A stretch of 64,000 nucleotides of DNA. Origin: Streptomyces neyagawaensis. Its GTDB lineage: Bacteria > Actinomycetota > Actinomycetes > Streptomycetales > Streptomycetaceae. A model generated the notes under the pieces. That model saw only the letters and a program-made list of their open reading frames with translations, was not told the origin of the DNA and made no database searches. The stretch lies in contig NZ_JAMGBG010000092.1 of NCBI RefSeq assembly GCF_023516595.1, forward strand, positions 1 through 64,000, in the 5' to 3' direction. Shown here piece by piece: positions 1 to 64,000 of this stretch (its first letter is position 1; the number at the start of each line of letters is the position of its first letter). The translations under genes and the position numbers were made by a program.

Positions 1-35
1 CACCTGGCACATCGCACCGGCCGGTACATGACCAC

Positions 36-69
36 AGGGGCTGTCCGGCCTGACGGCCGGACAGCCCCT
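36..69. terminator. Strong intrinsic terminator hairpin
   Basis: A perfect 15-bp inverted repeat (arm AGGGGCTGTCCGGCC) with a 4-nt loop TGAC. It lies 23 bp beyond the stop of the leftward membrane-protein gene that ends at 92, so it most likely ends that transcript. It could also serve a rightward gene outside the window. There is no clear T-run, which is usual in Streptomyces. Confidence 0.8.
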
Positions 70-91
70 CACCAAGATCTTCATCGACCTT

Positions 92-1999
92 CTAGAGCTG
101 GCCAGCCTGCCGCTGGGTCAGGCCGTACTTGCCGGCGATGCCGTTCCACAGCTGCGCGGCCTTCGTCTTCTCGGCGCTCGCCGTGCTGCTGGCCTGGTTG
201 CCCGCCTGGGTCTCGCCGGTGGAGCGGGCCTGGCCCCGCTTGCAGAGCTTCCTCTTGCCGGCGACCTGGTCGGCCCACGCGGCGTAGTGGTTGTCGGCGG
301 ACGCGGAGGCCTGCCACGCCTTGGTGAGCGAGGTGGTCAGGGCGGCGTTGTCGGGCAGCTTGTCGACGGACAGCTCGCCGAGCTTGGTGACGAGGTCGTT
401 GCGTTGCTTGGCCGCGTTGCGCAGATCGGTGGCGGCCTGGCCGAGGTTGGTGCAGGACCGGATGTTCGCGACCGCCTTGATCACGCTGTTGCGGCTGTTG
501 CCGCTGTCCGCGAGCAGCTTGTCCAGCGCGACCGCCTGCTCCTTCGCCGGGTCGGCCGCCTCTGCCGACGACTCCTCGGCCGACGGCTCGGACGCCGTCA
601 CGGCCTTGTCGTCGCCCTGCCCCTGGTCGTCCTTGCCGCCGCTCGCCATCAGGGCGCCCGCCCCGATGCCGAGGACGGCGATCCCGATACCCACGGCGGC
701 GATCAGCGGCACCTTGGAGCGCGTACGTCCGCCCCCCGAACCCCCGCCGTCACGTCTCGCGGTGGCCCGCCCGGGATGACCTCCGTGGCCACCCGGACCA
801 CCGGGGCCGCCGTGACCACGGGGACCACCGGGCCCCTGCGGCGGCTGGGCGCCGTACGGCTGCTCGATCCTCGGCATCTGCTGCGTGGCCCCGGCAGGCC
901 CGGCGCCCGCGGGCTCGCTGCGGAAGAGGCTGTCGAACACGTCCGGCTGCTGCTGCGCACCGTACGCCTGGGGACGCTCCGGGGCGGGTGCCTGCGGCTG
1001 GGCGGGCACCGGCGGGATGAACTGGGTGGGCTCGGCGTCCGGGTTCGCGGTGGGCGGCAGGGGCCCGGCACCGTGGTCCGGGACCCGCCCGAGGTACGCC
1101 GTCGCGTCGGCCGACGCCTCCGGCGGCAGCGCGCCCGGCCCCACCGGCGGCAGGAACTGGGTGGCGGCCTCCGGCGCCGCGGGCACCGGGGGTATGTACT
1201 GCGTCGCCGCCTCGTCCCCGGGCAGCGGACCGGCGGACGGCACCGGCGGAAGGTACTGGGTGGCCCCCTCGTCCACCGGCGGGGCCGGCGGCATGGGCGC
1301 CCCGCCCGACGCGAGCGACACCTCTCCCGCGACCGGCGGCAGAGGCATCCCGGAACCACCCCCGGCATACCCGTCGCCCGCGTAGGGCCCCTGCGCCGCC
1401 CCTGGCGCGCCGTACACGCCCTGGGGCCCGCCCTGCGCCCCGTACGCGGCCTGCGCAGGCCCATCGGCCCCGTACCCGGCCTGGGAGGCTCCCTGCGCTC
1501 CGTACCCGGCCCGGGCCCCGTCGCTTCCGTACGCGCCCTGCGCCGACCCCTCGGTTCCGTACCCGGCCTGAGACCCCTCGGCCCCGTACCCGGTCTGCGA
1601 CGACCCGCCCGTCCCGTACCCGGGCTGAGACCCGTCGGCCCTGTATCCGCCCCCGGACTCCTCGGACCCGTACCCGCCCGCGGCCCCCTCCGGCCCATAC
1701 GCTCCCCGGGGCCCCTCGGACCCGTACGCGGCCTGCGACGGCCCCTCGGGGGGCAGCGGCAGGCCGCCGGACCGGGCGCTCTGGTCGCCCCACTCGGGGG
1801 CGCCGCCCCAGGAACCGGCGGGCGGCTGGTTCCGCGCGTCGTGACCGCCCTGGTTCCACGTCGGGGCCGACGCGCCGGGAGGCAGGGGAGCCGGGGGCAA
1901 CTCGCTCGGGTGCAGCGGCGCCCCACCGTCGGAGGGCAGCACGATGCCTTCGCGCGCGGGCCGCGCCGAGGGCTCCTCGCCCTGTCCACTCTGCGTCAC
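92..1999 (-). CDS. Repeat-rich single-pass membrane protein, function unknown
   Basis: A 635-residue protein with one clear hydrophobic helix at about residues 428-452 and no signal peptide. The long N-terminal half is therefore probably cytoplasmic and the C-terminal about 180 residues outside. The N-terminal half is rich in Pro and Gly and holds a tract of roughly a dozen GYG- or AYG-centred repeats (about residues 90-215), then four copies of a TQ-aromatic-hydrophobic-PPV motif (for example AATQYIPPV). The C-terminal part is charged and helical, with one Cys pair that could form a disulfide. Proteins of this build are common in Streptomyces and some partner Ser/Thr-kinase/FHA systems; I infer the TQ motifs could be phosphothreonine sites but nothing here proves it. 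The ATG at 1999 is the first in frame. It probably forms its own unit, closed by the hairpin at 36-69. Confidence 0.8.
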   Translation of the reverse strand: MTQSGQGEEPSARPAREGIVLPSDGGAPLHPSELPPAPLPPGASAPTWNQGGHDARNQPPAGSWGGAPEWGDQSARSGGLPLPPEGPSQAAYGSEGPRGAYGPEGAAGGYGSEESGGGYRADGSQPGYGTGGSSQTGYGAEGSQAGYGTEGSAQGAYGSDGARAGYGAQGASQAGYGADGPAQAAYGAQGGPQGVYGAPGAAQGPYAGDGYAGGGSGMPLPPVAGEVSLASGGAPMPPAPPVDEGATQYLPPVPSAGPLPGDEAATQYIPPVPAAPEAATQFLPPVGPGALPPEASADATAYLGRVPDHGAGPLPPTANPDAEPTQFIPPVPAQPQAPAPERPQAYGAQQQPDVFDSLFRSEPAGAGPAGATQQMPRIEQPYGAQPPQGPGGPRGHGGPGGPGGHGGHPGRATARRDGGGSGGGRTRSKVPLIAAVGIGIAVLGIGAGALMASGGKDDQGQGDDKAVTASEPSAEESSAEAADPAKEQAVALDKLLADSGNSRNSVIKAVANIRSCTNLGQAATDLRNAAKQRNDLVTKLGELSVDKLPDNAALTTSLTKAWQASASADNHYAAWADQVAGKRKLCKRGQARSTGETQAGNQASSTASAEKTKAAQLWNGIAGKYGLTQRQAGQL

Positions 2000-2110
2000 C
2001 GGGACTCCTACGAACGGGGGACTTGCGGAATCGTCGCCTCACGCTACCGGTTCCCGGCGACCACCTCAGCACCACCCGCACCCCACCGAGCGCCCCGGCC
2101 CAGCCCCAGG

Positions 2111-2181
2111 AGGACCCCGGCCCGCCGAACCCCGGCCGCGTGACGACCGAGCCGCCCCACCGGCGGCACGACCGGGGTCCT
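2111..2181. terminator. Large inverted repeat downstream of the regulator gene
   Basis: Arms AGGACCCCGG (2111-2120) and CCGGGGTCCT (2172-2181) match perfectly, and the 51-bp interior holds further GC-rich self-complementary stretches. It sits just past the stop of the leftward gene ending at 2192 and before the start of the next leftward gene at 1999, so it is a plausible transcription terminator between the two. Confidence 0.5.
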
Positions 2182-2191
2182 TCCGGCGGAG

Positions 2192-3574
2192 TTACGCCGC
2201 CTGGAGCTCCATCCGCGCCCCGAACTCCCTGACCACCGCCTCCTCCCGGAACGGCTCCAGCCTCTGCTGGAGGTCCTCCAGATACTCGGCCCCCCGGTTC
2301 GACCGCAGCGACCCGAGCAGCTCCACGGCCTTCAGGCCCGTGTGGCACGCCTGCTCGACCTCGCGCTGCTGCACCTGCGCCGTGGCGAGCAGCACATAGC
2401 CGATCGCCCGCCGCCGGGCCCGCGACTCGGGATGCTTGGCCAGCGACTCCTCGGCCTGCCGCGCCGCCGCCTCCGCCTGCCCGAGGTCCCGGTGGCAGTG
2501 CGCCAACTCATCGGCGAGGTACGCCTCGTCGAAGTGCCTGATCCACGTCGGGTCGTCCCCGGACGACGAATCCGCCGCCTCCAGCGCCTCGACGGCCCGC
2601 CCGGCCGCCGCCTGCGCGGCGCGCGCGTCGCCCATCAGTGCGTGCCCGCGCGCCTCCGCCGCATGGAACATGCACTCCGCGCGCGGTGTGGCGCGCCCAC
2701 GCGCCCCTTCCTGCGCCGCCCGCGCCAGTTGCGCGATCTCACGCGGGTTCCCGAGCTGCGCGGCGAGGTGACTCATGGACGCGGCGAGCACATAGCCGCC
2801 GTACGCCCGGTCGCCCGCGGCCTGGGCGAGCCGCAGCGCCTGGATGTAGTAGCGCTGGGCGAGCCCGGGCTGCCCGGTGTCCACGGCCATGTACCCGGCG
2901 AGTTCGGTCAGCCGGGAGACCGCCGCGAACAACTCACGGCCCACCGCCTCCCGGTACGAGCCGGCCAGCAGCCCCGAGACGACGCTGTTCAAGTAGTGCA
3001 CGACGACGGGCCGGACATGCCCGCTGCCGTATTGGTGGTCGAGGTCGACGAGCGCCTGGGTCATCGCGGTCACGGCCGCCACGTCGGCCAGACCGACCCT
3101 GGGCCCCGCCGAGCGGGCCACCTGGGAGTCCGGCGCCGAAATCAGCCAGTCACGGCTGGGCTCGACGAGCGCGGAGGCGGCGACGGACGACCCCGACAGG
3201 AAGTCCCGCCGGCCCACGTCGCTGCGCCACAGCTCGCAGACCTGCTCGATGGCCCCGAGGACCGTCGGCGAGAACTGGAGCCCGACGCCGGACGCGAGGT
3301 TCTTGCCGTTGGCCATGCCGATCTCGTCGATCGTGACCGTACGGCCCAGCTTGCGCCCCAGCGCCTCGGCGATGATCGCGGGAGCCCGGCCCCGCGGCTG
3401 CTGTCCGCGCAGCCAGCGCGCGACGGACGTCTTGTCGTAGCGGAGGTCGAGTCCGTGCTCCGCGCCGCACATGTTGACCCGCCGGGCCAACCCGGCGTTG
3501 GAACAGCCCGCTTCCTGGATGAGCGCCTGCAGCCGTTCGTTCGGCTGCCTTGCGACGAGCGGCCTTGCGGCCAT
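2192..3574 (-). CDS. HTH/TPR-type transcriptional regulator (NsdA-like family)
   Basis: A 460-residue protein. Residues about 10-65 form an atypical helix-turn-helix region (NERLQALIQEAGCSNAGLAR, then a conserved RWLRGQQPRG). It is followed by a DFLSG segment near residue 140 and a long all-helical TPR-like region rich in alanine. This architecture is that of the Streptomyces NsdA-type proteins that affect sporulation and antibiotic production; that role is family knowledge, not shown here. The reading frame is open upstream to 3919, but the ATG at 3574 is preferred: it has a GGGGG Shine-Dalgarno 4 nt upstream and the family's MAARPLVARQ start. It is divergent from the primase/polymerase gene at 3946 across a 371-bp gap that must hold its promoter. 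Confidence 0.8.
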   Translation of the reverse strand: MAARPLVARQPNERLQALIQEAGCSNAGLARRVNMCGAEHGLDLRYDKTSVARWLRGQQPRGRAPAIIAEALGRKLGRTVTIDEIGMANGKNLASGVGLQFSPTVLGAIEQVCELWRSDVGRRDFLSGSSVAASALVEPSRDWLISAPDSQVARSAGPRVGLADVAAVTAMTQALVDLDHQYGSGHVRPVVVHYLNSVVSGLLAGSYREAVGRELFAAVSRLTELAGYMAVDTGQPGLAQRYYIQALRLAQAAGDRAYGGYVLAASMSHLAAQLGNPREIAQLARAAQEGARGRATPRAECMFHAAEARGHALMGDARAAQAAAGRAVEALEAADSSSGDDPTWIRHFDEAYLADELAHCHRDLGQAEAAARQAEESLAKHPESRARRRAIGYVLLATAQVQQREVEQACHTGLKAVELLGSLRSNRGAEYLEDLQQRLEPFREEAVVREFGARMELQAA

Positions 3575-3945
3575 GGCGTACCCCCTGTGGCTGTGGTGCC
3601 TGCCCACGCTTCGAGTTGACGTGTCCTCAGCGGCCGATCCCCTTCGGGCACCCGGACATACGACACGGTGCGCGCCGAACACGCGTACCGAAAGCGCATA
3701 CCCAGCTGCCGAACGGATCCGGCCTCGAAGATCAATGCCCCGCCGACATACCGAAGATGCGAGACATTCCACGATTGCCGGGGTAAACACGGATGCTGTA
3801 CCCCACACGTGGCTACCCGGCTCACTCGGTGATCCCGCCCGCGCGCCCCCGGACATGCACCCATGCGCCCCGCCCCGATCGACGATGCTCTCCCCCGCGC
3901 ATGTGACATCCGTAACCACTGATGAGCGCTAGAGTTGTGTTCATC
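3575..3945. other. Divergent non-coding gap between regulator and Prim-Pol gene
   Basis: A 371-bp stretch with lower GC than the flanking genes. It must contain the promoters of both divergent genes. Near its right end a TAGAGT hexamer (3930-3935) can act as a -10 box for the rightward gene. No convincing small ORF or hairpin was found in the rest. Confidence 0.5.
3930..3935 (+). promoter_or_regulatory. -10 box for a leaderless primase/polymerase-domain message
   Basis: TAGAGT ends 10 nt before the GTG at 3946. No Shine-Dalgarno precedes that GTG, so transcription probably starts at or next to the start codon. No good -35 hexamer is visible at the usual distance. Confidence 0.4.
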
Positions 3946-4605
3946 GTGGAAGAGACCATCGCGGGCCCTGAAGCTGCCCAAATCCCGAAGCAGCGTGGTG
4001 AAACGCTGCTGGACACCGCCGTTCGATACGCCGAAGAACGTCACTGGGACGTGTTTCCCGGTGCGTGGCTGGAAGCAGTCGACGGGGTGCAGCACTGCTC
4101 TTGCGGCAACACCACGTGCGCGACCCCCGGCGCGCACCCGGCGCGTGAGGACTGGGCGACCCAGGCGACAGGCAGTGCGACCGTCGCACGCCGTCTGTGG
4201 TCCAAGCAGCCGACCGCGTCGATCCTGCTGCCGACAGGGCGTACGTTCGACACGATCGACGTTCCCGAGACGGCCGGCCTGCTGGCGCTGGCCCGGATGG
4301 AGCGCATGGATCTGACGCTCGGCCCGGTGACCTGGACGCCGGACCGCCGGATGCACTTCTTCGTGCTGCCGGGCGCGTCGGTCAAGGTCCCCGATCTGGT
4401 ACGGAAGTTGGGCTGGTCCCCGCTGTCGCTCGACCTCAGGGCGCTGGGCGAGGGCGAGTACGTGGCGGCGCCGCCGACCCGGTACGGCTCGCGGGGTGCC
4501 GTGCAGTGGGCGCGTCGCCCCACCCCGGCGAACCGCTGGCTGCCGGACGCGGAGGAGCTGATCTCGCCCCTCGCGTACGCGTGCGGCAGGGACGGCCGCC
4601 GATAA
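3946..4605 (+). CDS. Bifunctional DNA primase/polymerase-domain protein
   Basis: A 219-residue protein matching the stand-alone Prim-Pol N-terminal-domain proteins (PF09250-like) common in Streptomyces. It begins with a helical segment (LLDTAVRYAEERHWDVFPG), followed by a compact Cys/His patch (CSCGNTTCATPGAHP, near residue 55) typical of the family. Helicase or primase-CTD modules found in plasmid versions are absent, so the role is probably not replicative. The open frame reaches back to ATG 3922, but the GTG at 3946 fits the family start and the -10 box at 3930. It is divergent from the NsdA-like regulator, an arrangement I recognise from other Streptomyces and which suggests the two work together. 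Confidence 0.8.
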   Translation: MEETIAGPEAAQIPKQRGETLLDTAVRYAEERHWDVFPGAWLEAVDGVQHCSCGNTTCATPGAHPAREDWATQATGSATVARRLWSKQPTASILLPTGRTFDTIDVPETAGLLALARMERMDLTLGPVTWTPDRRMHFFVLPGASVKVPDLVRKLGWSPLSLDLRALGEGEYVAAPPTRYGSRGAVQWARRPTPANRWLPDAEELISPLAYACGRDGRR

Positions 4606-4667
4606 CCCTCCGGGTGGCGCGATGAGTGATCCCACATCCAACTGCCCATGCAGTGAGCTGACTTGAC

Positions 4668-4684
4668 GTTGCCGACCCGGCAAC
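4668..4684. terminator. Weak hairpin between convergent genes
   Basis: GTTGCC and GGCAAC form a 6-bp stem with a 5-nt loop in the 183-bp gap between the convergent Prim-Pol and TOPRIM genes. It is the only symmetric element I see there, and weak as a terminator. Confidence 0.3.
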
Positions 4685-4788
4685 CTGTCCACTCGTCGGA
4701 CCGAACTGGCGGGCGACGGTCGGCAGTTTGAGGGCGACGGTCCGAGGCGGCGGCCGGCGCGCGGCGGTTGGTGGTCCGTCGTCGGTGG

Positions 4789-5406
4789 TCAGAGGGTGGC
4801 GAACAGGTCGTCCAGGGGGGCGGGTACGCGGTCGGGGGCGAGGGCCTCGACGAGGACTCGTCCGTACTGGATCTTGCGGCCCTTCTTCGTGCCGAAGAAC
4901 CGGCGGAGCTGCTGCTGGGCGGGGCGGCCCTGCTGGGCGGGCTGGCGGAGGAAGGTCTGCAGGGGGCGCAGGTCGCCCTCCGCGCGGACGAGTTCCTGGA
5001 CGCGGGTCGTGCCGAGCGCGCGGATCAGCTCGTCCTCCAGGTCGGCCGCGCACACGAAGTACCCCTCGGGCGCCGCCCCGGCGCGTTCCCAGCCGCGGGC
5101 GTAGTAGCCGCGCTCCCGCTCGTCGCACAGCCCGGTGAGGCGGAGGCCGAGGCCCGACGGGCCGAGGAGCCCGGCGAAGCGGCCGACGCTCATCGCGCCG
5201 CCCATCGGCAGGACGCACACTCCTTCGGCTGCGAGGTCCCGCCCGCGTCGCGCGGCGAGTGCGTCGACCGCCGCGACGTCGCTCGGCCCTTCGAGCAGCA
5301 CGACCGCCCGGACACCGGCCGTCGCCACCAGGTCCCGCGCCGGGTCGCCGGGCCCACCCGCCGCCCACTCGATGACCGCCTGCCGGAACGCCCCCATGTC
5401 AGCCAT
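4789..5406 (-). CDS. Stand-alone TOPRIM domain protein (OLD-nuclease type)
   Basis: A 205-residue protein with the TOPRIM signature: LLEGPSD at residues 37-43 supplies the catalytic Glu39, and later acidic clusters TGLCDERE (Asp95) and ADLEDE (122-126) supply metal ligands. This is the arrangement of the OLD-family TOPRIM nuclease domain, but the ABC-type ATPase half of OLD proteins is missing. The protein is therefore a single-domain nuclease or nucleotidyl-transfer enzyme of unknown target, presumably cytoplasmic. The ATG at 5406 has a GGAGA Shine-Dalgarno 8 nt upstream and is preferred over the longer open frame to 5466. It converges with the Prim-Pol gene. No partner ATPase or UvrD-like helicase lies next to it, which argues against a complete Gabija- or OLD-type defence locus. 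Confidence 0.75.
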   Translation of the reverse strand: MADMGAFRQAVIEWAAGGPGDPARDLVATAGVRAVVLLEGPSDVAAVDALAARRGRDLAAEGVCVLPMGGAMSVGRFAGLLGPSGLGLRLTGLCDERERGYYARGWERAGAAPEGYFVCAADLEDELIRALGTTRVQELVRAEGDLRPLQTFLRQPAQQGRPAQQQLRRFFGTKKGRKIQYGRVLVEALAPDRVPAPLDDLFATL

Positions 5407-5599
5407 GCGACGAGTCTCCGCCGTTTCCGTCCACCGGGACAGGGATTTTCGCCGCGCGACGACCATCGCGGCCGGCGCCGGGGACGATGTCCGCCCTGCG
5501 GCCGAGGCCGCGGAACGGCGCCGGGCGGGAGTTTCGCCGGTTCAGGCCGCGCCGCTCGACGACCGGACGCAGGCCGTCGGTGGGCGGCCGCATCACCCC

Positions 5600-5641
5600 G
5601 GTCTGGACCGAACCACGAACGGTCTGGACCGGACCACGAAG
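5600..5641. repeat. Two tandem 21-bp repeats with chitinase-promoter-like core
   Basis: Two adjacent 21-bp units (5600-5620, 5621-5641) differ at two positions. Each holds GGTCTGGACC, whose complement GGTCCAGACC is the core of the 12-bp direct repeat known from Streptomyces chitinase promoters (TGGTCCAGACCT) and resembles the DasR site. They lie directly upstream of the wall-anchor relic. Confidence 0.6.
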
Positions 5642-5656
5642 ACCAGCATCCAGGCC

Positions 5657-5999
5657 GTGACGATCTGTCAGGACACCGACACGGTCCTCCTCGGCGACAA
5701 CAGCAACAGCGCCCGAACCGCCCCGGTCTACGAGGACCCCGCCCCGGACCCGACACCGTCCGACCCTGGCAGGCCGAAGCCGTCCGACACCCCGACGACC
5801 CCGGTGCCGGACCCGTCGGGCACCGCGAGCGGTGAGCCGGGGAACCCGCCGGGGAACCGGCCCGACCCGGAAGGCGGTCTCGCCGACACCGGCTCCGGCG
5901 TCCCCGCCGGACTGCTCTCCGGCATCGCCCGCCGCGGTCGTCGCGGCTGGCGGCGCCCTGGTGTGGTGGATGCGTCGCCGCAGGGGCGCCCACAGCTGA
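5657..5999 (+). pseudogene. Frameshifted LAxTG wall-anchored protein remnant
   Basis: From a GTG at 5657 one frame reads a short segment, then a Pro/Asp/Gly-rich stalk and LADTGSG followed by a hydrophobic start (VPAGLLSGIA) at about 5879-5927. The frame then breaks. In the next frame the sequence continues as AAVVAAGGALVWWM, an Arg-rich tail RRRRGAHS and a TGA at 5997-5999. Together they give a textbook sortase signal: LAxTG, membrane helix, basic tail. An extra C in the CCC run near 5928-5930 explains the shift. No signal peptide or folded domain remains upstream, so this looks like the C-terminal end of a former surface protein, although a sequencing error at the C-run cannot be excluded. 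Confidence 0.6.
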
Positions 6000-6103
6000 A
6001 CCCTGACGGGCGGAGCCGGGCCGCACCGGGTCCTGCCCCGCGTGACACGCGAGGGCCCCGGAAGCATCCCGCTCCGGGGCCCTTACGGCGGGGGGCCGTC
6101 CGC

Positions 6104-7018
6104 TCAGTCGGTGAAGCCGTCCAGGAACGGCTCTATCGCGGCGCGCCACGCGTCCGGCTGGTCGTAGTGGACGAGGTGGCCGGCGTCGGCGACCTCGGCG
6201 TACTGGCCGTGGGGCAGGACGCGGACCATCTCCTGGGCCTCGGCGCGGCCCAGCTCACCGTCGAGGCCCCGGACGACGAGGGTGGGGCACCGGACCTGGG
6301 TCAGCTCCTCCCAGTGCGCGTCGTACACCCAGGTCTCGCGGGTCTTCAGCATCTGCTCGGGGTCGAAGACGGGCCGCCAGCCGTCGGGCCCCTCGTGCAT
6401 GACCTCGGCGTAGAACTCGCCGCGCGAGGGGTTGGGGCGCTCCACCCAGGGGTCGTCCTCGCCGAACCACTTGCGGACGTCGGCGAGGGTCGCGAAGGGC
6501 AGCGGCCAGGCCTTGAACCAGCTCTCCCACTCCCGCTGGGAGGCGGCGCCCAGCGCCGAGGCCCGCATGTCGCAGATGATCAGACCGCGCACCAGGTCCG
6601 GGCGCTTGGCGGCCAGTTGCCAGCCGGTGAGCGCGCCCATGGCGTGGCCGATGAGGATGACGGGGGCGAGGCCGAGCTGCTCGATCGCCGCCTCGGCGTC
6701 CTCCACATAGGCCTCACGGGTGTAGGCGGCCTGCTCCGGTTTCTCGCTCCGGCCGTGGCCCCGCTGGTCCAGGGCGACGGCGCGGTGCCGCTCGGAGAGC
6801 CATCGGGCGGTGGGCGCCCAGTGCGAGGCGCGGCCCATGAGGCCGTGCAATAACAGGACGCCGGGCCCCGGCTCGCCGCCGGGTTTCTCCCCCGCTCCCG
6901 GCTCGGTCCGTCCGCCGGTCAGGTCACCGGGTATGTCCCCGGTCTTGGGCGGGTCCCCGAACTCCCAGGCAGCGAGACTCACGCCGCCCGCTCCGGTCAC
7001 GTCGATGCGCCGCGTCAT
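6104..7018 (-). CDS. Alpha/beta hydrolase with Ala at the nucleophile position
   Basis: A 304-residue alpha/beta-hydrolase: oxyanion-hole segment LLLHGLMG (55-62), ALDQRGHGRS (82-91), nucleophile elbow GHAMG (124-128) and the late His in ADAGHLVHYDQP. The elbow normally reads GHSMG; here the codon is GCC, so Ala126 replaces the catalytic Ser. A Gly/Pro-rich loop of about 30 residues is inserted after the first strand (residues about 21-53). Leu56 is encoded by TTA, the bldA-dependent codon. The ATG at 7018 follows a GGGGGG ribosome site and is preferred over a start 15 nt upstream. Either the protein has lost hydrolase activity or it uses another residue; its substrate is unknown. No neighbouring gene is on the same transcript. 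Confidence 0.8.
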   Translation of the reverse strand: MTRRIDVTGAGGVSLAAWEFGDPPKTGDIPGDLTGGRTEPGAGEKPGGEPGPGVLLLHGLMGRASHWAPTARWLSERHRAVALDQRGHGRSEKPEQAAYTREAYVEDAEAAIEQLGLAPVILIGHAMGALTGWQLAAKRPDLVRGLIICDMRASALGAASQREWESWFKAWPLPFATLADVRKWFGEDDPWVERPNPSRGEFYAEVMHEGPDGWRPVFDPEQMLKTRETWVYDAHWEELTQVRCPTLVVRGLDGELGRAEAQEMVRVLPHGQYAEVADAGHLVHYDQPDAWRAAIEPFLDGFTD

Positions 7019-7270
7019 TGGCACCCCCCACACTCCCGCTCGGACCGCCCGCCGCCGAAGCTCTCGCCGCGCTTCGAACCGGGTGGTCCATTCGTCCTGA
7101 CCGCTGTCGTACCGCTGTCGTGCTGCCCTTGCTGTTCGCGCCGTGGTGCACGCCGCTCGAACGGCGCGCCCTCGTTGTTACAGCGCGCGTATCGATCGGC
7201 ACGTTACGTATGGGATGCGTGGGTCGGTCCGGGACGGGCCGCTCGACGTGACGCCACGCCGTACAGGTTA

Positions 7271-7286
7271 TCGAATAAACATTCGA
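7271..7286. promoter_or_regulatory. LexA-like palindrome
   Basis: TCGAATAAACATTCGA is a perfect TCGAAT-N4-ATTCGA inverted repeat. The actinobacterial SOS box is TCGAAC-N4-GTTCGA, so it differs symmetrically at one position per arm. No recognised SOS gene starts beside it. Confidence 0.35.
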
Positions 7287-7376
7287 AGAAGCCGTTCCTG
7301 ACGACAACACCCCTCGTTCGAGTGACCCCCCTCAAGGATTGCCCGCCGCCGCCGAGGGGAGATCTTCAACGGGAGG

Positions 7377-7480
7377 CGGACCGCTCGGGGAAAACGGTCC
7401 GAGGGGGATGACCCTGGGAGCTCGGGGCTCCGGGTCAGCACAGGGGAGGACAGGCCCCGGCGCCGCATGGCGCCGGGGCC
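7377..7480 (+). ncRNA. Candidate structured RNA with terminal hairpin
   Basis: Three hairpins in 104 bp: CGGACCG/CGGTCCG (7377-7401), a two-part stem TGACCC/GGGTCA with inner GGAGC/GCTCC (7409-7437), and a perfect 12-bp stem GGCCCCGGCGCC (7453-7480, loop GCAT). The strand is uncertain because the structures are symmetric. The plus strand is favoured because the strongest hairpin is then last. No match to a known RNA family is claimed. Confidence 0.25.
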
Positions 7481-7701
7481 CTCCTCACGTCCACGGCACA
7501 TATCCGCCCCGCCCCCTCCTCCGCCACCGCGAGATCGCCGTCTCGGGCGGCCAAGAGCCCCTCAGGTCATATGCCTCACGGGCAAGCCTCGCACGCGAAC
7601 GGTCCGCGCGCTGCGATTCGGCGCACTGAATCTCGGACTTCGAGGGGCAGCCGGCGGACGGCCGAGGTGGCGGGCGTGACCCGTCCACGGACCGGCGGGA
7701 A

Positions 7702-7716
7702 AGCGCCTGCGGCGCT
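7702..7716. terminator. Short hairpin after the DesR gene
   Basis: AGCGCC and GGCGCT form a 6-bp stem with a 3-nt loop, 16 bp beyond the stop of the leftward iron-regulator gene. It is weak but well placed to end that transcript. Confidence 0.3.
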
Positions 7717-7731
7717 CGACGGCAGCGGGCG

Positions 7732-8424
7732 TCAGCGCTTGGCGACGAACACGTGCGAGGCGACCTCCGCCGCGAGCTCGGCGGCCTCGCCGCCGCTGCC
7801 CACGAGCACCCCGCCGGCCGCCTCCGTCACACTCACCACGGAGCCGGGCTGCACGCCCGCGCGCCGCAGCGTGTACATCAGCTGCGCGTCCGTCTGGATG
7901 GGCTCGCCGATCCGGCGCACGACGACGGTCTTGCCCTCGTTGCCCGGGTCGAGGTCCGCGAGGGAGACCATGCCCTCGTCGAGGAACGGGTCCGCGCCGT
8001 CCTTCTCGCCCAGCTCCTCCAGGCCCGGGATGGGGTTGCCGTACGGCGACTCCGTGGGGTGGCGGAGCAGTTCGAGCACACGGCGCTCGACGGCCTCGCT
8101 CATCACGTGCTCCCAGCGGCAGGCCTCCGCGTGGACCTGCTCCCACTCCAGGCCGATCACGTCGACGAGCAGGCACTCCGCGAGGCGGTGCTTGCGCATC
8201 ACGCGCGTCGCGAGGCGGCGGCCCTCCTCGGTGAGCTCCAGATGCCGGTCCGCGGCCACGGAGACCAGGCCGTCGCGCTCCATGCGCGCGACCGTCTGGC
8301 TGACCGTCGGGCCGCTCTGATCGAGGCGCTCGGCGATCCGGGCACGCATGGGGACCACACCTTCCTCTTCGAGTTCGAGGATGGTGCGGAGATACATCTC
8401 CGTCGTGTCGATCAGTCCGGACAT
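7732..8424 (-). CDS. desR: DtxR/IdeR-family iron-dependent repressor (DesR/DmdR1 type)
   Basis: A 230-residue cytoplasmic metalloregulator. The N-terminal winged helix (MSGLIDTTEMYLRTILELEE, recognition helix region QSGPTVSQTVARMERDGL) is followed by the dimerisation and metal-binding domain with conserved Cys/His/Glu ligands (MRKHRLAECLL, EACRWEHVMSEAVE). A C-terminal SH3-like domain ends at FVAKR. With Fe2+ such proteins repress siderophore genes by binding 19-bp iron boxes. The length and the order of all three domains match the Streptomyces regulator called DesR or DmdR1. The ATG at 8424 starts at the conserved MSGLIDTTEMY. It is divergent from the SIS gene at 8710; the 285 bp between carry tandem repeats and a DasR-like box. 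The opposite strand is open over most of the gene (see findings). Confidence 0.95.
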   Translation of the reverse strand: MSGLIDTTEMYLRTILELEEEGVVPMRARIAERLDQSGPTVSQTVARMERDGLVSVAADRHLELTEEGRRLATRVMRKHRLAECLLVDVIGLEWEQVHAEACRWEHVMSEAVERRVLELLRHPTESPYGNPIPGLEELGEKDGADPFLDEGMVSLADLDPGNEGKTVVVRRIGEPIQTDAQLMYTLRRAGVQPGSVVSVTEAAGGVLVGSGGEAAELAAEVASHVFVAKR

Positions 8425-8598
8425 ACGTGCCCCTCGATGAGATTCAGCGGCTTCGCTGCGCTGGCCCTGGACTCAATTCTTACGCATCCCACTGACAACC
8501 GGGCCGTCGCTGCCGTTTTCCCAGGGTGCCCTCCAAGGATGCCCTCCGAGGACCCGGGGTGGGCGCCGTCCCGGCACCCTTCTCCGCGCGCTTCTCCC

Positions 8599-8652
8599 CG
8601 ACCGCCGTATTGGCACCGACCGTCGTATCGACACCGACCGCCGTATTGACAC
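8599..8652. repeat. Three tandem 18-bp repeats
   Basis: Units at 8599-8616, 8617-8634 and 8635-8652 follow the pattern CGACCGYCGTATYGRCAC. They lie in the divergent desR/SIS gap, ending 4 bp before the DasR-like box, so they may be regulator sites for either gene. Confidence 0.7.
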
Positions 8653-8655
8653 CCC

Positions 8656-8671
8656 ACTGGTCCAGACCTCT
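8656..8671 (+). promoter_or_regulatory. DasR-responsive / chitinase-type operator
   Basis: ACTGGTCCAGACCTCT matches the DasR consensus ACTGGTCTAGACCACT at 14 of 16 positions, and contains exactly the TGGTCCAGACCT repeat of Streptomyces chitinase promoters. It ends 38 bp before the ATG of the SIS gene, so control of that gene by amino-sugar signals is likely. Confidence 0.65.
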
Positions 8672-8709
8672 AACGTGATCGCAGGTCGGACGGACGGAGG
8701 GGTGCGGGC

Positions 8710-9468
8710 ATGGCGGACGGCACTGCGGCGGCACGGCGTTTCCTGGACGCGGCGATCGGGCTGGTGGAGCGCGTACGGGACGAGGAGGCCGACAGCGTCG
8801 CCGCCGCCGGGAAACTCGTCGCGGACACGGTCGTCGACGGCGGCCGCCTCTTCGCGTTCGGCGCCGGTCACTCCTCCCTCGCCGCCCAGGACCTCGTCTA
8901 CCGGGCCGGCGGCCTCGCCCTGATGAACCTGCTGGCCGTGCCCGGCGCCGTCGGCGTCGACGTGATGCCCGCGACGCTGGGCTCCGCGCTGGAGCGGGTC
9001 GACGGACTGGCGACGGCCGTGCTCGACAGCAGCCCCCTGCGCGCCGGCGACCTCCTGATCGTCATCTCCCTGTCGGGGCGCAACGCCCTGCCCGTCGAGA
9101 TGGCACTCCACGCCCGCGAACTCGGCGTGAAGGTCATCGGCGTCACCTCCGTCGCGTACGCCACCGCGACGACTTCACGCCACTCCTCGGGCACCTTCCT
9201 CAAGGATCACTGCGACCTCGTCCTCGACTCCAAGATCGGCGTCGGGGACGCCGAACTCACCCACGACGCCGTGCCCGCCCCCTTCGCCCCGGCCTCCACC
9301 GTCGTCACCTCCGCGCTCCTCCAGGCAGTCATGGCCACCGCCGCCGCCGACCTCGCCGACCGGGGCGTCCAGCCCCCGCTGCTGCGGTCCGGGAACGTCG
9401 ACGGCGGCCTCGACTGGAACGACCATGTCTTCCGGGAGTACGGCGACCGCATCTTCTACCTGCGCTGA
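8710..9468 (+). CDS. SIS-domain sugar-phosphate-binding protein
   Basis: A 252-residue single SIS-domain protein (phosphosugar isomerase/etherase fold). Visible features are the Ser-rich phosphosugar loop FGAGHSSLAAQD (about residues 49-60), a second loop ISLSGRNALPVEM (about 119-131) and a C-terminal segment SGNVDGGLDWN. Related proteins are MurNAc-6-phosphate etherases and N-acetylglucosamine-6-phosphate-handling SIS proteins, but the exact reaction is not clear. The ATG at 8710 has a GGAGGGG ribosome site. The DasR/chitin-type box just upstream supports a role in N-acetylglucosamine or wall-sugar metabolism. It is divergent from the iron repressor, an order seen in other Streptomyces chromosomes. 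Confidence 0.85.
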   Translation: MADGTAAARRFLDAAIGLVERVRDEEADSVAAAGKLVADTVVDGGRLFAFGAGHSSLAAQDLVYRAGGLALMNLLAVPGAVGVDVMPATLGSALERVDGLATAVLDSSPLRAGDLLIVISLSGRNALPVEMALHARELGVKVIGVTSVAYATATTSRHSSGTFLKDHCDLVLDSKIGVGDAELTHDAVPAPFAPASTVVTSALLQAVMATAAADLADRGVQPPLLRSGNVDGGLDWNDHVFREYGDRIFYLR

Positions 9469-9701
9469 CACCGCCCGTCGCCTGCGCCGGTACCACCCCC
9501 GCCCGGCGCCCCCGACGCGCCCTTCGGGTGTGTAGGGCGGTGGTGCGTGGGAACGGTGAGAAGGAAATCCGGCGTACAACGATTTCGTCCAAATCTTGCG
9601 TGAACCAGATGTGGGCTGGGTCACGTTCGAGTTGAATGATGACGAGTGAGCGAACCGACGCGCCGTACGTGCGGACGCAACGCAGCCTGCAGGGGGTTCA
9701 G

Positions 9702-11231
9702 GTGAGTGCTTCCCGGCGTAAAGGGGCCACCGACGCACTGGGGCCCGACGAGCCCGAAAAGAACGGTCCGGGCACCGGCCGCAACGGCCGGGGCAACCGC
9801 GACGGCCGGATCGACGACACCGATCAGAGCGTGCACAGCGACAACGGCGAAGACACCGACGCCGCAGACGACATCGACACGGAGGACGCCGTGGACTCCG
9901 TGGATCCCGGTGGCGCGGATCTCCTCGCCGCCCTCCTCGACGGCATGGACGCGGCCCTGTGCGCCTTCGACGCCGACGGGGTCGTCACGCACTGGAACCG
10001 CGAGGCGGAGCGCATCCTCGGCTGGAGCGCCGAGGAAGCCGTCGGACGGCGCGGCTTCGCCGGCTGGGCCGTACGGACCGCCGACGCGGAGGAGGTCGAG
10101 ACGCGGCTGATGGCCGCCATGCACGCCTCCGGGCGGCAGGTCCACGAGTTCGCCCTCGTCACCAAGGACGGCGGACGGGTCCTCGTGCGCACCCAGTCCG
10201 CCGCGGTGCGCGGCCCCGACGGCAAACCCGCCGGCCTGTACTGCGCCTTCAGCGAGGTCCACGCCCAGATCGACCTGGAGCGGTCCATCGCGCTCAGCGA
10301 GGCCCTCTTCGACGACGCCTCGTGGGGAGTCGTCCTCGTCGACGTCGATCTGCGGGCCGCCGTCGTCAACGCGCACGCCGCCCGCTCCCTCGGCGTGGGC
10401 CGCACCGCCGTCCTCGGGCGCCCCCTCGGTGAGCTCCTCACCCAGGGCGTCGAGGAACTGGAGAGCGCCCTCACCCACGTCCTCGCCGAGGGCGCCCCGC
10501 CCGCGCCCGCCGAGATCTGGGTCGGCGTGCGAACCCCCGCCGGAGAGAAACGTCGCTGCTGGCGCAGCGGCTTCCTCCGTCTCGCCTCACCGCTCGCCGA
10601 GGAACCCGTCCCCCTCGGTGTCGGCTGGCTCTTCCAGGACATCACCGAGGCCAAGCAGAGCGAACAGGAGGCCGCCCTCCTCCGTTTCCGCGTCAACCAG
10701 CTGCACCGGGCGGCACGCGCCGCCGCCGAGTGCGAGGACCCCGGCGAGGCCGCCACCGTGCACCTCGACTTCGCCCTCGCCGGCTTCGCCGACCACGCCC
10801 TCATCGACCGGGTCGCGGGCACCCCGCCGGCCGACGACGGGCCCGTACGGCTCGTGCGGGCCGCCGCCACGCCCTCCGGCGCGCCCGGCCCCAGCAACCT
10901 CGCCGGCCACGCCGGCATCCCCGTCCGTTACGGCCAGGGCCACCCCGCCCTGCAATGCGTGGAACGGGCCGGGTCGGTACGCGCCAGCGCCGGGTCCGCC
11001 GCCCCGGAGGCCGCCCGCGAGTGGGCCACCGCCCGCCAGTGGCCGCCGGAGACGGTCCACGCCCTCTGCGCGGTGCTGCGCAGCCGGGGCCGCACCCTCG
11101 GCGTCGTCACCTTCCTCCGGAACGCCGGCCGCACCCCGTTCGAACGCACCGACTCCCTCTACGCGGAGGACGTCGCCGTACGCATCGCGGCGGCCCTGGA
11201 TCTGGAGACGCTGGGGAAGGCGGCCCAGTAG
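9702..11231 (+). CDS. PAS/GAF-domain signalling protein without output domain
   Basis: About 509 residues. After a charged, low-complexity N-terminus of some 60 residues comes a PAS domain (LLAALLDGMDAALCAFDADG through LYCAFSEV), a second PAS-like module ending GVGWLFQDITEAKQSEQE, a short helix, and a GAF-like domain running to the C-terminus (VRIAAALDLETLG). No kinase, phosphatase, GGDEF or HTH domain follows, so it is a sensor or adaptor whose partner is unknown. An ATG at 9636 is also in frame, but the GTG at 9702 has an AGGGGG site 5 nt upstream and is chosen. An AT-richer stretch before it (9550-9630) probably holds the promoter. Many Streptomyces carry the same protein beside the SIS gene. 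Confidence 0.75.
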   Translation: MSASRRKGATDALGPDEPEKNGPGTGRNGRGNRDGRIDDTDQSVHSDNGEDTDAADDIDTEDAVDSVDPGGADLLAALLDGMDAALCAFDADGVVTHWNREAERILGWSAEEAVGRRGFAGWAVRTADAEEVETRLMAAMHASGRQVHEFALVTKDGGRVLVRTQSAAVRGPDGKPAGLYCAFSEVHAQIDLERSIALSEALFDDASWGVVLVDVDLRAAVVNAHAARSLGVGRTAVLGRPLGELLTQGVEELESALTHVLAEGAPPAPAEIWVGVRTPAGEKRRCWRSGFLRLASPLAEEPVPLGVGWLFQDITEAKQSEQEAALLRFRVNQLHRAARAAAECEDPGEAATVHLDFALAGFADHALIDRVAGTPPADDGPVRLVRAAATPSGAPGPSNLAGHAGIPVRYGQGHPALQCVERAGSVRASAGSAAPEAAREWATARQWPPETVHALCAVLRSRGRTLGVVTFLRNAGRTPFERTDSLYAEDVAVRIAAALDLETLGKAAQ

Positions 11232-11507
11232 GCGGCCCAGTTGGTCGGCTCGCGCGCGGAGGAGTCGGCGCGAGCGTGAACGGCTGCGTCAGGCCGCCGC
11301 GCACGGCGGCGCGCATGGCGAGGCCGCGCCCCGGCGATGTGAGCGCCTGGGCCACGCGTGCGTGGCTGTCGGCAGGAGCGCGGTCGGTGTCCCCACGTGC
11401 AGGGCCTGCGGTCCGAGGCGGCGGTCCGAAGCGAGGAGCGGAACGGGGTGCCCCGGGTCGCCGGAAAAGGATCGCGTGGGTGTGGTGGGCGGGCGGAGAA
11501 TCGGGGG

Positions 11508-12170
11508 ATGGCGATCATTCACCGGACCACGCTCACGCCCACCAAGCTCGAACTGCTCACCGCCTGGCTGCCGGGCCGCCCCTGGTACCGGGGCGGTGCG
11601 GGCGAGCCGCGGTTGGCCAGGGCCGGAGGGTTCCGGCTCGACGATCCGGAGGGCGAGGTCGGCATCGAGTTCATGGTGGCCACCGACACCGCCGGCCCCG
11701 AACCCGTCCACTACCTGGTGCCCCTCACCTACCGCGGCGCTCCCCTCGACGGCGCCGAGCACGCCCTGATCGGCACCACCGAGCACGGCGTGCTCGGCAC
11801 ACGCTGGGTCTACGACGGCTGCCACGACCCCGTACTCGTCACAGAACTCCTCGCCCTGTTCGGGGGCCGCGCCCAGGCCCAGGCCCAGAGCCTCACCGAC
11901 ACCCCGGACCACGAGATCGTCCGCTCCTACACGGGCTCCGCGCCGCTGCCCCCGGCCCCCACCGGCGAGGCACCCTCCGCCGAGGACGACAAGGACGCCA
12001 CCGGCATCGCCGTCGCGCCGGGCCTCACCCTCCGTCTGAACCGGCTCCTGCGGCCCGCCCCGGACGCCGCTGCCGGCCGTCCCGAGGACGCCCTGGGGCA
12101 TGTCTCCGGCCACTGGGACCAGCAGGACGGCACCCGCGCCCGCGCTGTCTTCGCCGTCCTGCACGACTGA
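11508..12170 (+). CDS. Maltokinase N-terminal cap-like domain protein
   Basis: A 220-residue protein resembling the N-terminal cap domain of actinobacterial maltokinases (MAIIHRTTLTPTKLELLTAW, then RPWYRGG and a YLVPLTYRG segment). The kinase domain itself is missing, so it is a stand-alone cap-type protein, often annotated as a 1,4-alpha-glucan branching protein without proof. A hinge rich in Pro, Ala and Asp (about residues 145-165) splits it into two halves. The ATG at 11508 follows GGAGAATCGGGGG. The 276 bp upstream contain no gene. It converges on the GH5 gene, and a bidirectional hairpin lies between the two. Confidence 0.75.
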   Translation: MAIIHRTTLTPTKLELLTAWLPGRPWYRGGAGEPRLARAGGFRLDDPEGEVGIEFMVATDTAGPEPVHYLVPLTYRGAPLDGAEHALIGTTEHGVLGTRWVYDGCHDPVLVTELLALFGGRAQAQAQSLTDTPDHEIVRSYTGSAPLPPAPTGEAPSAEDDKDATGIAVAPGLTLRLNRLLRPAPDAAAGRPEDALGHVSGHWDQQDGTRARAVFAVLHD

Positions 12171-12206
12171 CGCGGGCGCGTCACGGGTCAGCGTCGGTGT
12201 CGCGCT

Positions 12207-12234
12207 GTGGGCCCGCTGCTCGCGGCGGGCCCAC
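12207..12234. terminator. Bidirectional terminator hairpin
   Basis: A 10-bp perfect stem (arm GTGGGCCCGC) with an 8-nt loop in the 73-bp gap between two convergent genes, well placed to end both transcripts. Confidence 0.75.
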
Positions 12235-12243
12235 GGTTCGTGG

Positions 12244-13287
12244 TCATCGCTTCCACGCCCAGTGCAGACGGTCCAGTCCGCTCTGGTTGTTCACCTTCAG
12301 GCTGAGGCGGGTGCCCGTGCCCTGGAGGGTGGTCAGGGAGTACGTGTCGCCGTTGCGCAGGCCCGGCCAGTAGACCGAACCCAGGCCCAGCTCCCGGATG
12401 GTGTCGGTGGCGGCCCGGATGTACGCGACCTCGTTGGAGCCGCCCACCGGGCCGTTGTAGTCGAGGCCGGTCGTCATGGAGGCGCCGAACTCGTCGAGGA
12501 TCGTGCGCGAGGCGCACGTGCCGATGCGCTCCTTGAAGTCGGCCTTCCACTGGTCGACGCTCGTCCAGTCGGTGTGCCAGAAGCCGTAGTTGTGCAGCGC
12601 GATACGGGTGCCGTTCAGCCTGCTGTCGGCGCACACCGGCTTGACGTCCTCGCTGTACTTGACGCCGCCGATGAGGATCCGGTCGCGCGGCACGAAGCGG
12701 TGCGTCCTGACCCAGCGGGCGGCGACATCGCGCCATTCCTGCGAGGTGTAGCCGAACGGCTCGTTCATCGGCTCGAAGTACACCTTGGCGTTGCCCGCGT
12801 ACGACGACGTGATCCGTGCCCACATACGGTCCCAGGCGGCCTGGTCGTCGATCTTGCCGTCCTTGGCGGTGTCGGCCTCCCAGTAGCCGAGGATGACCTT
12901 GAAGCCCTTGGCGGTGGCGGCGTCGATCGCACCCCGGTACGACTTCCAGAACGGGCCGTTCACGGAGGTCGGGTTGACCGGGAGGCGGACGGTGTTGGCG
13001 CCGAGCTTCGCGAACCCGCCGATGATCGCCGTGGACTTGGCGTAGGTGATGGCGTAGCTGTCGGACGTGGACAGGCCCGAGGGGACCACCGCGTCGTCGG
13101 CGTAGTTGTCACGCGGGTCCGCCCAGTTGACGCCCTTGAAGGCGCTCACCGGGAGGACGGCCTTGCCGGTGGAGGAGTCGGCCGCGGAAGCGGCGGACGC
13201 CGGGGCGGCGAGGGCCCCGCCGAACACCGTGGCGCCGGCCAACAGCGCCCCCAGACAAGCGGTCCCCCGATGGTTCTTTCGTGACAC
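12244..13287 (-). CDS. Secreted GH5 family glycoside hydrolase (cellulase-like)
   Basis: A 347-residue secreted enzyme. The first about 33 residues are a signal peptide (basic start VSRKNHRG, hydrophobic core, APASAASA cleavage region). The body is a GH5 (beta/alpha)8 barrel with acid/base Glu176 in YFEPMNEPFG and nucleophile Glu266 in TILDEFGAS. There is no carbohydrate-binding module; the last about 60 residues are part of the fold (YWPGLRNGDTYSL). The reaction is retaining cleavage of beta-1,4- or beta-1,3-linked glucan or mannan; the substrate cannot be read from sequence. The GTG at 13287 with an AAAGGGA site fits the signal peptide better than the longer open frame to 13374. Unlike the cellulase at 57040 it has no CebR box, but a different inverted repeat sits in its promoter. 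Confidence 0.85.
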   Translation of the reverse strand: MSRKNHRGTACLGALLAGATVFGGALAAPASAASAADSSTGKAVLPVSAFKGVNWADPRDNYADDAVVPSGLSTSDSYAITYAKSTAIIGGFAKLGANTVRLPVNPTSVNGPFWKSYRGAIDAATAKGFKVILGYWEADTAKDGKIDDQAAWDRMWARITSSYAGNAKVYFEPMNEPFGYTSQEWRDVAARWVRTHRFVPRDRILIGGVKYSEDVKPVCADSRLNGTRIALHNYGFWHTDWTSVDQWKADFKERIGTCASRTILDEFGASMTTGLDYNGPVGGSNEVAYIRAATDTIRELGLGSVYWPGLRNGDTYSLTTLQGTGTRLSLKVNNQSGLDRLHWAWKR

Positions 13288-13355
13288 GACATCCCTTTCT
13301 GGGCAGTTGCGTCCGCGAAACCTCGACAGCAGGTCGGCGGCTCTGTGGCTTCCGC

Positions 13356-13385
13356 AACGTAGAAGAGACCTCAAACAGAGGTCAA
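13356..13385 (-). promoter_or_regulatory. Promoter and operator of the GH5 gene
   Basis: On the minus strand TTGACC (13385-13380) and TACGTT (13361-13356) are -35 and -10 hexamers 18 bp apart. The spacer and -35 are covered by a perfect inverted repeat GACCTC-N5-GAGGTC (13367-13383), a likely repressor site. Distance to the GTG start is about 70 bp. Confidence 0.5.
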
Positions 13386-13764
13386 CACATCAGCACACCA
13401 AATCTCATCAACAAACGAGGTGCGCCTTCCCCGCAGCTATCCCCAACAGGAGGCCCCCCACATCCCGGCACCCCCGGTTCACGCAACTGCGAGGCCAGGG
13501 ACGGTCGATCGGCGGACCGTCGACACCGAGAACGGTTCCGGCATCCCACACACCCCTGCCGCAAGACCGACGGACACTCTCCGGTATCACGCACAGCCCT
13601 CCCGGCCCGCGCGACCTAGTTCACGATCGCGATCAGGTCCGGACGGGCAGCATGACCGCGATCATGGGCCCCGTCGACCATGGTGAGAGGCGGGAAAATC
13701 TCTCGGAAAATCGCTTGAGCGCCTCCATCCGGCTGCCTAATGTTGTGCTCACTTCGGAGAGGAG

Positions 13765-13815
13765 GTGGTTCGGCAGATGTATGAATACCGGACGGAAGAG
13801 GTGGCTGCGGGCTAG
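13765..13815 (+). CDS. Possible leader-size peptide (16 codons)
   Basis: GTG at 13765 (or the in-frame ATG at 13777) to TAG at 13813 encodes VVRQMYEYRTEEVAAG. An excellent GAGAGGAGG ribosome site is directly upstream. It could be a regulatory leader or chance. An overlapping 57-codon frame from 13781 also exists but lacks its own ribosome site. Confidence 0.25.
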   Translation: MVRQMYEYRTEEVAAG

Positions 13816-13927
13816 TAGTCCGCTGTCGTACTCGGTTCGGCGCCGGACCCGTACGCCCATGGGCGTGCAGCCGGCCAATCCAACGCAGTCACCCGACCCG
13901 TGGGCTCGCCGGTACGTCCGGCCGGCT

Positions 13928-13947
13928 TTCTCTTCCTTCGGAAGAGA
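13928..13947. terminator. Hairpin in the large gap
   Basis: TTCTCTTCC pairs with GGAAGAGA around a TTCG-type loop. It would end a short transcript starting near 13750, or act as a structure in the leader of the 2OG oxygenase gene. Confidence 0.4.
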
Positions 13948-14195
13948 GACCTGAGCCCGCGGGTCGTCTGCGTTTGTGGGGGGCGGAGTATTCTGAGGGC
14001 ATGGTTCTGATGCTTGTTCGACGCCGGCACGTGGATTTCGTGCGCGTCACAAGCACGGGCTGTCGGCGTTCCGCCTGAGATCAGCCTCTTCGGTCTTTCC
14101 CGTTTCTGCTGTCCTGCCCTTACCCCTTGGCACCCGCGGCCCCGCCCCACCCTCGGCGCCGGCGCGGGCCCCCGTACACCCTGCGGACGTGTCTC

Positions 14196-15203
14196 ATGAT
14201 GTATCAGCAGCTTCCCATCATCGATGTCTCGGCGGCCGAGCGCGGGCCCGAGGCGCGCGGGCTGTTGCACGCGCAGTTGCACAGCGCGGCGCACGATGTG
14301 GGGTTCTTCCAGCTCGTCGGGCACGGGGTGGAGCAGGCGGAGATCGAGCGGCTCACCCGGGTCATGCGGGAGTTCTTCGCGTTGCCCGAGGGTGAGCGGC
14401 TCGCCATCGACAATGTGCGGTCGCCGCACTTCCGGGGCTACACGCGCACCGGGGACGAGCGGACCGGAGGCCGGCAGGACTGGCGGGACCAGCTGGACGT
14501 GGGCGCCGAGCGGCCGGCCCGGGTGCCGGCGGACGGGGAGCCCGCGTACTGGTGGTTGCAGGGGCCCAACCAGTGGCCGGAGTCGCTGCCCGAGCTGCGG
14601 GAGGTCGCGCTGGGGTGGATCGACCGGCTGAGCGGCGTCGCCGACCGGCTGCTGCGGGAGCTGCTGATGTCGATCGGCGCCCCGGCGGACTTCTACGCGC
14701 CGATCTTCGGGGAGAGGGCGCACCCGCATCTGAAGCTGGTGCGGTATCCGGGCAGCGCCGGGGACGGCGCCGACCAGGGGGTGGGCGCCCACAAGGACTA
14801 CGGGTTCCTGACCCTGCTGCTCCAGGACCAGGTGGGCGGGTTGCAGGTGGAGCGGGAGGACGGGCTGTTCCATGAGGTGCCGCCCATCCCGGGGGCCTTC
14901 GTGGTGAATCTCGGGGAGCTGCTGGAGGTGGCCACCCAGGGGTATCTGGTGGCGACCAACCACCGGGTGGTGAGCCCGCCGGGCGCGACCGAGCGGTTCT
15001 CGGTGCCGTTCTTCTACAACCCCCGGCTGGACGCGCGGATAGAGCCGCTGGTCTTCCCGTACGCCTCGGCCGCGCCCGGCGTGACCGACGATCCGGCGAA
15101 TCCGCTGTTCGCGGAGTACGGGTTCAACGAGCTGAAGGGGAAGCTGCGGGCGCATCCGCTGGTGGCGGAGCGGCATCACGCGGGGCTGCTCAGCCCCGCG
15201 TGA
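14196..15203 (+). CDS. 2-oxoglutarate/Fe(II) oxygenase, isopenicillin N synthase family
   Basis: A 335-residue cytoplasmic non-haem iron enzyme. The N-terminal DIOX_N region (LPIIDVS through FFQLVGHGV) is followed by the 2OG-Fe domain with the iron triad His199 and Asp201 (GAHKDYG) plus His256 (TNHRVVS), and the 2-oxoglutarate-binding Arg267 and Ser269 (ERFSV). It therefore probably hydroxylates or oxidises an unknown small molecule with O2 and 2-oxoglutarate. Two ATGs (14196, 14199) overlap; the ribosome site is weak (GGACG), and the conserved start is MMYQQLPIIDV. The same gene lies beside citA in other Streptomyces, which argues for a housekeeping rather than antibiotic-cluster role. Confidence 0.9.
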   Translation: MMYQQLPIIDVSAAERGPEARGLLHAQLHSAAHDVGFFQLVGHGVEQAEIERLTRVMREFFALPEGERLAIDNVRSPHFRGYTRTGDERTGGRQDWRDQLDVGAERPARVPADGEPAYWWLQGPNQWPESLPELREVALGWIDRLSGVADRLLRELLMSIGAPADFYAPIFGERAHPHLKLVRYPGSAGDGADQGVGAHKDYGFLTLLLQDQVGGLQVEREDGLFHEVPPIPGAFVVNLGELLEVATQGYLVATNHRVVSPPGATERFSVPFFYNPRLDARIEPLVFPYASAAPGVTDDPANPLFAEYGFNELKGKLRAHPLVAERHHAGLLSPA

Positions 15204-15210
15204 GTCCCGT

Positions 15211-15230
15211 GCCCGTCCCGTGTGACGGGC
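15211..15230. terminator. Hairpin between convergent oxygenase and citrate synthase genes
   Basis: GCCCGTC and GACGGGC make a 7-bp stem with a 6-nt loop in the 61-bp gap between the two stops. Confidence 0.5.
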
Positions 15231-15264
15231 CTCGCGGCGGTCCCGCGTCCCAGGGGCTGCCGCG

Positions 15265-16365
15265 TCAGTGCGCGATGTCCTCGTAGCCCTCGATCTCGCG
15301 GGGGCTGCGGGGGCCGGGGCCGGTGTAGCGGGCGGAGGGGCGGACGAGGCGGCCGGTGCGCTTCTGTTCGAGGATGTGGGCGGACCAGCCGGCCGTGCGG
15401 GCGCAGGTGAACATCGAGGTGAACATGTGCGCCGGGACCTCGGCGAAGTCGAGGACGATGGCGGCCCAGAACTCGACGTTGGTGGCGAGGACACGGTCGG
15501 GCCGACGGGCGTGGAGCTCGGCGAGGGCGGCCTTCTCCAGGGCCTCGGCGATCTCGAAGCGGGGGGCGCCCAGCTCACGGGCGGTACGGCGCAGCACGCG
15601 GGCGCGGGGGTCCTCGGCGCGGTAGACGCGGTGGCCGAAGCCCATGAGGCGTTCGCCCTTGTCGAGGGCGTGCTTGACGTAGGCGTCGGCGTCGCCGGTG
15701 CGCTCGATCTCCTCGATCATGCCGAGGACGCGGGAGGGGGCGCCGCCGTGGAGGGGGCCGGACATGGCTCCCACCGCGCCGGAGAGGGCGGCCGCCACGT
15801 CGGCGCCGGTGGACGCGATGACGCGGGCCGTGAAGGTGGACGCGTTCATGCCGTGCTCGGCGGCGCTCGTCCAGTAGGCGTCGACGGCGGCGACGTGCTT
15901 GGGGTCGGGCTCGCCACGCCAGCGGATCATGAAGCGTTCGACGACGGACTGCGCCTTGTCGATCTCGCGCTGCGGAACCATGGGCAGGCCCTGGCCGCGG
16001 GCGGACTGGGCGACGTAGGACAGGGCCATGACGGCGGCGCGGGCGAGGTCCGCGCGGGCCTGCTCCTCGTCGATGTCGAGCAGCGGTTTGAGGCCCCAGA
16101 CGGGGGCGAGCATGGCGAGGGCGGACTGGACGTCGACGCGGATGTCGCCCGAGTGGACGGGGATGGGGAAGGGCTCGGCGGGGGGCAGGCCGGGGCGGAA
16201 GGCGCCGTCGACGAGCAGGCCCCAGACGTTGCCGAACGAGACGTGGCCGACGAGGTCCTCGATGTCGACGCCGCGGTAGCGGAGCGCGCCGCCCTCCTTG
16301 TCCGGTTCGGCGATCTCCGTCTCGAACGCGACGACTCCTTCGAGACCGGGTACGAAGTCGGACAT
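15265..16365 (-). CDS. citA: Citrate synthase (type 2, small form)
   Basis: A 366-residue enzyme condensing oxaloacetate and acetyl-CoA to citrate at the entry of the TCA cycle. Catalytic-site landmarks are His206 in MSGPLHGGAP and His245 in MGFGHRVYRA; the third acid is at NVEFW (Glu298), where most citrate synthases have Asp in NVDF. The length and the missing N-terminal domain fit the Gram-positive type. The ATG at 16365 follows a GAGGAG site; the frame is open much further upstream by chance. It is divergent from pdxH with 180 bp between. The Asp-to-Glu change is conservative, but 2-methylcitrate synthase activity remains possible. Confidence 0.9.
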   Translation of the reverse strand: MSDFVPGLEGVVAFETEIAEPDKEGGALRYRGVDIEDLVGHVSFGNVWGLLVDGAFRPGLPPAEPFPIPVHSGDIRVDVQSALAMLAPVWGLKPLLDIDEEQARADLARAAVMALSYVAQSARGQGLPMVPQREIDKAQSVVERFMIRWRGEPDPKHVAAVDAYWTSAAEHGMNASTFTARVIASTGADVAAALSGAVGAMSGPLHGGAPSRVLGMIEEIERTGDADAYVKHALDKGERLMGFGHRVYRAEDPRARVLRRTARELGAPRFEIAEALEKAALAELHARRPDRVLATNVEFWAAIVLDFAEVPAHMFTSMFTCARTAGWSAHILEQKRTGRLVRPSARYTGPGPRSPREIEGYEDIAH

Positions 16366-16545
16366 CAGGCGGCTCCTCGTGATGTGTGCGACAGGGGGAT
16401 CGGCTGTTCGGGGTCCATCCAGAATGTTCCTGCACGATACGCCTGAGTGCCATCTTTGGGGAGGGTGTGCGGCACTCAGTGCCACCACGGGGCCGGGAGG
16501 GCCGTCGGTCGGCGGGGGCCGCGGGCGATACGGCAGGATGACCAT

Positions 16546-17217
16546 GTGAACGATCCCGGTCTGGAGCCCGTGCCCGATCCCGCCGCGATGCGCAAGCAGT
16601 ACCGCGCCGACGGGCTCGACGAGAGCGGGCTGGCCGCCGGCCCGATGGAGCAGTTCGGGCGGTGGTTCCTGGAGGCCGCGCAGGAGGGCGGGCTGTTCGA
16701 GCCGAACGCGATGGTGGTGTCGACGGCCGACGCGCAGGGGCACCCGAGTTCTCGTACGGTGCTGATGAAGGCGTACGACGAGCGGGGCTTCGTGTTCTAC
16801 ACGAACTACGAGTCCCGCAAGGCGCGTGACCTTGCGGAGAACCCCCATGTGTCGCTGGTCTTCCCCTGGCACGCGATCGCCCGGCAGGTGATCGTGACGG
16901 GGACGGCGCGGCGCACGGGCCGGGACGAGACGGCGGCGTACTTCCGGGTGCGGCCGCACGGGTCGCAGCTGGGGGCGTGGGCGAGCGCGCAGTCCTCGGT
17001 GATCCCGTCGCGGGCGGAGCTGGAGGCGGCGTACGCGGAGTTGACCGCCCGGTACCCGGAGGGCGAGCAGGTGCCGGTGCCGCCGCACTGGGGCGGTTTC
17101 CGGGTGATGCCGCGGAGCGTGGAGTTCTGGCAGGGCCGGTACAACCGGCTGCACGACCGGCTGCGGTACGTGGCGCTGCCGGACGGGTCGTGGCGGGTGG
17201 AGCGACTCAGCCCTTAA
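16546..17217 (+). CDS. pdxH: Pyridoxamine 5'-phosphate oxidase
   Basis: A 223-residue FMN-dependent oxidase making pyridoxal 5'-phosphate from pyridoxamine or pyridoxine phosphate, the final step of vitamin B6 cofactor synthesis. Family marks: [15 protein letters not shown] near the start, the FMN-binding [19 protein letters not shown] with SRKARDL, the central [14 protein letters not shown], and the C-terminal [14 protein letters not shown] with WRVERLSP. The GTG at 16546 with an AGGA site 8 nt upstream gives the standard length. It ends 11 bp inside the convergent TetR gene, so the two 3' ends overlap. The gene next to citA is typical of Streptomyces chromosomes. Confidence 0.95.
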
Positions 17218-17935
17218 CCGGGCGGGTCTCTCGGTCCAGGACCTCGTCGAGGAGTGCGGCCCACTGGGCGACGACCTTGTCGCGGCGGCCGGTGTCGTCG
17301 GTGAGGAGGTTGGCGAGGCCGAGGCCGCGGGCCATGTCGAGCATGCCCTGGACGGTTTCGCGGACGCCGGGGACGGTCTCGTCGGCGTGCAGGAGCTCGA
17401 CGGCGATGCGGTGGGTCTCGCGGCCGACGCGGGCCTCCAGTTCGGTGACGCGGGGGCGGAGCTGGTCCTCGTTGGAGGCAGCGACCCAGAGGTGGAGGGC
17501 GGCCCGGAAGAGGGGGCCGGTGTAGAGGTCGACGAGGGCGGCGACGACGGCGCGGCGGTCGGCGGGGCCGTGGGGGAAGAGGTCGCGCAGGGCGAGGGAG
17601 CGTTCCTCGGCGACGTATTCGACGGCGGCGGTGAAGAGGTCCTCGCGGGTGCGGAAGTGGTGCTGGGCGGCGCCCCGTGAGACGCCGGCGCGCTCGGCGA
17701 CGACGGAGACGGTGGAGCCGGCCCAGCCGTGTTCGGCGAGACAGGAGACGGCGGCTTCGAGGAGCCGTTTGCGGGTGACGCGGCTGCGGTCCTGCTTGGG
17801 ACCGCGTTCGGCGACGGCGGCGGTGTCCGTGGCCGTCACCGTGGCCGCCGTCGTGTCCGTGGCCGTCGCCGCCGCTGTCACCGTGTCCGCCGTCGTGCCC
17901 TTGGACCTGCCCGTCGATGTATCCGCCGTGCTCAC
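17207..17935 (-). CDS. TetR-family regulator, last gene of the catabolic cluster
   Basis: A 242-residue repressor. The TetR HTH lies at about residues 50-97 ([20 protein letters not shown], then [20 protein letters not shown]), and the C-terminal ligand domain is helical with [14 protein letters not shown]. Before the HTH is an unusual 30-residue Thr/Ala/Val low-complexity arm (about 16-45) from a DNA repeat. The GTG at 17935 overlaps the stop of the enoyl-CoA hydratase gene by 4 bp (GTGA), so translation is coupled. As the last gene of the acyl-CoA operon it probably represses it through the palindrome at 27715-27728; this is inference. It is convergent with and overlaps pdxH by 11 bp. Confidence 0.85.
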
Positions 17936-18681
17936 AGCACCCATCCCGGTTCCCGTCCTTCGAGGAAGGCCGTCATGCCCTCGCGGGCGTCGTCGGAGTC
18001 GAACAGCCGGGACGAGAGCCGGGTCAGTTCGCCCGCGTCCAGGTCGAAGTTCTCCAGCACCTTAGCCGTGAGCAGGCGTTTCGTTTCCGTCAGGGCCCTG
18101 GGTGCGGCTCGGCGCAGTCCATCGAGGACGGGTTCGAGGACGGCGTCGACATCGGGTCCGGTGGCGGTGAGCAGACCGATACGGGCGGCCTCGTCGGGGC
18201 CGAACCGTTCCCCGGTGAGGTAGTGGCGCGCGAGGGCGCGGGGGTCGGTGCGGGGGCGCAGGGTGAGGGAGATGACGGCGGGGGCGACTCCGATGCGGAC
18301 CTCGGTGAACGCGAAGGTGGCGTCGGGCCCCGCGGCGGTGATGTCGCAGGCGCCGAGGAGGCCGAGGCCACCGGCGCGGACGTGGCCGGTGACCCGGGCG
18401 ACGACCGGTCTGGGGAGCTCGACGATCCGGCGGAGCAGTCCGACGAAGGCGCCGGGCTCGGGTGGTCGGCGCAGGTCGGCGCCCGCGCAGAAGGTGGTGC
18501 CGGTGTGGGTGAGGAGGACGGCGCGGGTGGCGTCGTCCTTGCCGCAGTGGGCGAGGGCCTCGGCCAGTTCCCGCACGAGGTCGGCGGAGAGGGCGTTGCG
18601 GTTGGCCGGGGAGTCGAGGGTGAGGGTGGTGATGCCGCGGTGGTGGGCGGTGCGTACGAGGGGTGCGGGGGTGTCCGTCAC
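17932..18681 (-). CDS. Enoyl-CoA hydratase/isomerase family protein
   Basis: A 249-residue crotonase-fold protein that would hydrate the 2-enoyl-CoA made by the neighbouring dehydrogenase. Visible are the CoA-binding oxyanion loop (FCAGADLRRPPEPG, about residues 65-78), the second loop RAGGLGLLGACDI (about 106-118) and Glu in FAFTEVRIGVAP (about 127-138). The first of the two catalytic Glu positions is not obviously present, so the exact reaction (hydration, isomerisation or lyase) is open. It overlaps the upstream ligase gene by 4 bp and the downstream TetR gene by 4 bp, hence one translationally coupled set. Confidence 0.85.
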   Translation of the reverse strand: MTDTPAPLVRTAHHRGITTLTLDSPANRNALSADLVRELAEALAHCGKDDATRAVLLTHTGTTFCAGADLRRPPEPGAFVGLLRRIVELPRPVVARVTGHVRAGGLGLLGACDITAAGPDATFAFTEVRIGVAPAVISLTLRPRTDPRALARHYLTGERFGPDEAARIGLLTATGPDVDAVLEPVLDGLRRAAPRALTETKRLLTAKVLENFDLDAGELTRLSSRLFDSDDAREGMTAFLEGREPGWVL

Positions 18682-20246
18682 AGGCGCTCCCTGAGTTCTC
18701 GGCGGAGGATCTTCCCGGAGGCCGCGCGGGGGACGCCGTCGATGAAGGTGACGCGGCGGACGCGTTTGTAGGGGGCGACGCGTTCGGCGACGTACATCAT
18801 GACCTCGCCCTCGGTGAGCCCGGTGGTGGTGGGGTGGGGAACGACGAAGGCGTGCGGGACCTCGTTGCCGTCGGCGTCGTAGTGGCCGATGACGACGGCG
18901 TCGGCGATGCCGGGGTGGGTGATGAGGAGGGCTTCGAGTTCGGCGGGCGCGACCTGGAAGCCCTTGTACTTGATGAGTTCCTTGACGCGGTCGACGACGT
19001 ACAGCCAGCCGTCGGCGTCGCAGTGGGCGATGTCGCCGGTGGCGAGCCAGCCGTCGGCGTCGATCATGGCGGCGGTGGCGTCGGGGCGGCCGAGGTAGCC
19101 CTTCATGACCTGGGGGCCGCGGATGAGGACCTCACCGGGCTCCCCCACGGGGACGTCCCGGGCGGGGTCGTCGAGGGAGACGATGCGCATCTCGGTGCCC
19201 GCGATGAGCTTGCCGACGGTGCCGGGGGGCGCGGCGGCGGCCTGGTCGAGGGGGACCACGTGGGAGCAGGGCGAGAGTTCCGTCATGCCGTAGCCCTGGA
19301 CGACGGGCGGCAGGCCGAGGCGGACGGAGCACGCGGCGGCGAGCCGGGCGTCCAGGGGCGCGGCGGCGGACAGCACGTGCCGGACCGAGGAGAGGTCGTA
19401 CCGCTCGGCGGCGGGGTGCTTGGCCAGGGCGAGGACGATGGGCGGCGCCACGTAGAGGTGGGTGATGCGGTGCTTCTCGATGGCGGCCAGGTACGCCTCC
19501 AGGTCGAAGCGGGGCAGGACGACGACGGTGGCGCCGCGGCGGAGCGGGGCGTTCATCAGGGCGGTGAGGCCGTAGATGTGGAAGAAGGGCAGGACGGCGA
19601 GGACGCGGTCGCCGGGGGCGGCGGGCATGACGGGTTCGAGCTGGGCGAGGTTGGTGGCGACGGACCGGTGGGTGAGCATGACGCCCTTGGGGACGCCGGT
19701 CGTGCCGGAGGAGTACGGCAGCACCGCGAGGTCGGCCGCCGGGTCGATGTCGACGGCCGGCTCGGGGGCGGTGGTGGCGAGCAGGTCGATGAGGGAACGG
19801 TGGCCGGGGGCGCTGTCGCAGACGAGGATCTCCCGGATGCCACCGGCGCGTTCGGCGGCGGCGCGGGCGGTGTCGAGGAGGGGCGAGACCGTGATGATCC
19901 AGCGGGCGCCCGAGTCGCTGAGCTGCTTGCCGAGTTCGTCGGCGGTGGCGAGGGGGTGTGCGGTGGTGACGGTGGCCCCGGCGCGGGTGGCGGCGTAGAA
20001 GGCCGTCGGGTAGGCGATGGTGTTGGGGCTGTGCAGGGCGAGGACATCGCCCTTGCGGACGCCGGCCTCGGTGAGGGCGGCGGCGAGCCGCCGGTGGAGG
20101 CGGTCGAGTTGCTCGTACGTGAGGGTGGTGCCGTCGGTGCCGTCGATCAGCGCCGGGGTGTCGCCGTGATCGGTGGCGTGGCCGAGGACGGCGTCGTGGA
20201 TGGGCAGGTCGACGGGCGGGATGTCTGCGTACTCGCTGCGGAACAT
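18678..20246 (-). CDS. Acyl/aryl-CoA ligase, 4-coumarate-CoA ligase family
   Basis: A 522-residue adenylate-forming enzyme that activates a carboxylic acid to its CoA thioester with ATP. ANL signatures in order: P-loop YSSGTTGVPKGVMLTH (about 180-195), GYGMTE (about 325), GWLATGD, the hinge VDRVKELIKYKGFQV, and the catalytic Lys in PRAASGKILRRELRE. The ATG at 20246 has a strong AGGAGGAACC site. It is the entry enzyme of the cluster. The family label does not fix the substrate; medium-chain, aryl or terpenoid acids are all possible. A 134-bp gap separates it from the dehydrogenase, so an internal promoter is possible. Confidence 0.9.
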   Translation of the reverse strand: MFRSEYADIPPVDLPIHDAVLGHATDHGDTPALIDGTDGTTLTYEQLDRLHRRLAAALTEAGVRKGDVLALHSPNTIAYPTAFYAATRAGATVTTAHPLATADELGKQLSDSGARWIITVSPLLDTARAAAERAGGIREILVCDSAPGHRSLIDLLATTAPEPAVDIDPAADLAVLPYSSGTTGVPKGVMLTHRSVATNLAQLEPVMPAAPGDRVLAVLPFFHIYGLTALMNAPLRRGATVVVLPRFDLEAYLAAIEKHRITHLYVAPPIVLALAKHPAAERYDLSSVRHVLSAAAPLDARLAAACSVRLGLPPVVQGYGMTELSPCSHVVPLDQAAAAPPGTVGKLIAGTEMRIVSLDDPARDVPVGEPGEVLIRGPQVMKGYLGRPDATAAMIDADGWLATGDIAHCDADGWLYVVDRVKELIKYKGFQVAPAELEALLITHPGIADAVVIGHYDADGNEVPHAFVVPHPTTTGLTEGEVMMYVAERVAPYKRVRRVTFIDGVPRAASGKILRRELRERL

Positions 20247-20380
20247 GGTTCCTCCTGGCAGTACGGCTGAGGTCGGCTGCGGCGTGCGCGGCTGGGGCCC
20301 GGCGGCCGCCGTTCACCACCGGTGGGGGCGTCGGTGGCCGGATGCGGGTGGGGCGGCTCAGAGGGAGGGTCAGGCGGACA

Positions 20381-21514
20381 TCAGTACGACTTGGGCAGGC
20401 CGAGGGTCTGGTGGGAGACGTAGTTGAGGATCATCTCCCGGCTGACGGGGGCGATCCGGGACACGCGTGCGGCGGTGATCAGGGAGGCGAGGCCGAACTC
20501 GCGGGTGAGGCCGTTGCCACCGAGGGTGTGTACGGACTGGTCGACGGCTTTCACGCACGCCTCACCGGCGGCGTACTTCGCCATGTTGGCGGCCTCGCCG
20601 GCGGCCGCGTCGTCTCCGCTGTCGTAGAGGTGAGCCGCCTTCTGCATCATCAGGCGGGCCAGTTCGAGTTCGATGTGGGACTGGGCGAGAGGGTGGGCGA
20701 TGGCCTGGTGGGCGCCGATGGGCTGACGCCACACGGTGCGCTCACGGGCGTACTCGACGGCCCTGCCGAGGGCGTGGCGGGCCATGCCGATGGCGAACGC
20801 GGCGGTCATGATGCGCTCGGGGTTGAGGCCGGCGAACAGCTGGAGCAGGCCGGCGTTCTCGTCGCCGACGAGAGCCTCGGCGGGCAGCCTCATGTCGTCG
20901 AAGACCAGCTCGAACTGCCGCTCGGAGGCACGGAGTTCCATGTCGATGGGCCGGTAGTCGAAGCCGGGGGTGTCCCTGGGGACGATGAACAGGCAGGGCT
21001 TCAGACTGCCGGTGCGGGCGTCCTCCGTGCGGCCGACTATGAGGGTGGCGTCGGCCTTGTCGACGCCGGAGATGAAGACCTTGCGGCCGGTGAGCAGCCA
21101 GTCGGCGCCGTCGCGGCGGGCCGTGGTGGTGATGCGGTGACTGTTGGAGCCGGCGTCGGGTTCGGTGATGCCGAAGGCCATGGTGCGGGTGCCGTCCGCC
21201 AGGGCGGGCAGCCATTCGCTCTTCTGGGCGTCGGTGCCGAAGCGGGCGATGACCGTGCCGCAGATGGCGGGCGACACGACCATCATGAGCAGGGGGCAGC
21301 CGGCGGCGCCGAGTTCCTCCAGGACGATGGAGAGTTCGGCGATTCCGCCGCCGCCCCCGCCGTATGCCTCCGGCAGGTTGACGCCGAGGTAGCCGAGCTT
21401 GGCGGCCTCCGACCAGAGGGCCTCCGGGGCGAAGTCGCGGCCGTGGCGTTTGCCGAGGGCTGCGACCGCGGCTCGTAGGGCCTGGTGTTCTTCGGATTCG
21501 ATCACGGGGGACAT
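20381..21514 (-). CDS. Acyl-CoA dehydrogenase
   Basis: A 377-residue FAD enzyme introducing the alpha,beta double bond into an acyl-CoA. Family marks: LGYLGVNLPEAYGGGG, the FAD-binding AFGITEPDAGSNSHRITTTA, ERIMTAAFAIGMARHALGRA and the C-terminal VHTLGGNGLTREFGLASL. The catalytic Glu common in short-chain enzymes is not unambiguous from reading alone. The ATG at 21514 follows TAGGAG. The tail (ILNYVSHQTLGLPKSY) is intact. It lies between the carboxylase alpha subunit and the ligase in the leftward cluster, consistent with isovaleryl- or citronellyl-CoA type oxidation. Confidence 0.9.
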   Translation of the reverse strand: MSPVIESEEHQALRAAVAALGKRHGRDFAPEALWSEAAKLGYLGVNLPEAYGGGGGGIAELSIVLEELGAAGCPLLMMVVSPAICGTVIARFGTDAQKSEWLPALADGTRTMAFGITEPDAGSNSHRITTTARRDGADWLLTGRKVFISGVDKADATLIVGRTEDARTGSLKPCLFIVPRDTPGFDYRPIDMELRASERQFELVFDDMRLPAEALVGDENAGLLQLFAGLNPERIMTAAFAIGMARHALGRAVEYARERTVWRQPIGAHQAIAHPLAQSHIELELARLMMQKAAHLYDSGDDAAAGEAANMAKYAAGEACVKAVDQSVHTLGGNGLTREFGLASLITAARVSRIAPVSREMILNYVSHQTLGLPKSY

Positions 21515-21570
21515 GAAGGGCTCCTAAGAGGGTGGGCGGCTGTTGTCGGGAGGGTGCGGGTGGTCGGGGT

Positions 21571-21620
21571 TGGTCGCGCTCACGCGGCGGAGCCGCATAT
21601 CGAAACAGCCCCGCGCCCCT
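21571..21620. repeat. Streptomyces intergenic palindromic repeat
   Basis: The minus strand reads AGGGGCGCGGGGCTGTTTCG and then ATATGCGGCTCCGCCGCGTG. It includes the hairpin GCGGCtccGCCGC. I recognise this unit as a short element dispersed between genes in many Streptomyces genomes. It starts at the stop codon of the carboxylase alpha gene and lies inside the operon. Confidence 0.6.
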
Positions 21621-23466
21621 ACGTCGGCTGCACCACCGCCAGCAACATGCCGGGCTCCACCTGTTGTCCGGCCACCACGTGCAAGGCCGTCAGGGTTCCC
21701 GGCGCCGGTGCGGTGATCTTGTGTTCCATCTTCATTGCCTCCAGCCAGAGCAGGGGTTGGCCCGCCTCGACCGGGGTGCCCGGTTTGGCGTTGTCGGCGA
21801 GGCGGACGACCGTGCCGGGCATGGGGGCCAGGAGGGAGCCGGCGGCCTGGGTGGTGGTGGGGTCGGGGAAGCGGGGCAGGGCCCTCAGCTCGGTGGTGTT
21901 GACGTAGCGGGTGTCGCCGTAGCGCGTCACCTCGTACGTCCTGCGGATGCCGTCGGTTTCGAGGACGACCCGGTCGGCGTCGGCGTGGACGACGGTCACG
22001 CCGTCGGCGTCGAGGCCCGTCCTGGTGTGGCGGTACGTCACCTCGTGCTCCTCACCGGCCAGTTCGTAGCGCCTGGTGTGGGGGCGGGAGGGCAGGTTGC
22101 GCCAGCCGCCGAAGCGGGGGTCTCCGTGGGCGCGCGCGTCGGCGAGGGCGGCGGCCAGGGGGGCGTGCGGGTCGGGGGCCGGGGCGGTGAGGCGGGGCAG
22201 GTGGCGGTCGTAGAAGGCCGTGGTCATGCGGGCCGTCGTGAACTCGTCGTGCCGCAGGGAGTGGATCAGCAGGGCCCGATTGGTGGTGGGGCCGTGGATC
22301 GTGGTGCGGTCCAGGGCGCCGGCGAGCTTGCGGAGGGCCTCGGCACGGGTGGGGGCGTGGGCGACGACCTTGGCGATCATCGGGTCGTAGTGGACGCCGA
22401 TCTCGTCGCCGTCGGTGTACCCGGTGTCGAGGCGGACGTCGTCCGGGACGGTCAGGCGGTGCAGGGTGCCGGTCCGGGGGGTCCAGCCGGTGGCGGGGTC
22501 CTCGGCGTAGAGGCGGGCCTCGACGGCGTGGCCGTACGGGGCCGGGGGTTCGGGCGGCAGGGCGGCGCCCTCGGCGACGCGGAGCTGTTCGGCGACCAGG
22601 TCCAGGCCGAACACGGCTTCCGTCACCGGGTGTTCGACCTGGAGGCGGGTGTTCATCTCCAGGAAGTGGGCGCGGCCGTCGGCGACGAGGAACTCGACGG
22701 TGCCGGCACCGACGTAGGAGACGGCGTGCGCGGCGCGTACGGCGAGGGTGCGCAGTTCGGCTTCGAGGTGCGCCGGGAGGCCGGGGGCGGGGGCCTCCTC
22801 GATGACCTTCTGGTGGCGGCGTTGCAGGGAGCAGTCGCGCGTGCCGAGGGCCCAGACGGTGCCGTGGGTGTCGGCGAGAATCTGCACCTCGACGTGGCGG
22901 CCGACCTCGACGTACGGCTCGATGAACACCTCGCCGTCGCCGAAGGCGCTCGTGGCCTCGGCGCGGGCGGCCTCCAGGGCGGCGTCGAGGTCGTCGAGGC
23001 GGCGGACGACGCGCATGCCGCGGCCGCCGCCACCCGCGGCGGCCTTCACCAGGACCGGGAGGTCGGCCTCGGTGACCTCGGTCAGGGGCGCGAGGCCCAT
23101 GAGCTGTTTGGCGCGGGTCTTCGACGCCATCGCCTCGATCGCCTCGGGGGGCGGGCCGATCCAGGTGAGGCCGGCGTCGAGGACGGCGCGGGCGAAGTCG
23201 GCGTTCTCGGAGAGGAAGCCGTAACCGGGGTGGACGGCGTCGGCGCCGGCGGCGAGGGCGGCCTTCACGACCAGGTCGCCGCGCAGGTAGGTGTCGGCGG
23301 GGGCCGCGCCCGGGAGGCGTACCGCCTGGTCGGCGACGCGTGTGTGCAGGGCGGTGGCGTCGGCGTCGGAGTGCACGGCGACGGTGCGGATGCCCAGCTC
23401 ACGGCAGGTGCGGAAGATCCGGCAGGCGATCTCGCCGCGGTTGGCGACGAGCACTGAAGTGATCAC
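21619..23466 (-). CDS. Biotin-dependent acyl-CoA carboxylase alpha subunit (BC-BCCP)
   Basis: A 615-residue subunit carrying biotin carboxylase and biotin carrier. In order: ATP-grasp biotin carboxylase from LVANRGEIACRIFRTCRELG, AVHPGYGFLSEN, the glycine loop KAAAGGGGRGMRVV, FLEMNTRLQVEHPVTE; then a BT-like linker; then the carrier with LEAMKMEH, where the Lys is biotinylated (near residue 580). It transfers CO2 to the carboxyltransferase encoded just upstream. The GTG at 23466 is 8 bp after the beta stop; an in-frame GTG at 23478 overlapping that stop is also possible. In the AtuA-containing context this resembles methylcrotonyl- or geranyl-CoA carboxylase. Confidence 0.9.
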   Translation of the reverse strand: MITSVLVANRGEIACRIFRTCRELGIRTVAVHSDADATALHTRVADQAVRLPGAAPADTYLRGDLVVKAALAAGADAVHPGYGFLSENADFARAVLDAGLTWIGPPPEAIEAMASKTRAKQLMGLAPLTEVTEADLPVLVKAAAGGGGRGMRVVRRLDDLDAALEAARAEATSAFGDGEVFIEPYVEVGRHVEVQILADTHGTVWALGTRDCSLQRRHQKVIEEAPAPGLPAHLEAELRTLAVRAAHAVSYVGAGTVEFLVADGRAHFLEMNTRLQVEHPVTEAVFGLDLVAEQLRVAEGAALPPEPPAPYGHAVEARLYAEDPATGWTPRTGTLHRLTVPDDVRLDTGYTDGDEIGVHYDPMIAKVVAHAPTRAEALRKLAGALDRTTIHGPTTNRALLIHSLRHDEFTTARMTTAFYDRHLPRLTAPAPDPHAPLAAALADARAHGDPRFGGWRNLPSRPHTRRYELAGEEHEVTYRHTRTGLDADGVTVVHADADRVVLETDGIRRTYEVTRYGDTRYVNTTELRALPRFPDPTTTQAAGSLLAPMPGTVVRLADNAKPGTPVEAGQPLLWLEAMKMEHKITAPAPGTLTALHVVAGQQVEPGMLLAVVQPT

Positions 23467-23474
23467 GTGGTCCC

Positions 23475-25073
23475 TCACATCCGGAAGACGCCGAAGCCGC
23501 CGCGGGCGCCCTCGTAGGGGGCGGTGTGGATGGCCGACAGACACAGGCCGAGGACGGTGCGGGTGTCGCGCGGGTCGATGACGCCGTCGTCGTACAGCCG
23601 CCCCGACAGGAACATGGGCAGCGACTCGGACTCGATCTGCTGCTCCACCATGGCGCGCAGCGCGGCGTCCGCGTCCTCGTCGTACGGGTGGCCCTTGGCG
23701 GCGGCCGACTGGCGGGCGACGATCGACAGGACGCCCGCGAGCTGCTGCGGGCCCATGACGGCGGACTTGGCGCTGGGCCAGGCGAAGAGGAAGCGGGGGT
23801 CGTAGGCGCGGCCGCACATGCCGTAGTGGCCGGCGCCGTAGGAGGCGCCCAACAGGACCGACAGGTGCGGGACCTTCGAGTTGCTGACCGCGTTGATCAT
23901 CATCGCGCCGTGCTTGATGATGCCGCCCTGCTCGTACTCCTTGCCGACCATGTAGCCGGTGGTGTTGTGGAGGAAGAGCAGCGGGATGTCGCGCTGGTTG
24001 GCGAGCTGGATGAACTGGGCGGCCTTCTGCGACTCCGCGCTGAACAGGACCCCTTGGGCGTTGGCGAGGATGCCGACGGGATAGCCGTGGAGGGTGGCCC
24101 AGCCGGTGGTGAGGCTGGGGCCGTAGAGGGGCTTGAACTCGTCGAAGTCGGAGGCGTCGACGATCCGGGCGATGACCTCGCGGGGGTCGAAGGGCACCTT
24201 CGGGTCGGCCGGGACGATGCCCAGCAGGTCCTCCGCGTCGTACTTCGGGGGCTCAGCGGGTCCGGGGTCGGGGTGGGCCTTGCGGTGGTTGAGGCGGGCG
24301 ACGACACGGCGGGCCTGGCGCAGGGCGTCGTGCTCGTCGACGGCGAACTGGTCGGCGAGGCCCGACACGCGCGCGTGCATCTCGGCACCGCCGAGGGACT
24401 CGTCGTCGCTCTCCTCGCCGGTGGCCATCTTCACCAGCGGCGGGCCGCCGAGGAACACCTTGGCCCGCTCCTTGACCATGATCACGTGGTCGGACATGCC
24501 GGGGACGTAGGCGCCGCCGGCGGTGGAGTTGCCGAAGACGACGGCGACGGTGGGGATGCCGGCGGCGGACAGCCGGGTGAGATCGCGGAAGACGGCGCCG
24601 CCCGGGATGAAGATCTCCTTCTGCGAGGGCAGGTCGGCACCGCCGGACTCGACGAGGCTGATGCAGGGCAGCCGGTTGGCGAGGGCGATGTCGTTGGCGC
24701 GCAGGGCCTTCTTCAGGGACCAGGGGTTGGAGGCGCCGCCGCGTACGGTCGGGTCGTTGGCGGTGATCAGGCATTCCACGCCCTCGACGACACCGATGCC
24801 GGTGACGAGGGAGGCGCCCACCGTGTAGTCGCTGCCCCAGGCGGCCAGCGGGGACAGCTCCAGGAAGGGGGTGTCCGGGTCGAGGAGCAGTTCGACGCGT
24901 TCGCGGGCGAGCAGCTTGCCCCGCCCCCGGTGGCGGGCGACGTACTTCTCGCCGCCGCCCGCGAGGGCCTTGGCGTGCTCGGCGTCGAGTTCGGCGAGCT
25001 TGGCGAGCATCGCCTCGCGGTTCGCGGTGTGGTCGGGGCCGCCCGGGTCGAGGGCGGAGGCGAGAACGGTCAT
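23475..25073 (-). CDS. Acyl-CoA carboxylase carboxyltransferase beta subunit
   Basis: A 532-residue carboxyltransferase of the propionyl/methylcrotonyl-CoA carboxylase beta type. Oxyanion and CoA-binding segments are visible: GRGKLLARERVELLLDP near residue 50, ESGGADLPSQKEIFIPGG, FGNSTAGGAYVPGMSDH in the N-domain, and LLFLHNTTGYMVGKEYEQGG, LLGASYGAGHYGMCGRAYDP in the C-domain. The latter pair, with the IIKHGAMM stretch, favours the methylcrotonyl/geranyl-CoA branch over acetyl-CoA carboxylase. The ATG at 25073 has GGAGG 7 nt upstream and overlaps the stop of a small upstream ORF by 4 bp. It works with the biotin subunit downstream. Confidence 0.9.
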   Translation of the reverse strand: MTVLASALDPGGPDHTANREAMLAKLAELDAEHAKALAGGGEKYVARHRGRGKLLARERVELLLDPDTPFLELSPLAAWGSDYTVGASLVTGIGVVEGVECLITANDPTVRGGASNPWSLKKALRANDIALANRLPCISLVESGGADLPSQKEIFIPGGAVFRDLTRLSAAGIPTVAVVFGNSTAGGAYVPGMSDHVIMVKERAKVFLGGPPLVKMATGEESDDESLGGAEMHARVSGLADQFAVDEHDALRQARRVVARLNHRKAHPDPGPAEPPKYDAEDLLGIVPADPKVPFDPREVIARIVDASDFDEFKPLYGPSLTTGWATLHGYPVGILANAQGVLFSAESQKAAQFIQLANQRDIPLLFLHNTTGYMVGKEYEQGGIIKHGAMMINAVSNSKVPHLSVLLGASYGAGHYGMCGRAYDPRFLFAWPSAKSAVMGPQQLAGVLSIVARQSAAAKGHPYDEDADAALRAMVEQQIESESLPMFLSGRLYDDGVIDPRDTRTVLGLCLSAIHTAPYEGARGGFGVFRM

Positions 25074-25216
25074 CGGTGCGCCTCCGGCGGTGCGGGGCGG
25101 ACGTCCTGCCGGGTGGCAGGCTCCGGCGGGGCGACAGGCTCCGGCGTGGCGGACGGTGACGTCGGGTCCGGCGAGGCGGGGTGGACCTCCGGCGGGGCGG
25201 GGCGGCGGACGGTCAC
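25070..25216 (-). CDS. Possible 48-residue proline-rich protein inside the operon
   Basis: Between the AtuA-like and carboxyltransferase genes a GTG at 25216 opens a frame that ends at 25070. It overlaps the AtuA-like stop by 4 bp (GTGA) and the carboxyltransferase start by 4 bp (ATGA). A perfect GGAGG lies 7 nt before its GTG. The product is [20 protein letters not shown] followed by similar Pro/Glu/Ala sequence ending PPEAHR, with three PPE motifs. No family is recognised. The double 4-bp coupling and ribosome site are what real genes of this operon show, but a low-complexity spacer translated only to keep ribosomes coupled is equally possible. Confidence 0.4.
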   Translation of the reverse strand: MTVRRPAPPEVHPASPDPTSPSATPEPVAPPEPATRQDVRPAPPEAHR

Positions 25217-26892
25217 AGGAGTACCTCCGGGATGTCCAGGTGGCGGGAGCGGAGCCATTCGCCGAGGGCCTTGGCCTGCGGGTCGAAGCGGTGCTGGGAG
25301 GCGACGCCCGCGCCGAGGATGCCCTCGACGACGAAGTTCAGGGCGCGCAGCCCGGGCAGCGGGTGGCGGGTGACGGGCAGGTCGGCGGTCTCCGGGAGGA
25401 GGGCGCGCAGCCGGTCGGTGGTGAGGGTGTGGGCGAGCCACCGCCAGGCGTCGTCGCCGCGGGCCCACAGCCCGATGTTGGCGTTGCCGCCCTTGTCGCC
25501 GCTGCGGGCCCCGGCGACCAGCCCGAGGGGCGCGCGCCGGGTCGGCAGGCCGGCCGGCAGCGGCTGGGGCAGGGGCGGTTCGTCGACGGGGCGCGGTACG
25601 AGGGTGTCGTGCGGCGGGGGTACGGGGATCCGGCGGCCGTCGTGGAGGACGGCGGTGTGCGCCACGGCCCCCTGGTCGACGTACTCGGCGTCGAAGACCC
25701 CGTACGGGGCGCCCTTCCCCGGCGGTTGCGGGACATGGAAGCCGGGGTAGCTGGCGAGGGCCAGTTCGATGGCGGCCCCGCTGAAGGCGCGGCCCACGGC
25801 CTCCGGGTCCGGGTCCCGTACGACGAGGCGGAGCAGCGCGCTGGCGGTCTCCTCGGTGGGGGCGTCGGGACGGTCGGTCCGCGCCAGCTCCCAACGCACT
25901 TCCTTGGGCGGCGACTTGGCGAGGGCGTCCGTCATCTGAGCCTTGACGACGGCGGCCTTCGCCTCGATGTCGAGGCCGGTCAGGACGAAGACGACCTCGT
26001 TGCGGAAGCCGCCGAGCCGGTTGAGTCCGACCTTGAGGGTGGGGGGCGGTGCCTCGCCGCGTACGCCCTGGACACGCACCCGGTCGGGGCCTTCCTGGGT
26101 GAGCCGCACGGTGTCGAGGCGGGCGGTGACGTCGGGTCCGGCGTAGCGGGCACCGGGCGTCTCGTACAGCAGTTGGGCGGTGACGGTGCCGGTGTCGACG
26201 AAGCCGCCGGTGCCGGGGTGTTTGGTGATGACGCAGCTGCCGTCCTCGTGGAGTTCGGCGAGCGGGAAGCCGGGGCGGCGGATGTCGCCGTCGGCGAAGA
26301 AGGCGTAGTTGCCGCCGGTGGCCTGGGTCCCGCACTCCAGCACGTGCCCGGCGACGACGGCGCCCGCGAGACGGTCGTACTCCCCCGGTCCCCAGCCGAA
26401 GTGGGCGGCGGCGGGCCCGGTGACCAGGGCGGCGTCGGTGACGCGGCCGGTGACGACGACGTCCGCGCCCTCCCGCAGACAGGCCGCGATGCCGAAGCCG
26501 CCGAGGTAGGCGTGCGCGGCGAGGCTGCCGGGGTGCCGGGCGGTGAGGTCGTCGCCCTCGACGTGCGCGACCCGCACGGGGAGGCCGAGCCGGTCGGCGA
26601 GCGCCCGTACGGCGTCGGCGAGTCCGGCGGGGTTGAGGCCGCCCGCGTTGGTGACGATACGGACGCCGCGCTCGTGGGCGAGGCCCAGACATTCCTCCAG
26701 CTGGCGCAGGAACGTGCGCGCGTACCCGGCGGTGGGGTCCTTCAGCCGGTCGCGGCCGAGGATGAGCATGGTCAGCTCGGCGAGGTAGTCGCCGGTGAGG
26801 ACGTCGAGGTCGCCGCCGGTGAGCATCTCGCGCAGGGCGTCGAAGCGGTCGCCGTAGAAACCGGAGGCGTTGCCGATACGCAGGACGGTCAT
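25213..26892 (-). CDS. Acyclic terpene utilisation AtuA-family protein (DUF1446)
   Basis: A 559-residue protein of the AtuA family. Marks: [20 protein letters not shown] at the start, [13 protein letters not shown], a glycine-rich [40 protein letters not shown], and [14 protein letters not shown]; the C-terminal about 100 residues form a second, smaller domain ([18 protein letters not shown]). AtuA is needed for citronellol/geraniol and leucine-type degradation in Pseudomonas; its reaction is unknown, perhaps removal of the acetyl group or handling of a hydroxy-acyl-CoA. The ATG at 26892 overlaps the upstream stop by 4 bp. It is followed by the small Pro-rich ORF and carboxylase subunits, exactly the partners expected for this pathway. 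Confidence 0.85.
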
Positions 26893-27683
26893 CGCACCGC
26901 CTCCCCCGGCTCGCGGCCCGGCCCCGGCGGACCGGCGAAGGCCTGGGCGATATCCAGCCAGTGGTCGGCGTCGGCGCCCTCGGCGCGCAGGGCGAGGTCG
27001 GCGCGGTGGGCGCGCTGGGTGACCAGGAGGCAGAAGTCGAGCGCGGGGCCGGTGACCCGCTCGGCGGCGTCCTCGGGGCCGTACGCCCACAACGCGCCGG
27101 AGGGGGCGGTGAGTTCGACGCGGAACTCCTCGAAGGGCGGGGTCAGGAAGTGGACCCCGAAGGAGAAGTCGCGGGTGCGGACGCCGAGCCGGGCGACATG
27201 GCGGAGCCGGTCGGTGGGGACCCGGTTCACGCCCAGGGTGTCGGCGACGTCCTGGCCGTGGGCCCAGGTCTCCATCAGCCGCGCGCTCGCCATCGACGCG
27301 GTCGACATGGGCGGCCCGAACCACGGGAACCGCACGCCGTCGGGGGCGGCCCGCAGCGCGTCCTCCAGGGCCGTGCGCCCCGCCCGCCAGTCCGCGAGGA
27401 GCCGGTCCGGCGCTTTGTCCGCGCCCTCCTCGGCGCCGTTGTCCACGAAGTCGCCGGGCTGCGTCAGCGCGTTCTCCACCTCGCGGGCGAACGCCTGCTG
27501 ATCGGTGACGGCGAGCAGCGCGGCACGGTCGGTCCAGGCGAGATGGGCGATCTGGTGGGCGATCGTCCAGCGCGGCGCGGGGGTCGCGAGCGCCCACCGT
27601 TCCACGGGCAACGCGGCGACGAGGGCGTCGAGTTCATCGCTCTCGGCACGGAGGTCGTCGATGACGGGCGTCGGGTCGGCCAT
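26889..27683 (-). CDS. TIGR03084/mycothiol-isomerase-like metal-binding protein
   Basis: A 264-residue protein of the DinB/maleylpyruvate-isomerase-N superfamily (TIGR03084 type). The helical bundle with metal-binding His pattern is visible: [18 protein letters not shown] near residue 40 and [17 protein letters not shown] near 145. The C-terminal part ([20 protein letters not shown]) forms the SCP-2-like domain. Members commonly open AtuA/acyl-CoA carboxylase operons. The role may be a thiol-dependent isomerisation but is unproven. It is the first gene of the leftward operon. The ATG at 27683 lacks a good ribosome site, being preceded by a C-run. The palindrome at 27715-27728 sits 32 bp upstream. 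Confidence 0.8.
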
Positions 27684-27714
27684 GGGGGGAGGATGGCAGG
27701 GCGCCCATAAACAA

Positions 27715-27728
27715 GCAAGCATGCTTGC
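27715..27728 (-). promoter_or_regulatory. 14-bp palindromic operator ahead of the catabolic operon
   Basis: GCAAGCATGCTTGC is a perfect palindrome in an AT-richer patch, 32 bp before the first gene of the leftward operon. Its look (AAGCAAG... CTTGCTT-like arms) is that of TetR-type operators of lipid catabolism such as KstR2. The operon ends in a TetR gene, the obvious candidate to bind it. Confidence 0.55.
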
Positions 27729-27782
27729 ATTTTTAGTCCGAGGGGGGCGGGGTACCCAGGGAACGCGTAAGCCTCAAAAAGA

Positions 27783-27811
27783 TTTACACCCCTGTCTCAG
27801 TCCACTAGCCT
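27783..27811 (+). promoter_or_regulatory. Promoter of the EamA exporter gene
   Basis: TTTACA (27783-27788) and TAGCCT (27806-27811) are separated by exactly 17 bp, a good housekeeping-sigma promoter. The start codon is about 55 bp downstream. Confidence 0.55.
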
Positions 27812-27871
27812 GGACCGTGCAGTCATCCACATTGAACGCACCCTCTACTCCCCCGCTCCTGGACGGCTCCC

Positions 27872-28867
27872 GTGACACCTCCTCGTGCTGACCGGCCCGC
27901 ACCCACCCCTCCGGTGTCGACCGCCCCGTCTCCCACCTCCTCCACCTCCTCCCCTGCTTCCCGTCACTCCGCCCGGACCCGGGGTCTCGGTGCGCTCGGG
28001 CCCGTCGGGCTGGTGCTGGCCGGTGGGGTGTCGGTGCAGTTCGGTGGGGCGCTGGCGGTGAGCCTGATGCCTCGGGCGGGGGCGCTCGGCGTGGTGACGC
28101 TGCGGCTGGCGGTGGCCGCGCTCGTGCTGCTCGTGGTGTGCCGGCCCCGGCTGCGCGGGCACTCGCGCGCCGACTGGGGCACCGTCGTGGCCTTCGGCAT
28201 CACCATGGCCGCGATGAACGGCCTCTTCTACCAGTCCCTCGCCCGCATCCCCCTCGGCCCCGCCGTCACCCTGGAGGTGCTGGGCCCGCTGACCCTGTCC
28301 GTCGTCGCGTCCCGCCGCGCGGTGAACCTCGTATGGGCCGGACTCGCCCTGTGCGGCGTCTTCCTCCTCGGCGGCGGGGGCGGCGGCTTCGGCGACCTCG
28401 ACCCGGTCGGTGTGGCGTTCGCGCTGTCCGCCGGGGCGATGTGGGCGGCGTACATCGTCTTCAGCGCCCGTACGGGCCGGCGGTTCCCGCAGGCCGACGG
28501 GCTGGCGCTCGCCATGGTCGTCGCGGCGGTGCTGTTCCTGCCGCTCGGGGTGGTGGAGTCGGGGGCCCGGCTCCTCGCTCCGACGACCCTCGCGCTGGGC
28601 GCCGCGGTCGCCGTCCTGTCCTCCGTCCTCCCCTACACCCTGGAACTCCTCGCGCTGCGCCGCCTGCCGTCCTCCACGTTCGCCGTCCTCATGAGCCTGG
28701 AGCCCGCGCTCGCGGCAGCCGCCGGTTTCCTCATCCTCGACCAGACCCTGTCCGCGACGGAGTCCCTCGCGATCGCGCTGGTCATCGGCGCAAGCATGGG
28801 GGCGGTGCGGACGCAGGTGGGGCGGGGTAAGGCGAAGGGGGTGACGGCGGGCTCAGGGGCGGGATGA
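27872..28867 (+). CDS. EamA/RhtA-family drug/metabolite transporter
   Basis: A 331-residue inner-membrane exporter with about ten hydrophobic helices in two EamA repeats (GGVSVQFGGALAVSLMP, ITMAAMNGLFYQSLARIPLG, GPLTLSVVAS; then a second repeat ending LPSSTFAVLMSLEPALAAAAG). The segment order and the EPALAA element match RhtA, the threonine/homoserine exporter type. The first 40 residues are a hydrophilic Pro/Thr/Ser-rich extension before the first helix. The GTG at 27872 is used; a start nearer the first helix is possible. It is divergent from the catabolic operon with a separate promoter. The substrate is not determined. Confidence 0.85.
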   Translation: MTPPRADRPAPTPPVSTAPSPTSSTSSPASRHSARTRGLGALGPVGLVLAGGVSVQFGGALAVSLMPRAGALGVVTLRLAVAALVLLVVCRPRLRGHSRADWGTVVAFGITMAAMNGLFYQSLARIPLGPAVTLEVLGPLTLSVVASRRAVNLVWAGLALCGVFLLGGGGGGFGDLDPVGVAFALSAGAMWAAYIVFSARTGRRFPQADGLALAMVVAAVLFLPLGVVESGARLLAPTTLALGAAVAVLSSVLPYTLELLALRRLPSSTFAVLMSLEPALAAAAGFLILDQTLSATESLAIALVIGASMGAVRTQVGRGKAKGVTAGSGAG

Positions 28868-28888
28868 CGTCCTCGCCGCCTGCATGCG

Positions 28889-28918
28889 CTGCCATGCCCT
28901 GCCATTTCCTGCCATGCC
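28889..28918. repeat. Three tandem 10-bp units
   Basis: CTGCCATGCC, CTGCCATTTC and CTGCCATGCC follow each other in the 71-bp gap between the convergent exporter and GNAT genes. No terminator-like stem is evident there. Confidence 0.5.
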
Positions 28919-28938
28919 TTGCGCGGACATGCGCCTGA

Positions 28939-29486
28939 TCACACACCGGGGTCGCGGAGGCCGACGGCGTCATGCCGCCAGAACGGCTCCGCGTAGACCA
29001 GCGTCCCCGTCATCCACGGCTCGTACTCCGGGAGCCTGAGGACCTGGAAGGCGCCATCCGGGATGCGCAGGGACGGCCTACGGAAGCCCAACCCGCCACC
29101 GGCCGCGAAACCGAAACGCGTGTAGTAGCGGGGATCACCCTCCAACCAGACGAGAGGGACCGCCCGTTCGGCGAGGATCCTCAGTCCGTGCCGGACCAGC
29201 GCCGAGCCGATGCCGTGCCCGTGGAGCGGTGGCACCACGGCCAGCGGACTGAGGACGTGCACGTCGACCAGCCGCCGGGGAGCGTCGAGCAGGCCGCGGG
29301 TGAACATGACATGCCCGACGACCTGTCCGTCGTGCTCGGCGACCAGCGAGAGGCCGTCGTCGGCCGTAAGGGTGTCCCGCAGGGTGTCGACCAGGTCGGC
29401 CACGGCCGGGCCATGGTCACCGAACGCCCCAGATGAACGGCCCGCACGGCCTGGCTGTCGCTCGGACGCTCTTCGCGGAGATCCAT
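28939..29486 (-). pseudogene. GNAT N-acetyltransferase with a -1 frameshift near its start
   Basis: Read across one shift, the gene encodes a full-length GNAT enzyme: MDLREERPSDSQAVRAVHLG from an ATG at 29486, then AFGDHGPAVADLVDTLRDTL in the next frame and on to a normal end at 28939. Acetyl-CoA-binding elements (LAVVPPLHGHGIGSALVRHG) and the C-terminal YYTRFGF beta-bulge are intact. The break is at a run of four G (29427-29430 on the minus strand); five would restore the frame. An internal ATG at 29403 could express a protein lacking the first strand and helix. It is either a recent pseudogene, a phase-variable gene or a sequencing error. Confidence 0.65.
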
Positions 29487-29642
29487 TCCCGGAGGGTAGG
29501 CACCCCTGAGGGTGTGTCTCACCTGGTTTCCCACCGAGGGCCGAAGCGGCCGGAAAACCCGCGCCGCGAACGGCCGGAACGGCCTTAGGTTGGACGTGGC
29601 CCCGCCGGTCCGGGTGAGGGCGAGTCGTCGGACGGGGGTGGC

Positions 29643-30494
29643 GTGGTGCCGGAGGTCGAGTTGTCGGCCGGGACGATCGACTATCAGGACACCGGCGGGG
29701 ACGGGCCCGTGCTCGTGTTCGGCCATGGTCTGCCGATGACCGGGACGCAGTGGCGCAAGGTCGTCCCGCTCCTGGACGGTTACCGCTGCGTCCTGCCCAC
29801 GCTGCCGCTCGGCGGCCACAGTCGGCCGATGAGACCCGACGCCGACCTGTCCCACCGCGGCGTCGCCCGGCTGCTGGGCGAGTTCATGGAGCGGCTGGGC
29901 CTGGACGACGTGACGCTCGTCCTCAACGACTGGGGCGGCGGCCAGTTCCTGGTGACGGAGGAGCGGGGCGACAGGGTCGGGCGGCTCGTACTGGTCGCCT
30001 GCGAGGCGTTCGACAACTTCCCGCCCGGCCCCGCCAAGGCCGTGGCCAGGGTCTGCAAGGTACCCGGCGGCGTCCGGCTGCTGACCCGTCTGATGCGAGT
30101 CCCCGCGTTCCGGGACAACCCCCGCGGATACGGCGGGATGAGCCTGCGAGGCATCCCGGACGAGATCCTCGCCGAGTGGTTCGGCCCCGCGACCCGCAGC
30201 CGGGCCATCCGGCGGGACTTCGCCAAGTTCGCCACGTCGGCGCCCGGCCGGGCTGTCCTGCTGGAGTGGAGCGAGGAGCTGCGGCGCTTCGAGCGACCCG
30301 TCCTGGTCGTGTGGGCCACGGAGGACCGTCTGATGCCGCGCGAGCACGGCCCCCGTCTGGCCGCGCTCTACCCGAAGGGCCGGCTGATCGAGATCGAGGA
30401 CTCCTCCACGCTCGTACCCGAGGACCAGCCGGAACAGCTCGCCGAGGCGATCAGGGACTTCGTCGAGGAGACCGGGGCGGGGAACGACGCTTGA
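29643..30494 (+). CDS. Alpha/beta hydrolase, haloalkane-dehalogenase-like
   Basis: A 283-residue alpha/beta hydrolase. The nucleophile elbow is LNDWGGG with Asp96, as in haloalkane dehalogenases, and the oxyanion segment is VFGHGLPMTGTQW. The usual C-terminal catalytic His region reads EDSSTLVPEDQP: the DQP that follows the His is present but the His itself is missing, so dehalogenase-type turnover may be lost. The start is GTG 29643, with no strong ribosome site. The gene is divergent from the broken GNAT gene and immediately followed by a hexanucleotide repeat. Such D-nucleophile proteins are frequent in actinobacteria, and many are uncharacterised hydrolases. Confidence 0.8.
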   Translation: MVPEVELSAGTIDYQDTGGDGPVLVFGHGLPMTGTQWRKVVPLLDGYRCVLPTLPLGGHSRPMRPDADLSHRGVARLLGEFMERLGLDDVTLVLNDWGGGQFLVTEERGDRVGRLVLVACEAFDNFPPGPAKAVARVCKVPGGVRLLTRLMRVPAFRDNPRGYGGMSLRGIPDEILAEWFGPATRSRAIRRDFAKFATSAPGRAVLLEWSEELRRFERPVLVVWATEDRLMPREHGPRLAALYPKGRLIEIEDSSTLVPEDQPEQLAEAIRDFVEETGAGNDA

Positions 30495-30501
30495 GCGCCG
30501 A

Positions 30502-30533
30502 CTTCGGCTTCGGCTTCGGCTTCGGCTTCGGCT
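30502..30533. repeat. Hexanucleotide repeat CTTCGG x5
   Basis: Five perfect copies of CTTCGG starting 8 bp past the stop of the hydrolase gene. It is outside any gene I call. Confidence 0.8.
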
Positions 30534-30588
30534 GGCCGAGGGCATGCTGACGCGCGGGTTTCATCGGGCCGGCTTTCATGAATCGGCG

Positions 30589-31530
30589 TCACCATCGTGC
30601 GCGCAGCACGCCGTCGCTGTCGGGTAGAACGGCTTGGAGCAGGGGACTGCGTTCGTCGGTGTAGAGGGGCAGAGCACGGGCCGCTCGCGCGTCGCCTACC
30701 AGGGCAGCGAGCTCCTGGTACTCGGTCTCATCGACGACCACGTCTCTGATCGTTCCTTCCTTCGTCTCCCAGACCAACTCAATGTGCCATTCGGACGGCA
30801 GCGCGGTCAGGACCGCGCCGACGTCGGGTTGCAGGTCGGGCCAGACGGTCAGCAGAGCGCGCGGGCCGAGACCGGCGCGCACCGCGTTGAGGTTTTCCGT
30901 GGTGAGACGGTGCCAGCGTGTGGCGTTGACGACGAGGGTCTCCTCCAGGAGCAGGCCATGCCGTGCCGCCAACTCGATGCGCACCAACGCCCAGAAGCCT
31001 TCGTCGGCGGCCTCTGTCACCTCTGGTTCCGCGGCGTAGGGGGAAGTCTCTACCGGTTCCGCGAAGAGGCCGAGTTCCCGCGTACGGGCCACGGCGTCCG
31101 TGCAGGGCTGGTCGCTGCCCACGTACACGTACTGGTCCCATCCGACGTGCACGGCGAAAACGTCTCCCGCCTCCAGTCGGCACCAGGCGCCCTGCTCACG
31201 GAGCATGACGCGGATCAGCTCCAGGGCCACCGCGAGGGAGACCTCGGCCCCGTCGTGGTAACCGGTGAGGTCAGCCGGGAAGAGCCCGCTGAGACCGTGC
31301 CCCTCGACCGCCGGCTGGGCACCGAGGTCGACGAGCCCGGCGACAGAGGGCTCACGGATCTCCAGCCGGTCAATGCCCGCAGCTTCCGCGAACGCGGAGA
31401 TCGCCTCCAGATACGCGGCCTCGACCAGACCGTGGTCGCTGACCGTCGCCTCGGCGCCCCGGTAGCTGCCGTGTTCATCACGGTCGGCGGGGTCATACTT
31501 CGTGATCCGGTGAACGAAGGCAGGCGGCAC
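30589..31530 (-). CDS. Streptomyces hypothetical (often labelled RNA-binding protein)
   Basis: A 313-residue protein with the conserved start HRITKYDPADRDEHGSYRGA and DHGLVEAAYLEAISAFAE. I recognise this family from Streptomyces genomes, where it is annotated as a hypothetical or RNA-binding protein without experimental support. There is no signal peptide, membrane segment or enzymatic motif. The body is acidic and mixed alpha/beta, with GDVFAVHVGWDQYVYVGSD in the middle and a repeated Trp/Leu pattern. The ATG at 31530 gives the normal N-terminus. It is divergent from the small hypothetical at 31661 with 130 bp between. Function unknown. Confidence 0.75.
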   Translation of the reverse strand: MPPAFVHRITKYDPADRDEHGSYRGAEATVSDHGLVEAAYLEAISAFAEAAGIDRLEIREPSVAGLVDLGAQPAVEGHGLSGLFPADLTGYHDGAEVSLAVALELIRVMLREQGAWCRLEAGDVFAVHVGWDQYVYVGSDQPCTDAVARTRELGLFAEPVETSPYAAEPEVTEAADEGFWALVRIELAARHGLLLEETLVVNATRWHRLTTENLNAVRAGLGPRALLTVWPDLQPDVGAVLTALPSEWHIELVWETKEGTIRDVVVDETEYQELAALVGDARAARALPLYTDERSPLLQAVLPDSDGVLRARW

Positions 31531-31660
31531 GCTACTCCTGGACAGGGTGGAAGGTAGCGTCAGCGTAGGTGCCGGGCCGAACTCGCAGTCGCTGATCTCG
31601 CTGCACAGCCCGACAGGTTCAGTGCTCAGTCACAGTGTGCGATGCCGTTAGATTGCACGG

Positions 31661-32044
31661 ATGATCGTCCGATGCCACCAAATCATCAGCCCCACGACCG
31701 GCAAGGTGGTGCCGGAGCACCCGGGCATCCAGGTGGGGGCGGACTACCCGGTACTGGAGATCATCACCTCGGCGAAACGCGTGCTGCTGCGCATCCCTGA
31801 GTGGTTCGACACCAGCACCGACCTGGACAGCCCCGGATTGTGGGACGCGGCGATGTTCACCGTCGTCAGCGAGCGGATGCCGAGTTGCTGGGTGGCCGCC
31901 TTGGAGGGCGGATCCCTGACGCTGGCGCCCCCGGAGTGGCAGCGTCCCGGCTTCTGGGAGGACTACTTCGATGATGAGCCGGGGGCGATCGCCCAGTATG
32001 CCCGGAGACGAGCGGAGATCATCGCTCAGGCGAAGCGAAAGTAG
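31661..32044 (+). CDS. Small hypothetical protein (127 aa)
   Basis: Encodes MIVRCHQIISPTTGKVVPEH and on to a basic end IIAQAKRK. It has no transmembrane helix or known motif, but a plausible mixed alpha/beta fold and normal codon use. The TTGxx-type upstream region (31600-31655) has an AT-rich stretch (GATTGCACGG) near the ATG. It resembles short Streptomyces proteins found near the RNA-binding-type hypothetical to its left. The 189 bp after it carry no confident gene, only a 50-codon basic frame without a ribosome site. Confidence 0.6.
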   Translation: MIVRCHQIISPTTGKVVPEHPGIQVGADYPVLEIITSAKRVLLRIPEWFDTSTDLDSPGLWDAAMFTVVSERMPSCWVAALEGGSLTLAPPEWQRPGFWEDYFDDEPGAIAQYARRRAEIIAQAKRK

Positions 32045-32233
32045 CGGCCGCCCTCGGATGGCGGGCAAGCTCACAACGCGCCGGTCGACTGGCCGAAGGG
32101 CCGACCACGCGTGGCCCGCCAGCTGTATGGCCTATGCCGAAGCGGCGGCCGACCTCAGGGAAGCCGAGCTGCCCACCCCGAAGCGTGACTTAGGGAAAAT
32201 CCCCTGACATCCGAGTCGGCCGACGGCCTTCGG

Positions 32234-32749
32234 TCAGGAGCGAAATGTCTGCAGGATTTCCAAGTAGGTTCGCCCTGTGTCGGTGATGGTGAAGTGCTCT
32301 CTGACATCACCGGTGTCGCCCATGCCGGAGATGGACTTACCTGGCTTGCGCGCGATCAGACCAACTCCGGCCAGACGTCGTAGTTCGGCGTCCAAGTGGG
32401 GGCGGGTATAGCCGCGGTCGTAGGGCAGGGGGGTGTCGTCTGCGAGGTGCTGCAAGTGGCGCAGTTCTTCGGCGGGAATGAGGTGCTCGAAGAGGAACTT
32501 CATGCGGCCGATCTCGTCCTGCTGACTGCCCTGGGTTCGTCTGATCTCGCGCAGCACGAACCCGCCAGCAGCGGTATCCACGCTCGTCAGGATGGTCGAC
32601 ATCCAGGGGATCAAGACGAGCAGGAGCAGCGCGACGGCGGTGATGTCCACCCGCTGCGGAGCAAACAGTTTGAGCACCAGCACCATGAGGGCTGCAGCGG
32701 AGATCATCATGCGGGTAGGCAGGTCGCGTGACGGCGGTTGTTCGGGCAC
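32234..32749 (-). CDS. Two-TM membrane protein with winged-helix-like C-terminus
   Basis: A 171-residue protein. Residues about 14-55 form two hydrophobic helices (MMISAAALMVLVLKLF and ITAVALLLLVLIPWM), giving a small membrane anchor. The remainder is cytoplasmic, with a charged helix (FVLREIRRTQGSQQDEIGRM) and a C-terminal region RPHLDAELRRLAGVGLIARK ... HFTITDTGRTYLEIL that looks like a winged-helix DNA- or protein-binding module. The frame is open to 32950, but the GTG at 32749 has a GGAGG ribosome site 4 nt upstream and gives a sensible N-terminus. Function unknown. The 252 bp to the GntR gene hold no gene. Confidence 0.7.
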   Translation of the reverse strand: MPEQPPSRDLPTRMMISAAALMVLVLKLFAPQRVDITAVALLLLVLIPWMSTILTSVDTAAGGFVLREIRRTQGSQQDEIGRMKFLFEHLIPAEELRHLQHLADDTPLPYDRGYTRPHLDAELRRLAGVGLIARKPGKSISGMGDTGDVREHFTITDTGRTYLEILQTFRS

Positions 32750-33001
32750 TGTGCCTCCGCTGCGATCGAGGATCGAGGATGCCAACGCGTCTGCGTTCAG
32801 GGTGGTTGGGCTGGGCCACTGCGGCAAGACGGCGGTGTCACATCGGGGTAGAGGACGCCCCGGATCCAGTCCTGACGTGCCCAGCCGGACCCAACCCGCC
32901 GTCCGGTCCTGGGTTCCCGGGGTCGGTGCCAAGGACCTTCTCCCGCACACGCGGCCGGGTCATCAGTCGAATCCGGGGGAACGTCGGGCGAAAGCGACCT
33001 C

Positions 33002-33781
33002 TCACTCAGGCGTGAACTCGTACTGCAGCTCATAGAGATGGCCGGCCTTCACCAGAACCGTCACCTCGATGACGCGTTCGTGATCGCTGTGAACCACACG
33101 AAGAGTACGCAGCACCGGAAGGCTGGTAGGGAGGTTCAGCGCTTCGTACTGTCTCTGGGTGGGCACCCGGGCGGACACGCGGTCGACACTGAGGCGAGGC
33201 GGATAGCCAAGTTCGGCCAGGAGCGTGGGACTTCCACCTGGGATCTTCCGACGGCCCGTCAAGGGCGTGCCCCGGGCGATGTCCAGCGGATAGTACGACT
33301 CCACGAGTTCGACCGGCTCACCGTCGATGAACAGGATCTGGCTGCGGAGCAGCGCCAGACCGTCCTCCGGGAGGCCGAGCACCGTGCGCACGTCCGCCGG
33401 TGGCCGACGCTCGCCCACGTCCAGGAGGGTGCTGCGTGCGCTCGCGCCGGACCTGGCCGCCTCGGCGAGCCAGCGATACGGCTCTCCGGGCGAAGCCGGG
33501 GCCATGAAGGAGGCGGGTCGCACGGTCCGCTGCCGGTGCTCCCGAACAGTGACCGCGGCACCTGCCCGCCCTACCACCAGACGTTCGTCCTTGAGCAACT
33601 GCAGTGCCTTCTGCACCGTGGCGTTGGACGCGTCGAAGCGGGCCTTCAGGTGGGCCGTGGAAGGGAGGCTGCTTCCCGGGGGGATTTCTCCGCTCATGAT
33701 CTCGTCGCGCAGGTCGGCGGCAATGCGTTCATGCAGCGAGCGGCGGTCGGGGCTTTCGGGCTGGGCCTTGGGCACGGTCAT
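33002..33781 (-). CDS. GntR/HutC-family transcriptional regulator
   Basis: A 259-residue regulator. The winged helix is at about residues 15-80 (LHERIAADLRDEIMSGEIPP, then ATVQKALQLLKDERLVVGR), followed by a UTRA ligand domain (SQILFIDGEPVELVESYYPLDIARG, GGSPTLLAELGYPP). HutC-type proteins bind a small effector through the UTRA domain. The ATG at 33781 overlaps by 4 bp the end of the UTRA-only gene upstream, so both are made together. Its ligand domain is closely related to the UTRA-only protein's, suggesting a duplication. Confidence 0.9.
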   Translation of the reverse strand: MTVPKAQPESPDRRSLHERIAADLRDEIMSGEIPPGSSLPSTAHLKARFDASNATVQKALQLLKDERLVVGRAGAAVTVREHRQRTVRPASFMAPASPGEPYRWLAEAARSGASARSTLLDVGERRPPADVRTVLGLPEDGLALLRSQILFIDGEPVELVESYYPLDIARGTPLTGRRKIPGGSPTLLAELGYPPRLSVDRVSARVPTQRQYEALNLPTSLPVLRTLRVVHSDHERVIEVTVLVKAGHLYELQYEFTPE

Positions 33782-34320
33782 TCCATCCTGATCTCGTATC
33801 GGAGCCGCTGCCGTCGCCCCGGCATCACCATGCAGTCGATCTGGATCGGTTGATCGTCGCGGTCCAAGGTGAGCCGGGTCAGCCGCAGGACCGGCTCCCC
33901 GGGCGCGGTCTGCAAGGCCTTCCGTTCTTCCTCGTCCGGCATGTCCGCGACGACATCCTCACGTACGAGAGCGCCGACGTGTCCGAGTTGGGCGAGCAGC
34001 GTCACGGCTCCGCCCCGGATCTTGGCGGTTCCGGCCAGAGCGGTGCCGCGGGCGATGGAGGTCGGATAGTAGGTGTCCGTGAGCTCGTTCGGCTGATCGT
34101 CGAGAAGGATGACACGACGGCGCACGACGACCGGCTCTCGCTCCGGCAGCCCGAACAGCCTCGCAACCTCGGCGGGTGCGGGAGCCTCACCGGCGTACAC
34201 GATTCGCTGCGTGCCCCGGCGGCCCTGCACGGCCGCATCAGCGGCCCACGCGTCACCCTGCCCGTTCTCACTCGGCATCAGGTAAGGCATCGAGGCGCTG
34301 ACCCACCTGCTCGTGCCCAA
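33778..34320 (-). CDS. UTRA-domain protein without DNA-binding domain
   Basis: A 180-residue protein consisting almost only of a UTRA effector domain (VVVRRRVILLDDQPNELTDT, GTAKIRGGAVTLLAQLG, VLRLTRLTLDRDDQP) with the family start MGTSRWVSASMPYL. The winged helix that precedes UTRA in GntR regulators is absent and no sequence upstream encodes it, so it is a natural short form rather than a fresh truncation. The start is TTG at 34320 with a GGAGGG ribosome site. It is coupled by a 4-bp overlap to the complete GntR gene. It may act as an effector-binding partner in mixed dimers; this is inference. The palindrome at 34406-34419 lies about 90 bp upstream. Confidence 0.75.
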   Translation of the reverse strand: MGTSRWVSASMPYLMPSENGQGDAWAADAAVQGRRGTQRIVYAGEAPAPAEVARLFGLPEREPVVVRRRVILLDDQPNELTDTYYPTSIARGTALAGTAKIRGGAVTLLAQLGHVGALVREDVVADMPDEEERKALQTAPGEPVLRLTRLTLDRDDQPIQIDCMVMPGRRQRLRYEIRME

Positions 34321-34405
34321 AGGAGCCCTCCTGGACCACTCGTGTGCGAACTTGCTGCTTCACACGGTAAGCGACACAGCGATTCACCCTGGAAACCTCT
34401 CACCA

Positions 34406-34419
34406 CTATTCGCGAATAG
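34406..34419. promoter_or_regulatory. 14-bp palindrome between the GntR/UTRA pair and divergent small genes
   Basis: CTATTCGCGAATAG is a perfect palindrome in an AT-rich spot of the 235-bp divergent region. GntR regulators bind such symmetric sites; it is the best candidate for the operator of this locus. Confidence 0.5.
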
Positions 34420-34555
34420 CGATAAGGTTTGCCGCGTCGCGTTCCTCTCGGGACCGGTTGGGGTTCTGCGTGCAGGCCCCAACAGACAGACCCCCGCGAC
34501 GGGTGCAAGCCGTCCGGGGGCATGGCCATCAACCGACATGGACGGAGCTGATGAC

Positions 34556-34858
34556 ATGACCGACCTTATCCGTGCTCTCATCGCGTGGATGAGCGCCCTC
34601 GGCAGACCTCACGGCAAACACCGTGCACGTTCCCTGCCCACGATTCCGGTGCCCGTCCCACCAGCGACGCCAGACGCTGCACTACCCGCCCATCGCAGCC
34701 CATACAGCCTCCACGGTCTGCTCGACGGCACCGCCACTGTCGCCGTACGCCCGTACGTCACCGTCTGCGAACAGCAACGCCGACAACCGGCCATGGCCTC
34801 CGTCGGCCTGAACGTGTCCTGCCCGCGCCGGACGCACGGGACGGATGTCACCTGGTGA
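34556..34858 (+). CDS. Small hypothetical protein of a Streptomyces-specific family
   Basis: A 100-residue protein: an amphipathic N-terminal helix (MTDLIRALIAWMSALGRPHG), a Pro-rich linker, then LDGTATVAVRPYVTVCEQQR and a C-terminal HGTDVTW. I recognise this pattern (short hydrophobic start, Pro linker, VRPYL-x-EQ-R motif) from many Streptomyces genomes next to GntR or HTH genes; function unknown. The ATG at 34556 has GGAG 8 nt upstream. The stop overlaps the GTG of the next gene by 4 bp, so the two are coupled. Confidence 0.65.
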   Translation: MTDLIRALIAWMSALGRPHGKHRARSLPTIPVPVPPATPDAALPAHRSPYSLHGLLDGTATVAVRPYVTVCEQQRRQPAMASVGLNVSCPRRTHGTDVTW

Positions 34859-35166
34859 GCGCCGCCGCAGACGAGGAAGCATCGGACCCACCACGCGTCG
34901 CCCGCCTGCTGCCCTGGTCCGGCCCTGAGAAGAAGCCTTGCTACGTCATTACCGATGATCAGGGTGGACCGGTATCACGGCTTGCGGACGCCGTGGAATC
35001 CATCCAACTCGGTATGGGTGCCGAGCTTCTGGGCCATGCCCACGAGCTGTTGCCGGACGCCCCCAGGGGGGAGCTCCGTTTCATCGCGGAGAGATTGGCG
35101 GAGGCCCTCGGCGACGCGCTACGGGTGGCCGAGAGCCGTGGGCAGCGGCTGGGGCAGCTCGACTGA
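34855..35166 (+). CDS. Small hypothetical protein coupled to the preceding gene
   Basis: A 103-residue acidic protein starting at GTG 34855, which overlaps the previous stop (GTGA). Visible blocks: VARLLPWSGPEKKPCYVITD, SRLADAVESIQLGMGAELL, and a C-terminal helix LAEALGDALRVAESRG. Members of this family accompany the previous protein elsewhere in Streptomyces and are often near HTH regulators. No enzymatic motif, signal or membrane helix is seen. Confidence 0.7.
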   Translation: MSAAADEEASDPPRVARLLPWSGPEKKPCYVITDDQGGPVSRLADAVESIQLGMGAELLGHAHELLPDAPRGELRFIAERLAEALGDALRVAESRGQRLGQLD

Positions 35167-35325
35167 CAGAGCGGCGCGAGGCCGGGATGCCAGAGAAGTC
35201 GAAGGTTCGCCGGTACCGGCAACCGCGTCTACCTTCCGCTGGCTGACTGACCTGTGCAAACGAGGCGGACCGGCGGCATTCCGGGGGAGTCGTCGGTCAG
35301 CCTTCGTCGCTCTGCGGGATGATCT

Positions 35326-35730
35326 TCAGACATCGCGATCCAGCTCGCCTGGAGAGACGAACCGTAGCTCCGTCGACTCGTCGGAGATCGCCAGGTCTCC
35401 GCTGACGATCCGCGCGGTGAAGCAGACGTTGAACTGCCCGCACACCTCGCCATCCGAGTAGGCGATGATGTGCCTTTTGTCGATGTATGTGCCGACCAGA
35501 CCCGTGACCTTCACCTCCAAGCCGGTCTCTTCTTTGACCTCATGGACGGCCGTGCCGGGGAGGGAGACGGTGAGGTCCATGCCCCCGCCGGGAAGGGCCC
35601 ACAGATCGTTGTCGCGTCGGCGCTGGAGCAGGATGCGGCCCTGCTCGTCGGTGACGACGGCCGAAGCTGCGACCACCATGCTGTTCGGTTCGGGCGCGTT
35701 CGGGTCGTCGTAGTACTCGGTTCGTGCCAT
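35326..35730 (-). CDS. NUDIX hydrolase, C-terminus probably shortened
   Basis: A 134-residue NUDIX protein hydrolysing a nucleoside-diphosphate-linked substrate. The box is complete: GGGMDLTVSLPGTAVHEVKE then ETGLEV, matching GX5EX7REUXEEXGU except that Lys replaces the Arg. The start MARTEYYDDPNAPEPNSMVV at ATG 35730 is typical of the Streptomyces subfamily. The end FVSPGELDRDV is about 20-30 residues short. Immediately downstream another frame reads DHPAERRRLTDDSPG, which resembles the missing tail (usually IHPxxRxRL), so a frameshift near 35330 is likely. The catalytic core is not touched. Confidence 0.8.
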   Translation of the reverse strand: MARTEYYDDPNAPEPNSMVVAASAVVTDEQGRILLQRRRDNDLWALPGGGMDLTVSLPGTAVHEVKEETGLEVKVTGLVGTYIDKRHIIAYSDGEVCGQFNVCFTARIVSGDLAISDESTELRFVSPGELDRDV

Positions 35731-35952
35731 GGTCACCCCTTGTGGCGTACGGGCGTCCCCGTGGACCACACCGCGTCGAAGCTCTCGGCGTAGGTGTCGA
35801 ACATTCCGCCTTCCCCGCTTCGCCGAAGATGCCACTCCGGGGCCCCCTACGCGTTGACGCCCCCAGACGTGGGCATTGACCAGCACCTGATCACCGGCCC
35901 GATGGCGCGGGCACCCTCTGCGGCGCCCGCGCCCGGTGACGGCACCCCGTGG

Positions 35953-36588
35953 TTACGGTCGGGGCGTCGTGCCGGCGGTCGTCCCGGCTGCTCCCGCCTC
36001 CGCGCCGGACGGCGCGAAGTGCACCGGGATGTACTGGTCGTACAGCCGTACGTTCGTCGCGGCGAAGTCGGCGCGGGTGACGACGGCGCAGCGCACGGTC
36101 CGGCCGCAGACCTTCCCGTCCGCGATCTCGGGCCGCAGGTTGAGCGTGGTCCTGAACCCGCCGCCGTCCTCGTACGGGAGGGTGACGCCCGGCGTGCCCA
36201 CCCCGGTGTCGGTGATGCGACGCGAGGAACCGTCCTGGGCCTCACGGCCGCCGAGGCACGGGCCGGGGAGGGTGGTGTACGTCGACGGGTCGCCGACCTC
36301 GACGCCGTCCGGGATCACGCAGAAGGCGAGGAGGATGCCCTGGGTGCGGTTGTACCCGGCACCCCTGACGTGGACGGTGCCGCCGGTGGCGGGCAGCACG
36401 ACCGGCGTGGCCTTCAGCCGCAGCCGGAAGGTGTCGCCGTCGGCAGTGGTGACGGTCCGCTGCGCCTTGCCCGTCAGGGGGGTGGCGCTCGCGGTGCCCG
36501 CCGCCGGCAGTAACGCGGCGAGCCCGGCGGCGACGACGGCGAGGGTGCCGCGCAGCAGGGAACGGGCAGGAGGAGTGGGGGGTTTCAT
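35953..36588 (-). CDS. Secreted neocarzinostatin-like-fold protein
   Basis: A 211-residue exported protein. A signal peptide covers about residues 1-35 (MKPPTPPARSLLRG, hydrophobic core, GTASATPL). The mature part is beta-rich and ends CAVVTRADFAATNVRLYDQY then IPVHFAP, which is the pattern of neocarzinostatin-like immunoglobulin-fold domains found in haem-transport neighbours and antitumour apoproteins. A short Ala/Gly/Thr tail follows. Leu26, inside the signal peptide, is encoded by TTA, so expression should need the bldA tRNA. A promoter with an embedded palindrome lies upstream (36644-36672). No chromophore or haem genes are near, so a role in either is not supported here. Confidence 0.7.
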   Translation of the reverse strand: MKPPTPPARSLLRGTLAVVAAGLAALLPAAGTASATPLTGKAQRTVTTADGDTFRLRLKATPVVLPATGGTVHVRGAGYNRTQGILLAFCVIPDGVEVGDPSTYTTLPGPCLGGREAQDGSSRRITDTGVGTPGVTLPYEDGGGFRTTLNLRPEIADGKVCGRTVRCAVVTRADFAATNVRLYDQYIPVHFAPSGAEAGAAGTTAGTTPRP

Positions 36589-36643
36589 GGCGGCGGAGGT
36601 CGTCCTCTCACTTATGGGTTCCGTGTGAACTCCTTGATCGCCA

Positions 36644-36672
36644 TGCATAGGACACGACTGATCAGTAGGCAA
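36644..36672 (-). promoter_or_regulatory. Promoter with palindrome in the spacer
   Basis: On the minus strand TTGCCT (36672-36667) and TATGCA (36649-36644) are 17 bp apart. The spacer begins with the perfect palindrome ACTGATCAGT (36657-36666). A wider inverted repeat CGTGTGAA/TTCACACG (36622-36629, 36688-36695) encloses the promoter. It would drive the secreted protein gene. Confidence 0.45.
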
Positions 36673-36746
36673 TGCCCACCAAAGTGATTCACACGTCAAC
36701 CACCGAACCGCTACGACAGCCCCGGCCGCCCCGCCGGGTCAGCCGG

Positions 36747-37937
36747 TCACGGCAGTGAGCGCAGGGGTGGGTACTGGTGGGTGATGCCCGGCGGCTGGAG
36801 GAGGGGCGAGGGCTCGGGCCCCGGGTCCTCCGTGGGGACGACGCCGGCGGTGGCGGGGTCGAAGGCGGGGGGCCAGCGGGTGTGTTCGCTGGTGAGGGCG
36901 CCTGTCAACCGGGCCTCGTGGAGATCGGCGGCGCTGAGGTCGGCGCCGCGCAGATCGGCCAGACGAAGGTCGGCGCCGCGGAGGACGGTGCCGGACGCGT
37001 CGGCCTTGCGGAGGTTCGCCTCGCGGAGGTCGGCCTCGGTGAAGTCGGCGTCCCGCAGGTCGGTCTCGACCAGTTTCGCGCCCCGCAGATCGGCCCCGAC
37101 GAGACGCGCCCTGCGCACGATCGCCGTCGTGAGGTCCGCGTGCCGCAAGTTCACGGAGACCAGGGAGGACTGGGTGAGGTTCGCGTGGTAGAGCCCCGCG
37201 CCCTCCATGCAGGACCGGTCGAGGTTGACCTCGGGCAGCCACAGTCCGTCGCAGTCGGCCCGCCGCAGGTCGGTGACGCCGAGGTTGAGCCACGACTGCT
37301 CCCTGGGGTGCAGCAGCAGCACTCCCAGTCCCGTCAGGGCCACCTGGGCATCGGCCATCCGGACCTCCAGGGGGGCCACGTCGTTGATGTGCGCCTCCGC
37401 CCCCGGTGCCGTCCCCGGTACCGTCTCCGGATCCGCGGGCGGCCACGGCAGATGCGTACGCAGATACGCGGCCAGGATGGACAGGATCGCCTCGCGGTCC
37501 CTCGCCGAGTGCTCCGCTATCCGCCACAGCGCATGCAGCCCGCCGATGCGCACGTCCGTCTTGTCGCTGCCGAGTTGGTCGATCGCCCGGCTGAACCGGT
37601 CGGTGACGTAACCCTCCTGGGTCGCACGCAACCCGTCCTGGCTCACCCGCAGTTGACGCCAGGTCGCGTACGCGCCGAAGAGCACCACGAGTCCGCCGAT
37701 CGCCTGGAGCAGGGTCGTGCGGACATCGCTCACGGCCTTCAGCCGATCCCGCGCGTCCACGCTCGCCCCGGCGAGATCGTGGTCGACGACCACGCCCGGC
37801 AGGAGGACCAGCAGCGCGCCGAGCGCGACGGACACGGCCGTTCCGATCAGGACGACGGCGATAACGCGTCCCCGGCCGGCCGCTGGACGTACCCCCGGCC
37901 GACCGCCTGCGTCCGGCACCCCGTTCCCCATGGACAC
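36747..37937 (-). CDS. Membrane-anchored pentapeptide-repeat protein
   Basis: A 396-residue protein. Two hydrophobic helices near the N-terminus (VIAVVLIGTAVSVALGALLV, and LLQAIGGLVVLFGAYATW) anchor it. A cytoplasmic region similar to TIR/STAND-linked adaptors follows (YVTDRFSRAIDQLGSDKTDV, GGLHALWRIAEHS). Then come about 20 pentapeptide repeats A(D/N)Lxx forming a right-handed beta-helix (residues about 215-355, for example ADLRGAKLVETDLRDADFTE). The YVTDRFSRAIDQLG segment is widespread in actinobacterial pentapeptide proteins, whose role is unknown. The ATG at 37937 or at 37931 may start it. It is divergent from the DUF952 gene across a long heptanucleotide repeat. Confidence 0.85.
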   Translation of the reverse strand: MSMGNGVPDAGGRPGVRPAAGRGRVIAVVLIGTAVSVALGALLVLLPGVVVDHDLAGASVDARDRLKAVSDVRTTLLQAIGGLVVLFGAYATWRQLRVSQDGLRATQEGYVTDRFSRAIDQLGSDKTDVRIGGLHALWRIAEHSARDREAILSILAAYLRTHLPWPPADPETVPGTAPGAEAHINDVAPLEVRMADAQVALTGLGVLLLHPREQSWLNLGVTDLRRADCDGLWLPEVNLDRSCMEGAGLYHANLTQSSLVSVNLRHADLTTAIVRRARLVGADLRGAKLVETDLRDADFTEADLREANLRKADASGTVLRGADLRLADLRGADLSAADLHEARLTGALTSEHTRWPPAFDPATAGVVPTEDPGPEPSPLLQPPGITHQYPPLRSLP

Positions 37938-38014
37938 GGGAGCCTAGGGCGGTGGCCGGTGGGCGATCAAGGTGGGGACCGGCCCGCCACGGCCGCCGTC
38001 GGGCGCCGAGCGCC

Positions 38015-38112
38015 GGGCGTCGGGCGTTGGGCGTCAGGCGTCGGGCGTCAGGCGTCGGGCGTCAGGCGTCGGGCGTTGGGCGTTGGGCGTCAGGCGTCAG
38101 GCATCAGGCGTC
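38015..38112. repeat. Heptanucleotide minisatellite, 14 copies
   Basis: Fourteen consecutive 7-bp units of the form RGGCGTY (GGGCGTC, GGGCGTT, AGGCGTC; one AGGCATC). It ends 21 bp before the -10 box of the DUF952 gene, so copy number could alter the promoter's -35 region. Confidence 0.9.
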
Positions 38113-38132
38113 GGGCCTGCCGGGGTGTGCTG

Positions 38133-38138
38133 TATAAC
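38133..38138 (+). promoter_or_regulatory. -10 box of the DUF952 gene (leaderless)
   Basis: TATAAC ends 6 nt before the ATG at 38145, and no ribosome site is present, so the message should be leaderless. The -35 position falls into the last units of the heptanucleotide repeat. Confidence 0.5.
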
Positions 38139-38144
38139 CGGCCC

Positions 38145-38516
38145 ATGATCCACCACGTCGTATCCCCCGAGGCCTGGAACGCCCGGCCCGATCGGCCCTA
38201 CGCTCCCGACACGCTCGGCGAGGACGGGTTCGTGCACTGTTCGCCGGACGAGGCGACGACCGTCGCGGTCGTCAACGCGTTCTACCGGGACGCCCCCAGG
38301 CCGTTGCACGTGCTCATGCTCGACGAGGAACGGCTCGACGCCCGCGTGGAGTTCGAGGCGGCGGCTCCTGCTCCGCCGCCCGGTGTCGGCGACGACGTCC
38401 TCTTCCCCCATGTCTTCGGACCGCTCAACCGGGACGCCGTGGTCGGCATCCAGGAGGTCGAGTGGGACGCGGAGGGGCGCGCCACCGGGCTCAGGGACGT
38501 CACGGACCTCGGCTGA
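38145..38516 (+). CDS. DUF952 family protein
   Basis: A 123-residue protein: MIHHVVSPEAWNARPDRPYA, then GEDGFVHCSPDEATTVAVVN (the conserved D-G-F-I/V-H-x-S motif of DUF952), LHVLMLDEERLDARV and FPHVFGPLNRDAVVGI. This is a glutathione-S-transferase-neighbour/ADP-ribosyltransferase-like small fold of unknown activity; the conserved His in FVHCS is the likely functional residue. The length is normal. It is flanked by two different tandem repeats, one ending just upstream and one starting directly after the stop. Confidence 0.85.
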   Translation: MIHHVVSPEAWNARPDRPYAPDTLGEDGFVHCSPDEATTVAVVNAFYRDAPRPLHVLMLDEERLDARVEFEAAAPAPPPGVGDDVLFPHVFGPLNRDAVVGIQEVEWDAEGRATGLRDVTDLG

Positions 38517-38519
38517 CGC

Positions 38520-38577
38520 GGACGGGCGGGCCTGGCGGACGGGCGGGCCTGGCGGCCGGGCGGGCCTGGCGGCCGGG
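38520..38577. repeat. 17-bp tandem repeat, about 3.4 copies
   Basis: Units at 38520-38536, 38537-38553 and 38554-38570 (GGACGGGCGGGCCTGGC with one A-to-C change in the third) plus a 7-bp partial copy fill the entire gap between the DUF952 stop and the end of the convergent membrane-protein gene. Confidence 0.9.
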
Positions 38578-38581
38578 TCGG

Positions 38582-38995
38582 CTACATGATCAGGAACGCG
38601 AACAGCCAGTACGTCGTGGTCAAGGCGATGCCCAGACGGATACGGCGGCGCCTCGACCAGGAGCGGACCAGCGGGCTCTTGTTCCACCCGTAGACGCATC
38701 CGGCCCAGATCACGGTCATGGCGAAGCCGGTGGGGCTGTGCGTCCAGGCCCAGGCCATCACGCCGATGATGGCGCCGCCGATGACATGCCCGATGACGTG
38801 CTCGGCGATCCGGTCCCGCTGCTCCTTTGGCAGCGTCGGCTCACGGACCCCTGCCGGCTCACGGACCTCTGCTGACTCACGTACGCCTGTCGGCTCACGG
38901 ACGCCTGGTGGTTCCGTCGTCCCTTCCGGCCCCGTCGCTCCGTCCGCCGGCGCCGCCGCCCCGTCCGGCCCCGCCGCCCCGTCCTGCTGTTCCAT
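38582..38995 (-). CDS. Small membrane protein with VREP repeats
   Basis: A 137-residue protein. Its first half is hydrophilic and repetitive (runs of Gly/Ala/Pro, then VREP-type pentamers: GVREPTGVRESAEVREPAG). Two hydrophobic helices follow (HVIGGAIIGVMAWAW and FAMTVIWAGCVYGW), then a basic loop KSPLVRSWSRRRRIRLG and a third short hydrophobic end. No family is recognised. The ATG at 38995 follows GGAGG at short spacing. It is convergent with the DUF952 gene across a 17-bp repeat. Function unknown. Confidence 0.65.
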   Translation of the reverse strand: MEQQDGAAGPDGAAAPADGATGPEGTTEPPGVREPTGVRESAEVREPAGVREPTLPKEQRDRIAEHVIGHVIGGAIIGVMAWAWTHSPTGFAMTVIWAGCVYGWNKSPLVRSWSRRRRIRLGIALTTTYWLFAFLIM

Positions 38996-39159
38996 GTGCC
39001 TCCGCCTGCCGCGAGCCCGGGGATGAACCACCTGAAGTCACCCCATGACCTCCCCTGTGGTGGGCGGCGCCGAACGGTCACCGGGCGGCGCGCTGGGGTG
39101 TACGGACGGAGTCCCCGCCGCACGCGCCCCCGCTCACGCGCCGCTTCTGACGTCCCCGT

Positions 39160-39930
39160 TCACACGCCGTCTCTGCCGTCCTTCGGGCCGAACACCGCCA
39201 GCGCCTCCCCGTCCGTCGTCCGGGCGTTGAGGTAGTGGTCGGCCCAGGCGGCAATGTCCTCGTAGCCGCACGCAGTGGTGAGGCGGGCGACGGCCGCGGG
39301 GATGTCGAACGAGGTCGTGCGGAGGTCGACGGAGGGGCCCAGCAGCGCCCAGTGTGCGCCGGGGCGGCCGTACGGCATGCCGACGCTGCCCGGGTTGACG
39401 ATCAGGCGGCCCTCGGCGAGGCGGGTGTAGGGCATGTGCGTGTGGCCGCAGACGATCGTGCGGACCTCAGCGGGCACGTCCGCGAGGACCTCCGTCCAGC
39501 GGGCGGGGCGGGAATCGACCAGCACCACCTCCTCGTCGTCGCGGGGCGTCGCATGACAGAAGAGGGTGGGCCCGAGGCCCCGGACGGCCAGGGTGCGCGT
39601 CCTCGGCAGGGACGCGAGGAAGTCGACCTGCTCGTCGCTGAGCGCCTCCGCGGCGTACGGGCCGATCGGGTCGGGGATGGTGGCGCGGTCGCCCCGGCGG
39701 TACTCGACCAGTTCACGGTCCGCGTTCCCCCCGATCCACACCACCCGGTCGCCCTCCCCGCGCAACAGGTCCAGCACCTCGGCCGGTTGCGGGCCCGCCG
39801 TGATGTCACCGGTGAGCACGATCCGGTCCGCCGTACGCACGTCCGGCTCCGCCAGCACGGCCTCCAGGGCGGGGAGCACCCCGTGGATGTCCGACAGCAC
39901 TGCCACGCGGTCCAGTTCCGGTGACCTCAT
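39160..39930 (-). CDS. Metallophosphoesterase (YfcE/calcineurin-like)
   Basis: A 256-residue metal-dependent phosphoesterase. All family motifs are present in order: LSDIHGVLPAL (metal Asp and His), VLTGDITAGP, IGGNADRE (GNxx box, with Ala for the usual His), FCHATPRDDEE, IVCGHTHMPY and IVNPGSVGMP. It would hydrolyse a phosphomono- or diester in the cytoplasm; GNAD in place of GNHD is common in this subfamily. The ATG at 39930 has an AGAGGG ribosome site. The end of the upstream FAD/Fe-S gene is 10 bp away and the two are probably co-transcribed; a 14-bp duplication covers the junction. Confidence 0.9.
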   Translation of the reverse strand: MRSPELDRVAVLSDIHGVLPALEAVLAEPDVRTADRIVLTGDITAGPQPAEVLDLLRGEGDRVVWIGGNADRELVEYRRGDRATIPDPIGPYAAEALSDEQVDFLASLPRTRTLAVRGLGPTLFCHATPRDDEEVVLVDSRPARWTEVLADVPAEVRTIVCGHTHMPYTRLAEGRLIVNPGSVGMPYGRPGAHWALLGPSVDLRTTSFDIPAAVARLTTACGYEDIAAWADHYLNARTTDGEALAVFGPKDGRDGV

Positions 39931-39940
39931 CCCTCTCCCC

Positions 39941-42900
39941 TCATCCCTCTCCCCTCTTTCCCCGGTCCAGCCCTTCCGCCAGTACCTCCGCCAGGTGCGC
40001 ACCCCGCCGTCCCGCCAGGTGCTCCAGCTGCGTCCGGCAGGAGAAGCCGTCCGCCAGGATCAGCGTGTCCTCCGTCGCCGCCCTCACCGCGGGGAGGAGT
40101 TGCTCCTCGGCGCAGGCGACGGACACCTCGTAGTGGCCCTTCTCGAAGCCGAAGTTGCCGGCCAGTCCGCAGCAACCGCCGCTGAGGTCGCCGGTGAGGC
40201 CGGCGGCCGCGCGGAGGCGGCGGTCGGGGGCGTCGCCCAGTACCGCGTGCTGGTGGCAGTGGGTCTGGCCGACCACCGGGCGGTCGAGCGCGGGCGGGGT
40301 CCAGCCGGGGGCGTACCGCTCCAGGGCCTCGGCGAACGTGACGACGGAGGCGGCCACCCTGGCCGCCCGCGGGTCGTCGTGGAGCAACTCGGGGAGGTCC
40401 GAGCGGAGGGTCGCCGCGCAGCTCGGTTCGAGGACGACGAGGGGCAGACCGGCCGGGGCGGGGTCGGTGCCCTCCTCCAGCGACGCCTCCGGGGCCGGGG
40501 AGGGGGAGGAGGCGAGGTACGGGTCCAGCAGGTCCAGCGTGCGGCGCAGCACCGAGCGGGCCTGGTCGAGCTGGCCCGTCGAGATGTACGTGAGGCTGCA
40601 GCAGGGCCTGCCCTGTCGCGACGTGGACGGGGTGCGGGCGAGTGGCCCTCGGGTGAGGTCGGCCCCCTGGCCCGCCTTTTTCCGCTTCAGCCAGGCCGGT
40701 TTCCGGCTCGTCCGGCGCGTCGGCGGCACGATCACCTTCAACCCGGCCGCCTCCAGCACGCGCAGCGCGGCCTTCCCCACGGACGGGGAGAGGTACTCGG
40801 TGAAGGTGTCGGTCCACAGCAACACGGTGGCCGGCGGCAGTCCGTACGCGTCGCCGTCCCCGTCGCGCCCACCGTCCTCGGCGCCTGCCGTTAGCCCGGC
40901 CTCGTCACCCGCCCCGAGCTTGGCCTCGTCACCCGCCCCGAGCCCGGCCTCGCGACCCGCCCGGGGCGTAGCCTCGCGACCCGCCCGGGGCTCGGCCTCG
41001 TGACCCGACCCGAGCATGGCCCCGTCGCCCGCCCGGGGCTTGGCCTCGTCACCCGCCCGAAGCCCGGCGCCATCGAGGCCGCCCGCCGCCAGTTCGTCGG
41101 AGCCCGGCGGACGGAGGACCTGTCTCGGCCCCCACCTCGGTCCCCGCTCCTTCGGACGGTCCCGCTCCAGCCACTCGACCCACTCGACACCCTCACCCGG
41201 CTCGACACCCTCGTCCAGCTCGTCCCCCTGATCCGGCCCGTCCCCCTCCCCGCCCCACCCCCGGTACCACCGTGAGAACGGCACCCGCGCCAGCCTCGGC
41301 AGGTCCCGTTCCCCCGTGATCCCTCCCAGCCGTTTCGCCAGGCCGGCCAAGGGGCGTACGCCGGCGAGGAGGTTGACGAGGCCGGCCGTGCGGGTGCGGG
41401 CGATCAGGTGGAGCCATACGGGCAGGCGGCCCATCGTGTAGTGGGCGGCGGGGCGGGGGCGGCCCGCGTAGTGGTGGTGGAGGAACTCCGCCTTGTACGT
41501 GGCCATGTCGACGCCGACGGGGCAGTCCGAACGGCAGCCCTTGCAGGACAGGCAGAGGTCCAGCGCGTCCCGTACCTCGGGCGAGCGCCAGCCGGCGGTG
41601 ACGACCTCGCCGGCGAGCATCTCGTGCAGGAGACGGGCCCGGCCGCGCGTCGAGTGCTCCTCCTCGCCGGTCGCGCGGAAGGAGGGGCACATGACCGTGC
41701 CGGAGCCCGCGGCAGCCTCCGTCGTACGGCATTTGGCGACGCCCACGCAGCGTCGTACGGCCGCGGAGAAGTCGCCGCCGTCCTCCGGGTATCCGAACAC
41801 CACCGGGACCGGGTCGCGGGGCAGCGGCGCGAAGCGCAGGTTGGTGTCGAGGGGGGCCGGGCGGACGAGCATGCCGGGGTTCAGGAGGTCGTCGGGGTCC
41901 CAGAGGGCCTTGGCGCGCTCGAACAGCGCGATCAGGTCGGGGCCGTACATCCTCGGCAGCAGTTCGGCCCGCGCCTGGCCGTCGCCGTGTTCCCCGGAGA
42001 GGGAGCCGCCGTGGGAGACCACCAGGTCGGCGAGGTCCTCCGAGAAGCGGCGGAAACGGGCGACGCCCGGCCCGGTGAGGAGGTCGAAGTCGATACGGAC
42101 GTGGATGCAGCCGTCGCCGAAGTGGCCGTAGGGGGTGCCGCGCAGGTCGTGGGCGCGGAGGAGGCCCCGGAAGTCCCGGAGATACGTGCCGAGTCGGGCG
42201 GGCGGGACCGCGCAGTCCTCCCAGCCGGGCCAGGCCTCGCTGCCGTCGGGCATCCTCGTCGCCGTCCCGCTGGCGTCCTCGCGGACCCGCCACAGGGCAC
42301 GCTGGGCGGCGGGCTCGGTGACCACCAGCGCGTCGGCCGCGTCCGCCGCGCGCACGATCGCGTCGGCGTGCGCCCGCGCCTCGGCGGCCGTGTCCCCGCC
42401 GGTCTCCACGAACAGCCACGCCCCGCCCGCCGGCAGCCCGGACGTGCCCGGGGGTACGAGGTCCGCCGCCATGCCCTCCACGGTCAGCGGGCCGTGCGGC
42501 AGCAGCGCGGGGGCCGCCTCGGCCGCCGCGCTCTCGTCGGCGTACCCGAGGACGGTGAGGGCACGCGCGCGGGGCGCCTCGACGAGGCGTACGACCGCCT
42601 CCGTGAGGACGCCGAGGGTGCCCTCGGAGCCGCAGAAGGCGCGGGCCACATCGGCGCCCCGCTCGGGGAGCAGGGTGTCGAGGGCGTACCCGGAGATGCG
42701 GCGGGGCAGGTCGGGGAAGCCGGTGCGCAGCAGCGCCAACTCCCCTTCCACCAGGGCCCGCAAGCCCTCCGGGGCGCCGGACCAGCGCTGCCCGAGGCGG
42801 CGGGCCCCGCCCCTGCCGTCGAGGACCGACAGCTCGCGCACGCTGTCGGCGGTGGTGCCCCAGGCCACCGAGTGGGAGCCGCAGGAGTTGTTGCCGATCA

Positions 42901-43474
42901 TGCCGCCGAGGGTGCAGCGGCTGTGGGTGGAGGGGTCGGGGCCGAAGCGGAGGCCGTGCGGGGCGGCGGCGTCCTGGAGGCGGTCCAGGACCAGGCCCGG
43001 CTGGACGACGGCCGTGCGCGCCTCGGGGTCCAGGGCGAGCAGCCGGTTCATATGGCGGGTGAAGTCCAGGACGACGCCCGTGCCCGTGGCCTGGCCGGCG
43101 ATCGACGTGCCGCCGCCGCGCGGCACGACCGGCACGCCGTGCTCCCGGCACACCGCCAGGACGGCCGCCACGTCGTCAGCGTCCCGGGGCGCGACCACGC
43201 CGAGCGGCACCCGACGGTAGTTGGACGCGTCCATGGTCATCAGCGCCCGCGCGGTCGCGTCGAACGCGACCTCGCCCCGCACGGCCGCCGTCAGCGCCGC
43301 CCGCATCCCGGCCGTCGCATCCGATCGCGCCGAGCGCCGCCCCGCCGTCGTCACGGACCTGGACGAGTGCCGCTCAGCCGTCGAGCGCGCCCCGGCCGCG
43401 GGCCGCTCCGCCGCCGGCCCGGACCGTGCCCCTGCTCGCGTCTCCCCTGGACCTTCCATCCCTCCAGCATGCAT
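39941..43474 (-). CDS. Large FAD-binding/4Fe-4S oxidoreductase (D-2-hydroxyacid dehydrogenase type)
   Basis: About 1177 residues. The N-terminal FAD-linked oxidase (PCMH) domain has VPRGGGTSIAGQATGTGVVL and GNNSCGSHSVAWGTTADSV. The FAD-oxidase C-domain has GGSLSGEHGDGQARAELLPR. A ferredoxin-like 4Fe-4S domain follows (LCLSCKGCRSDCPVGVDM, plus CVGVAKCR), then two CCG domains at the end (LEPSCAATLRSDLPELL and SGGCCGLAGNFGFEKG). This order is that of YdiJ/GlcD-GlcF fusions oxidising D-lactate, D-2-hydroxyglutarate or similar acids into the quinone pool. An insertion of about 135 residues between the Fe-S and CCG parts contains eight Ala/Gly octapeptides. Start choice (43495, 43474 or 43459) is uncertain; 43474 has GGTGGG upstream. 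Confidence 0.85.
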   Translation of the reverse strand: MHAGGMEGPGETRAGARSGPAAERPAAGARSTAERHSSRSVTTAGRRSARSDATAGMRAALTAAVRGEVAFDATARALMTMDASNYRRVPLGVVAPRDADDVAAVLAVCREHGVPVVPRGGGTSIAGQATGTGVVLDFTRHMNRLLALDPEARTAVVQPGLVLDRLQDAAAPHGLRFGPDPSTHSRCTLGGMIGNNSCGSHSVAWGTTADSVRELSVLDGRGGARRLGQRWSGAPEGLRALVEGELALLRTGFPDLPRRISGYALDTLLPERGADVARAFCGSEGTLGVLTEAVVRLVEAPRARALTVLGYADESAAAEAAPALLPHGPLTVEGMAADLVPPGTSGLPAGGAWLFVETGGDTAAEARAHADAIVRAADAADALVVTEPAAQRALWRVREDASGTATRMPDGSEAWPGWEDCAVPPARLGTYLRDFRGLLRAHDLRGTPYGHFGDGCIHVRIDFDLLTGPGVARFRRFSEDLADLVVSHGGSLSGEHGDGQARAELLPRMYGPDLIALFERAKALWDPDDLLNPGMLVRPAPLDTNLRFAPLPRDPVPVVFGYPEDGGDFSAAVRRCVGVAKCRTTEAAAGSGTVMCPSFRATGEEEHSTRGRARLLHEMLAGEVVTAGWRSPEVRDALDLCLSCKGCRSDCPVGVDMATYKAEFLHHHYAGRPRPAAHYTMGRLPVWLHLIARTRTAGLVNLLAGVRPLAGLAKRLGGITGERDLPRLARVPFSRWYRGWGGEGDGPDQGDELDEGVEPGEGVEWVEWLERDRPKERGPRWGPRQVLRPPGSDELAAGGLDGAGLRAGDEAKPRAGDGAMLGSGHEAEPRAGREATPRAGREAGLGAGDEAKLGAGDEAGLTAGAEDGGRDGDGDAYGLPPATVLLWTDTFTEYLSPSVGKAALRVLEAAGLKVIVPPTRRTSRKPAWLKRKKAGQGADLTRGPLARTPSTSRQGRPCCSLTYISTGQLDQARSVLRRTLDLLDPYLASSPSPAPEASLEEGTDPAPAGLPLVVLEPSCAATLRSDLPELLHDDPRAARVAASVVTFAEALERYAPGWTPPALDRPVVGQTHCHQHAVLGDAPDRRLRAAAGLTGDLSGGCCGLAGNFGFEKGHYEVSVACAEEQLLPAVRAATEDTLILADGFSCRTQLEHLAGRRGAHLAEVLAEGLDRGKRGEG
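40884..41070. repeat. 24-bp repeats inside the FAD/Fe-S gene
   Basis: Eight in-frame copies of an 8-codon unit (consensus LGAGDEAK; others PRAGREAT, LGSGHEAE) encode a low-complexity arm. Repeat units vary at the DNA level, so it is an older expansion. Confidence 0.75.
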
Positions 43475-43580
43475 CCCACCACTGACAGTGACCACGCGGT
43501 GACGGCGGGGCGGTACCGGGGCGATGGCCGGATTCTGGGGAGCTAACCGGAAACCGCCCGACCCCGGTCACGAACTCCCA

Positions 43581-43586
43581 TATAGT
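43581..43586 (+). promoter_or_regulatory. -10 box upstream of the conservon
   Basis: TATAGT stands out in the GC-rich context 110 bp before cvnA. No clear -35 is seen at 17-19 bp. The resulting leader would carry the 25-bp repeats. Confidence 0.35.
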
Positions 43587-43622
43587 GACGCCCAATTGAG
43601 CACCAGGTGTCGCTTCTCGCAC

Positions 43623-43672
43623 AGGAACCGACCGTGTTACCGAGACCAGGAACCGACTGAGTTACCGAGTCC
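43623..43672. repeat. Two tandem 25-bp repeats in the cvnA leader
   Basis: Units 43623-43647 and 43648-43672 share AGGAACCGAC at their start and GTTACCGAG in the middle, and a third partial copy (AGAACCGACCGAG) runs into the ribosome-site region. They end 24 bp before the ATG of cvnA. Confidence 0.75.
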
Positions 43673-43696
43673 AGAACCGACCGAGGACAGCAGACC

Positions 43697-46318
43697 ATGA
43701 CCGCGCCCAGCCCCCCACGCCCTCCGGGCGACCGCCCAGCGCTCCGCTCAGTCCTGCCCCTGCCCCTGGTCACCGCCGTGTTCACCGCCGCCGCGGCCGG
43801 CGGTTCGGTCGCGCTGGCGCCCGCGTCCTTACAGGTCCCGGTGGCGGGTGGCGCGGGCGCCGCCGCCCTGCTGCTGACGCTCGCCGTCGCGGTCGCCGTC
43901 CACGCCCGGCAGTCGGCGCGGTCGCTGCGGCACCGACTCGACGCCGTGTCCCGTGACACCGGGATGCTCCTCCAGGAACGGGCCCGGATGACGGCCGAGT
44001 TCGGGCAGGAACGGGCGCGGCTCACCGAGGAGTTCCTCCAGGACCGCGCCCGGATCGCCGCCGACTACGCCCGCGAACGGACCCGGCTCACCGCCGAACT
44101 CGACCACGAGCGCGGCCGGCTCGCTGACGAGCGCGCCCAACTGGAGACCAGGGCCGAGGAGGAGAGGTCCCGTCTCCTCGACCGCGCCCGGCAGGCCGAG
44201 ACCGAGCGGACGGCCGCCCTCGCCGTCACCGCCAACGTGGCCGGCCGGATGCAGGCCCTCGCCACCGGCACCCTCGCCGACCTGCGCGCCATGGAGGAGC
44301 GCCACGCCGACGAGGACGTCCTCGCCGACCTGCTCCACCTCGACCACCGCACCGCCCAGGCGGGCCGTCTCGCCGACTCCGTCGCCGTCCTCGCGGGTGC
44401 CCGCTCCGGGCGCCGCTGGGCCAAGCCCATCCCGATGGAGTCGATCCTGCGGGGCGCGATGGGCCGCATCGGCGCCTACCGCCGGGTGCGGCTGCACTCC
44501 TCCAGCGAGTCCGCCGTCGCCGGGCACGCCGCCGAGGGCGTGATGCACGCGCTCGCCGAACTCCTCGACAACGCGGCGAACTTCTCGCCGCCGACCGCCG
44601 AGGTCCACGTCTACGTCGAGGAGGTCCCGGCCGGCGTCATCATCTCCGTCGAGGACGCGGGCCTCGTCATGAGCGACGTCCAGCTGCGCCGCGCCGAACG
44701 CGCCGTCTCCGGCGAGGACTCCGACCTCACCGGCCTCACCGGCACCCGCCTCGGTCTCGCCGTCGTCGGCCGCCTCGCCCGCAAGCACGGCCTCAAGGTC
44801 TCCTTCCGCCCCTCCGCCCGCGGCGGCACGGGCGTCCTGATGCTCGTCCCGCAGGACGTGCTGGCCGGTACGGTGCCGTCGGCGGGGATGCCCTCGGAGG
44901 CCCCGGCCCCCACGGGTGAGCGGACACCCGCCTACGCCGAGCGGTCGACGCCGTTCACCCCCGTGCCCGCACCGCACGACCTGGACGACGAACCGACGCC
45001 GACCCACGAGTCCCCGTACGGCGCCTCCGCCGGCCCCGAGGAGCCCCCGACGGGCCCCGGTGGCCTCCCCCGGCGCCGCCGCGGCCGGTCCCTCGCCGAG
45101 GCCGAGGCCCGCACACGCGCCCAGGCCGCCGACGGCCCACCGGCCCGCGACTCCCGGCCCGCCGAGGACGCCAGCACCGGCGCGGTCCGCTTCAGCAGCT
45201 TCCGCCGCGCCGTCCGCGGCACGAGCGGCCTCGACCAGGCCTTCGTCCAGGGCACGTCCACGGACGACGAACCGTCCACGGGTCTCCACCGGCCCGCGGA
45301 GGGGCCGGAGCACGGGGAGAACACGGGGCGGCCGGACAGCGCGGAGTCGCCGGGAACGCCCGGTGCGCCGATCACGACGGGCACGCCGCTCACGCAACCG
45401 GCAACGGGGTACCTTCCGAACCCCGGAGGGGAGAGCCTCCCGGAACCCGTACGGGACGGTCTGCCGGGCCTCGTGGGGGAGACCCGGTCGGAGTACGTAC
45501 GGGAACTCCTGCCGGAACCCTTGCGGGAGCCGGTGCGCGAGCCCCTGGCGGAGTCGGTGCCCGACCTCGCCACGGACGCCCCGATCCCGCCGCCCGGCGC
45601 GGCCGTACCGCCGCTCGCGCTGGAGCCCGCACGGGAGCCCGAGTGGGGTGTCGCCCGGGGGGCGACCTGGGAGACGTCCCCGGCGCCGGAGCCCGAGTGG
45701 GAGCCGACCGCTCCCGTACCGGACCCCGGGTGGGAGCCGGAACCCGTGCGCGGCGCGCGGTGGGAGTTCGAACCGGTACGGGACGAGCCGTGGCAACCGG
45801 TGGGCGACACACCGTGGCAGCCGGAACTCGCCCGCATCCCCCTCCGGGAATCCGAGCCGGCCCGGGAGACCCCGTGGCAGGCCGAGCCCACCCGAACCCC
45901 GACGCACGAGGCCGAACCGGTCCGGGAGACCCCCTGGCAGGCCGAGCCCGCAGGCACCGCGCCGCACGAGCCCGAACCGGTCCGGGAGACGGCATGGCAG
46001 GCCGAGCCCACCCGAACCCCGACGCACGAGCCCGAGCCGGTCCAGGAGACCCCGTGGCAGGCCGAGGCCGTGCCGGAATCCGAGGCGGTGCGTGACATCC
46101 AGTGGCAGTTGGACGCGTTGCGGGAGCTGGCCCGGGATCCCCTGCGGGACGGCCGGCCCGCGCCGGCCGACGACAACACGCCCTCCGCCCACGCGCCGTC
46201 GTCCCACGCCCCCACGCCCCCGCACCCGGCCCCCGGCAGCGCCGACGCCGACCCCGCACCCGCCCCTCATCCGGACCCCCATCCACATCCCGACCTGGAA
46301 GGCGACCCCACCCCATGA
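43697..46318 (+). CDS. cvnA: Conservon sensor-kinase-like protein CvnA
   Basis: An 873-residue membrane protein. Two N-terminal helices (about residues 23-75) are followed by a long coiled coil (residues 85-190, many Arg/Glu heptads) and a histidine-kinase-like part. The H-box region is LLHLDHRTAQAGRLADSV (about 213-230), the N-box ELLDNAANFSPP, the G1 region VEDAGLVM and G2 RLGLAVVGRLARKHG. The His and ATPase motifs are those of conservon CvnA proteins, membrane sensors of the GPCR-like Cvn switch. The C-terminal 400 residues are disordered, with three-plus 20-residue repeats (core RETPWQAEPTRTPTHE). Leu45 is a TTA codon. It overlaps cvnB by 4 bp. Confidence 0.9.
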   Translation: MTAPSPPRPPGDRPALRSVLPLPLVTAVFTAAAAGGSVALAPASLQVPVAGGAGAAALLLTLAVAVAVHARQSARSLRHRLDAVSRDTGMLLQERARMTAEFGQERARLTEEFLQDRARIAADYARERTRLTAELDHERGRLADERAQLETRAEEERSRLLDRARQAETERTAALAVTANVAGRMQALATGTLADLRAMEERHADEDVLADLLHLDHRTAQAGRLADSVAVLAGARSGRRWAKPIPMESILRGAMGRIGAYRRVRLHSSSESAVAGHAAEGVMHALAELLDNAANFSPPTAEVHVYVEEVPAGVIISVEDAGLVMSDVQLRRAERAVSGEDSDLTGLTGTRLGLAVVGRLARKHGLKVSFRPSARGGTGVLMLVPQDVLAGTVPSAGMPSEAPAPTGERTPAYAERSTPFTPVPAPHDLDDEPTPTHESPYGASAGPEEPPTGPGGLPRRRRGRSLAEAEARTRAQAADGPPARDSRPAEDASTGAVRFSSFRRAVRGTSGLDQAFVQGTSTDDEPSTGLHRPAEGPEHGENTGRPDSAESPGTPGAPITTGTPLTQPATGYLPNPGGESLPEPVRDGLPGLVGETRSEYVRELLPEPLREPVREPLAESVPDLATDAPIPPPGAAVPPLALEPAREPEWGVARGATWETSPAPEPEWEPTAPVPDPGWEPEPVRGARWEFEPVRDEPWQPVGDTPWQPELARIPLRESEPARETPWQAEPTRTPTHEAEPVRETPWQAEPAGTAPHEPEPVRETAWQAEPTRTPTHEPEPVQETPWQAEAVPESEAVRDIQWQLDALRELARDPLRDGRPAPADDNTPSAHAPSSHAPTPPHPAPGSADADPAPAPHPDPHPHPDLEGDPTP

Positions 46319-46920
46319 CCGGCACCGGCACCACCGCCGACGACAGGCTCACCTGGCTCATGGAGGGTTTGCTGGAACGCACTCCGGGCGCCCGGCACGC
46401 TCTCGTGCTCTCGCGGGACGGGCTGAAGCTGTGCCGTACGCCGGAGCTGTCCGTGGACCAGGCGGACCAGCTCGCCGCGATCGCCGCCGGCATGCAGTCG
46501 CTGTCCCACGGCGCCTCCGTGGAGTTCGGCGACGGCAGCGGCGGCGTGCGGTCGGCGATGGCGGAGTTCCACGGCGGGGTCCTGTTCATCGTGGAGGCGG
46601 GCGAGGGCGCGCATCTGGCCGTCGTCACGGACGAGGACGCCGACGCGGGTCTCGTCGGACACACCATGAGCGAACTGGTGGAGCAGCTGGGCGAACACCT
46701 CAGCGCCCGCCCGCGCCACCGGCCGGAGGCACCCGCGGACCCGACCGCACACACACAGCCGACCACGCCCACCCTGTCGACCACGCCGACCCCGGCCTCG
46801 ACCACCTCCCCCACCACCTCCACCTCCACCACCACCGTTTCCCCCGCACCCGCTTCCCCCGCGACGACGGCGTCCACCTCGGCTACTTCGGCTACGGCTC
46901 TGGCGCCCCGTACGTCATGA
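46315..46920 (+). CDS. cvnB: Roadblock/LC7 domain protein CvnB
   Basis: A 201-residue protein. Residues about 7-120 are the Roadblock/LC7 fold (DDRLTWLMEGLLERTPGARH, ALVLSRDGLKL, LVGHTMSELVEQLGEHL), which in conservons acts with CvnD as a GTPase-regulating subunit. The last about 65 residues form a Thr/Pro/Ser-rich extension (for example TTPTPASTTSPTTSTSTTTV) much longer than usual for CvnB. It overlaps cvnA (ATGA at 46315-46318) and cvnC (46917-46920) by 4 bp each, so all three are translationally coupled. Confidence 0.9.
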   Translation: MTGTGTTADDRLTWLMEGLLERTPGARHALVLSRDGLKLCRTPELSVDQADQLAAIAAGMQSLSHGASVEFGDGSGGVRSAMAEFHGGVLFIVEAGEGAHLAVVTDEDADAGLVGHTMSELVEQLGEHLSARPRHRPEAPADPTAHTQPTTPTLSTTPTPASTTSPTTSTSTTTVSPAPASPATTASTSATSATALAPRTS

Positions 46921-47264
46921 GCCGGCCCGGCAGGGACGACCTGCCCGACCGGCTGTACACCCTCACCGGAGGACGCAGCCGGTCCGCGCCCGGCACCCCC
47001 TTCGACCTGGTCACCCTGGTCACCGCCGAGTCGCAGCCGGTGCCGGGGATGCAGTCGGAGCACACGGCGATCCTGCGGCTGACGGAACGGCCCACGGCGG
47101 TCGTGGAGATCGCCGCCGGGCTGGGGCTGCCGGTGAGCATCACCAAGGTGCTGCTGTCCGACCTCCTCGCCGCGGGCCGGGTCAGCGCCCGGCACCCGCA
47201 CAAGGCCACGCTGATCGATCTGGACATCCTGGAGCAGGTACTAGTTGGACTTCGCAACCTCTGA
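46917..47264 (+). CDS. cvnC: DUF742 family protein CvnC
   Basis: A 115-residue DUF742 protein (PGTPFDLVTLVTAESQPVPG, then LPVSITKVLLSDLLAAGRVS and the conserved ending ILEQVLVGLRNL). In conservons it lies between CvnB and the GTPase CvnD and forms part of the membrane-associated complex. The 3' end overlaps the start of the next gene by 20 bp, the overlap normally found between cvnC and cvnD. It looks intact. Confidence 0.9.
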   Translation: MSRPGRDDLPDRLYTLTGGRSRSAPGTPFDLVTLVTAESQPVPGMQSEHTAILRLTERPTAVVEIAAGLGLPVSITKVLLSDLLAAGRVSARHPHKATLIDLDILEQVLVGLRNL

Positions 47265-48522
47265 GCACGGCGGGGACAGCCGGACGCCCGGACCCGGGCC
47301 CGGCCCCGTCCCCGTCGCCCTCACCGGCGCCCGCTTCCGCGGTGACCCCGCCGCCCTCTACCGCGAACTGCGGCGTGAGCACGGCGAGGTCGTCCCCGTG
47401 CTGCTCGACGGGGACGTGCCGGCGTGGCTGGTGCTGGGCTACCGCGAGCTGCACCAGGTGACGAGCGACCCGGAACTGTTCAGCAGGGACTCCGAGTTGT
47501 GGAACCAGTGGCCGAACATCCCCGCCGACTGGCCCCTGTTGCCGGTGATCAGCCGGGAGCAGCCGTCGATCCTCGGCTCGGTCGGCGAACGGCACCGGCG
47601 GCGGGCCGCGCTGCTCGGTGAGGCGCTGGAGGCGGTCGACGCGTTCACGCTGCGCCGCCACGCCGAGCGGTTCGCGGACGAGCTGCTCGACGCGGTATGC
47701 GGGGCGGGCACGGCCGACCTCGTCGCGCAGTACGCGGCGCTGCTGCCGGTCCGGGTGCTGGCGTACCTCTTCGGCTTCCCGGAGGAGCAGGGGCCGGATC
47801 TGGTCGTCGCGTTGACCGACATCCTCGACGGGCAGGGCCGGGCGCAGGCCGCCGAGGCGCGGCTGACGACGGCGATGACCCGGCTGGTGGCGGAGCGGCG
47901 GGAGCGTCCCGCGGACGACGTGGTGTCCCGTCTGCTGGCGAACGCCTCCGCCCAGGGCTTCTCCGTCGAGGAGGTCACACACGACGTGATGGTCATGCTG
48001 GCCGCGGGACACCAGCCGACCACCGACTGGATCGGCAACTCCCTGCGGCTGATGCTGACCGACGAGCGTTTCGCGGCCTCCCTGTTCGGCGGGCGCAGCA
48101 GTGTGGCGGAGGCCATGAACGAGGTGCTGTGGGAGGACGCCCCCATCCAGAACGCGGCGGGCCGCTGGCTCTCCCGCGACACCCGGCTCGGCGGCCGTGC
48201 CCTGCGCGCCGGGGACCTTGTCCTCCTCGGCCTCCAGGGCGCCAACTCCGACCCCCGCGTACGCACCCACGGCTCCGCGCTCACCGGCGGCAACAACGCG
48301 CACTTCTCCTTCGGGCACGGCGAGCACCGCTGCCCGTTCCCGGCGCGGGAGATCGCCGAGGTCATCGCGCGCACCGGTATCGAGGTCGTCCTGGACCGGC
48401 TGCCGGACCTCGACCTCGCCGTACCGGAGGAGACCCTCGTCCGGCGGCCCTCGCCCTGGCTGCGGGGGTTGGTGGAGCTGCCGGTGCGGTTCTCGCCGTC
48501 GCCCGCGGTCGGCGGCCGGTGA
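47245..48522 (+). CDS. cvnE: Cytochrome P450 (CYP157-like CvnE) carrying a cvnD start
   Basis: A 425-residue P450. The haem-binding loop is FSFGHGEHRCPFPA with Cys363 as ligand; the I-helix reads MLAAGHQPTTDWI. The K-helix ExxR position reads EVLW (Glu293 to Trp296), so the Arg is missing, as in the CYP157 family known from conservons. The TTG start at 47245 overlaps cvnC by 20 bp, and the first residues MDFATSEHGGDSR are those expected of CvnD GTPases (MDFASS-type), not of P450s. P450 homology begins only near PVALTGARFRGDPAALYREL. The GTPase gene itself is missing: a deletion appears to have joined the cvnD start to the P450. No separate start exists within the early P450 coding region. Confidence 0.85.
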   Translation: MDFATSEHGGDSRTPGPGPGPVPVALTGARFRGDPAALYRELRREHGEVVPVLLDGDVPAWLVLGYRELHQVTSDPELFSRDSELWNQWPNIPADWPLLPVISREQPSILGSVGERHRRRAALLGEALEAVDAFTLRRHAERFADELLDAVCGAGTADLVAQYAALLPVRVLAYLFGFPEEQGPDLVVALTDILDGQGRAQAAEARLTTAMTRLVAERRERPADDVVSRLLANASAQGFSVEEVTHDVMVMLAAGHQPTTDWIGNSLRLMLTDERFAASLFGGRSSVAEAMNEVLWEDAPIQNAAGRWLSRDTRLGGRALRAGDLVLLGLQGANSDPRVRTHGSALTGGNNAHFSFGHGEHRCPFPAREIAEVIARTGIEVVLDRLPDLDLAVPEETLVRRPSPWLRGLVELPVRFSPSPAVGGR

Positions 48523-48656
48523 CCCGTGCCGCGTCGAGTGGCGGGGTCGGGACCCTGCTGGTGAACTGAAGGCAGGGATCCCTCCGCCTCGACATCCCGC
48601 AGCCAGGAAGCGTCGGCCCCCGGCCGATCCCGGCCGAGCCGACGGAGTGGTGGTCG

Positions 48657-53481
<4,825 letters not shown>

Positions 53482-53507
53482 CCGTAGCCGTTCAGCGGTA
53501 CGACGCC

Positions 53508-53541
53508 GAAGGGCGCCCGGTGGGGTCACCGGGCGCCCTTC
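53508..53541. terminator. Strong terminator after serC
   Basis: A perfect stem of at least 14 bp (arm AAGGGCGCCCGGTG) with a 4-nt loop, followed by CG. It lies between serC and the convergent protease gene and can serve both. Confidence 0.9.
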
Positions 53542-53578
53542 GTGTCGTCCTACGGGGTGTTGCCCGTGTCGTGCGGAA

Positions 53579-55192
53579 TCAGCCGCGGAAGCCGAGGATG
53601 CCGTGCAGGGCGGCACCGCCCGTCGCGGTGGACGCGCCCGACTGCGCCGACATCTTCTGCGCGGCCTGCGGCTTCGGGTCCGGCAGCTTCTTGCAGACGG
53701 CGTCGATCTGGCCCTTGCCGTGCGGCACCTTGCCGTTGCTCAGGTAGGTCGCCAGGTACTTGTCGAGGCAGGAGTTGCCGCTCAGCGAGATGCCGTGGTT
53801 GCCACCGCCCTGCTCGACGACCAGGCTGGAGTTCTTGAGCAGCTTGTGGACGGTGAGGCCGCCCTCGTACGGGGTGGCCGCGTCGTCCGTCGCCTGGAAC
53901 AGCAGCACCGGCGGGAGCTTGGAGTTGGCGACGTTCACCGGCTTGAGGGTCTTGGTCGGCCAGAACGCGCACGGCGCGTTGTACCAGGCGTTGCTCCAGG
54001 CCATGAAGGGCGCCTTCTTGTAGACGTCCCAGTTGTCCTTCTGCCACGTGCTCCACTTGCGCGGCCAGGACGCGTCACGGCACTGCACGGCGGTGTAGAT
54101 GCTGTAGCCGTTGTCGCCGGAGGCGTCGACGGCGGCGATGTTCTGGTACGCCTCGACCAGCGGCTCGGCGTTCTTGTCGCCCACGTAGGCGGCGAACGCC
54201 TCGGCGAGCGTGGGCCAGTAGCCGTTGTAGTAGCCGCCGGGGATGAAGATGTCCTCCAGCTCGGAGGCGCCCACCTTCACCTTGCCGCCCACGGGCTTCT
54301 TGGCGAGAGCGGCCCGCATGGCGTACCACTCGGCCTCGATCTTGGCCGGGTCGGTGCCGAGCTTGTAGGTGGCGTTGTTCTTGGCGATCCACTTCATCAG
54401 CGCCTTGTGGCGCTTGTCGAAGGCGTAGTCCTGGTCGAGGTTGTCCTCGTACCAGACGCCCGTCGGGTCGACTATGGAGTCGAGCACCAGGCGGCGCACG
54501 CGGTCCGGGTACTGCTTGGCGTAGACGGCGCCGAGGTACGTGCCGTACGAGTAGCCGAAGTAGTTGATCTTCTTGGCGCCGAGCGCCTTGCGGATCGCGT
54601 CCATGTCCTTCACGGCGTTGGCCGTGTTGATGTGCGGCAGGACGTCCTTGTACTTGGTCGCGCAGGCCGCGGCGAAGGACTTGGCGCGGTCGAGGTTGGC
54701 CTTCTCGAGGGCGGGCGTGCTGGGCACGGAGTCGGGCCGCACCGGGTTGAAGTAGCCCGGCTTGCAGTTCAGGGCGGGCTTGCTGGCCCCCACGCCACGC
54801 GGGTCGAAGCCGATGACGTCGTACTGGGACGCGACGGCCTTGGGCAGGGAGCCGGCGACGAAACCGGCCAGGCCCAGGCCGCTGCCGCCGGGACCGCCGG
54901 GGTTGACCAGCAGCGGGCCCTGGTACTTCTTCGCGGTGTGCGGCACGCGGGACAGAGCCAGCGTGATCTTCTTCCCACCCGGCTTGGCGTAGTCCAGCGG
55001 TACCTTCACCGACGCGCACTGCATCGTCGGGGCGCTGTCCGTGGCGCACTTCTTCCAGGAGACCTTCGCGGCGGCGACCTGCACGGTGTTCACGGAGTGC
55101 GGCGCGCCGGCGTTGGCACTGGCGGGGGCGGCTGCGAGCGTCCCGGCCAGTACGACAGTGGCGCCGCTGAACACGGCTGCGCTTCTCTTCAT
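53579..55192 (-). CDS. Secreted tripeptidyl-aminopeptidase-type hydrolase (Tap/SlpD family)
   Basis: A 537-residue exported serine hydrolase. A signal peptide covers about residues 1-27 (MKRSAAVFSGATVVLAG, then APASANAGA). The alpha/beta-hydrolase core has the oxyanion loop VNPGGPGGSGLGL, nucleophile Ser215 in YFGYSYGTYLG, Asp in LFQATDDAATP and His in QGGGNHGISLSG. This is the Streptomyces tripeptidyl aminopeptidase Tap / mycelium-associated SlpD/SlpE family, removing N-terminal tripeptides from secreted proteins. The C-terminus has six Cys residues probably disulfide-bonded. The ATG at 55192 follows GAGAG. It is divergent from the dead PBP lipoprotein, with repeats in the shared upstream region. 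Confidence 0.9.
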   Translation of the reverse strand: MKRSAAVFSGATVVLAGTLAAAPASANAGAPHSVNTVQVAAAKVSWKKCATDSAPTMQCASVKVPLDYAKPGGKKITLALSRVPHTAKKYQGPLLVNPGGPGGSGLGLAGFVAGSLPKAVASQYDVIGFDPRGVGASKPALNCKPGYFNPVRPDSVPSTPALEKANLDRAKSFAAACATKYKDVLPHINTANAVKDMDAIRKALGAKKINYFGYSYGTYLGAVYAKQYPDRVRRLVLDSIVDPTGVWYEDNLDQDYAFDKRHKALMKWIAKNNATYKLGTDPAKIEAEWYAMRAALAKKPVGGKVKVGASELEDIFIPGGYYNGYWPTLAEAFAAYVGDKNAEPLVEAYQNIAAVDASGDNGYSIYTAVQCRDASWPRKWSTWQKDNWDVYKKAPFMAWSNAWYNAPCAFWPTKTLKPVNVANSKLPPVLLFQATDDAATPYEGGLTVHKLLKNSSLVVEQGGGNHGISLSGNSCLDKYLATYLSNGKVPHGKGQIDAVCKKLPDPKPQAAQKMSAQSGASTATGGAALHGILGFRG

Positions 55193-55307
55193 GGAGTTCT
55201 CTCTGAACAGTGAGGGGGGTTCCAGGTCCGCGAGGTTCGCGGCCCGTGCCGCATGGTTCCTGAAGATCACGCCGCGCATAAACAGTTTCGACCAAGACTT
55301 GACTGAA

Positions 55308-55359
55308 TTGAGTCATTGGAATTACTCAAATTGCCCACAGACAACGCCAGTTGCCCACA
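55308..55359. promoter_or_regulatory. Repeats in the divergent protease/PBP control region
   Basis: An inverted repeat TTGAGT-N10-ACTCAA (55308-55329) is followed by the direct repeat TTGCCCACA at 55331-55339 and 55351-55359, spaced exactly 20 bp. The region is unusually AT-rich. They are likely binding sites for regulators of the flanking genes. Confidence 0.5.
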
Positions 55360-55413
55360 ACCGGGACAACCGTCCACCGCCCCCGTCGCTCCGGAACTCT
55401 CTACGCTGTACTC

Positions 55414-56844
55414 ATGCACTCGACGATCAGGGGGGCGCTCGGCGTCTCGAGTGCTCTCGTCGCGCTGGCCGTTCTGTCGGCCGGCTGCGACCAGGGCGGC
55501 TCACCGACCGGCTCCGCCGACAAACCGGCCACGGGGGACGGCACTCGGCGCACGGACAGGACGCCGCCGCACCCCGGCCTCGGCGACATCCTCGTCGGGG
55601 ACGAACCCGTCACGGGTTCACGGAGGACGGGCGAGGACAAGGCGCCCTTCGAACGCACCTACACCGACGGGCCCCTCTACGCGGCGGTCACCGGATACCG
55701 GTCGACGGCCTTCGGCAACGCGGGCCTGGAATCCGTGTACGGCGACATCCTGGCCGCGGACGCGTCCGGGAACGCCTCGGGCGACGTCATGACGACGATC
55801 GACCCGAAGGCCCAGAAGGCCGCGTTCGAGGCGCTGGGCGACCGGCGGGGCGCCGCGGTGGCCCTGGACGCCGAGTCGGGGGCGCTGCTCGCGGTGGTCA
55901 GTACGCCCTCGTACGACCCCACGACGTTCAGCGGTCACGGCCGGGCGGACGCCAAGGCGTGGAAGGCGCTCACCGCCGACCGGCGCTCGCCCCTGCTCAA
56001 CCGGGCGCTGCGCGAGGTCGGCGCGCCGGGCGGGACCTTCAACGTCGTGGTCGCCGCTGCCGCGTTGGAGAAGGGGCTGTACGCGTCGGTGGACGAGCGC
56101 ACCGACAGCCCTCTCACCTATGTGCTGCCCCAGTCGACGACCAGCGTGACCGGCGCGTCCTCCGGGTGCGAGGACGCCCCGATCGCGCGGGCACTGAGCC
56201 TCTCCTGCGACAACGTCTTCGCCAAGATGGCGTCCGACCTCGGTGCGGACGAACTGCGCTCGGTGGCCGAGAGGTTCGGGTTCGACGACGACACGCTGAC
56301 CGTGCCCGTGCGGGTCGCCGAGAGCGTCTATCCCCGGGCGGGCGTGTCGCGTCCCGCGACGGCGCTCACGGGCATCGGCGCCGGGGACCTCCGGGCGACC
56401 CCGCTGGCGATGGCCCGCGTCGCCGCGGCGGTCGCGAGCGGCGGACGGCTGGTGGCTCCTACGCTGGTGGAGCGGGTGACGAAGGCCGACGGCGGCACCG
56501 TACGGTCCAAGGCGAAGGGCCGGACGGGCCGGGCCGTCTCCGCCCGCACCGCCGACGCGCTGAGGGACGCGCTCGGGGCCACCGCGGGCGAGGTGCTGTC
56601 CAGCGGCGGGGACAAGGCCGGGTCCGGGACGGGCGCGAAGGCGGCGTGGGTCTCGGACGGCCGGGACGGTACGGGCAGCGCGTGGTTCATCGCGTACACG
56701 GACGGCGCGAAGGGCCACCCGGTCGCCGTCGCCGTCCGCGTCGAGGACCAGCCGTCCGGGGCGGACCCCCGCAAGGCCGCCGAGCCGGCCGTCACCGTCG
56801 GCGAGAGCCTGCTCGCCGGCCTTTCGTCAACCACCCGGCGCTGA
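55414..56844 (+). CDS. Lipoprotein PBP/transpeptidase homologue with destroyed active site
   Basis: A 476-residue lipoprotein: signal peptide with lipobox LSAGC (Cys25). The body follows class-B penicillin-binding proteins of the PbpA/FtsI type (VMTTIDPKAQKAAFEALGDR, AVALDAESGALLAVVSTPSYDP, NRALREVGAPGGTFNVVVAA). The SxxK motif reads GTFN (Gly207 to Asn210 in place of Ser...Lys); the expected region elsewhere is GSTFK. The SxN motif (SLSCDN) is unclear and KTG is replaced by SGTGAK. All three catalytic positions are altered, so it cannot acylate penicillin and is a pseudo-transpeptidase. It may bind peptidoglycan or a partner as a structural protein. A -10-like TACGCT (55402-55407) 6 nt before the ATG suggests a leaderless message. 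Confidence 0.8.
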   Translation: MHSTIRGALGVSSALVALAVLSAGCDQGGSPTGSADKPATGDGTRRTDRTPPHPGLGDILVGDEPVTGSRRTGEDKAPFERTYTDGPLYAAVTGYRSTAFGNAGLESVYGDILAADASGNASGDVMTTIDPKAQKAAFEALGDRRGAAVALDAESGALLAVVSTPSYDPTTFSGHGRADAKAWKALTADRRSPLLNRALREVGAPGGTFNVVVAAAALEKGLYASVDERTDSPLTYVLPQSTTSVTGASSGCEDAPIARALSLSCDNVFAKMASDLGADELRSVAERFGFDDDTLTVPVRVAESVYPRAGVSRPATALTGIGAGDLRATPLAMARVAAAVASGGRLVAPTLVERVTKADGGTVRSKAKGRTGRAVSARTADALRDALGATAGEVLSSGGDKAGSGTGAKAAWVSDGRDGTGSAWFIAYTDGAKGHPVAVAVRVEDQPSGADPRKAAEPAVTVGESLLAGLSSTTRR

Positions 56845-56893
56845 AGGGCCGGGTTTGCGCGGGAGACGACACCCGGCCGCTCCGCGGCCGGGT
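56833..56893. terminator. Double hairpin terminator after the PBP-like gene
   Basis: ACCCGGC/GCCGGGT (56833-56854, followed by TTG) and the perfect 10-bp stem ACCCGGCCGC/GCGGCCGGGT (56871-56893). The first covers the stop codon. Confidence 0.7.
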
Positions 56894-56933
56894 ACGGGCA
56901 GCGATACCGCGGCGCTGCGCGCCACGAGCACGA

Positions 56934-56985
56934 GGATGTGCTTCCTCCCAGGGCTGAAACCCTGGGATTCCTCGCGAGAACAGGC
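56934..56985 (-). mobile_element. Relic of an IS200/IS605-type element end
   Basis: Minus strand: GGAATCCCAGGGTTTCAGCC, then CTGGGAGGAAGCACATCC. A hairpin with stem TCCCAGGG/CCCTGGGA (56946-56967) has a loop containing TTCAG. This GAATCCC-stem-loop-GGGAGGA architecture is what I recognise at the right ends of actinobacterial IS605-family (tnpB) elements, where it also forms the 3' part of the guide RNA. No tnpB or tnpA is adjacent, so only the end is left. Confidence 0.5.
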
Positions 56986-57005
56986 TGATCGGGTATCACG
57001 TCGAC

Positions 57006-57033
57006 GGGGCGCCCGGCGGTCACCGGGCGCCCC
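57006..57033. terminator. Terminator of the cellulase gene
   Basis: A perfect 11-bp stem (arm GGGGCGCCCGG) with 6-nt loop, 7 bp beyond the stop of the leftward cellulase gene. Confidence 0.85.
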
Positions 57034-57039
57034 TCGGGT

Positions 57040-58632
<1,593 letters not shown>

Positions 58633-58740
58633 TCACCCGCACCCCCCATGGAAGACAGGTCACATGGACACGTCAAGGCGTCCGACGCCTCATTGTGCGC
58701 CGGACGCCTCTCGGTGCGGCCCGGAAGCCCCGGGCCGGGG

Positions 58741-59643
58741 TCAGCGGCTCAGCCTCCGGAACCTGCGCACCGCCAGCGGCAGGAAGACCAGCGTGAGCAC
58801 CACCGGCCACACGCCCGCCATCAGCAGCGCGTGCCGCTCGATCCAGGAGTCACCGGCGACCGGCGTGCCGAACAGCTCGCGGGTGGCGGCGGCCGTGGAG
58901 GAGAGCGGGTTCCAGGCGGCGACCCAGCCGAGCCAGTCGGGCATGAGCTGGGGGGCCACATAGATGCTGGAGATCATGGTCAGCGGGAAGGCGACCACGA
59001 AGAGTCCGCCCGCCGCCTCCGGGTTGGGCACCAGGAGGCCGAGCCAGACCCCGATCCAGATCAGCGCGAACCGCAGCCACAGCAGCAGCCCGAACGCGGC
59101 CAGGAAGCCGGGGCCGGCGTCGGGACGCCAGCCCATCACGAGGGCCGTCAGCATCATGATGGCCAACTCCGCGCAGGCGACCAGCAGATCGGTCACCCCG
59201 CGCCCGGCGACCACCGCCGACGGCGCCATCGGCATGGAGCGGAAGCGGTCGATGACGCCCTTGGTGGAGTCGTGGACGACGAGGGTCGCGGTGTTGATGA
59301 ACCCGAAGGCCATCGTCATCGCGAACATGCCCGGCATCAGGAAGTCCCGGTAGTCACCACCGCCGGGCACCTGCATGGCGCTGCCGAAGACATGCCCGTA
59401 GAGGAGGACGGACAGGATCGGGAAGCCCAGCTGCCAGGCGATGTTGACCGGCTGGCGCCGGTAGTGGGTGAGTCCGCGCCGGACGATGTTCCCGACATCG
59501 GCGAGCAGCCAGTACGTACGGCTTCGGACGGGGAGGTCGGTGAGGTCGAGGGGGCCGGAGCCGGAGCGGGCGTCGCTGCCAGTGCCGGTTGCGGTGCTCG
59601 GGCGGGCCTCAGGGCTGACATCAGGGCGGACGCGGGTGCTCAT
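58741..59643 (-). CDS. ABC-2 type exporter permease (DrrB-like)
   Basis: A 300-residue membrane permease of the daunorubicin-resistance type. About six hydrophobic helices lie between residues 62 and 290 ([76 protein letters not shown]), with the conserved element [17 protein letters not shown] and [16 protein letters not shown]. The first 30 residues are hydrophilic and Ser/Thr-rich. The ATG overlaps the ATPase stop by 4 bp. Together they export hydrophobic compounds; the compound is unknown. Confidence 0.9.
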
Positions 59644-60656
59644 GCGGCGGCCTCCTTCGGCTGCGACGCGGACGTCGAGGTGTCCCGCACCCCGGGCGGT
59701 TCGGTGCGGTGTCCGGTCAGCCGCAGGAACACGTCGTCCAGGCTCGGCCGGCGCAGACCGATGTCCTCGACGGCGACGCCCTCGTCCTGGAGCGTGCGGG
59801 CCACCTCCGTCAGGGCGTTCACCCGGTCGGTCACCGGCGCGTGCACACGCAGTCCCGCCTCGTCCGCCTCCGGTTCGCCGTCGGCGACACGGGCGATGAC
59901 TTCCACGGCGCGCGGGATGTCGGCGCGGTCGGCCACCACGACCTCGACCCGGTCGCCGCCCACGGTGTTCTTCAGCCCGTCGGGGGTGTCGTCCGCGATG
60001 GCCCGGCCCTGGTCGATGACAGTGATACGGGAGGCCAGTCTGTCGGCCTCCTCCAGGTACTGCGTGGTCAGCAGGACGGTCGTGCCGCCCGTGACCAGCG
60101 CCCGCACCGAGTCCCAGACCTCGCCCCGGCTGCGCGGGTCGAGGCCGGTGGTCGGCTCGTCCAGGAAGAGGACGGCCGGGGCGAGGATCATCGAGGCGGC
60201 GAGGTCCAGTCGGCGCCGCATACCGCCGCTGTACGTGCCGACGCCCTTGTCGGCGGCGTCGGTGAGGTCGAACCGGTCGAGCAGTTCGGTGGCGCGCAGC
60301 CTTGCCCGCCGGCCGCCGAGATGAAAGAGCCGGCCGAACATCTCCAGGTTCTGCCGGCCCGTCAGCACCTCGTCCACGGCCGCGTACTGGCCGGTGAGGC
60401 CGATCCTCGCCCGGACCTCGCGGGGCCGCCGGGCCACGTCGAGCCCGGCGACCGTCGCCCGTCCGCCGTCCAGCCGCACGAGGGTGGACAGGATGCGGAC
60501 GGCCGTGGTCTTGCCCGCGCCGTTCGGGCCGAGGAGGCCGTGGACCGTGCCCTCGCGGACGGCCAGGTCGAAGCCGTCGAGCGCGCGCTTCTCGCCGTAC
60601 CGCTTCTCCAGGCCCTCCGCCCGCACCGCGTACCCGTCGCCGTTTCCCTCGCTCAT
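59640..60656 (-). CDS. ABC exporter ATP-binding protein (DrrA-like)
   Basis: A 338-residue ATPase. Walker [17 protein letters not shown]-loop [10 protein letters not shown], signature [15 protein letters not shown], Walker [14 protein letters not shown] and H-loop-like [11 protein letters not shown] are all present, the last with Gln where His is common in other ABC families, as is typical for DrrA. The C-terminal domain [19 protein letters not shown] and the final [15 protein letters not shown] match DrrA. The ATG at 60656 is preceded by GGGGGG. It is controlled by the divergent TetR gene and the palindromes at 60675-60718, and is translationally coupled to the permease. Confidence 0.9.
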
Positions 60657-60674
60657 GGGTCCCCCCTTCGCTAG

Positions 60675-60718
60675 AACTGAGTACACCGTACCCGATTTCG
60701 CGTACGTCGTACTCAGTT
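60675..60718. promoter_or_regulatory. Paired TetR operators in the exporter/regulator gap
   Basis: AACTGAGTAC (60675-60684) and GTACTCAGTT (60709-60718) are perfect inverted arms, and each end contains its own GTAC-N3-GTAC palindrome (ACC and GTC as spacers). The right site covers the -35 region of the TetR gene. This indicates autoregulation and control of the exporter. Confidence 0.7.
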
Positions 60719-60732
60719 TTTTCGGGGGGACT

Positions 60733-60738
60733 TAAACT
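60733..60738 (+). promoter_or_regulatory. -10 box of the exporter regulator (leaderless)
   Basis: TAAACT ends 6 nt before the ATG at 60745; no ribosome site is present. The -35 position lies within the operator. Confidence 0.5.
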
Positions 60739-60744
60739 CGGCAC

Positions 60745-61575
60745 ATGACACGCGGTGAGGGCGGTACGCAGACCAGCGGCAGCGGCGACATCGTCCGTAC
60801 GCTCGAACTGCTGTGGGACACGGGGCGGCGCCCCAGCCGGGGCCCCAAGCCGGGGCTCACCCTGGAGCGGATCGTGGAGGCGGCGGTTCGGGTCGCGGAC
60901 GCGGAGGGCCTGGAGGCCGTGTCGATGCGGCGGGTCGCCACGGAGCTGGGGACCGGCACGATGTCGCTGTACCGCTACGTCCCCGGCAAGGCCGAACTGC
61001 TCGACCTGATGCTGGACCGGGTGCAGCGCCCCTCCGACGATCCGGCCGACCTCGGGGACGGCGGCTGGCGGTCCGCGCTGGAGGCCCTGGGCCGGGCGAC
61101 CCTCACGCTCTACCGCCGCCACCCCTGGCTGCTCCAGGTCAACCAGAGCCGGCCGCTCCTCGGGCCCAGCGCGCTGGACGGCATGGAGAAGGTGCTCTCC
61201 CGGATCAAGTCCATGGGCCTGACCGACCCCGAGCTGGTCTCCGCGATCGTCGCGGTCGACGGCTATGTGGTCGGGGCCGCCCGCACCCAGCTCTACGAGG
61301 CGGAGGCGGAGCGGCGCACAGGGCTCACCGACGCGGAGTTCTGGGCGGCTCAGACTCCCCTGCTGGAGAAGTTCATGGCGTCCGGGCGCTATCCGATGCT
61401 GGCCGGGCTGTCCGAGGACGCGTTCGGCCGGGACTTCGACCACTTCGAGTTCGGACTCCAGCGGATCCTCGACGGCCTGGAGGTCCTGGTGGCCCGACGG
61501 GCCGGGGCCGGGGCCGGAAACAAGGACGGGGACGAGGGCCGGAGCGGCAGCCGGGGCGGCTGCGGGGCCGGCTGA
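60745..61575 (+). CDS. TetR-family repressor of the ABC exporter
   Basis: A 276-residue regulator: the HTH lies at about residues 36-85 ([20 protein letters not shown], then [18 protein letters not shown]) and a TetR_C (VanR/TetR-C type) ligand domain follows ([20 protein letters not shown]). The first 35 residues form a charged arm, and the tail is Gly/Ala/Asp-rich low complexity. It is divergent from drrA-like and probably represses it; a xenobiotic or product binding to the C-domain would lift repression. The operators at 60675-60718 fit this. Confidence 0.85.
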
Positions 61576-61576
61576 G

Positions 61577-62317
61577 TCAGTGCGGGGCCAGGACGCAGAA
61601 CTCGTGGCCCTCCGGGTCGGCGAGGCAGGTCCACGGGACGTCGCCCTGGCCGACGTCGAGGTCGGTGGCGCCGAGGGCCCGCAGCCGGTCGACCTCCGCC
61701 GCCTTGTCGTCACCGGGACAGGGCAGCAGGTCGAGATGGACGCGGTCCGGCACGGTCTTCACGCCGGGCGTGCGCAGGAACTCCAGATACGGGCCGACGC
61801 CCTGGGCGGAGCGCAGCACCGCGTGGTCGTCGGTCACCTCGTGCAGCGGCCAGTCGATCGCCTCACCCCAGAACCGGGCCATGGCCCGCGGGTCCGCGCA
61901 GTCGACCACCACCGCGGCGATCGGCCCGGTGTCCCGGTAGACCTCGCGGGGCTCCAGCACACAGAACTCGTTGCCCTCCGGGTCGGCGAGGACCGTCCAC
62001 GGCACGTCGCCCTGGCCGACGTCGGCGGGGGTCGCGCCCAGCTTCCGCAGCCGCGCGACCAGCTCCGTCTGCTGGGCGGCCGAGTGGGTGGCGATGTCGA
62101 GGTGCACCCGGTTCTTCGTGGGCGTCTTGGGGTCCGGCACGGGGACGACGTCGACCCCGAGGGCGACCGGATGCGGCCAGACGAGCCCGCCGGCGGGGCC
62201 GACGTAGGTGGCGGCACCGGGGCGGTAGGCGGTCCAGCCGAGCGCCTCCGCCCAGAACCGGCCGACCGCCGAGGCGTCGACGGCCTTGACGATCACATGA
62301 ACGGGTCGCAGCGCCAT
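61577..62317 (-). CDS. Two-domain VOC (glyoxalase/bleomycin-resistance) protein
   Basis: A 246-residue protein made of two tandem VOC (glyoxalase-like) halves, each ending in a similar block: [20 protein letters not shown] in the first and [20 protein letters not shown] in the second. Actinobacterial proteins of this type bind or transform small molecules; no specific activity can be assigned. The [13 protein letters not shown] start at ATG 62317 follows a TAGGAT -10 box at 7 nt, so the message is probably leaderless. It ends 1 bp after the TetR gene's stop (convergent). Confidence 0.85.
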
Positions 62318-62323
62318 GCCGCC

Positions 62324-62329
62324 GATCCT
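62324..62329 (-). promoter_or_regulatory. -10 box of the VOC gene (leaderless)
   Basis: On the minus strand TAGGAT ends 6 nt before the ATG at 62317. No Shine-Dalgarno follows it. Confidence 0.45.
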
Positions 62330-62387
62330 ATGCAGCGCCGCACGGCCCGCCGGGCGACCGGCTGACGGGGCGTCGGAGAACGCCCCG

Positions 62388-63404
62388 TCAGGACGGGCGG
62401 CGCAGGACGCGCTTGAAGCCCCAGATGACGACGACGGCGCCGAGCACGGCGATCGCGCCGACCTTGAACCCCGAGCCGGTGCCGTCGGCGTCCTGCCCGG
62501 CGGCCGAGCCGTCGGAGGAGGACGAGCCGGAACCGCCGTTCCCGGAGCCGCCCTTGCCGGAGCCGCCGCCGGGGACGTCGCGGGCGAGGACCGTGCTGGC
62601 GGCGCCCTCACTGCCGTACATGATCTTCGTGCCGTCGGTGGTGTACGTGAGGGACTCGCCCTGCCGTTGCAGGGGCACGCTCAGCCGGTCGGCCTTCTCG
62701 ATCTTCCCGCCCTTCCAGTCGTAGAGGATCGCGCCGAAGTACGAGCGCAGGGCGAGGTGCTTGCCGTTTGGTGAGAACGCCCCGTCGGTGACCTCCAGAT
62801 CGGGTACGGAGGCGACCTTCTTGAAGATGTTCGTGCCGGACGCGGCGAGTTCGGCCGGGCCCTCGTACAGCGAGCCCCCCGCCTCGTTCTTGTCGGCGAT
62901 GTAGACGCGCCCGGTCTTCGGGTGCACCATCAGCGCCTCGGCGTCCCGCGCCCCGTCCTCGTACTTCACGACGTACTGCGTGGCCCTGACCGTCTGGTCC
63001 TTGAGCTGCTTGGGCTCCGGCAGCTCGTAGATCCACACGTACTGCCAGGTCCCGCCGAGGTTGTCGCCGATGTCGCCGACGTAGAGGTGGTTGTCCGGGC
63101 CGATGGAGATCGCCTCGACGTCCCGCGGTGTGCCGACACCCGTCAGCGTCACCGTGGCGACCGTCTTCCCGGTCCCGCTGTCCACGGCGTACAGGAACGC
63201 GCCGTCGTCGCTGTCGTTGTGCGTCCAGTACACGCCGGGGTGCTGGCGCGAGGCCGCGAGACCGCTGGACTCGGTGATCCTCGGGTCCTTCACCGTGAAG
63301 TCGCCGTCGTCGGCGGCCGCGGGCACGGCCGGTACGGCGGCGAGCAGAGCGCCGGCGAGCACGGCGAGACCGGCGAGGAAGGGACGGCGGGATGGTCGGC
63401 GCAT
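62388..63404 (-). CDS. Surface-anchored beta-propeller protein
   Basis: A 338-residue exported protein. The signal peptide covers about residues 1-31 (MRRPSRRPFLAGLAVLAG ... AAADD). A propeller-like body has repeating blades such as GVYWTHNDSDDGAFLYAVDS and HLYVGDIGDNLGG; the first is a typical Asp-rich loop. A Gly/Ser linker (about 285-312) leads to a C-terminal membrane helix KVGAIAVLGAVVVIWGFK with a basic end, so the protein stays on the cell surface without an LPxTG motif. Function is unknown; similar proteins are labelled WD40- or esterase-like. The ATG at 63404 has GGGAGG only a few bases upstream. It is divergent from the SGNH gene. Confidence 0.75.
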   Translation of the reverse strand: MRRPSRRPFLAGLAVLAGALLAAVPAVPAAADDGDFTVKDPRITESSGLAASRQHPGVYWTHNDSDDGAFLYAVDSGTGKTVATVTLTGVGTPRDVEAISIGPDNHLYVGDIGDNLGGTWQYVWIYELPEPKQLKDQTVRATQYVVKYEDGARDAEALMVHPKTGRVYIADKNEAGGSLYEGPAELAASGTNIFKKVASVPDLEVTDGAFSPNGKHLALRSYFGAILYDWKGGKIEKADRLSVPLQRQGESLTYTTDGTKIMYGSEGAASTVLARDVPGGGSGKGGSGNGGSGSSSSDGSAAGQDADGTGSGFKVGAIAVLGAVVVIWGFKRVLRRPS

Positions 63405-63548
63405 GCCTCCCACCCTGCCATGCCGCCGCGCGGGGCGGGGGTGGGAGAGCTTCGCGGGGACCGTGGTCCCGCACCACGTGGTGATGCTCACAGGGGTGTG
63501 TGACCCAGTCCCTCCTACCGATGGGTAGCGATCGTTCATGATGAGCCC

Positions 63549-64000
63549 ATGCTCAGGTTCATGCCCGTAGGCGACTCCATGACGATCGGGAGCGCGGGCG
63601 AACACACGTGGCGCTACCGGCTCTGGCAGCACCTGTGCGCGTCGCACGACGGCCCGTTCCGGATCGTCGGCCCGCGCGAGTCGCTCCACGACAAGGCGAC
63701 CGACGCCCCCACGTCGTACGAGTACGCCGACGGCGACCCCCGCTTCCCCCGCGCCCATCTCGCCGGCTGGGGCGAGGGCTGGCTGCACATGGCCCCGCTG
63801 ATCGCCGACGCGGTCCGCGCCCACCGCGCGAACGTCCTCCTCGTCTCCCTCGGCCTCATCGACCTGGGCTTCTACACGGACGCCGAGCAGACCATCGAGA
63901 ACACCCGCCGCTTCGTCGCCGCCGCGCGCGAGGCCGACCCGCGCGTCCGAATGGTGCTCCTGCCGGTCATCCCGAACGTCCGTGCCGAGGGCGACGCCGC
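63549..64000 (+). CDS. SGNH/GDSL-type hydrolase, cut off by the window end
   Basis: The first 150 codons of a hydrolase open to the right edge. The GDS nucleophile block is MPVGDSMTIGSAG at about residues 5-17, placing Ser10 as nucleophile. The Gly and Asn blocks appear as VLLVSLGLIDLG, where the Asn normally in GxND is replaced (GLID). The start at 63549 fits with a CATGAT -10 box at 63537 6 nt before it, again leaderless. Substrate and end cannot be seen. Proteins of this family are esterases, often acting on cell-wall or glycan acetyl groups. Confidence 0.7.
   Translation, partial: MLRFMPVGDSMTIGSAGEHTWRYRLWQHLCASHDGPFRIVGPRESLHDKATDAPTSYEYADGDPRFPRAHLAGWGEGWLHMAPLIADAVRAHRANVLLVSLGLIDLGFYTDAEQTIENTRRFVAAAREADPRVRMVLLPVIPNVRAEGDA

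Follow-up and report, generated by a model that had tools for sequence, protein, structure and literature searches.

A Streptomyces neyagawaensis conservon without cvnD, in which a CYP157A-like P450 gene opens at the cvnD-type start

Organization of the locus

The window analyzed herein is the whole stretch of 64,000 nucleotides of Streptomyces neyagawaensis DNA (contig NZ_JAMGBG010000092.1). A P450-type conservon is located at 43697–48522 of the window. It comprises cvnA, cvnB, cvnC, and a gene for a CYP157A-like cytochrome P450, all on the + strand, and has no GTPase gene. Its features are as follows.

43697–46318, + strand: cvnA, histidine-kinase-like ATPase; HATPase_c at residues 280–386; long repetitive C-terminal tail
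46315–46920, + strand: cvnB, Roadblock/LC7 protein; overlaps cvnA via ATGA
46917–47264, + strand: cvnC, DUF742 protein; overlaps cvnB via ATGA; C-terminus LEQVLVGLRNL, then stop
47231–47234, + strand: GGAG inside cvnC, 10 nt before the TTG; likely Shine-Dalgarno sequence for the TTG start
47245–47264, + strand: 20-nt overlap of the cvnC end and the inherited cvnD start, TTG GAC TTC GCA ACC TCT
47245–48522, + strand: CYP157A-like P450 gene (cvnE type), reading from the former cvnD start; P450-like part from approximately 47308
48121–48132, + strand: EVLW replacing the K-helix motif EXXR; identical in 97/97 aligned P450 rows
48331–48333, + strand: codon of the haem-ligand cysteine; kept in 97/97 aligned P450 rows

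The initial annotation described cvnA, cvnB, and cvnC as intact and coupled, and the Pfam scan agreed: HATPase_c (PF02518, E 1.8e-12), Robl_LC7 (PF03259, E 1.5e-22), and DUF742 (PF05331, E 7.6e-34) were found in the three products, and ATGA overlaps occur at the first two junctions. Read by eye, the CvnA N-terminus contains two hydrophobic stretches separated by a short loop; a sensor domain was absent among the Pfam matches. The 3' part of cvnA carries a 60-bp tandem repeat (3.6 copies, 45852–46066) encoding a repetitive tail that contains Pro, Glu, and Trp.

The P450 open reading frame was reported to open at a cvnD-type TTG with a 20-bp cvnC overlap. This was confirmed for 47245–48522, which starts 20 nt within cvnC. 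TTG 47245 is the likely P450 start because no other in-frame ATG, GTG, or TTG precedes the conserved P450 core in the window sequence. The GGAG bases are identical in six aligned relatives, both cvnD-bearing and cvnD-less. The MDFASS-type N-terminus was also taken as a sign of cvnD. The likeness is real; however, we rejected it as independent proof because a different reading frame of the conserved CvnC tail partly dictates it. Taken alone, it is weak evidence, and the relatives settle the point. The distance from the cvnD start to the P450 core is 41 codons in the window, 94 in L138, and 257 in S. ipomoeae (L015, 7278–9194), in which the extended stretch is rich in Gly, Asp, Pro, and Thr.

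The window P450 matched NCBIfam P450 models, every one under its curated cut-off, and its best solved-structure match was CYP154C1 (E 2.1e-42). At E 0.001, it had no Pfam match. All 97 aligned rows, whether cvnD-bearing or cvnD-less, have both EVLW and the haem cysteine. According to the available excerpts of PMC3599690, EVLW replaces EXXR in the CYP157A family and linkage to a conservon has been reported. By its EVLW motif, kept cysteine, and conservon linkage, the window P450 appears to be CYP157A-like.

The statement that no P-loop GTPase follows cvnC was upheld. None is encoded between cvnC and the P450, and the genome profile search gave no match to the small GTPase model PF03029 on the contig of the window (150 of 176 first-look candidates scored). 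The P-loop of the next gene is that of a NACHT NTPase. This gene (48657–52352, 1231 aa, PF05729 match) directly follows the P450 gene and gave no PADLOC match; it was matched downstream in only part of the window clade (L009–L011, L016, and L143, with a short piece in L015). The locus is a cvnD-less derivative of a conservon rather than a complete one because the CvnD Ras-like GTPase is missing while the CvnA, CvnB, and CvnC domains are all present.

Presence and absence of cvnD in Streptomyces

Loci with an orthologous P450 were collected from Streptomyces, one genome per species (the best 80 of 453), giving 81 loci with the window. cvnC was visible in 80 of the 81; L085 is cut. Among the 80, cvnD with a P-loop lies between cvnC and the P450 gene in 63 and is absent in 17, including the window. 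cvnD begins at the same TTG inside cvnC in the 63 cvnD-bearing loci. Alignment with the complete conservons of relatives, which the initial annotation had proposed, thus revealed that the gene order without cvnD is not universal among them. It also supported the proposed in-frame removal of cvnD with transfer of its start to the P450, as did a cvnD segment in L022 and a partial cvnD in L125. An assembly or sequencing error in the window's genome would also explain the missing gene. This was refuted because 16 other loci of the set share the cvnD-less state, and the same junction is present in S. torulosus, S. ossamyceticus, and MA5143a, as well as in HM190 and S. scabiei, both of which are complete sequences.

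A genus sample of 392 genomes, which overlaps in species with the 80-locus set, contained the P450 in 205 genomes and cvnC in 192 at the thresholds used. Among the matches listed, 150 P450 and 150 cvnC places (130 genomes in both) yielded 127 linked pairs, which are biased to window-like rows. The normalized gap between cvnC and the P450 gene was 571–778 nt in 113 pairs, 20–200 nt in 13, and 415 nt in one; therefore, 113/127 pairs have room for cvnD and 13 do not. The 415-nt gap belongs to L125, the cvnD of which is truncated by a large internal deletion. Eight of the 113 long-gap loci were read (L129–L136), and all eight carry cvnD.

Routes and number of cvnD losses

The losses took two forms among the cvnD-less loci. 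In the fused type (the window clade, the flaveus group, and S. bluensis), the cvnD start is in frame with the P450 through a variable linker. The window junction joins the TTG and approximately the first six cvnD codons to the P450, and S. flaveus L022 retains a cvnD N-terminal segment, TSDGRTPLG (SDGRTPLG), ahead of the P450. The P450 frame is open in 21/21 fused rows (418–639 codons), which represent 19 distinct loci because L021 equals L123 and L082 equals L119. No other in-frame start was present in the scanned stretch of 12 of the 21 rows, including the window, while in nine an additional in-frame ATG or GTG precedes the core (L012, L015–L019, L082, L119, and L138); in L013, the core pattern escaped detection, and the scan covered 40 codons only. 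In the mini-ORF type, L120, L121, L122, and L124 retain just a mini-ORF of 12–37 codons. One remnant reads LHSAISDQQEFV followed by a stop, and three others exist; that of L121 resembles a junction of the start and end of cvnD (QEFV, then stop). The mini-ORF stop overlaps the P450 GTG by -4 (GTGA) in 4/4 loci, as in the complete operons shown.

A CvnC+P450 tree of 64 rows (33 near-duplicates of 97 left out) required five changes of the cvnD state, with a bootstrap range of 5–6. At least four are forced by well-supported branches, and a single change sufficed in 0% of 200 bootstrap trees. An earlier quick-method tree with fewer cvnD-less lineages had required two changes only. L120 groups as the sister of the truncated L125; therefore, the first deletion step may be common to both. 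The cvnD-less rows nest within cvnD-bearing clades. Since the remnants give direction, the changes of state represent repeated losses. These comparisons show that Streptomyces lost cvnD some five times (strong branches force four of the losses), that an in-frame deletion removed cvnD in an ancestor of the window's clade, and that the examined loci can still be read from the end of cvnC into the P450. The window clade spans S. scabiei, S. ipomoeae, and S. tailanensis. Judging from the sequences, the loss is old and common to this clade, and is not private to the strain.

If the operon had originally lacked cvnD, and the gene had been inserted later in one lineage, the polarity would be reversed. 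When distant paralogs were used to root a P450 tree, 14 of the 17 cvnD-less rows were placed near the base. However, that outgroup sits on very long branches, cvnD follows cvnC in 12/12 other conservons of the window's genome, and cvnD remnants and a partly deleted cvnD exist, with cvnD-less rows nested in cvnD-bearing clades. The remnants contradict a late insertion, which we consider very improbable.

CvnD of complete operons and other conservons of the genome

In complete orthologous operons, the CvnD motifs G1 (71/71), G3 (70/71), and G5 (71/71) are present. These proteins have FGAPGQ for FGTPGQ in 70/71 and NxFG for the commoner NxFD in 71/71 (e.g., L023, L070, and L129). The 12 other CvnD of the window's genome all have FGTPGQ; NxFD is present in nine and absent in three. 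The dN/dS of the ortholog CvnD was 0.287 versus 0.291 in another P450 conservon that keeps cvnD (9 loci). A second control conservon was far more constrained (CvnB 0.026, CvnC 0.052, and CvnD 0.066; 11 loci), so both measured P450 conservons evolve faster overall. We asked whether this operon's CvnD had already become an inactive GTPase and rejected the idea because G1, G3, and G5 are present and its dN/dS equals that of the other P450 conservon. We treat the departures in G3 and G4 as a plain observation.

The genome of the window encodes 13 DUF742 proteins and 12 CvnD-type GTPases, and each GTPase gene adjoins one of the other 12 cvnC genes. cvnD follows cvnC in 12/12 of these conservons, and its frame is already open in the cvnC tail in 11/12. 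The initial annotation suggested looking for an orphan CvnD as a replacement; no orphan or relocated cvnD was found among the 150 of 176 first-look candidates scored. The genome nevertheless has 12 CvnD and, therefore, 12 possible donors.

A cvnD without a cvnC match in S. scabiei and its relatives was considered as a relocated copy. It was rejected because it belongs to a third conservon, the counterpart of which in the window's genome (L117) keeps cvnC. In L114 (14867–15900), L115 (2869–3899), and L118 (13255–14288), from S. scabiei, S. stelliscabiei, and S. caniscabiei, cvnD comes directly after cvnB, and no cvnC match intervenes; a cvnC-less conservon thus co-occurs with a cvnD-less one in these three species. 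L141 (2256–4249) is another conservon type with cvnA, cvnB, and cvnC matches and no cvnD match within 7.5 kb.

Second P450 copies were considered as further cvnD-less conservons (13 genomes searched) and rejected: 12 copies of this P450 family (L178–L189) have no conservon gene in their 1.5-kb flanks. Among the other extra copies, L190 and L191, both third copies, have matches to cvnB, cvnC, and cvnD, while L139, at the same place as L177, is a cvnB-cvnC-P450 set. L139 (minus strand, approximately 1869–3896) is from S. viridiviolaceus, which also has a complete operon (L023). No cvnA or cvnD match is present in 6 kb around this second set, its old TTG is TAG, and its P450 has its own AAGGAG-GTG start.

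Selection on the remaining genes

Median dN/dS values (Nei-Gojobori, pairs with a P450 dS of 0.15–1.3; pairs are not independent, and L122/L124 form one pair) in the window clade were 0.299 for CvnA, 0.139 for CvnB, 0.210 for CvnC, and 0.201 for the P450, versus 0.432, 0.119, 0.251, and 0.240, respectively, in cvnD-bearing loci. Near-invariant columns were altered in the majority of window-clade rows at 1/103 positions in CvnB and 1/76 in CvnC. These results indicate that CvnB, CvnC, and the P450 have been under purifying selection after the loss of cvnD. The remaining genes carry no visible decay, and the operon looks maintained.

CvnB or CvnC is somewhat relaxed in parts of the cvnD-less set. 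The proportion of changed near-invariant CvnB cells was 7.5% in the flaveus lineage, 9.1% in L122/L124, and 7.5% in L121, versus 0–4.3% in 13 cvnD-bearing lineages; in an untrimmed count, the cvnD-bearing pair L045/L129 reached 8.5%. In CvnC, it was 2.4–7.2% in cvnD-less lineages (4.3% in the window clade) versus 0–2.9% in cvnD-bearing lineages. The window-clade P450 was likewise more diverged (8.1% versus 0.4–7.5%), and window-clade CvnB was not relaxed relative to it. In the flaveus lineage (three species, 3 pairs), dN/dS was 0.36 for CvnB and 0.33 for CvnC.

A decaying locus would account for some of these values. The loss of cvnD would then be a first step, after which the rest persists through selection for P450 expression or because decay is slow. 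The relaxation of CvnB in three other lineages, the slight relaxation of CvnC in the cvnD-less set, and the flaveus values are in line with decay, as are the extra S. viridiviolaceus copy without a cvnA or cvnD match and the 12 loci at which P450s of this family have no conservon genes within 1.5 kb. However, dN/dS was 0.14–0.30 for all four window-clade genes, the P450 frame is open in every fused row, and the clade is old enough to span three named species. We consider decay to be unlikely. The initial annotation had left the choice between a decayed and a rewired locus open. A maintained locus is now favored because of these dN/dS values, the kept translation into the P450, and the repeated loss, with the partial relaxation of CvnB and CvnC in the set as a qualification.

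CvnB residues 60–72 were changed in 6/7 cvnD-less or truncated lineages (in some members only of the window clade), whereas cvnD-bearing rows had a single substitution type (Fisher p 0.035, for a segment picked after the data were seen). By position, this segment is the alpha2 region, which a model of the mycobacterial roadblock protein MfpD places against the GTPase (PMC13015309, available excerpts); the changes would look like the loss of a GTPase contact. CvnB D35 was kept in 23/23 cvnD-less rows (21 distinct loci). This residue was equated by eye with the beta1-beta2 loop Asp of MfpD, which sits at the GTPase contact in the AF3 model of MfpD-MfpB (PMC13015309).

Interpretation

In the window, a P450-type conservon (cvnA-B-C-D-E) lost cvnD by an in-frame deletion that joined the TTG and approximately six codons to the P450. 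The operon may still function as a signaling unit. The P450 would act on an apparently sensor-less CvnA at the input side, and CvnB and CvnC may act on a CvnD from one of the 12 other conservons, which is the least certain step. The conservon would then be maintained and could dispense with a G protein of its own owing to cross-talk, with the CvnD of another conservon serving CvnB and CvnC. Cross-talk between conservons has been proposed from S. coelicolor mutants (PMC8510531, available excerpts). We tentatively assign a probability of roughly 0.43 to this reading and place it narrowly ahead of signaling without a G protein and ahead of the other alternatives; the evidence for supply in trans is the retained constraint.

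The signal may instead pass without any G protein: the P450 would modulate CvnA, CvnB and CvnC would pass the signal on directly, and CvnD would be dispensable. The fact that cvnD was lost repeatedly while the route into the P450 was preserved is consistent with this, as are raised CvnB substitution in three cvnD-less lineages, raised CvnC substitution in cvnD-less lineages overall, including the window clade, the changes at CvnB 60–72 in 6/7 lineages, the departures of the ortholog CvnD from the usual motifs (FGAPGQ and NxFG), and the pairing of CvnE with CvnA in the literature (PMC13343842, available excerpts). However, window-clade CvnB and CvnC exceed cvnD-bearing loci in dN/dS by no more than 0.02, window-clade CvnB is not relaxed against the P450, and the loop modeled at the GTPase contact is kept. 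Furthermore, the dN/dS of CvnD, where present, is no higher than in the other P450 conservon, and NxFD is also missing from three of the 12 other CvnD of the genome. Direct signaling is nearly as probable as supply in trans, at less than even odds. In a bolder form, the P450 repeatedly took the place of the GTPase in Streptomyces, with its ribosome start and possibly its role as the partner of CvnA, CvnB, and CvnC; we regard this form as somewhat less probable still.

Whether a foreign CvnD serves the operon, as we prefer, or none does, this operon seems either to do without its G-protein switch or to borrow one from another part of the cell because relatives lost cvnD several times separately and kept the other parts. 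A recent proposal would rename conservons for their GTPase, as actinobacterial G protein systems (PMC13343842). The GTPase, the namesake, is the part that has been lost repeatedly, while the sensor, Roadblock, DUF742, and P450 proteins stay. According to the excerpts available from the same paper, CvnE and CvnF are modulators of CvnA, CvnE presumably works on the CvnA side of the pathway, and CvnE11 is modeled in contact with the ATPase domains of CvnA11. Action of CvnE on that side would account for the retention of the P450 in loci that lost CvnD. In its survey, the paper sought cvnD at the third gene from cvnA and cvnE at the fourth; by this rule, a cvnE located three genes from cvnA would be missed. 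We found no earlier report of a cvnD-less conservon in the literature searched, which was mostly outside subscription papers and is thus not proof of absence. These loci offer a natural experiment on two questions: the sharing of G proteins or cross-talk among conservons, and the role of CvnE P450s without EXXR.

The window P450 shares with the CYP157A family, as described in PMC3599690, the replacement of EXXR by EVLW, the kept haem cysteine, and the conservon linkage; it differs in that its N-terminus derives from the cvnD start. The mycobacterial mfp conservon (MfpB GTPase, MfpD roadblock) resembles the locus in having a roadblock protein with a beta1-beta2 loop Asp modeled at the GTPase contact. 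In contrast, its GTPase is present, and the accessible part of PMC13015309 mentions no P450. The closest counterparts are P450-type conservons such as cvn9-cvn12 of S. coelicolor, which are organized as cvnABCD-cvnE (PMC8510531 and PMC13343842, available excerpts). The window shares their gene order, overlapping starts, terminal P450 gene, and, by eye, the short loop between the hydrophobic stretches of CvnA. However, it lacks cvnD, one of the four core genes, and its P450 uses the cvnD start.
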